Assembly (NCBI GenBank): GCA_028679775.1 | Contig: JAJRAX010000061.1 | Coordinates: forward strand, 1-21,916 | Length of the DNA: 21,916 nucleotides | Source of the DNA: Methanothrix sp. | Lineage (GTDB): Archaea; Halobacteriota; Methanosarcinia; Methanotrichales; Methanotrichaceae | Direction: 5' to 3' | In this document: positions 1-21,916 of the stretch, piece by piece | How positions within the stretch are numbered: position 1 is the stretch's first letter | Layout of the letters: the number at the start of each line of letters is the position of its first letter | The notes under the pieces: generated by a model | Database searches by the model: none | The model's input: the letters and a program-made list of their open reading frames with translations, nothing else | Told to the model about the DNA's origin: nothing | Position numbers and translations under genes: made by a program

Positions 1-115
1 CAGCTTTGGCTGACTACAGCAAGGGAAATAGGCAGGGCCATACCAGTTCCACTGAAGCGAAGCCTTGCGGCAAGTTCAGCCTAGAAATCTTTATCTTGAT
101 TCTAATATCGTGTCC
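1..115. other. Left edge, no supported gene
   Basis: Open frames cross this stretch on both strands, but none has a recognisable motif, and all run straight into the repeat element that begins near 116. It could hold the tail of something interrupted by the window edge. I see nothing I can name. Confidence 0.3.
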
Positions 116-380
116 ATCACCCCAACCGAGCCGCTCCCGCCTTTGCCCGTCATCCCCCTCGGCTCGCTTGTCATCGTCGAGGGCCGCGCTCCTGCGCCGC
201 GGCGCTGCATCTTCTGCACGGCTCGCCCGTAGTGGCAGTAGCATTCTACGACCCGCGGCTGGGGGTGGTCGTGGTGGCAACCCACAGCCCCCCGCCGAGG
301 CCAGGTGGTGGATGTGACGCTGCCTGCGGAGGGAACGGATGGCAGACGGTGATTGCGGCTTGAACCGGGCGGCTCTGGCC
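116..380 (+). repeat. GC-rich dispersed repeat, copy 1
   Basis: First of three same-orientation copies of a GC-rich element. It shares the block tttgcccgtcatccc, the run ggctcgcttgtcatcgt and the core hairpin (257-289) with copy 3, and the same blocks with small changes with copy 2. The match is clear to about 333 and weak beyond, so the 3' third is either diverged or replaced. It lies upstream of the antitoxin/MazF-like pair. Open frames inside it change frame between copies, so it looks non-coding. Its nature (MITE-like element, structured RNA or recombination site) is unknown. Confidence 0.75.
257..289 (+). other. Conserved hairpin in repeat copy 1
   Basis: The arms GGCTGGGGGT and ACCCACAGCC pair over 10 positions with one internal G/A mismatch, around a 13-nt loop. 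Equivalent hairpins occur at 1272-1304 and 2427-2460. The outer five pairs persist in all copies even where single bases differ, by use of G-T wobble. Confidence 0.45.
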
Positions 381-401
381 CGACTGGAGAATATTTATGG
401 A

Positions 402-410
402 TTTATAAAA
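402..410 (+). promoter_or_regulatory. TATA-like box upstream of antitoxin/toxin pair
   Basis: The sequence tttataaaa is a good archaeal TATA-box candidate in the AT-rich stretch after repeat copy 1. Two weaker candidates lie nearer the gene (around 498-506 and 553-562), so the leader length is uncertain. The nearest one would give an almost leaderless message starting at the 586 gene. Confidence 0.35.
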
Positions 411-585
411 CCGCGAGACAAACATGTCAAGCCCTCAAGACAGGACAGACAAATGAATGATAGAGTTCCTCGTGGTCTTGTATCCTACATCATGCAACTA
501 TAAATGCAGCCAATGGCGGTTCACGACTGCCTCATATTGCTGCATGGCAAAGAGATATTTATCATAATCGACAAGAGAGATATGC

Positions 586-774
586 ATGGATATCGAAGCT
601 GAGGTCTTAGAGATGAAACAGATGCTCATGGACATCTCCAGAAGGATTGATAATGTGGTTGATGAGAGAATGACTGAAGCGCTCATGAAATTATCTGAAG
701 AATCACTTATCGAGCTATACAAGGATGAACCGGATCTTTATAATATTTCAGATCTTAAGGTACGGTACAAATGA
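586..774 (+). CDS. Putative antitoxin of MazF/PemK-like toxin
   Basis: A 62-residue, acidic, mostly helical protein. Its stop overlaps the start of the next gene (ATGA at 771-774), so the two are translationally coupled. Size, charge and position directly before a PemK/MazF-type toxin make an antitoxin role likely. The N-terminal two thirds (residues 1-45) look like a continuous helix or coiled coil, rich in Met, Glu and Arg, and I see no ribbon-helix-helix or AbrB signature. The C-terminal tail (around residues 46-62) could be the part that wraps the toxin. A purine-rich gagaga sits just upstream of the start. The antitoxin assignment rests on context; the sequence itself is not one I recognise. 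Confidence 0.7.
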   Translation: MDIEAEVLEMKQMLMDISRRIDNVVDERMTEALMKLSEESLIELYKDEPDLYNISDLKVRYK

Positions 775-1100
775 AGGGGAAGATCGTCCTGATACCGGTA
801 CCCTATACCGATCTGACTGCTGCAAAGCTGCGACCAGCACTTGTGATCTTTGAAGGAAGACAGGATCTGATAGTGGCAGCCATAACAACAACGAAAGCCA
901 ATGCATTTCCCGGATTGGATGTTATTATCGGCATCAAATCTAGAAATTTTTCTAAGACTGGCTTGAAGACCACATCCGTCCTGAAGCTGACCAAAATCTC
1001 AACCATCCGCAAAGACCTTGCAGAAGGTGAGCTAGGCGATATCGAAGGCGATTTGAGAGATGAAGTCAATGGCAATTTGAAGCGAATCTTCGAGATATGA
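771..1100 (+). CDS. MazF/PemK-family toxin (putative mRNA endoribonuclease)
   Basis: A 109-residue protein of normal family length. The N-terminus has the PemK/MazF pattern: a short beta strand (KIVLIPVPYTDL, residues 3-14), then KLRPALVI (residues 19-26), which is the family's K-RPA-V motif. The later stretch with S-VLKLTKISTI and the C-terminal helix containing G-L-GDI also fit the PemK fold. Known members cut mRNA in a sequence-specific way and are held inactive by the upstream partner. It ends only about 24 bp before repeat copy 2. The toxin fold is well supported; activity in this organism is inference. It could equally be a domesticated or weakly active PemK-like protein. Confidence 0.8.
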   Translation: MKGKIVLIPVPYTDLTAAKLRPALVIFEGRQDLIVAAITTTKANAFPGLDVIIGIKSRNFSKTGLKTTSVLKLTKISTIRKDLAEGELGDIEGDLRDEVNGNLKRIFEI

Positions 1101-1123
1101 TAGCTGCTTTCATCGTCTACTCC

Positions 1124-1443
1124 ATCGCCGTCTCCTCGCCGTAGCTCGCTGCCATCATTGCCCGTCATCCCCCCACGACTCGCTCGTGATCGTCGAGGGC
1201 CGTGCGCCCTTAACCGGCGCTGCACCCGGCTAGCATGGCTCGCCCGCAGCGGCCTAGGGCAGCCGACCCCCGGTTGGGGGCAGTCGTTGTGGCAAGCCAC
1301 AGCCGGAAATGGCAGGTGGATGTGAAGATGCCTGCAGAGAGGTAGGGGCCAAATGTCCGGTGGTCACAGCCCGGCAGGCTGGGATCAGTAAGCGCGTGCG
1401 ATCCAACCCATTCAAGCTGGCGAAAGTTAGTTATCTTGGGCAG
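1124..1443 (+). repeat. GC-rich dispersed repeat, copy 2
   Basis: Second copy, about 320 bp. It shares with copy 3 the block gcggcctagggcagccgacc, the hairpin region, and a long 3' part including gtaggggcc, atgtccgg, gatccaa and ttcaagctgg, up to cttgggcagt at the end. Copy 1 shares the 5' two thirds. It fills the whole space between the MazF-like gene and the HEPN gene, so any promoter for the HEPN pair lies inside it or upstream of the toxin pair. Confidence 0.8.
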
Positions 1444-1463
1444 TGGATGCATATCTGAGTTGA

Positions 1464-1880
1464 ATGAATAGGGAGCAATTCCAGGAGCTTGCATTGATCC
1501 GGCTAAAAGAATCGGAGGCCTTGCTTGATGCAGATTGCTGGGATGGAGCGTATTATCTATGTGGATATGCCATTGAATGCGCTCTAAAAGCATGTATATC
1601 AAAAAAGACGAAGGAGCATGATTTTCCACCACCCAGATCTACTATCGAAAAATACTACACACACAATCTGAAGCTTCTAATGGAGTCCGCCGGACTTGAT
1701 GTTCAATTGAAGATTGATATGAAATCTGATCCAGAGCTTGAGGTAAACTGGTATGCTGCAGTTGCCTGGAACGAGTCCAGCCGATACGAAAAACATGGCA
1801 ATAAGCAAGCCCAAGATCTTCATTTGGCAGTAAATGATCCCAATCATGGTGTTCTCAAATGGCTAAAACAGCATTGGTAG
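1464..1880 (+). CDS. HEPN domain protein
   Basis: A 138-residue protein. The N-terminal helix pair (residues 3-45), with a DGAYYLCGYAIECALKA segment at 27-43, is typical of HEPN proteins of the 'GYAxECALKA' type, followed by a second helical half with THNLKLLMESAGL (residues 66-78). HEPN proteins are commonly RNases or toxins paired with a nucleotidyltransferase or another antitoxin. The classical R-x(4-6)-H catalytic motif is not obvious here: the nearest pair is Arg58 and His67, which are too far apart. It may therefore be a non-catalytic HEPN or use another site. The next gene overlaps it by 22 nt. The start lies about 20 bp after repeat copy 2 and has no clear Shine-Dalgarno sequence. Confidence 0.75.
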   Translation: MNREQFQELALIRLKESEALLDADCWDGAYYLCGYAIECALKACISKKTKEHDFPPPRSTIEKYYTHNLKLLMESAGLDVQLKIDMKSDPELEVNWYAAVAWNESSRYEKHGNKQAQDLHLAVNDPNHGVLKWLKQHW

Positions 1881-2233
1881 ACAAGTATCTAAATGACGGC
1901 AGAATGCTGGTATCAGCTCTTGATAGAGATGGCTTTCTAATTGATACGGCCATGTGGTTTTATTCTGATGAGCTGGGTGAGTGGCAGCTCATAGTTGCTA
2001 CGCCTTTGGTGGACCAGTTAGGCCTCAGAGAAACTCTCAGACGGGTTCGGTCAATCATAGGAAATCTGACCTCTATTTCATTGTCATTATCTGATATATC
2101 CCTCTTAAGTCCTAATAATAATCTGATAAATGCCATAAAAACTACTGTGCGCCGATCAAAAGATGTAACTCTCAAAGGTACTGTGACAAATGGCATACTT
2201 GTCAATGATGCCTACATATATTGCGTAGCTTAA
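1859..2233 (+). CDS. Conserved HEPN-linked protein, possible antitoxin
   Basis: A 124-residue protein of unknown function, starting inside the end of the HEPN gene. A GGTG at 1848-1851 is a suitable ribosome binding site for ATG 1859. Visible features are a segment ALDRDGFLIDTAMWFY (residues 20-35), then EWQLIVATPLVDQLG (41-55), a Leu-rich middle, and an end of the type NGILVNDAYIY (112-122). I recall similar proteins next to HEPN genes in bacteria, so it probably belongs to a conserved HEPN-partner family, but I cannot name it. Overlap and pairing suggest an antitoxin or a regulatory subunit. A damaged second copy lies at 2610-2790. Confidence 0.65.
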   Translation: MAKTALVDKYLNDGRMLVSALDRDGFLIDTAMWFYSDELGEWQLIVATPLVDQLGLRETLRRVRSIIGNLTSISLSLSDISLLSPNNNLINAIKTTVRRSKDVTLKGTVTNGILVNDAYIYCVA

Positions 2234-2271
2234 TTAGCGTACAGAATTTGATTTGTGGTTTGTCTGCCTAA

Positions 2272-2603
2272 TCGCCGTCCCCTCTCCGTGGCTCGCTTCC
2301 GCCTTTGCCCGTCATCCCTCGCGGCTCGCTTGTCATCGTGGCGGGCCGGGCGCCGATCTAGCGCTACGGCATGGCCCTGCATCTGCTTCACGGCTCGCCT
2401 GCAGCGGCCTAGGGCAGCCGACCCGTGGCTGGGGGCCGTCGTGGTGGCAAACCCACAGTCGGGAATGGCAGGTGGTGGATGTGACGATGCCTGTGGGGGG
2501 TAGGGGCCCAATGTCCGGCGGTCGCAGCCCTGCAGGTTGAGCTCAGTGAGCGGTTGCGATCCAATCTATTCAAGCTGGTGAAAGTCAGTTGTCTTGGGCA
2601 GTT
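2272..2603 (+). repeat. GC-rich dispersed repeat, copy 3
   Basis: Third copy, about 330 bp. It shares the 5' end (tccgcctttgcccgtcatccc) mainly with copy 1 and the 3' half mainly with copy 2, a mosaic pattern that hints at gene conversion or recombination between copies. The element ends at cttgggcagt, and the remnant of the HEPN-partner gene starts about 7 bp later. Confidence 0.8.
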
Positions 2604-2609
2604 AGACAA

Positions 2610-2790
2610 TCTAATCGATTCGGTCATGTGGTTTTATTCGGATGAGCTGGATGAGTAGCAGCTCATAGTTGCTGCGTCTTTGGTGGATCAGTTAGGCCTC
2701 AGAGAAACCCTTAGACGGGTTCAGTCAATCATAGGGAATCTGACCTCGATTAACGCTCAAAGGCACTGTGGCAAATGGCATACTGGTTAA
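2610..2790 (+). pseudogene. Decayed copy of the HEPN-linked partner gene
   Basis: Aligns to the intact gene at 1936-2077 with a constant offset of 674 and resumes after an 89-nt deletion (intact 2078-2166 are missing between 2751 and 2752). The intact codon TGG at 1982 (Trp42) is TAG at 2656-2658, and the deletion also shifts the frame. The first 25 codons and the whole HEPN gene are absent: the homology begins a few bases after repeat copy 3. It is dead by three independent lesions. It shows that the repeat plus HEPN/partner unit was once duplicated in tandem and then lost. Confidence 0.85.
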
Positions 2791-2816
2791 GATGGGCGAG
2801 TTGAAGATGACAAAAA

Positions 2817-3572
2817 CTATATCACCGCATCCTGTAAGGCGTCATGGCAGCGGCACGACCGCCCATCAGAAATCTTCTGAGAAGCCTGATAGATTATCTC
2901 CCTGACGACATCCTGGCAGCTTTTCATGATATTGGCGATATCCAAGATGGAAAGATCGCCGACTGCGGCCATTCCAGCAGCAGGATTGGTGACGATGCAT
3001 AGCGACGCATAGCACAACGCCGCTTCCCTAGCCAGCGTTACCTCCGGATAGCCGGTCATGCCAATAACATCCCCGAACTGGCGCATCATCCTGATCTGAG
3101 CCGGCGACTCCAGATGCGGGCCCTCTGCGCAGACGTAGACCCCTTCGGCTGCTGGATGGCCGACTGACCGGGCCGCGTCCGACAGGGCAGCTCGCAGCAC
3201 CGGGCAATAGGGCTCGCTCATGTCCACATGGACAGCTCTATCCTCAAAGAATGTATTGGGCCGACATTTGGTGAACTCCACAAAATCAGATGGAAGAAAT
3301 ATGCTGCCAGGAGAGTGCCCTGACATGCTTCCTACGGTGTTTGTGGAGATGACTGCAGTTGCACCCGATCCCTTGGCAGCGGAGACTAATGCCCTGTAGT
3401 TGACTTTATGAGGTGGAAGGTGGCCGTCTCCGTGCCGGGAGATGAAGGCCACTTTGGTCCCTTTCATCCGGCAACGAATTATGGGAACTCTGCCGTAGGG
3501 CGTCTCTATCTCGTCCGCTAATCCCTCCATAACAAAGCCCACACCGCCAATTACAGCCAGATCGGAATTCAT
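2817..3572 (-). CDS. mtnP: MTAP-family phosphorylase, probably methylthioinosine phosphorylase
   Basis: A 251-residue purine nucleoside phosphorylase of the MtnP/MTAP family, which splits 5'-methylthio-nucleosides into base and 5-methylthioribose-1-phosphate. Family motifs are RHGDGH (46-51, phosphate site), NYRA (58-61), MSEPY (118-122), EGPHLES (150-156) and GMTGYPE (171-177). At the base-binding loop human MTAP has Asp220-x-Asp222, which hold the adenine amino group; here the loop reads TNPAAG (195-200), with Asn196 and Ala198. An Asn there is the pattern of 6-oxopurine enzymes such as 5'-methylthioinosine phosphorylase. In methanogens methylthioadenosine is deaminated first, so this fits. 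It lies 39 bp downstream of mtnA, which would use its product. No strong ribosome binding site is visible. Confidence 0.85.
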   Translation of the reverse strand: MNSDLAVIGGVGFVMEGLADEIETPYGRVPIIRCRMKGTKVAFISRHGDGHLPPHKVNYRALVSAAKGSGATAVISTNTVGSMSGHSPGSIFLPSDFVEFTKCRPNTFFEDRAVHVDMSEPYCPVLRAALSDAARSVGHPAAEGVYVCAEGPHLESPAQIRMMRQFGDVIGMTGYPEVTLAREAALCYASLCIVTNPAAGMAAVGDLSILDIANIMKSCQDVVREIIYQASQKISDGRSCRCHDALQDAVI

Positions 3573-3611
3573 GAGACAAGATATGTCGGCTGCTTTAAAG
3601 CATTAATTGCC

Positions 3612-4628
3612 TCAAATCGGCGGCATGAGCGGTGGCCGGAATACCCCCTTCTCAGTGATCAGGCCGCTCACTAGCTCAAGGGGCGTAGCATCAAATGCAG
3701 GGTTGTAGACATCAATGCCCTGAGGGGCCAGCCGCGTTCCGCCCAGGGTGCAGATCTCATCCCTGTCCCGCTCCTCCACGATGATGTCCGATTCCTCGTG
3801 CTGGCGATCAAATGTGGAGAGAGGCGCTGCCACATAAAAGGGAATCTTGTGATACTTGGCCAAAACCGCATGGCTGTAGGTGCCGATCTTGTTGAAGACG
3901 ACATCTCTTGTGATGCGATCTGCTCCAACAATGACCTTGTCTATCATGCCCTTTCTCATCAGGCTGCCGGACATGCTATCGCAGATGAGAGTGACCGGGA
4001 TTTTGTCCGAAGAAAGCTCCCAGGCAGTCAGACGCGAGCCCTGATGCAAAGGCCTGGTCTCGCAGGAATAGACATGGATCTGCTTGCCTGCGGCACATGC
4101 CGAGCGCACCACACCTAAAGCAGTTCCCCAGCCCACACAGGCCAGCCTGCCGGCATTGCAATGAGTGAGGACACAATCGCCGTCGTCGAGGAGCTTGGCC
4201 CCATTCTTTCCGATGAGCTTGTTAATGCGAATGTCCTCTAGAGCTATATCTTCTGCCTCGGCGAGAGCGTGCTGCCGAATCTCCTCGACGGTCTCACCTA
4301 AATAGGCAGCCGAGATCGCCCTGTCCACCCCCCAGGAGAGGTTCACGGCAGTCGGCCGCGAGGCTTTGATCATATCTGCAGCAGTCTCCAGATCAGCCAT
4401 CATCTCCTGAGCGTTCGAGGTCCGCGAGAGATCTGCTGCCAGCGCCACACCATAAGCGCCCGCAGCTCCGAGCGCTGGAGCGCCTCGCACACGCAGGAGC
4501 TTTATGGCATCGATGAGCTGCCGGACATTTTTTATGCGGATGGGCAATAGCTTGCATGGCAGAAGGGTCTGATCGATCAGCCACAGTCCTCCATCCCACC
4601 AGATGGTCAGCGACTCGCACGTGCTCAA
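3612..4628 (-). CDS. mtnA: Methylthioribose-1-phosphate isomerase
   Basis: A 338-residue aldose-ketose isomerase of the MtnA / eIF2B-alpha-like family, converting 5-methylthioribose-1-phosphate to methylthioribulose-1-phosphate. Family motifs are LRVRGAPALG (45-54), the THCNAG motif with catalytic Cys157 (155-160), and VGADRI with catalytic Asp237 (234-239). The related ribose-1,5-bisphosphate isomerase is an alternative, but the CNAG/GADRI spacing and the phosphorylase next door favour MtnA. The start is a TTG at 4628; a GGTGATC (4634-4640) lies 5 nt upstream as ribosome binding site, and no ATG fits the conserved N-terminus. First gene of a two-gene minus-strand operon. Confidence 0.92.
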   Translation of the reverse strand: MSTCESLTIWWDGGLWLIDQTLLPCKLLPIRIKNVRQLIDAIKLLRVRGAPALGAAGAYGVALAADLSRTSNAQEMMADLETAADMIKASRPTAVNLSWGVDRAISAAYLGETVEEIRQHALAEAEDIALEDIRINKLIGKNGAKLLDDGDCVLTHCNAGRLACVGWGTALGVVRSACAAGKQIHVYSCETRPLHQGSRLTAWELSSDKIPVTLICDSMSGSLMRKGMIDKVIVGADRITRDVVFNKIGTYSHAVLAKYHKIPFYVAAPLSTFDRQHEESDIIVEERDRDEICTLGGTRLAPQGIDVYNPAFDATPLELVSGLITEKGVFRPPLMPPI

Positions 4629-4636
4629 GAAAAGAT

Positions 4637-4650
4637 CACCAGATATGGTG
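4637..4650. promoter_or_regulatory. Inverted repeat at mtnA ribosome binding site
   Basis: CACCA-gata-TGGTG is a perfect 5-bp inverted repeat overlapping the Shine-Dalgarno sequence of mtnA. In the message it could form a small hairpin that hides the ribosome binding site; in DNA it could be an operator. Either role is inference. Confidence 0.3.
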
Positions 4651-4660
4651 CTGATGTGCT

Positions 4661-4672
4661 GATAATATCAAT
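4661..4672 (-). promoter_or_regulatory. TATA-like box for mtnA-mtnP
   Basis: On the minus strand the sequence reads ttgatattatc. A start site about 26 nt downstream would fall near 4640, immediately at the ribosome binding site and inverted repeat of mtnA, giving a very short leader. Confidence 0.35.
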
Positions 4673-4717
4673 TTTTGCTTTCAATGAGATTCCGATCGCA
4701 GTTAGACTGAAGAGAGC

Positions 4718-4730
4718 TTTTTATAGTTTG
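4718..4730 (+). promoter_or_regulatory. TATA-like box for the hybrid histidine kinase
   Basis: The sequence ctttttatagttt lies in the 230-bp divergent region between mtnA and the kinase gene. Transcription would start near 4750, leaving a leader of 50-110 nt depending on which start codon is used. Confidence 0.35.
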
Positions 4731-4859
4731 AACCATTTGACTTAATGGCTTTTGCCCTCCGATCGAATTGAGTGATAGCACTTTTTGAGGCAGGGAATCT
4801 CTGTGGATACAGAAATCGAGATCATCGCGAACATTGAAGGAATTTGCAGGCGACAATCG

Positions 4860-7178
4860 ATGCCATCCGGAAAAGACAGATCGAGCCCCTCCAGAGGCCT
4901 CTGCTTAATGCTATGCCTGTTGATCTCGATGACCTTTGTGGCGACAACATTTGCAGCTGAAGGAAGTCAGCCCCAGATCCTGAACACCTCTAGCTCGGTC
5001 AGGGCCTTGAACGGAGACGAGCTGCCTGCCGCCCAAAACATCTCCACAACGCTCAAGTTCGATCAGGAGCAACTGGACAGTTTTGGCATATCTGGGCGAT
5101 CATTGCTTCAGGAAAGCGAGATCATAAACACACCGTCATCTATCTTTGAGGCAAATGATAACTTGATATTAGCATTGGCCACCATGCTGATCTCCATTGT
5201 GCTGGGTCTCGTCATAATCTCAGCTCTGAATATCAGACAGCGATCAAGAACCGAGAGGGATCTGAAAGAGAGCGAGCAGAAGTACCGGGAGCTATCCCTA
5301 CAGCTGCCTCAGACCACATTCGAGCTGGATGCTTATGGCAATCTGATTTTTATCAATCAATTCGGCAGACATTCCCTCGGCTACAACAAGGACGACCTGA
5401 AAGCCGGATTGAACATACTTCAGATCATGGCGGACGAAGATCGAGAGAGGATGAAAGAAGACTTCAACCTGGCTATGCAGGGAACAGCTCAGGCAGAAGA
5501 ATACCGGATAAAGAAAAAGGACGGCAGCACATTTCCAGCCATTGCTTATTCTATACCGATAATCAAAGAGGGCAAGACGATTGGGCTGAGAGGGATCTTT
5601 CTGGACATATCTGAACGAAAACGAACTGAGACGGCCCTGAAGGAATCTGAGAATAAGTTCAGGGTGCTGGCGGAAAAGTCCCTCGTAGGTGTCTACATCG
5701 TCCAGGACTGGAAGTTCAAGTACGTCAACCCCAGGTTTGCGGAGATTTTTGGATACAGTGTAGATGAGATGATCCTCAAGATGGGGCCGATGGATCTGAC
5801 TGACGAAGACGAACTGAAAGGAATCAATGAGGGAATAGGAAACAAGCTAGCCGGCGAGAACGGCTCGTATTATTATGAGGTTCAAGGGACCACCAAGACA
5901 GGAGAGATCGTGGACATCCTGGTCTTTGGATCGATGACAAATTATGAGTCCAGGCCGGCAGTGATGGGAACTATTCTCGATATAACCGAACGAAAGCGCA
6001 TCGATCTCGACCTCTTGAAGGCCAAGGAGGCTGCAGAGGCCGCTGCAAGGGCGAAATCGGATTTTCTGGCGAACATGAGCCATGAGATCAGGACGCCAAT
6101 GAACGCAGTGATAGGAATGACCAGCCTCATTTTGAGAACCGAACTGAGTCCAGAGCAGACGGAGTACATTGTAACCATAAAAAATAGTGGCGAAGCACTG
6201 CTCTCCATCATAAACGATATCCTCGACTTCTCAAGTATTGAGAGAGGAAAGATCGATTTGGAGAACCTTCCGCTCGATTTGAAAAGCTGCATTGAGGAAT
6301 CAATGAATATAGTCTCTGCTCTCGCCAGCAACAAAGGCCTTGAGCTTCGTTATTTCGCGCGGGGATTTATCCCTGATGCGATTTTAGGAGACGAATCAAG
6401 GATACGCCAGATTCTGGTAAATCTGCTCTCCAATGCGGTGAAGTTCACAGAAAAAGGAGAGATCGAGGTTTGGTGCCAGGCAGACGGAATTGATCCTGAT
6501 AGAAACAGATACCTAATTCACATATTCGTCAGAGATACTGGGATTGGCATACCTCAGGAGACCCAAAAGAAGCTCTTCCAGCCATTCTCGCAGGCCGATG
6601 CATCCACCTCCAGAAAATATGGCGGAAATGGTCTCGGGCTTGCCATCAGCAAGAGGCTTGTAGAGCTGATGGGTGGCAGAATATGGGTAGAGAGCATCGC
6701 TAACATGGGCAGCACATTTCATTTTACATTTCCTGCTGAAGTGTCCGCTCTGCCTGCCAAAAAAGCATCGCTCACACCCACAGAATTAGACCATCCAAGG
6801 CCAAACCGGGAACGATCCATTCTCCTGGCAGAGGATAACATGGTTAACCAGAGGATGGCCATTCTCATGCTCAAGAAGCTGGGGTACAATGCAGATACGG
6901 TGACCAACGGGCAGGAGGTTCTTTATGCATTGGAGCGGAAAACCTATGACCTGATATTGATGGATGTGCAGATGCCTGAGATGGACGGCCTGGAGGCCAC
7001 CCGAGAGATACGCCGACGATGGCCGTCCAATGGTCTGAAAATTGTGGCTTTAACTGCTCATGCCATTGCTGGCGACAGAGAACGATGTCTTGACGCTGGG
7101 ATGGACGACTATCTGTGCAAGCCGATCAATATCGAGGATCTCAAGGCAGCCCTGGAACGAGCATTCATCAATTTATGA
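4860..7178 (+). CDS. Membrane hybrid histidine kinase, PAS-PAS-HisKA-HATPase-REC
   Basis: With ATG 4860 the protein has 772 residues. A Lys/Arg-rich start and hydrophobic stretch (around 13-33) form a signal peptide or first TM; a roughly 70-residue outside segment and a second TM (about 102-124) follow. Two PAS domains (about 142-258 and 266-380) each end in a DI(S/T)ER-type PAC motif. HisKA has SHEIRTPMN with the phospho-acceptor His408. HATPase_c has the N-box NLLSNAVKF (from 521), DTGIGIP (559) and GGNGLGLAI (588). A C-terminal receiver has phospho-acceptor Asp702 in [13 protein letters not shown] and the conserved Thr/Lys later. An in-frame TTG at 4785 and GTG at 4803 (preceded by aggga) would add 25 or 19 residues, but ATG 4860 gives the cleanest signal peptide. 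No separate response regulator lies next to it; the ligand is unknown. Confidence 0.93.
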
Positions 7179-8172
7179 TTCCCAAGGCGATTTCCAACAA
7201 GACAACTGTTAGCGGGATAAGAATAACCAATACAATATATAATATTTCTTGACAGCCAAATGACCATTCACTCATTTGATTCAATTTGTCCTGTACAATA
7301 AATATATCTTTGAGATGATTCGCATTCTCTTTCGTTGGGAACTCCAGCGATCCATCCATTGCCGCCCTCAGTTGGGACGAAAACAACTCCATCTTTTCCT
7401 TTTTGGTGGAGATCATCATCCTGTGAATTCTGTACTGGGGCAGCAGGAAGTATGTAAAAAGCAGGAAAGCAAAGCTAAAAAACCAGAGCATCATCTGCAC
7501 TGAGGAAAACTGAGGAGGCACTACGATGTGAAAGAAGCCCCACACGACATAGACTACAGCCGCACAGATGGTGAACTTCGAATACAGTACTCCTATCGAA
7601 TGAAAATCCGAATACAGTGCATCAATGCGCAACGGATATTCTCCGATTCTGTAAACAGTCAGAGCTGTCAGGATCAAAATATATAATCCAGCGCCCTCAA
7701 GATAGACTGCAAAATAATATCCTAACTTAAAATAGAGAACGGACAAATGGGATTCAAATGACACTAAATGGTAATCTATCCCAGCCATATGGACAAAAAT
7801 AATAAAAGCAATTGAGAAAAGGAACATTTTCCTGTCATCGAATATTTCCTCCGCCTGCCTCTGCCAAGCCTTGATGACATCATCTGCAGGCAGATCCACA
7901 ATTGAGATGAGAATGTCCTCGAAGGACGCAATTCTGCTATGCGCCCAACTGATGATGGCCCCCTCCAGGGCTATTATTGCAGAAACGATAAAGAAAGCAT
8001 CGATATGCATCATTTTATCATCAGACAAGACCAGAAGGACAGATGAAATCAACAAAAAAATAAGGGAGACGAGCGACCACCCCTGATAGTATGGAACAGG
8101 AATTAATGATATGAGCTTCACCAGATGCGTCTCATTGGATTGTCCATTTGGATCTGATTTTTTGGCAAACAT
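7168..8172 (-). CDS. Multi-pass membrane protein of unknown function
   Basis: A 334-residue protein with about seven hydrophobic segments: roughly 33-49, 58-77, 114-133, 148-169, 200-222, 226-246 and 308-331. A long loop between the second and third, with acidic and Arg residues (about 78-112), and another between the last two (about 247-305) are probably cytoplasmic. I recognise no family motif. Its stop codon overlaps the end of the histidine kinase gene tail to tail by 11 bp. A minus-strand gaggt lies about 12 nt before ATG 8172, and an AT-rich promoter region precedes it. Codon use and hydrophobicity look like a real gene. A sensor-linked membrane partner is possible from position alone. 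Confidence 0.8.
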   Translation of the reverse strand: MFAKKSDPNGQSNETHLVKLISLIPVPYYQGWSLVSLIFLLISSVLLVLSDDKMMHIDAFFIVSAIIALEGAIISWAHSRIASFEDILISIVDLPADDVIKAWQRQAEEIFDDRKMFLFSIAFIIFVHMAGIDYHLVSFESHLSVLYFKLGYYFAVYLEGAGLYILILTALTVYRIGEYPLRIDALYSDFHSIGVLYSKFTICAAVVYVVWGFFHIVVPPQFSSVQMMLWFFSFAFLLFTYFLLPQYRIHRMMISTKKEKMELFSSQLRAAMDGSLEFPTKENANHLKDIFIVQDKLNQMSEWSFGCQEILYIVLVILIPLTVVLLEIALGIIN

Positions 8173-8202
8173 GGATTTGAGATTACCTCATAGATCAATC
8201 AA

Positions 8203-8226
8203 GCATATTATAATTTATTATATAAT
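8203..8226 (-). promoter_or_regulatory. TATA-rich promoter region for the membrane protein
   Basis: The minus strand reads attatataataaattataa, with several overlapping TATA-like boxes 30-55 nt upstream of ATG 8172. A start site near 8180-8195 would be expected. Confidence 0.4.
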
Positions 8227-8229
8227 CCA

Positions 8230-8582
8230 TCGTTAATTTTCGCGACGATAAACCAGGGCGAACATCTAGCAGATCATATGACAATGTAAACGAGTTATAA
8301 TATAAATTGTTTCCTGAGAGCGATAATGGAAAGATTTTAGCGAATATGCAATATATTCAAGATCATATCATTGATTACCAAAATTATCTGCAATAGAAAA
8401 TGAAGATAAAGAGCGATTTCGCAGCATAATAGAATAGCAAGTGCTGCATTTATTCAAGAACGATCTTTGCATGCATTTCAAAGAAGAGCGATCAAGAAGC
8501 CGGATTCGTTCAAGCTAGATACACCGTGATGATTATCTGACATGCTTCTGCGCCGCGAGCAATTTCCATCGAGATCAGATAT
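8230..8582. other. AT-rich gap without recognisable gene
   Basis: About 350 bp between the membrane protein promoter and the end of the lipoprotein gene. It is AT-rich with stop codons in every frame. I see no RNA gene or repeat in it. Confidence 0.4.
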
Positions 8583-9071
8583 CTATTTTTTCCTGGTTGA
8601 AGCAGGCAAGGGGTCTGACGCCTCAGAAAAGACATTTTGCGTGGCCGTTACATTGTAGAACGTCCTGATTCGCCCACCAGGATAGACAACAGAGAAGCTA
8701 GGTATCGCTTCCCTTCGCACAGCCTCAATGCTACCGAATGGCGTGGAGTCAAATAGATAGTAGCCGCTATTGTATTTGCCTGCGCCTTTTACATGGAGGG
8801 AAGCGCCGTCTATATCAGCCCGAACAAGCTCGACCTCGCTGTAACCACCCAAAAATGAGATCAATTCTGGCTCCAAGTATCTGCATCCTAAAGCCATGAT
8901 ATAAATGCGGGCAAAGGTGTCAAGAGTATAATTCAGATCAAAGGTGGCATTCTCGCCTTCCAGGCGCATGGTCACCTCCGTTACATGAAGATACATGCCG
9001 CTGTCTTCCGAGCAAGCGGCAAATATGCTGAGGGCAAAAAATACCAATATCAGTACAATAATAAATCGCAT
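8583..9071 (-). CDS. Lipoprotein-like secreted protein, unknown function
   Basis: A 162-residue protein with an N-terminal hydrophobic signal (residues 2-17) ending in IFAAC, a lipobox-like sequence with Cys20, so the mature protein is probably anchored outside the membrane by a lipid. The remainder is rich in beta-strand patterns and contains several N-x-S/T sites (for example NAT, NYT, NVT), consistent with a surface protein. No family recognised. GGTGAG lies 3 nt before ATG 9071, a good ribosome binding site. The upstream zinc-ribbon gene ends only 3 bp before it, so the two are one operon and may act together at the membrane. Confidence 0.75.
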   Translation of the reverse strand: MRFIIVLILVFFALSIFAACSEDSGMYLHVTEVTMRLEGENATFDLNYTLDTFARIYIMALGCRYLEPELISFLGGYSEVELVRADIDGASLHVKGAGKYNSGYYLFDSTPFGSIEAVRREAIPSFSVVYPGGRIRTFYNVTATQNVFSEASDPLPASTRKK

Positions 9072-9074
9072 CTC

Positions 9075-9269
9075 TCACCCAACCATCTTCAGGATCGACG
9101 GCAAGAACAGCACAACCCCCATTATCACAAGGAAAGCCAGAAAAAGAAGCTGCTGCTTTCTTTGGGCTGATTTGAACTTCGACTCGCATAGCTCATCGCA
9201 GAAGTTCTCGTCCGGACGCACTGCATTGCCGCAGACCAGGCAGTGTTTATGCGGCATTATCTCTGACAT
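9075..9269 (-). CDS. Small zinc-ribbon membrane protein (DUF2116-like)
   Basis: A 64-residue protein. The first half holds Cys10-x2-Cys13 and Cys24-x3-Cys28, a treble-clef or zinc-ribbon pattern with ENFCDELCES around the second pair. The second half (about 41-60) is one transmembrane helix, so the metal-binding part faces the cytoplasm. The pattern matches archaeal Zn-ribbon-TM proteins annotated as DUF2116, assigned here from memory. ATG 9269 is preferred over a TTG 3 nt upstream because AGGTGAT (9273-9279) is spaced better for it. Function unknown; it is co-transcribed with the lipoprotein-like gene. Confidence 0.8.
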   Translation of the reverse strand: MSEIMPHKHCLVCGNAVRPDENFCDELCESKFKSAQRKQQLLFLAFLVIMGVVLFLPSILKMVG

Positions 9270-9566
9270 CAAATCACCTATATTTGGTTTGGGAGAGTGA
9301 GTAAATAAGGTTTTGCCTGACGACCAGGTAGCACCTCATGCACGAATTCATAAGATGGCCTTGCAGAGGATGGAAACGCTATATAACTTTAAAAATAACA
9401 TTATCTTATCAAATATACAGTATGATATTTTCTGCGTCGTCGATATTTCAATGAAGAAAAAAAGTTGATGTTTATTTTTCCACTGGAAATAAAGGGGTTT
9501 ATTTGAGGAAGACAGTCGGCTCGATTTTGCATTAACTATAAAAGGTTCCTGGAGAATCTGCAGCGC
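9270..9566. other. Divergent intergenic region with promoters
   Basis: About 300 bp between the minus-strand zinc-ribbon gene and the plus-strand beta-helix gene. It contains TATA-like stretches near 9378-9386 and 9536-9544, and an AT-rich centre (9380-9480). No gene or RNA is visible. Confidence 0.4.
9536..9544 (+). promoter_or_regulatory. TATA-like box for the beta-helix protein
   Basis: ctataaaag lies 23-31 nt before ATG 9567. With the usual archaeal spacing, transcription would begin almost at the start codon, giving a leaderless or nearly leaderless message. A ggag at 9551-9554 would then lie outside the message. An upstream TATA near 9380 would give a normal leader instead. Confidence 0.4.
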
Positions 9567-11606
9567 ATGCCAAGAATTCCTATGATCATCTTCATGGCCT
9601 TGCTCATCTGGCTTTCGCCAGTAGATGGAGCAAGAACTTATATCGTTGACGACAGCGGCTTTGCTAATTATGGCAGCATCCAGGAAGCCATCATTGCTGC
9701 CAGCGATGGAGATACCATTTGCATAAAGCCTGGAGTATACAATGAAGCCATAACCCTGAACAAGAGCCTCTCTATCGAGCCCCTCATCGGCGAGACTGAT
9801 CCCATAGTCCTGAATGGAGGAGACACTCTGGAGACTGGGATCACCATAACTGCAGACGGCTGCTCTCTTGAAGGGCTGACTTTAAAGGACTTTATCGGGT
9901 CGGCGATCTATGTTCAATCCAACCAGAACACCATCAAAGAAAATACTTTTGAAAACGCCAATCCGGCCATACTAGTTAAAAGCTCCAATGAAAACTCAAT
10001 TGCCGGAAATACGATTACCAATAGCCAGGGAGCAATAGCCATCTGGGAGAACTCCAGCGGCAATTTGGTTCAAGACAACGAGGTCATGGGATGCAATGTG
10101 TCTGTGCTTGTCCGGGAGGCGACCAATAACCGGATCATCGACAACAAGATATCCGACGCCTACTGGGGCGTATGGCTGGATGAAGCAGGCATCTGCGAAG
10201 TTGAGGGCAATGATATCGAGACCAGGTATTTCGGCATCCTGGTCCTAAACAGCAGCAATAGCAACGCTTCCATGAATATGGTGAGATTCGGGACTCCTGC
10301 ATACACCACAACAAATGGAATCACAGTCGCGAATTCCAGCGGAATTAGGCTGATGGGAAATGAGATCAATGGAGGTAATATTGGTCTTGGTATTTCCATG
10401 AGCGAAAACGGCAAACTGCAGGAAAATTCTGTCGTCGGCAGCAATTATGCTGTTTACATCAAGGATTCCACATCAGAGCATCTATTCAAGAATCACATCG
10501 CGGACGCAGAATACGGCATAAGGCTAGATAACTCCAGTAGAAACTCTATTCAACAAAACGAGATCAATAACAGTGCCATTGGCCTTGAGATGTCGGCAAG
10601 CATGAGAAACAACATCTCGGAAAACCAGCTTGGAGGCATGACGGACACAGCCATTCAGGCCACCTCCTCCCGTGAGAACTCACTTTCCAGCAATCTGATT
10701 AAAGACAGCTACAGGGGAATCATATTGCTGGAATCACCAGAAAATCTCTTAAAAGACAACCGATTCGAGAAGGTAGATTGGAGCCTTTACGTCGAGGCTG
10801 AGAACAGAGAGGGATTTAACAATTCTATAGACGAATCCAATGTGGCGGACTCCTTGCCCATAGTCTATCTCGTCGGCCAAACCGGCAATCAGATTCAGTA
10901 TGAAGAGATCGCACATCTCACCCTGGCATACTGCGATAATATTACGATAAAGAATTCGACAATCACCAACGATGCCTTATTCCTCTTCAACTCGGATAAT
11001 TGCAGAATTCTCGATAACGATATATCGTCATGCTTTGGAATGCGACTGATAGGGTGTAATGGATCAGAGATATCAGGCAACCTTCTATTAGGCAATGAAT
11101 TCAGCGGAATGTTCCTTTATTCCTCAAATTCTAATGAGATTACGGCCAACAATGCCTCGAACAACAACCAAAACGGAATATCCCTCCTGTCCTGCAACCA
11201 GAATATAATTCGCGACAATGTGATGGATTCCAATGCAGCAACTGGCATTTGGCTGAATTCCTCATCAGACAACGAAATCTACGAAAACAACATAAGCAAC
11301 AGCCAGACAGGCATGCAGATGACCCTCTCCACAGGAAACAGAATATATCATAACAACTTCCGGGATAACCAGGAGCACTCCCTGGACACAGAAGGCAATA
11401 ATAGCTGGGACGAGGGCAACGTCACCGGCGGCAACTACTGGAATGATCATGTGGCCAAAGGTAACCCAAGCCAGGAATGGCCGAGGATGATCAAAGGAGG
11501 AAGCATGCTGGACCGCTATCCATTCCAGGATGAGAATGGTTGGCTGTTAGGCGAAAAAACCGAGATAGCCTCTTTAAATAAATATCCCACCACGATCGAC
11601 ACATAG
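9567..11606 (+). CDS. Secreted right-handed beta-helix protein (NosD/PbH1 type)
   Basis: A 679-residue protein with a signal peptide (residues 1-22, hydrophobic IIFMALLIWL, likely cleaved after VDGA). The mature N-terminus (YIVDDSG-ANYGSIQEAI, then GDTICIKPGVYNE) is the typical opening of archaeal NosD-like beta-helix proteins. Many Asn-rich coils of about 22-24 residues follow, with patterns such as N-I-NN-I, SN-N-I-NN, and YW-ND-V near the end (GGNYWNDH). These form a parallel beta-helix that usually binds carbohydrate or stays as a surface-layer component. There is no C-terminal TM or PGF-type sorting signal, so the protein may be released or held non-covalently. Substrate unknown. Confidence 0.88.
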   Translation: MPRIPMIIFMALLIWLSPVDGARTYIVDDSGFANYGSIQEAIIAASDGDTICIKPGVYNEAITLNKSLSIEPLIGETDPIVLNGGDTLETGITITADGCSLEGLTLKDFIGSAIYVQSNQNTIKENTFENANPAILVKSSNENSIAGNTITNSQGAIAIWENSSGNLVQDNEVMGCNVSVLVREATNNRIIDNKISDAYWGVWLDEAGICEVEGNDIETRYFGILVLNSSNSNASMNMVRFGTPAYTTTNGITVANSSGIRLMGNEINGGNIGLGISMSENGKLQENSVVGSNYAVYIKDSTSEHLFKNHIADAEYGIRLDNSSRNSIQQNEINNSAIGLEMSASMRNNISENQLGGMTDTAIQATSSRENSLSSNLIKDSYRGIILLESPENLLKDNRFEKVDWSLYVEAENREGFNNSIDESNVADSLPIVYLVGQTGNQIQYEEIAHLTLAYCDNITIKNSTITNDALFLFNSDNCRILDNDISSCFGMRLIGCNGSEISGNLLLGNEFSGMFLYSSNSNEITANNASNNNQNGISLLSCNQNIIRDNVMDSNAATGIWLNSSSDNEIYENNISNSQTGMQMTLSTGNRIYHNNFRDNQEHSLDTEGNNSWDEGNVTGGNYWNDHVAKGNPSQEWPRMIKGGSMLDRYPFQDENGWLLGEKTEIASLNKYPTTIDT

Positions 11607-11668
11607 CTCACATAAGCTGAGAGGCTTGATCGAAATGCTTAAGACGATGAAGAAATGAAGGAAGGAAT

Positions 11669-11842
11669 ATGGCAAAGAGAAAGAACGAAGGCAGTGGCCT
11701 TCAGTCGTCCGCAGGCCTCATGAGGTACTTCGAGGCAGATGACACTGCAATCAAGCTCAATCCAAAGATGGTACTCGGAGCCTGTATCGGAGCAGGTGTT
11801 GTAGTAATGGGACTGAATATCGCCTTTGGCCTCTGGCCTTAG
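11669..11842 (+). CDS. secG: Preprotein translocase subunit Sec61 beta
   Basis: A 57-residue protein beginning MAKRKNEGSGLQSSAGLMRY and continuing FEADDTAIKLNPKMV; the polar N-terminal half ends in the family's K-NP--V motif (29-35), followed by one C-terminal TM helix (about 35-54, Gly/Ala/Val rich). This is the normal layout of archaeal Sec61 beta, the small tail-anchored subunit of the SecYE beta protein channel. gaagg (11661-11665) is the ribosome binding site. It ends 6 bp before the MFS transporter start. Confidence 0.9.
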   Translation: MAKRKNEGSGLQSSAGLMRYFEADDTAIKLNPKMVLGACIGAGVVVMGLNIAFGLWP

Positions 11843-11848
11843 GCGGAT

Positions 11849-13294
11849 TTGGCCATTATCCCAAAAATTTTTAATGTCGAGCTGCAGACAGGCAGCAAAA
11901 ATCGCTACGTCGTCCTGCTTCTCGTCCTCGCCGGCGTCCTGATGGCTGTGGTTGACGGCTCTGTGGTCAGCATAGCTCTGCCTACCATCACGGGATATTT
12001 CGGCGTCAACATTGGCGAGTCGCAGATGATCATGACGGCATACCTCGTCACCCTCACGAGCCTTCTCCTGATCTTCGGAAAGGTCGCAGAGCGCGTGGGA
12101 AAATCCCGGCTCTTCATGCTCGGAATTGTCGTCTTCACCATCAGCTCCTTTGCCTGCGGCATGTCCGCGAGCCTGTACCAGCTCGTCCTCTGTCGGATAG
12201 CCCAGGCGGCTGGAGCCGCCATGATGTTTTCCATCAGCTCTGCAATCATCTTCCAGTCCTTTCCTAGAGGCGAGCAGGGCCGGGCTATGGGCTACATCGG
12301 AGCGACTGTTGCCATCGGAAGCATCATGGGACCGACTCTCGGCGGCGTTATTGTGGAATACCTGGGCTGGGAGTACATATTCCTCATAAATGTGCCCATC
12401 GGCGTAATCCAGTTTCTGCTCTCCTCCCGCTACTTGAAAATCGAGGAGAATCGATCTGTTAGTCTTGACGCTGACTGGATAGGAGCCACAACCCTGATCG
12501 CATTCATAGTCTCTCTCATGGCTTTATTGGGCCTGCTCGCCAACAGCTTCACTTTCCAGCCGACGGTCGCGGCCCTGGCCCTGATCTTTCTGGCCTCTCT
12601 GGTCGCCTTCATAATTACCGAATCGAGGCATAAAACCCCAATATTGGACCTCTCCATCTTCCGCTACCGCATGTTCGTCCTGCCGTCCATCAGCATGATC
12701 ATATTCTTCGTCTCCAACCTCATGATCTCAGTACTCGGCCCATTCTACTTCGAGGGAGTGATGGGCTACACTGCGACTCAAGTGGGCCTGATCTACCTCA
12801 TAGTCCCGGCCATCATGGTCGTCGGCTCGCCGGTGACCGGCTGGATCTACGACAAACACCAGTTTCGTTTCCTGGCCGCCCTCGGAATGCTGATCATGGC
12901 CGTCTCCATGATGCTGCTTGGATACCTGGCACAGAACATTGACGGTGATCCACGGCTGCTCCTGGCTACATTTGTCTTGAGCGGCATAGGTGCCGTCTTC
13001 TTCCAGAGCCCAAACAACACCGAGATCATGAGGGCTCTTCCCAAATCGAAGATCAATACTGCCTCAAGCTTCACTGCAACCATTCGAAACCTGGGAATGG
13101 CTCTCGGTGTGTCCTTTTCAGGTGTATTGGTCTCCATGCAGCTCGCCTCCGCAGGATACCACGGAACCCTGGGGCAGGCCGGGCCGGTTCTGCTATCCAT
13201 GACCATAAGCCGGGTGATGATACTGGCGGGAATGCTTTGCATAATAGGGACCGTGGTCTCAGTTTACAGAGCAACGACCTCGGCCCAGTTCTGA
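11849..13294 (+). CDS. MFS drug/solute exporter, DHA2 (14-TM) type
   Basis: A 481-residue transporter with about 14 hydrophobic segments. TM1 carries VVDGSVVSIALPTI (34-47), the DHA2 motif D1. Loop 2-3 has motif A, GKVAERVGKSR (77-87), and TM5 has the antiporter motif C, GSIMGPTLGG (157-166). These mark a proton-driven exporter of the EmrB/QacA group. The natural substrate is unknown. The start is the TTG at 11849, 6 bp after the Sec61 beta stop; the first internal ATG would cut TM1, so TTG (preceded by ggcgg) is the likely start. Probably co-transcribed with the Sec61 beta gene, though the functional link is unclear. Confidence 0.9.
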   Translation: MAIIPKIFNVELQTGSKNRYVVLLLVLAGVLMAVVDGSVVSIALPTITGYFGVNIGESQMIMTAYLVTLTSLLLIFGKVAERVGKSRLFMLGIVVFTISSFACGMSASLYQLVLCRIAQAAGAAMMFSISSAIIFQSFPRGEQGRAMGYIGATVAIGSIMGPTLGGVIVEYLGWEYIFLINVPIGVIQFLLSSRYLKIEENRSVSLDADWIGATTLIAFIVSLMALLGLLANSFTFQPTVAALALIFLASLVAFIITESRHKTPILDLSIFRYRMFVLPSISMIIFFVSNLMISVLGPFYFEGVMGYTATQVGLIYLIVPAIMVVGSPVTGWIYDKHQFRFLAALGMLIMAVSMMLLGYLAQNIDGDPRLLLATFVLSGIGAVFFQSPNNTEIMRALPKSKINTASSFTATIRNLGMALGVSFSGVLVSMQLASAGYHGTLGQAGPVLLSMTISRVMILAGMLCIIGTVVSVYRATTSAQF

Positions 13295-13462
13295 CTGGCC
13301 GGAGCGATGAACGGAAGGGTTTAACGGAAAAGATGGCATTCCTGCGAAAAATACATGGTACTATCCTTCAAGGATGCCGCCAGGCAAACGGCAGAAATGC
13401 CACCGCAGTTGCCGCCCTCGCCGGATCTTTTTGGCGCCTATGAAATAACAGGGATGACTGCC

Positions 13463-13666
13463 TTACTGCTTCTCTGCATGAAGCGCTTTGGCTTTCTTTC
13501 CTTCTTCAATCAGCTCCTTGACCTTCTGACCACCCTTATGGCCGATGGCTTCATAAAAATCTCTTCCGTGTGTTTGGGCGGTCTTCATGCCTCCTTTTCT
13601 GCCTGCCTCCTGAACGGTCATCGTGCCCTTTTCGTCTCTTTTGGATTCTCTCTTGTCTTCAGCCAT
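13463..13666 (-). CDS. KGG-repeat small stress-type protein
   Basis: A 67-residue, charged, Lys-rich protein with two KGG motifs (residues 24-26 and 44-46) in the pattern GRKGG...HGRDFYEAIGHKGG, the hallmark of the Bacillus GsiB / E. coli YciG-like stress proteins. Such proteins are hydrophilic and induced by starvation or desiccation; the mechanism is not known. An excellent Shine-Dalgarno sequence (GGAGGGG, minus strand 13672-13678) lies 5 nt before ATG 13666, which rules out the upstream in-frame ATG at 13687. Convergent with the MFS gene. Confidence 0.85.
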   Translation of the reverse strand: MAEDKRESKRDEKGTMTVQEAGRKGGMKTAQTHGRDFYEAIGHKGGQKVKELIEEGKKAKALHAEKQ

Positions 13667-13687
13667 TTGCACCCCTCCACTATACAT

Positions 13688-14041
13688 ATCAATATAATTT
13701 GAATATTATTCAGAGCTTGCCGTTGCACTTTTGGATGTTCTATCCAATATTGCAGCATCTCCAGCAAACCTGATCAATCCGGATCGCACATACAGATTTT
13801 ATCATTTTCCACAACATTCGTGCTATATTTTGAGGCAGATCCTAACCAATCGCTGCAATTATTTTAACTAACTCTCATTTTGATATCCTTAATCTCTTCT
13901 TTCAATTATTTATGTTTTGCGCCCCGATACCTCTGGAATTTATGGGCGTACAGTAGTACAAATTTTAAAAATTGAACCAATATCCAAATAATTGCTGCCA
14001 AGAATAATCAAATGGTGACTGTAGATATCCTTGGCTTACAA
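13688..14041. other. AT-rich gap between KGG protein and thiI
   Basis: About 350 bp. A TATA-like, nearly palindromic gaatattattc (13701-13711) is a promoter candidate for the KGG gene, with a start site near 13680. The rest is AT-rich with no open frame, repeat or RNA gene that I can support. Confidence 0.4.
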
Positions 14042-15220
14042 TCAGATCCAATTTGATTTGTCCTGATCTGCAATATCTTTCTGTCCGATTCTGGTCACAA
14101 TCATCTCTTTGACCAGATCTTTGGCCATCTCCCTCAACCCTAAAACCTCCTCCGCCCGGAGGATCTCATCCCTCTTGGCGCGGGTCATGGGCTTCTTGGG
14201 TACAGCCGTGCAGGATTTGGTCTCTTCGGTGATCCCGTATGTCCCGACCTTTCTGGCCAAATCCACAATCTCAGTCTTATCAAGAGAGATGAGCGGATGG
14301 AAGACCGGTACTCCAACGGCTGCCTGCTCGGCCAGAATGTTATCAGCCGTTTGAGAGGCCACCTGGCCCATGGAGTATCCGGTTACAACTCCGAGGCACT
14401 CTTTTATCTCCATGACCTCGGTGGCAATGCGATACATCAATCGCCGACAGAGAACGCATGTCGCCTTGGGGTAATGAGCTGCAATCTTCTCGATACCCCG
14501 GCTGATGGGAATGGTGATGAAATCAATCTTCCTGCCGGATGTCCATTCAGCGAGAACCTCGGAGCACCTCGTGCACTGTTCAATTGCATCTGCATAAGGC
14601 CTTGAGTCAAAATGCAGGAGCACCACAGGACAGCCCCTCTTCATCATCATCCATGCGGCCACTGGCGAGTCTATGCCGCCTGAGATGAGGACCAGCATCG
14701 TTCCCTGAGATCCGAGCGGCAGGCCGCCGACTCCCTTCACGATGTCGGTAAAGATGAAGGACCGACCACGCCTGGCCTCCACATAGATCTCCATCTCGGG
14801 CCGGTCCAAGTCTACCAGAGAGCCGGTGGCTATTCTGACGGCGTCCCCCACCACACGGCCAATCTGCTCGCTGGAAAAGGAGACGCCCGAGCGCCTGGGC
14901 CGAATGGCAAAGCTGTCGGGCTTCTTCAGGAGTGCCAGCTCCACTGCGGCACGGCTGATCTCATCCAGATCAGAGGCTACAGTCTGAGCTGGACTGGCTG
15001 AGACTACTCCAAAAACCCTCGCAATAATCTCGCTTGCCAGGAGATCAGAGGTGTGGACGAAGATCCTGCCTTCGCCCCGCTCCATCCTGTGCTCAACGCC
15101 AGCCCTCTTCAAAGAAAAAGCTATATTGCCAGCTAAAATGCGTTCCCAGTTCTGCCTGGTCCAGCTATCTTTTAGTGTGATCTCCCCGTAGCGAACTAAT
15201 ACTACGTCCTGGGAGATCAT
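14042..15220 (-). CDS. thiI: tRNA 4-thiouridine synthetase ThiI (archaeal type)
   Basis: A 392-residue enzyme that adenylates U8 of tRNA and inserts sulfur to give s4U. It has an N-terminal ferredoxin-like plus THUMP region (about 1-165, with the opening VLVRYGEITLK) and a PP-loop ATP-pyrophosphatase domain with SGGIDS (180-185). It has no C-terminal rhodanese domain, as expected for methanogens. The conserved Cys255-x2-Cys258 and Cys337 match the three cysteines that in methanogen ThiI bind an Fe-S cluster and are needed for activity with sulfide. A role in thiamine thiazole synthesis also occurs in bacteria but needs rhodanese there. The start overlaps the stop of an upstream 59-residue gene by ATGA. 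Confidence 0.93.
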   Translation of the reverse strand: MISQDVVLVRYGEITLKDSWTRQNWERILAGNIAFSLKRAGVEHRMERGEGRIFVHTSDLLASEIIARVFGVVSASPAQTVASDLDEISRAAVELALLKKPDSFAIRPRRSGVSFSSEQIGRVVGDAVRIATGSLVDLDRPEMEIYVEARRGRSFIFTDIVKGVGGLPLGSQGTMLVLISGGIDSPVAAWMMMKRGCPVVLLHFDSRPYADAIEQCTRCSEVLAEWTSGRKIDFITIPISRGIEKIAAHYPKATCVLCRRLMYRIATEVMEIKECLGVVTGYSMGQVASQTADNILAEQAAVGVPVFHPLISLDKTEIVDLARKVGTYGITEETKSCTAVPKKPMTRAKRDEILRAEEVLGLREMAKDLVKEMIVTRIGQKDIADQDKSNWI

Positions 15221-15396
15221 GTTCTGATTTGAGTGGCCTTCGCAGATCTCTTTATCTTCTTGACCCTCGAACCTGCTGCTGTGTATCTCTGCATCGGACC
15301 GGGCTTCTTGTGGGTGGTCTCAGCTTTGGTAACCTGCCGAACCTGCCCCTTTCTGCCCTTAATCTTAACCCATTCTATGCTTCCAGTCTTTCCCAT
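15217..15396 (-). CDS. Small basic methanogen protein (DUF5350-like)
   Basis: A 59-residue, very basic protein starting MGKTGSIEWVKIKGRKGQVR and containing a THKKPGPMQRY segment (28-38). I recall this pattern as a small protein family of methanogens (DUF5350), from memory and unverified. Length, Lys/Arg content and absence of hydrophobic parts suggest an RNA- or ribosome-associated protein. The stop codon shares ATGA (15217-15220) with the thiI start, so the two are translationally coupled. That suggests a role near tRNA thiolation or another step in tRNA handling, by association only. Confidence 0.8.
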   Translation of the reverse strand: MGKTGSIEWVKIKGRKGQVRQVTKAETTHKKPGPMQRYTAAGSRVKKIKRSAKATQIRT

Positions 15397-15444
15397 GGAA
15401 TGACCCTATAAAAGCAGGATTTAAAAAGCTTGTGATTAGCAAAA

Positions 15445-15457
15445 GGCTTTTAAGGAT
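15445..15457 (+). promoter_or_regulatory. TATA-like box for tRNA-Pro
   Basis: ggcttttaaggat lies about 35 nt upstream of the tRNA gene. With usual archaeal spacing transcription would start at about 15478, a few nucleotides before the mature 5' end. Confidence 0.4.
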
Positions 15458-15459
15458 AA

Positions 15460-15476
15460 TAGCCCAGTAAGGGCTA
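15460..15476. other. Perfect inverted repeat upstream of tRNA-Pro
   Basis: TAGCCC-agtaa-GGGCTA is a perfect 6-bp hairpin between the TATA-like box and the tRNA. It may be a regulator binding site, or part of the divergent promoter region shared with the 59-aa protein/thiI operon. Confidence 0.3.
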
Positions 15477-15485
15477 CTGCCTCGT

Positions 15486-15563
15486 GGGACAGTGGGGTAG
15501 CCTGGTCTATCCTCGAGGGTTTGGGACTCTTGGACCGCGGTTCGAATCCGCGCTGTCCCACCA
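15486..15563 (+). tRNA. tRNA-Pro(UGG), CCA encoded
   Basis: Folds as a cloverleaf. The acceptor GGGACAG pairs with CTGTCCC over 7 bp. The D arm has GGGT/ATCC. The anticodon stem GAGGG/CTCTT encloses the 7-base loop TTTGGGA, giving anticodon TGG for proline codons CCN. The T arm CGCGG-TTCGAAT-CCGCG is perfect. Discriminator A (15560) is followed by an encoded CCA (15561-15563). No intron is seen. Confidence 0.95.
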
Positions 15564-15571
15564 ATCATTGC

Positions 15572-15576
15572 TTTTT
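15572..15576 (+). terminator. T-tract terminator after tRNA-Pro
   Basis: A run of five T just after the tRNA 3' end, of the kind that ends archaeal transcripts. It lies 3 bp before the end of the convergent methyltransferase gene. Confidence 0.35.
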
Positions 15577-15578
15577 GT

Positions 15579-16580
15579 TCATATCAATATTACTTCACTG
15601 CAGCAGCTGCAGGCCTTTTCCAAATCTGCTGTATCTGTGCCTGGGAAGCTATCTATGAGACAAAGCTTGGCGGGATTTGCCCTGGAAAAGAGCCTGGTCA
15701 GGTCGCCGTGATAGACCTCAATCTGGCTGGCGCCGCGGGCGCTGGCAACCAGCACTGGGTCTGTGCCCACCGCACGATTGGACTCTTCCGGATGAAGAAT
15801 CTCCTCGATTCCGAGAAGCCTTTTATTGACCTCCAAATTGAGCTGCACATTTTGTATCGCAGGCTGCCAGGCATCATTGAGCACCACCCTTCTCGCCCCG
15901 GCCAGGACGCACATTAGCCCCAGAGTCCCAGGACCCGATAGCCCATCCACCACATCGCGAAGCTTTCCCTGAAAATATAGCTGCTCTAAAATTCTCATCT
16001 TGGGTGCGTTTTGCCTGGAGAACTCAATATGGATCAGAGACTGGTTCTTGTATATCACGAGATCCCCCAAAAGGCTGGAGACGACATCGGCGCGCATGTC
16101 GCAGCCGGCCAGGAGCACATTCTCCTGCGCCATTTCTTCGGCATCATGAACCCCAGGCACGCCGCGGCTCAAAATCACCCCCTTGATCTCAGGAATCTCC
16201 TGGATCATAGCCTCTGCAGCCCTTTTGCTGTACCGCTCCCCGATTATTATCAGGCTCTTGGGCCCGAGGCGGGGCGAATAAGCCAAAGGATACCCCACAT
16301 CAATCAGAGGCGATCCCACGCTGCGCAGCCCCTCATCCTCGTCGCGCAGACCAAATCTCTGAAGCAGACGGAGTGCATCGAGCATCACTGCATCAAGGGT
16401 GGCTCTGCCACAGGACTTGCACCGTGCAATCCGTTTCGGCAGACTGCTTAATCGAGCAGTCTTGCTCAAATGTAGCTCTGGAGCACAGCCGGGGCAGGCG
16501 AGATATCTCGTATCGATCTCAGCCAAGACCTCCTCGGCGCACCTAATGCAGTCGCTTTTGCAGACTGGGCATATCATCAA
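15579..16580 (-). CDS. Zinc-finger class I SAM methyltransferase, specificity unknown
   Basis: A 333-residue protein. The N-terminus has four Cys-x2-Cys pairs (Cys4/7, 11/14, 29/32, 54/57), enough for two zinc sites. The middle (about 100-180) has an alpha/beta domain I cannot name. The C-terminal part has a Rossmann methyltransferase signature: VVDGLSGPGTLG (210-221, SAM motif I), VVLND (232-236, acidic motif II) and CLIDSFPG (307-314) in the motif IV place. The tail ends with SCCSEVILI. The zinc fingers plus this fold suggest a nucleic-acid (tRNA or rRNA) methyltransferase; a ribosomal protein target is the main alternative. Convergent with tRNA-Pro and divergent from the ATP citrate lyase operon, with about 110 bp between starts. 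Confidence 0.7.
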   Translation of the reverse strand: MMICPVCKSDCIRCAEEVLAEIDTRYLACPGCAPELHLSKTARLSSLPKRIARCKSCGRATLDAVMLDALRLLQRFGLRDEDEGLRSVGSPLIDVGYPLAYSPRLGPKSLIIIGERYSKRAAEAMIQEIPEIKGVILSRGVPGVHDAEEMAQENVLLAGCDMRADVVSSLLGDLVIYKNQSLIHIEFSRQNAPKMRILEQLYFQGKLRDVVDGLSGPGTLGLMCVLAGARRVVLNDAWQPAIQNVQLNLEVNKRLLGIEEILHPEESNRAVGTDPVLVASARGASQIEVYHGDLTRLFSRANPAKLCLIDSFPGTDTADLEKACSCCSEVILI

Positions 16581-16633
16581 CTATCTCGTCTCCTGAAGTG
16601 TTTGGACATCTGTCAGGGTCGTTTATCACTTTT

Positions 16634-16645
16634 CCTTTAGAAAGG
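16634..16645. promoter_or_regulatory. Inverted repeat in the ATP citrate lyase promoter
   Basis: CCTTT-ag-AAAGG is a perfect 5-bp inverted repeat next to a TATA-like tttgtaaata (16647-16656), 46 bp before ATG 16691. Its place suggests a regulator site or a BRE-overlapping element; both are inference. Confidence 0.35.
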
Positions 16646-16690
16646 TTTGTAAATAAGAAACTCATTAAGGCGGCGAAGGTGGTTTTGGAC

Positions 16691-17959
16691 ATGGCACAGA
16701 GAGGCATTAGGGAGTACGATGCGAAGCGTTTGTTGGCCAGAATCCTCCCCGAGTACCTCAATGAATTCTCCTACAAAGGCGAAGTCGCACTTGTGGGACC
16801 TGAGACGGATCTGGAGGTGCTGGCATCAACTCACCCCTGGCTGAAGACCGCCAGGCTTGTTGTCAAGCCGGATCAGCTCTTTGGAAAGAGAGGCAAGCAC
16901 GGGCTGGTTCTTCTGGACGCAGACTGGGACCGGACGAAGAAATACCTTAAGGAAAACATGGGCGCAGAGGTAGCTGTGGGAAGCATTACCGGCAAGCTAT
17001 CTCATTTCTTGATCGAGCCCTTCATACCCCACGACGAAGAGTTTTATGTGGCCATCAGCACAGACCGCGATGGCGACAACATATTCTTCTCGATGCAAGG
17101 CGGCGTCTATGTAGAAGAGAACTGGGATAAGGTAGTCCGAATTCATGTGAACGTGCTCGACGGGATAGACAACCTGGATATCAAATCCGAGCTGCCAGAG
17201 AGCCTAAAAGATAAACGCATCGCTATCGAAAGGTTCATCCGAGCTCTATGGCGGTTTTATGCCGAGACAGGCTTTGCCTATCTGGAGATCAATCCCTTTA
17301 CCTTCAGAAACGGCTCCATTGTGCCCCTGGACATGGTAGCCAAGCTCGATGATGCCGAGGAGTACTGGCAGAGGAAACGCTGGGCAGGCCTCGCCTTCCC
17401 CGAGCCCTTCGGCAGGAGCCTCTCTAAGGAGGAGCTGTTCATCAAGGAACTTGACTCCAAGACGGGTGCCTCTTTGAAGCTGACCATCCTGAACCCAATG
17501 GGAAGGGTTTGGACCATGGTTGCCGGAGGCGGTGCTAGCGTGATATATGCAGACACCATCTGCGATCTGGGGTTCGCGAAGGAGATGGCCAACTACGGAG
17601 AGTACAGTGGCGATCCCAACACCGAGGAGACCTACTACTATACCATGACCATTTTAGACCTGATGACCCGCCACAAAGACTCTCGCGGGAAGGTCTTGCT
17701 CATAGGAGGAGCCATCGCCAACTTCACCGACGTGGCTAAAACCTTCAAGGGAGTGGTCACTGCCCTGGAGGAGTACCAGCAGAGGCTTCAGGAGGCAGGC
17801 GTCAGAATATATGTGAGGAGAGGCGGCCCCAATTACGAGCAGGGCCTGAAGCTCATGAGGAATCTAGGCAAGAAGCTTGGCGTGCCCATTGAGGTTTACG
17901 GGCCTGATACGCATATGACACGAATTGTTCCCCTAGCCCTGGAGGGTGCACAACTATGA
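16691..17959 (+). CDS. aclB: ATP citrate lyase, N-terminal (small) subunit
   Basis: A 422-residue subunit matching the N-terminal half of human ACLY and plant ACLA (about 423 aa). It opens MAQRGIREYDAKRLL, like plant MARKKIREYDSKRLL, so ATG 16691, with AGGTGG (16677-16682) 8 nt upstream, is the start. The ATP-grasp/succinyl-CoA-synthetase beta-like part holds KPDQLFGKRGKHG (59-71); further on are FLIEPF-P--EEFYV, WTMVAGGGASVIYAD (GGGAS at 279-283, citrate site), NYGEYSG and RRGGPN. With the next gene it forms the enzyme ATP + citrate + CoA to acetyl-CoA + oxaloacetate + ADP + Pi in the cytoplasm. In bacterial naming the small subunit is aclB; in plants the same half is ACLA. The frame stays open 93 bp upstream, but that part is not conserved. 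Confidence 0.93.
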   Translation: MAQRGIREYDAKRLLARILPEYLNEFSYKGEVALVGPETDLEVLASTHPWLKTARLVVKPDQLFGKRGKHGLVLLDADWDRTKKYLKENMGAEVAVGSITGKLSHFLIEPFIPHDEEFYVAISTDRDGDNIFFSMQGGVYVEENWDKVVRIHVNVLDGIDNLDIKSELPESLKDKRIAIERFIRALWRFYAETGFAYLEINPFTFRNGSIVPLDMVAKLDDAEEYWQRKRWAGLAFPEPFGRSLSKEELFIKELDSKTGASLKLTILNPMGRVWTMVAGGGASVIYADTICDLGFAKEMANYGEYSGDPNTEETYYYTMTILDLMTRHKDSRGKVLLIGGAIANFTDVAKTFKGVVTALEEYQQRLQEAGVRIYVRRGGPNYEQGLKLMRNLGKKLGVPIEVYGPDTHMTRIVPLALEGAQL

Positions 17960-19839
17960 GCAAGACCATGAGCAAGACCGCGAGAAAGGATTACGTCCTC
18001 TTTGATATGGACACAAAGGCCTTCGTTTACGGCTATCAGACCAATGCCATTCAGCGCATGCTGGACTTCGACTACATCTGCAACCGTCCCGAACCCAGCA
18101 TCTCCGCCATTATCAATCCCAATCGGGCAGGGATTCACAAGGTTTTCTGGGGAAAGAAGGAGATCATCCTGCCGATGTACAAGACCATCTCAATGGCGGC
18201 CAAAGCTTACCCAGAGGCCGATGTGATGGTCAACTTTGCTTCTCACCGATCCGCCTTCGAGACCACCATGGAGGCATTGGAAGTGAAGAGCATTCGTATT
18301 GTGGCGGTCATCGCCGAGGGCGTGCCTGAGAGGCAGTCGCGCATAATGAGCGCCACGGCGAAAAAGATGGGAAAGATTGTCCTCGGACCGGCTACAGTTG
18401 GAGGCATGACTGCGGGGGCCTTTCGCATAGGAAACACTGCCGGGACCATCGAGAACATCATAGCTTCAAAGCTCTACCGGCCTGGTTCAGTCGGATTTGT
18501 CTCCAAATCTGGAGGCATGCTCAATGAGGCCTTCAACATCATCTCTCGAAATTCTGATGGCATTTTCGAGGGAGTGGCCATTGGCGGCGATCGTTATCCC
18601 GGATCGACAATGCTCGACCACATCCTGCGCTATGAGGCCAATCCTGCAATCAAGATGATTGCATGCTTGGGCGAGCTTGGTGGCGAGGACGAGTATCGGA
18701 TCATCAGGGCTCTTTTAGAGAAGAAGGTCACAAAGCCTTTGGTGGCCTGGGTGACGGGCACATGCTCGCCGGTTCTTCCCGCGAGCGTTCAGTTCGGACA
18801 CGCTGGCGCTAAAGCCGACACCGAGAAGGAGACGGCTCAGGCCAAGAACGATGCATTCCGCGAGGCTGGAGCATTTGTGCCTACCTCGTTTGACGGCTAT
18901 GGCGATACCGTTCGCCAGGTCTACGAGATGCTGGTGTCCAAAGGCAGCATCGTTCCATTTGAGGAGCCTGACGTGCCCAAGATCCCGGCGGACTTCAGCA
19001 AAGCGCTGGCCTCAGGTGACATCCGAAAGCCGACCACATTTATCTGCACCATATCTGATGACAGCGGCGACGAGGTTCTGTACGCTGGAAAGAGGCTGTC
19101 GTCGGTTCTTGAAGAGAAGATGGGCATCGGCGGGGTCATCGGACTGCTATGGTTCAAGAAGCATCTGCCCGGCTATGCCGCTCAGTTCATTGAGCTTGTC
19201 TTGCAGATCGTGGCCGACCACGGGCCGGCTGTATCCGCAGCCCACAACTCAATAGTCGCTTCGTGCGCCGGAAAGGATCTCATCTCATCGCTATGCAGTG
19301 GTCTCTTGACAATCGGGCCGCGTTTCGGCGGAGCCATAGACGATGCCGCTCGCGAGTTCAAGAGAGCCAAAGAGACCGACATGACCCCAGAACAGTTTGT
19401 AAACGACATGAAGAAGAGGGGCGTCAACATCCCGGGAATCGGCCACAAGATCAAGAGCACCAAGAACCCGGACAAACGCGTGCAGTTGCTCATAGCCTAT
19501 GCTCGTGCGAATTTTCCGAGAACCGATCTGCTCAATTATGCTTTGCAGGTTGAGGAGCTGACCACGGCTAAGAAAGGCAACCTCATACTGAATGTTGACG
19601 GATGCATCGGAATTCTCTTCATTGACCTGATGAGCTCATGCGGGGCTTTTAGCAAGGAGGAGATCAATGAAGTGGTGAAGCTTGGCTACCTCAATGGTCT
19701 CTTTGCTCTGGGAAGGTCCATCGGCTTGATAGGCCATATCCTGGATCAGAAGAGGTTGGGATCGAGGCTCTACAGGCATCCGACAGATGACATTGCTTAC
19801 ATGATGCCTTCAGCAGAGGATATAGAGTGCAAGCGTTGA
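17956..19839 (+). CDS. aclA: ATP citrate lyase, C-terminal (large) subunit
   Basis: A 627-residue subunit matching the C-terminal half of human ACLY and plant ACLB. The first part (to about 340) is succinyl-CoA-synthetase alpha-like: FVSKSGGMLNE (CoA/phosphate region) and QFGHAGAKA with the phosphohistidine His282 (human His760). The C-terminal citrate-synthase-like domain (about 370-627) has IGPRFGGAIDDA, GIGHKIKS with His497 (human His900) and NVDGCIG with Asp548 (human Asp1026), all catalytic residues present. The start overlaps the small-subunit stop by ATGA. The ten residues before YVLFDMD contain a repeated MSKT, so an internal ATG is possible. From memory, the M. soehngenii enzyme has a crystal structure, so this system is known. 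Flow could be toward acetyl-CoA or, less likely, toward citrate. Confidence 0.93.
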   Translation: MSKTMSKTARKDYVLFDMDTKAFVYGYQTNAIQRMLDFDYICNRPEPSISAIINPNRAGIHKVFWGKKEIILPMYKTISMAAKAYPEADVMVNFASHRSAFETTMEALEVKSIRIVAVIAEGVPERQSRIMSATAKKMGKIVLGPATVGGMTAGAFRIGNTAGTIENIIASKLYRPGSVGFVSKSGGMLNEAFNIISRNSDGIFEGVAIGGDRYPGSTMLDHILRYEANPAIKMIACLGELGGEDEYRIIRALLEKKVTKPLVAWVTGTCSPVLPASVQFGHAGAKADTEKETAQAKNDAFREAGAFVPTSFDGYGDTVRQVYEMLVSKGSIVPFEEPDVPKIPADFSKALASGDIRKPTTFICTISDDSGDEVLYAGKRLSSVLEEKMGIGGVIGLLWFKKHLPGYAAQFIELVLQIVADHGPAVSAAHNSIVASCAGKDLISSLCSGLLTIGPRFGGAIDDAAREFKRAKETDMTPEQFVNDMKKRGVNIPGIGHKIKSTKNPDKRVQLLIAYARANFPRTDLLNYALQVEELTTAKKGNLILNVDGCIGILFIDLMSSCGAFSKEEINEVVKLGYLNGLFALGRSIGLIGHILDQKRLGSRLYRHPTDDIAYMMPSAEDIECKR

Positions 19840-19883
19840 GCTTATGAGATAGGATCGCCTTTTAAGCCCTGAGGCGGGCGAGA

Positions 19884-21134
19884 ATGGCGATTGGGACGAT
19901 AAGCCAAAAAATTTTTTCGCGGGCCTCCGGTTCCGCCAGGATGGTGGAGCCGGGGGAAATTGTTGAGGCAGGCGTGGATTACGCCATGTCTCATGACGGC
20001 ACATCCGTTTTGGCCATCCGGGCTTTCAAAGAGATGGGATGTGATCGGGTATGGAATTCTGAAAGGATTGTAATACCCTTTGATCATATTGTTCCAGCCA
20101 ACAACGAGACTGCTGCAGAGCTGCAGAGGGATGTGAGGGCCTGGGTAAAAGAGCAGAAGATCATCAATTTCTTTGACTGCGGCCAGGGCGTCTGCCACGA
20201 GGTCTTTCCTGAGAAAGGGTTTGCTCTGCCTGGACTGCTGCTCGTGGGGGCTGACTCTCATTCCTGCACCTACGGAGCCCTTGGGGCCTTCGGCACCGGA
20301 GTAGGTGCTACGGACATGGCCGAGATCTACTCGCGGGGGAGATTATGGTTCAAGGTTCCGGAGACTATAGCCATTCGATTGACCGGCTCCCTCAAGCCCA
20401 ATGTCTCTGCCAAGGATATCGCCCTCATGGTGATAGGAAAGCTCGGAGCTGATGGGGCGACATACAAGACGGTGGAGTACATCGGCCCTGCCACAGAGGC
20501 CCTGGCCATCTCAGGGCGGATGACGCTGTGTAACTTGGGTGTTGAGATGGGGGCAAAAGCCGCCATAGTTCCGCCGGACAGGAAGACGGACCTTTGGCTT
20601 TCTGGGAGAACGCGGCAGGCTTACCATCCGGTGCATTCCGATCCAGGTTCTTATGATTATGAGCACGAGTACGACATCAGGGATCTGGAGCCGCAGGTGG
20701 CTGTTCCCTTCCGGGTGGATAACGTCCGGCCCGTTTCCGAGTTAGCGGGTCTGCCTGTTGACCAGGTATTCATAGGCACATGCACCAACGGGCGGCTGGA
20801 GGATCTGGAGGTGGCGGCGCGGATCTTGAGGGGCAAGCAGGTTCGTGTCAGGACTCTGGTCATACCTGCCTCGCGAGAGGTCATGATGCAGGCGCTGCAA
20901 CTGCATGTCATCCAGACCCTGGTTGGATCGGGGGTCATGATCGGCACGCCCGGATGCGGGCCATGTCTGGGAGCGCACATGGGAGTCCTCGCAGAGGGCG
21001 AGGTCTGCGTCTCTACGTCCAACAGGAATTTCCCAGGAAGGATGGGAAAAGGTGGGCTCGTTTACCTGGCGAGCCCTGCCACTGCCGCGGCCTCGGCCTT
21101 GAATGGATGCCTGACTGTGCCGGGGATCAAATGA
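19884..21134 (+). CDS. leuC: 3-isopropylmalate dehydratase/homoaconitase-family large subunit
   Basis: A 416-residue aconitase-superfamily large subunit of the archaeal short type. Motifs are [19 protein letters not shown] (121-139), [13 protein letters not shown] (296-308) with Cys300, and [12 protein letters not shown] (354-365) with Cys358 and Cys361; these three cysteines bind the 4Fe-4S cluster. [11 protein letters not shown] (378-388) is also present. Such subunits need a small LeuD-like partner, which is not in this window. Archaea have two or more of these proteins, for leucine synthesis (LeuC) and for 2-oxosuberate synthesis (coenzyme B, AksD/HacA), and some act as aconitase. Placement 44 bp after ATP citrate lyase makes a citrate-linked role possible. 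ATG 19884 follows gaggcgggcg. Confidence 0.85.
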
Positions 21135-21799
21135 GATTTGATTTGCATGTGCATTCCAATTGCTCAGACGGCCGTGACGAAGTCAGGACCATTCTGAGGG
21201 CCGCTTTCCGGCGTGGCCTGGGCGGATTGTCCATTACCGATCACGACACTCTGCAGGGCTCTTTGAAGGCCCGAAAAATCATCCGAGAGGAAAAGCTGGA
21301 CTTGATTCTCATCCCCGGAGCAGAGGTCACAACATCTGAAGGGCACCTGCTCTGTTTAGGAATAGAGGAGCTGCCGCCCCGTGGGAAGAGCCCTGAGGAG
21401 ACCGCAGACATGGCACGTGGGCAGGGGGGCATAGCAATTGTTCCTCATCCCTATCATCCATTCCGGCACGCAATCGGGCGGGTACCGGACTGTGATGCAG
21501 TGGAGGTCTACAACTCCAAGCACCTCTTCGGCATAGCCAACGCCAGGGCCAGGAGGGAGGCAAAGAAGCGCCATCTGCCAATGGTAGCCGGGTCCGACTC
21601 TCACTTTGCGGCGACGGTCGGGCTCGGAGTCACAGAGATCCCGGCCTCGTACGCAGAGGAAGCTGTGGAGGCCATCCGGGCAGGCAGGACACTGGTTATA
21701 GGAAGGCGCACACCGCCGCGGTTTTTCATCGGGAACACTTTTCAGTCGATTTACCTGATAGTGAGGAACGGAGGACGGAAAAGGCAAAGGAAACCATAG
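21131..21799 (+). CDS. PHP-domain metal-dependent phosphoesterase
   Basis: A 222-residue protein of the PHP family (polymerase and histidinol phosphatase domain), with most metal ligands in place: [11 protein letters not shown] (His6, His8), ITDHDT (Asp37, His38, Asp39), GAEVTT (Glu65), VPHPYHP (His106, His109) and GSDSHF (Asp156, His158). Members of this short type include nucleotide/oligonucleotide phosphoesterases (for example RNase AM/YciV) and histidinol phosphatases; the substrate here is unknown. ATG 21131 overlaps the LeuC-like stop by ATGA, so the gene is coupled to it. The frame is open far upstream (to 20780), but that part is a shadow of the aconitase gene. Confidence 0.88.
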
Positions 21800-21916
21800 A
21801 GGGCTTTTTAGAGTGCAGGATTTAACGCTGGGTGGAAGGCGCCAGAAATCTATGGACCATCATTTCTGCCAGTATCAAGAAATTGAAAATAAATTGAGAA
21901 AGGTACTTATATTTCA
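21800..21916. other. Right edge, no supported gene
   Basis: A short T run (ctttttag, 21804-21811) just after the PHP gene stop could be a weak terminator. The remainder is AT-rich and ends near what may be the promoter region of the next gene. Confidence 0.3.

Follow-up and report, generated by a model that had tools for sequence, protein, structure and literature searches.

The window, by which we mean the whole 21,916-nucleotide stretch of Methanothrix sp. DNA analysed here, begins with three repeats that alternate, all on the plus strand, with small genes of toxin-antitoxin (TA) type. Judging from their sequences, these repeats are almost certainly decayed copies of csx3/crn3. This is a ring nuclease gene, and its product degrades cA4, the second messenger of type III CRISPR. 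In a nucleotide profile search csx3 matches at 111-328 (E 1e-50), 1110-1337 (E 3e-43) and 2261-2494 (E 2e-50), so that the three same-strand copies counted in an earlier, sequence-only reading of this DNA are indeed present. That reading knew of no named family for the element; there is one, for the core of the element was once a protein-coding gene. The first element as then drawn (116-380) is csx3 only in part, since its 3' portion is a promoter-side segment.

All three copies are broken. Copy 1 (111..333) has lost its 5' end and carries three frameshifting indels, and its PF09620 score of 26.1 bits is above the cut-off. Five such indels are found in copy 2 (1097..1342; 16.5 bits, under the cut-off), and four in copy 3 (2248..2494; 21.8 bits, above it), together with one TAG, an amber codon in PIWRYG. 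Given that every copy is frameshifted and copy 3 also has the TAG, they are pseudogenes and not working members of Csx3/Crn3; the residues equivalent to those of AfCsx3 are scattered over broken frames. Blocks common to the window copies show 66-90% identity with the copy taken as their reference. A search of the window's assembly with copy 3 as the query found copy 2 (E = 7e-72), copy 1 (E = 3e-34) and no fourth copy. The suggestion that copy 3 is a mosaic of copies 1 and 2 gains some support from comparisons of scars and of recombination.

Each copy is followed by a cassette or its remnant, as had been noticed: mazE/mazF (586-1100), a HEPN gene with its partner (1464-2233) and a broken partner piece (about 2604-2790). 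Before mazE lies a promoter-like segment, GGCCCGAC...TTTATAAAA (377..411, with a TATA-like box at 402-410), and in four further copies a counterpart of it stands on the 3' side of csx3, preceding other genes; it may act as a promoter. The mazE-like gene (586..774, 62 aa), a presumed antitoxin, overlaps mazF by ATGA. It reached the cut-off of no family in profile scans and is kept in the arrays of five relatives. The predicted toxin of PemK/MazF type, mazF (771..1100, 109 aa), scores 42.1 bits against PF02452 (cut-off 23.1), and a PemK/MazF protein above the cut-off with a small overlapping gene upstream would make this a type II MazEF module. The spacing of 24-39 bp once given between cassettes and repeats breaks down at mazF and copy 2, where the ATG of csx3 (1097-1099) overlaps the mazF stop codon TGA (1098-1100).

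A tail (1341..1444) separates copy 2 from the HEPN-domain gene, and its duplicate, 86% identical, follows copy 3 (2499..2602). The HEPN gene (1464..1880, 138 aa) presumably encodes a toxin; its PF05168 score, 21.3 bits, is slightly below the cut-off of 22, and it matches PADLOC PDC-M28A at E 4e-7. Its partner ORF (1859..2233, 124 aa) belongs to no known family. Besides the remnant in the window, the sole relative of this ORF in 26 genomes is 77% identical and sits after a csx3 remnant in G010:C13. The remnant itself (2604..2790) copies 1936-2077 and 2166-2205 with DNA identities of 90% and 88%, its protein match contains one TAG, and the HEPN gene is missing from this third unit. Units 2 and 3 of the window are a tandem duplication.

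At the other end of the array, and beyond the earlier account, copy 1 is preceded by what is left of the 3' end of a HicB-like antitoxin gene, truncated by the edge of the contig (1..60, also on the plus strand). The protein match is weak, spanning 20 residues with 70% identity (E 2e-4). Over 109 nt the flank of copy 1 has 83% identity with the junction of a HicB-like gene and csx3 in G020:C35.

Could the repeats be something other than a dead gene? They are GC-rich, repeated and intergenic, as a structured RNA or a fragment of a MITE or IS would be, and the sequence-only reading had offered a structured RNA of each cassette as one explanation. Their sequence, however, is that of csx3. Rfam gave no match at gathering thresholds and, at relaxed ones, two weak matches of chance level that both lie outside the elements. 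Folding of 36 csx3 copies showed no excess over shuffles, and the mean z of the 27 broken copies was -0.04 (sense) and 0.32 (antisense). The element ends carry no inverted repeats; just two inverted pairs occur in 1-5000, both elsewhere. We therefore hold that an RNA or MITE/IS origin can hardly be right. TRF detected no tandem repeats, the CRISPR-like repeat of the relatives is absent from the window (26-nt pattern, at most 6 mismatches), and a Pfam scan of 14 ORFs of the window (ORFs 19884-21134 and 20780-21799 being outside the scan) turned up no transposase or integrase, in agreement with what had been claimed.

The arrangement is not peculiar to the window. In regions selected for matching csx3 (37 screened, of which 34 passed the profile threshold and L123, L161 and L162 did not), we mapped 58 copies from 20 of the 26 genomes of the genus. 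Both in type III-B operons and elsewhere, TA cassettes and csx3 copies follow one another in turn along a single strand. The cassettes include MazEF, HicBA, MntA/HepT, HEPN pairs and DUF4258-YgiT. A TA gene lies within 400 nt of 39 of the 58 copies, as against 64 of 3653 random segments, a contrast that is partly circular because the TA reference set was taken from these same arrays; the other 19 copies have no gene of that set within this distance. All 76 pairs of csx3 copy and TA gene are on one strand.

The association can also be approached from the TA genes, where it is specific to certain lineages. The six mazF genes of highest similarity (72-100% identity) each have a csx3 remnant beside them, one of these being a weak vestige, compared with 1 of 23 other mazF loci tested (from 41 matches, of which 30 were testable and two of those were the same place). 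Seven of the eight closest DUF4258 genes sit in csx3 arrays. There are exceptions with no detectable csx3 nearby, namely a pair of DUF4258 and YgiT genes elsewhere in the genome of the window (C402, 78%) and a HicB gene in G004:C78 (86%), and just 4 of 116 HicB matches fall inside mapped arrays.

Nine of the csx3 copies are intact, and these are under purifying selection. For the 51 of 58 copies that could be compared (span of at least 90), mismatch rates at codon positions 1, 2 and 3 are.063,.047 and.336 in the intact copies and.131,.118 and.287 in the other 42. Frameshifts are present in 36 of the 42; the six counted as broken without one are short copies, copies truncated where a contig stops, or copies that lack a start. 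The mazE and mazF genes of the islands remain constrained. Residues H49, H52, D63, R65 and H74 of our alignment A2 correspond to H57, H60, D69, R71 and H80 of AfCsx3, and by this alignment the catalytic and binding residues are kept in the eight intact proteins aligned.

Intact csx3 tracks card1, a type III-B effector gene. It is found in all seven genomes with a full Card1 and in one of the 19 others, G013, which has neither Card1 nor Cmr5. The type III-B operon of L066 encodes Cmr5, Cmr6, Card1, Csx3, a CARF/SAVED protein and Cas4-Cas1. Neither Cmr5 nor Card1 was found in the draft genome of the window (83% complete) or in a near-complete relative, and both of these have solely broken csx3 copies, which lie between TA genes.

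Several observations suggest exchange between copies. Within arrays csx3 identity is.789 (12 pairs), compared with.730 for 537 pairs (a pair being counted if it had 120 or more columns in common), and this was reached in 1 of 2000 shuffles. Copy 980 of G010:C31 is a clear recombinant. Its 5' part matches dead copies that are linked to YgiT in two further genomes at 48/51 and 47/51 positions and its own neighbour at 33/50, whereas the rest matches that neighbour at 186/201. As the 3' part of both G010 copies is local, conversion or two crossovers fit better than one Campbell event. Among the 34 of 58 copies that could be compared for scars (span of at least 180 positions, score above 100), the same complex scars stand beside YgiT, MazEF and HEPN cassettes, and combinations of blocks reassort, though such scars might have arisen by repeated or templated (hairpin-driven) mutation instead of by exchange. 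The earlier idea of a recombinogenic boundary element that gathers defence-type pairs fits the recurrence of the alternation in relatives, the single strand, the common scars and the recombinant copy; the element itself is csx3. The comparison of empty and filled sites that it had proposed yielded no clean empty site among the relatives. L078 was considered as an empty counterpart of L066 and dropped, as a HicB-like fragment remains there after csx3.

The explanation that we put forward, with about equal expectation of its being right or wrong, is that TA cassettes built up beside csx3 in the CRISPR operon through homologous recombination inside csx3. Its mechanism and order of events are deduced. 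TA cassettes would settle beside csx3, which would then provide homology for repeated recombination, be it by circles integrating, by unequal crossover or by conversion. Since each event would leave another copy of csx3, n cassettes should often lie between n+1 copies; this rule is not always kept (L065, L076, L077). One csx3 would be enough for signalling, and so extra copies would decay. If the CRISPR operon is then lost, as appears to have happened in the genome of the window, selection would retain the addictive TA genes as an island, with the csx3 copies persisting as fossil spacers. We saw no circles, donors or ongoing exchange. Many copies are now only about 70-80% alike, which makes them unsuitable for efficient homologous recombination; the process may therefore date from long ago. 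A broader reading can be offered more tentatively, as one that we think somewhat more apt to fail than to hold: csx3, living or dead, would be the recombination spacer of an integrase-free platform that gains, loses and shuffles TA cassettes from numerous families, some of them with a promoter of their own, and which started in the effector slot of type III-B operons and spread elsewhere, its addiction modules outliving CRISPR.

The arrays might instead be passive relics, that is decayed type III loci settled by TA genes in the manner of defence islands, with csx3 copies that stem from a small number of ancient tandem duplications, descend vertically and undergo no continuing exchange. Sites common to species in different states would suit this. 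The G025:C103 array and the csx3 fragment of G011:C26 adjoin the same gene with nearly equal end points (91% over 260 nt downstream), and another site shows one gene next to a csx3 remnant in each of three genomes. CRISPR repeats close to some of the remnants, and the tandem duplication of window units 2 and 3, point the same way. Such a history would nevertheless leave unexplained why all TA genes are on the csx3 strand, and identical complex scars beside different TA families, reassorting blocks and the recombinant copy 980 of G010:C31 speak against it; we regard it as possible, yet rather unlikely. It is less probable still that TA operons once had csx3 as a functional third gene, in the order promoter, antitoxin, toxin, csx3, and were tandemly duplicated, csx3 later becoming dispensable in them. 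To be sure, csx3 overlaps the mazF stop in G025:C103 as in the window, and the promoter-like segment after csx3 stands ahead of several next cassettes. But csx3 overlaps or abuts Card1 in type III operons just as it does mazF, intact csx3 goes with Card1 and not with TA genes, almost every copy flanked by TA genes is broken whereas mazE and mazF are retained, and 23 bacterial csx3 loci contain no match to the TA set.

Recombination inside csx3 has also to be weighed against an unrecognised site-specific system (integron-like, Xer-like or a transposon) moving units of csx3, promoter and TA genes, with its site at the edges of csx3. Homology between units does begin near the csx3 start codon and fade past its stop, and the orientation of units is strict. 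The crossover in G010, however, lies inside csx3, the folding excess expected of attC-like sites was not seen in the 36 copies folded, and the window ORFs scanned include no recombinase, so we give such a system very little weight.

Of known arrangements, archaeal integrons and CALINs reportedly hold same-strand arrays of small cassettes, TA genes included, with a repeated element between them. The csx3 arrays resemble them in all three respects and differ in that what is repeated is a dead protein-coding gene, about 250 nt long, whose copies fold no better than shuffles; the 14 scanned ORFs contain no integron integrase, which CALINs lack by definition. The pdif/dif modules of Acinetobacter are likewise said to carry TA and other genes between repeated short Xer sites, whereas the repeat here is csx3. 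Defence islands are rich in TA modules, and TA genes adjoin CRISPR genes in them; what differs here is that the TA genes alternate regularly with one decayed gene and keep to one strand throughout. In CreTA, a CRISPR-regulated toxin-antitoxin, an RNA toxin is reportedly repressed through ectopic repeats (PMC9458426). The two share addiction modules tied to CRISPR, and CRISPR-like repeats do lie outside arrays near some csx3 copies, while the genes between csx3 copies are protein TA families. In the open-access literature, covered largely by title, we found no earlier description of csx3-TA arrays, and two surveys of type III systems (PMC12409355, PMC11229360) nowhere use the word 'toxin' in their main text. 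If our explanation is correct, the accessory slot of a type III operon would here hold a cassette array that was built without an integrase and in which an ordinary gene plays the part of the repeat. It would give CRISPR loci a route for acquiring TA modules, and would record the loss of CRISPR while addictive genes remain. Broken csx3 would then be a marker for locating such islands.

By sequence the window copies belong to the same family as characterized Csx3/Crn3 (PF09620, TIGR02579; A. fulgidus AF_1864; PDB 3WZG/3WZH/3WZI, 6VJG, 6YUD), and the intact relatives resemble it further in the AfCsx3 residues that they keep and in their Cmr/Card1 operon setting. What sets the window copies apart is that they are broken, multiple and separated by TA genes; the loci of other groups that were examined have a single csx3. 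Relatives of intact Csx3 are also encoded by four viral contigs, with 51-78% identity.

The sequence-only reading had described three GC-rich elements on one strand, alternating with small gene pairs, at the left end of the window, and we see them there again. Judged by profile matches, these elements, at 111..333, 1097..1342 and 2248..2494 of the forward strand (copies 1 to 3), are pseudogenes of csx3 (crn3), the cA4 ring-nuclease gene of type III CRISPR systems. The first clue was a plasmid search in which copy 3 matched a gene annotated crn3/Csx3. Against the Csx3 profile PF09620 (cut-off 21 bits) copies 1 and 3 score 26.1 and 21.8 bits; copy 2 stays under the cut-off at 16.5 bits, and the window's assembly holds no PF09620 match beyond the three elements. 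A nucleotide profile built from genus copies gives E-values of 1e-50, 3e-43 and 2e-50 for copies 1, 2 and 3. Pieces of Csx3 (LPPLPVIP.GSLVIVEGRAP, ALHLLHGSP..AVAFYDPRLG) remain recognisable in differing frames, and in copy 3 the tryptophan codon of PIWRYG is replaced by TAG. The earlier statement that no named family matches is thus superseded.

The window is contig C284 in full, part of a draft genome of 2.34 Mb with 83% completeness. Its array reads HicB-like remnant, csx3, MazEF (586..1100), csx3, HEPN pair (1464..1880 and 1859..2233), csx3, partner remnant (2604..2790); units 2 and 3 are a tandem duplication from which the second HEPN gene has been lost. The HEPN gene matches the PADLOC candidate PDC-M28A; for its overlapping partner Pfam, NCBIfam and PADLOC give no family, and the two are possibly an uncharacterised HEPN-type toxin-antitoxin (TA) pair. 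Ordinary neighbours at 2817-4628, 4785-7178 and 15486-15563 include a phosphorylase-superfamily and an IF-2B/MtnA-like gene that adjoin on the minus strand, a hybrid histidine kinase rich in PAS domains, and tRNA-Pro(TGG). Two adjoining genes at 16598-19839 encode ATP-citrate lyase subunits of this methanogen, with citrate-binding/ATP-grasp domains in the first and CoA-ligase/citrate-synthase domains in the second.

Relatives' genomes bear out the link between element and cassette. Screening 37 regions (36 from relatives plus the window) yielded 58 csx3 copies in 34 regions from 20 of 26 genomes; a TA homologue lies within 400 nt of 39 of the 58, and 11 copies are flanked on both sides. On single strands we read csx3-MazEF-csx3-HicBA-csx3-MNT/HEPN-csx3 (genome and contig G008:C269), csx3-MntA/HepT-csx3-MazEF-csx3 (G025:C103), Card1-csx3(intact)-YgiT-csx3-HicA-like/HicB-like (G010:C31), csx3(intact)-YgiT-csx3-HicB-like-csx3 (G013:C9), csx3-HicA/B-like-csx3-HicBA-csx3-csx3 (G020:C35) and csx3-YgiT-csx3-HicBA-HicB-like (G001, which we take to be M. 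soehngenii GP6). At sites common to different species the arrays are in different states. Of 3653 random segments lying over 2.5 kb away from csx3, 64 have a TA homologue nearby, a contrast that is partly circular because the TA reference set was drawn from these arrays; free of that circularity is the strand result: in each of the 76 copy-TA pairs, which involve 51 distinct TA matches, copy and TA gene have the same orientation.

The window's mazF has six closest relatives (72-100% identity), and every one adjoins csx3, in one case a weak vestige (profile E 0.19) that is 91% identical over 121 nt with the end of another remnant; of 23 other mazF loci tested, one adjoins csx3 too (G004:C24, mazF broken). 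Among the eight DUF4258 genes that are closest (65-100%), seven lie within arrays; the exception sits on C402, a contig of the genome the window comes from. HicB genes are common, with 116 matches and only 4 inside mapped arrays; around one at 86% identity (G004:C78) the surrounding 8 kb lacks csx3. Each of 23 bacterial loci outside Methanotrichaceae has a single csx3, and nothing there matches the TA set, which distant TA genes could escape; 16 of the loci match Cmr, Card1 or Cas4-Cas1.

Intact csx3 (nine copies of 91-98 codons, in 8 of 26 genomes) keeps the company of type III-B genes. One region (L066) reads Cmr5, Cmr6, Card1, Csx3, HicB-like, csx3 fragment, CARF-like protein, Cas4-Cas1 fusion. 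All seven genomes with full Card1 have intact csx3, as against one of the 19 without it (G013; Fisher 1e-5). Neither Cmr5 nor Card1 was found in the window's genome (83% complete) or in G001 (2 contigs, 99% complete), and both hold only broken csx3. According to PMC7371418, cA4 is cleaved by Csx3/Crn3, and the residues named there are invariant across the eight aligned intact proteins. Repeated csx3 is unusual, because in a survey (PMC12409355) more than one ring nuclease was present at only 10 of the 242 type III loci that have any. As examples of csx3 after other effector genes, it follows an S_4TM protein, itself preceded by a RAMP protein, in G021:C80 (L064 1214-3536) and a CARF (NE0113-type) protein in G007:C84 (L086 7785-9122).

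Differences at codon positions 1/2/3 are.063/.047/.336 between the nine intact copies and their nearest other intact copy, and.131/.118/.287 between the 42 other copies and their nearest intact one; frameshifting indels occur in 36 of the 42 and none of the nine. In six islands mazE (.098/.054/.291) and mazF (.129/.071/.297) are still constrained. Island mazE and mazF are therefore kept and the adjoining csx3 copies are not.

The complex block scars of broken copies form a limited repertoire that appears in varied combinations, and identical block replacements turn up in different species; one scar of the 5' third was seen in four genomes, beside YgiT, MazEF and HEPN cassettes. At four places of an alignment that includes window copies 1-3, replacements of about 5-20 nt recur. 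Identity within arrays is.789 (12 pairs, ranging widely from.668 to.888) versus.730 between genomes (537 pairs), an excess equalled in 1 of 2000 label shuffles. Copy 980 of G010:C31 is a recombinant: over the first 65 columns it agrees at 48/51 and 47/51 with broken copies linked to YgiT in two other genomes and at 33/50 with its intact neighbour, and the remaining columns at 186/201 with that neighbour. For copy 3, previously called a mosaic of copies 1 and 2, the evidence is modest: its 5' block and fourth scar are as in copy 2, and columns 60-115 agree at 46/51 with copy 1 versus 40/51 with copy 2.

The alternative that each element is a structured RNA belonging to its cassette finds no support: there is neither an Rfam match nor any folding excess (mean z -0.04 sense, 27 broken copies). 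The earlier remark that transposase and integrase are absent holds for the 14 window ORFs scanned, among which no recombinase was found; the element ends have no inverted repeats. The layout is similar to pdif modules and to integron arrays, but those 14 ORFs include no integron integrase. Broken ring-nuclease genes as spacers of TA arrays were not found in the literature searched. The csx3 gene overlaps or closely trails the one preceding it, which is mazF both here and in G025 and, in several operons, Card1; a TATA-like segment lies 3' of csx3 ahead of several next cassettes. We regard as shown what the element is, its alternation with TA genes on one strand, its decay and its mosaicism. We infer that TA cassettes would have settled next to csx3 inside a type III-B operon, csx3 then serving as the source of homology for later gains and exchanges by homologous recombination; one copy would be retained as long as the CRISPR system works, and TA genes would maintain the island thereafter through addiction. 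Conversion or two crossovers fit the G010 case better than one clean integration. Many copies today are too diverged for good recombination.

In several genomes a csx3 remnant or its mazEF cassette is followed at short distance by a single CRISPR-type repeat (L081 341; L089 4632; L069 9120; L079 5586), and a short CRISPR array (L124 133-382) directly precedes the G010:C13 remnant; such repeats may be CRISPR-locus relics or CreTA-like ectopic repeats. In an 18-kb Pyramidobacter plasmid record, csx3 (L032 2440-2724) has LexA-like, helix-turn-helix and DUF2800 genes around it, and the 5.1 kb inspected contain no cas gene; this is perhaps a mobile element's ring nuclease against CRISPR. Csx3 of planctomycetes and other bacteria (L171, L176, L178 and others) is about 63-75% identical to that of Methanothrix and often lies within Cmr/Card1 operons, which suggests that the type III-B operon with csx3 has been exchanged between archaea and bacteria.
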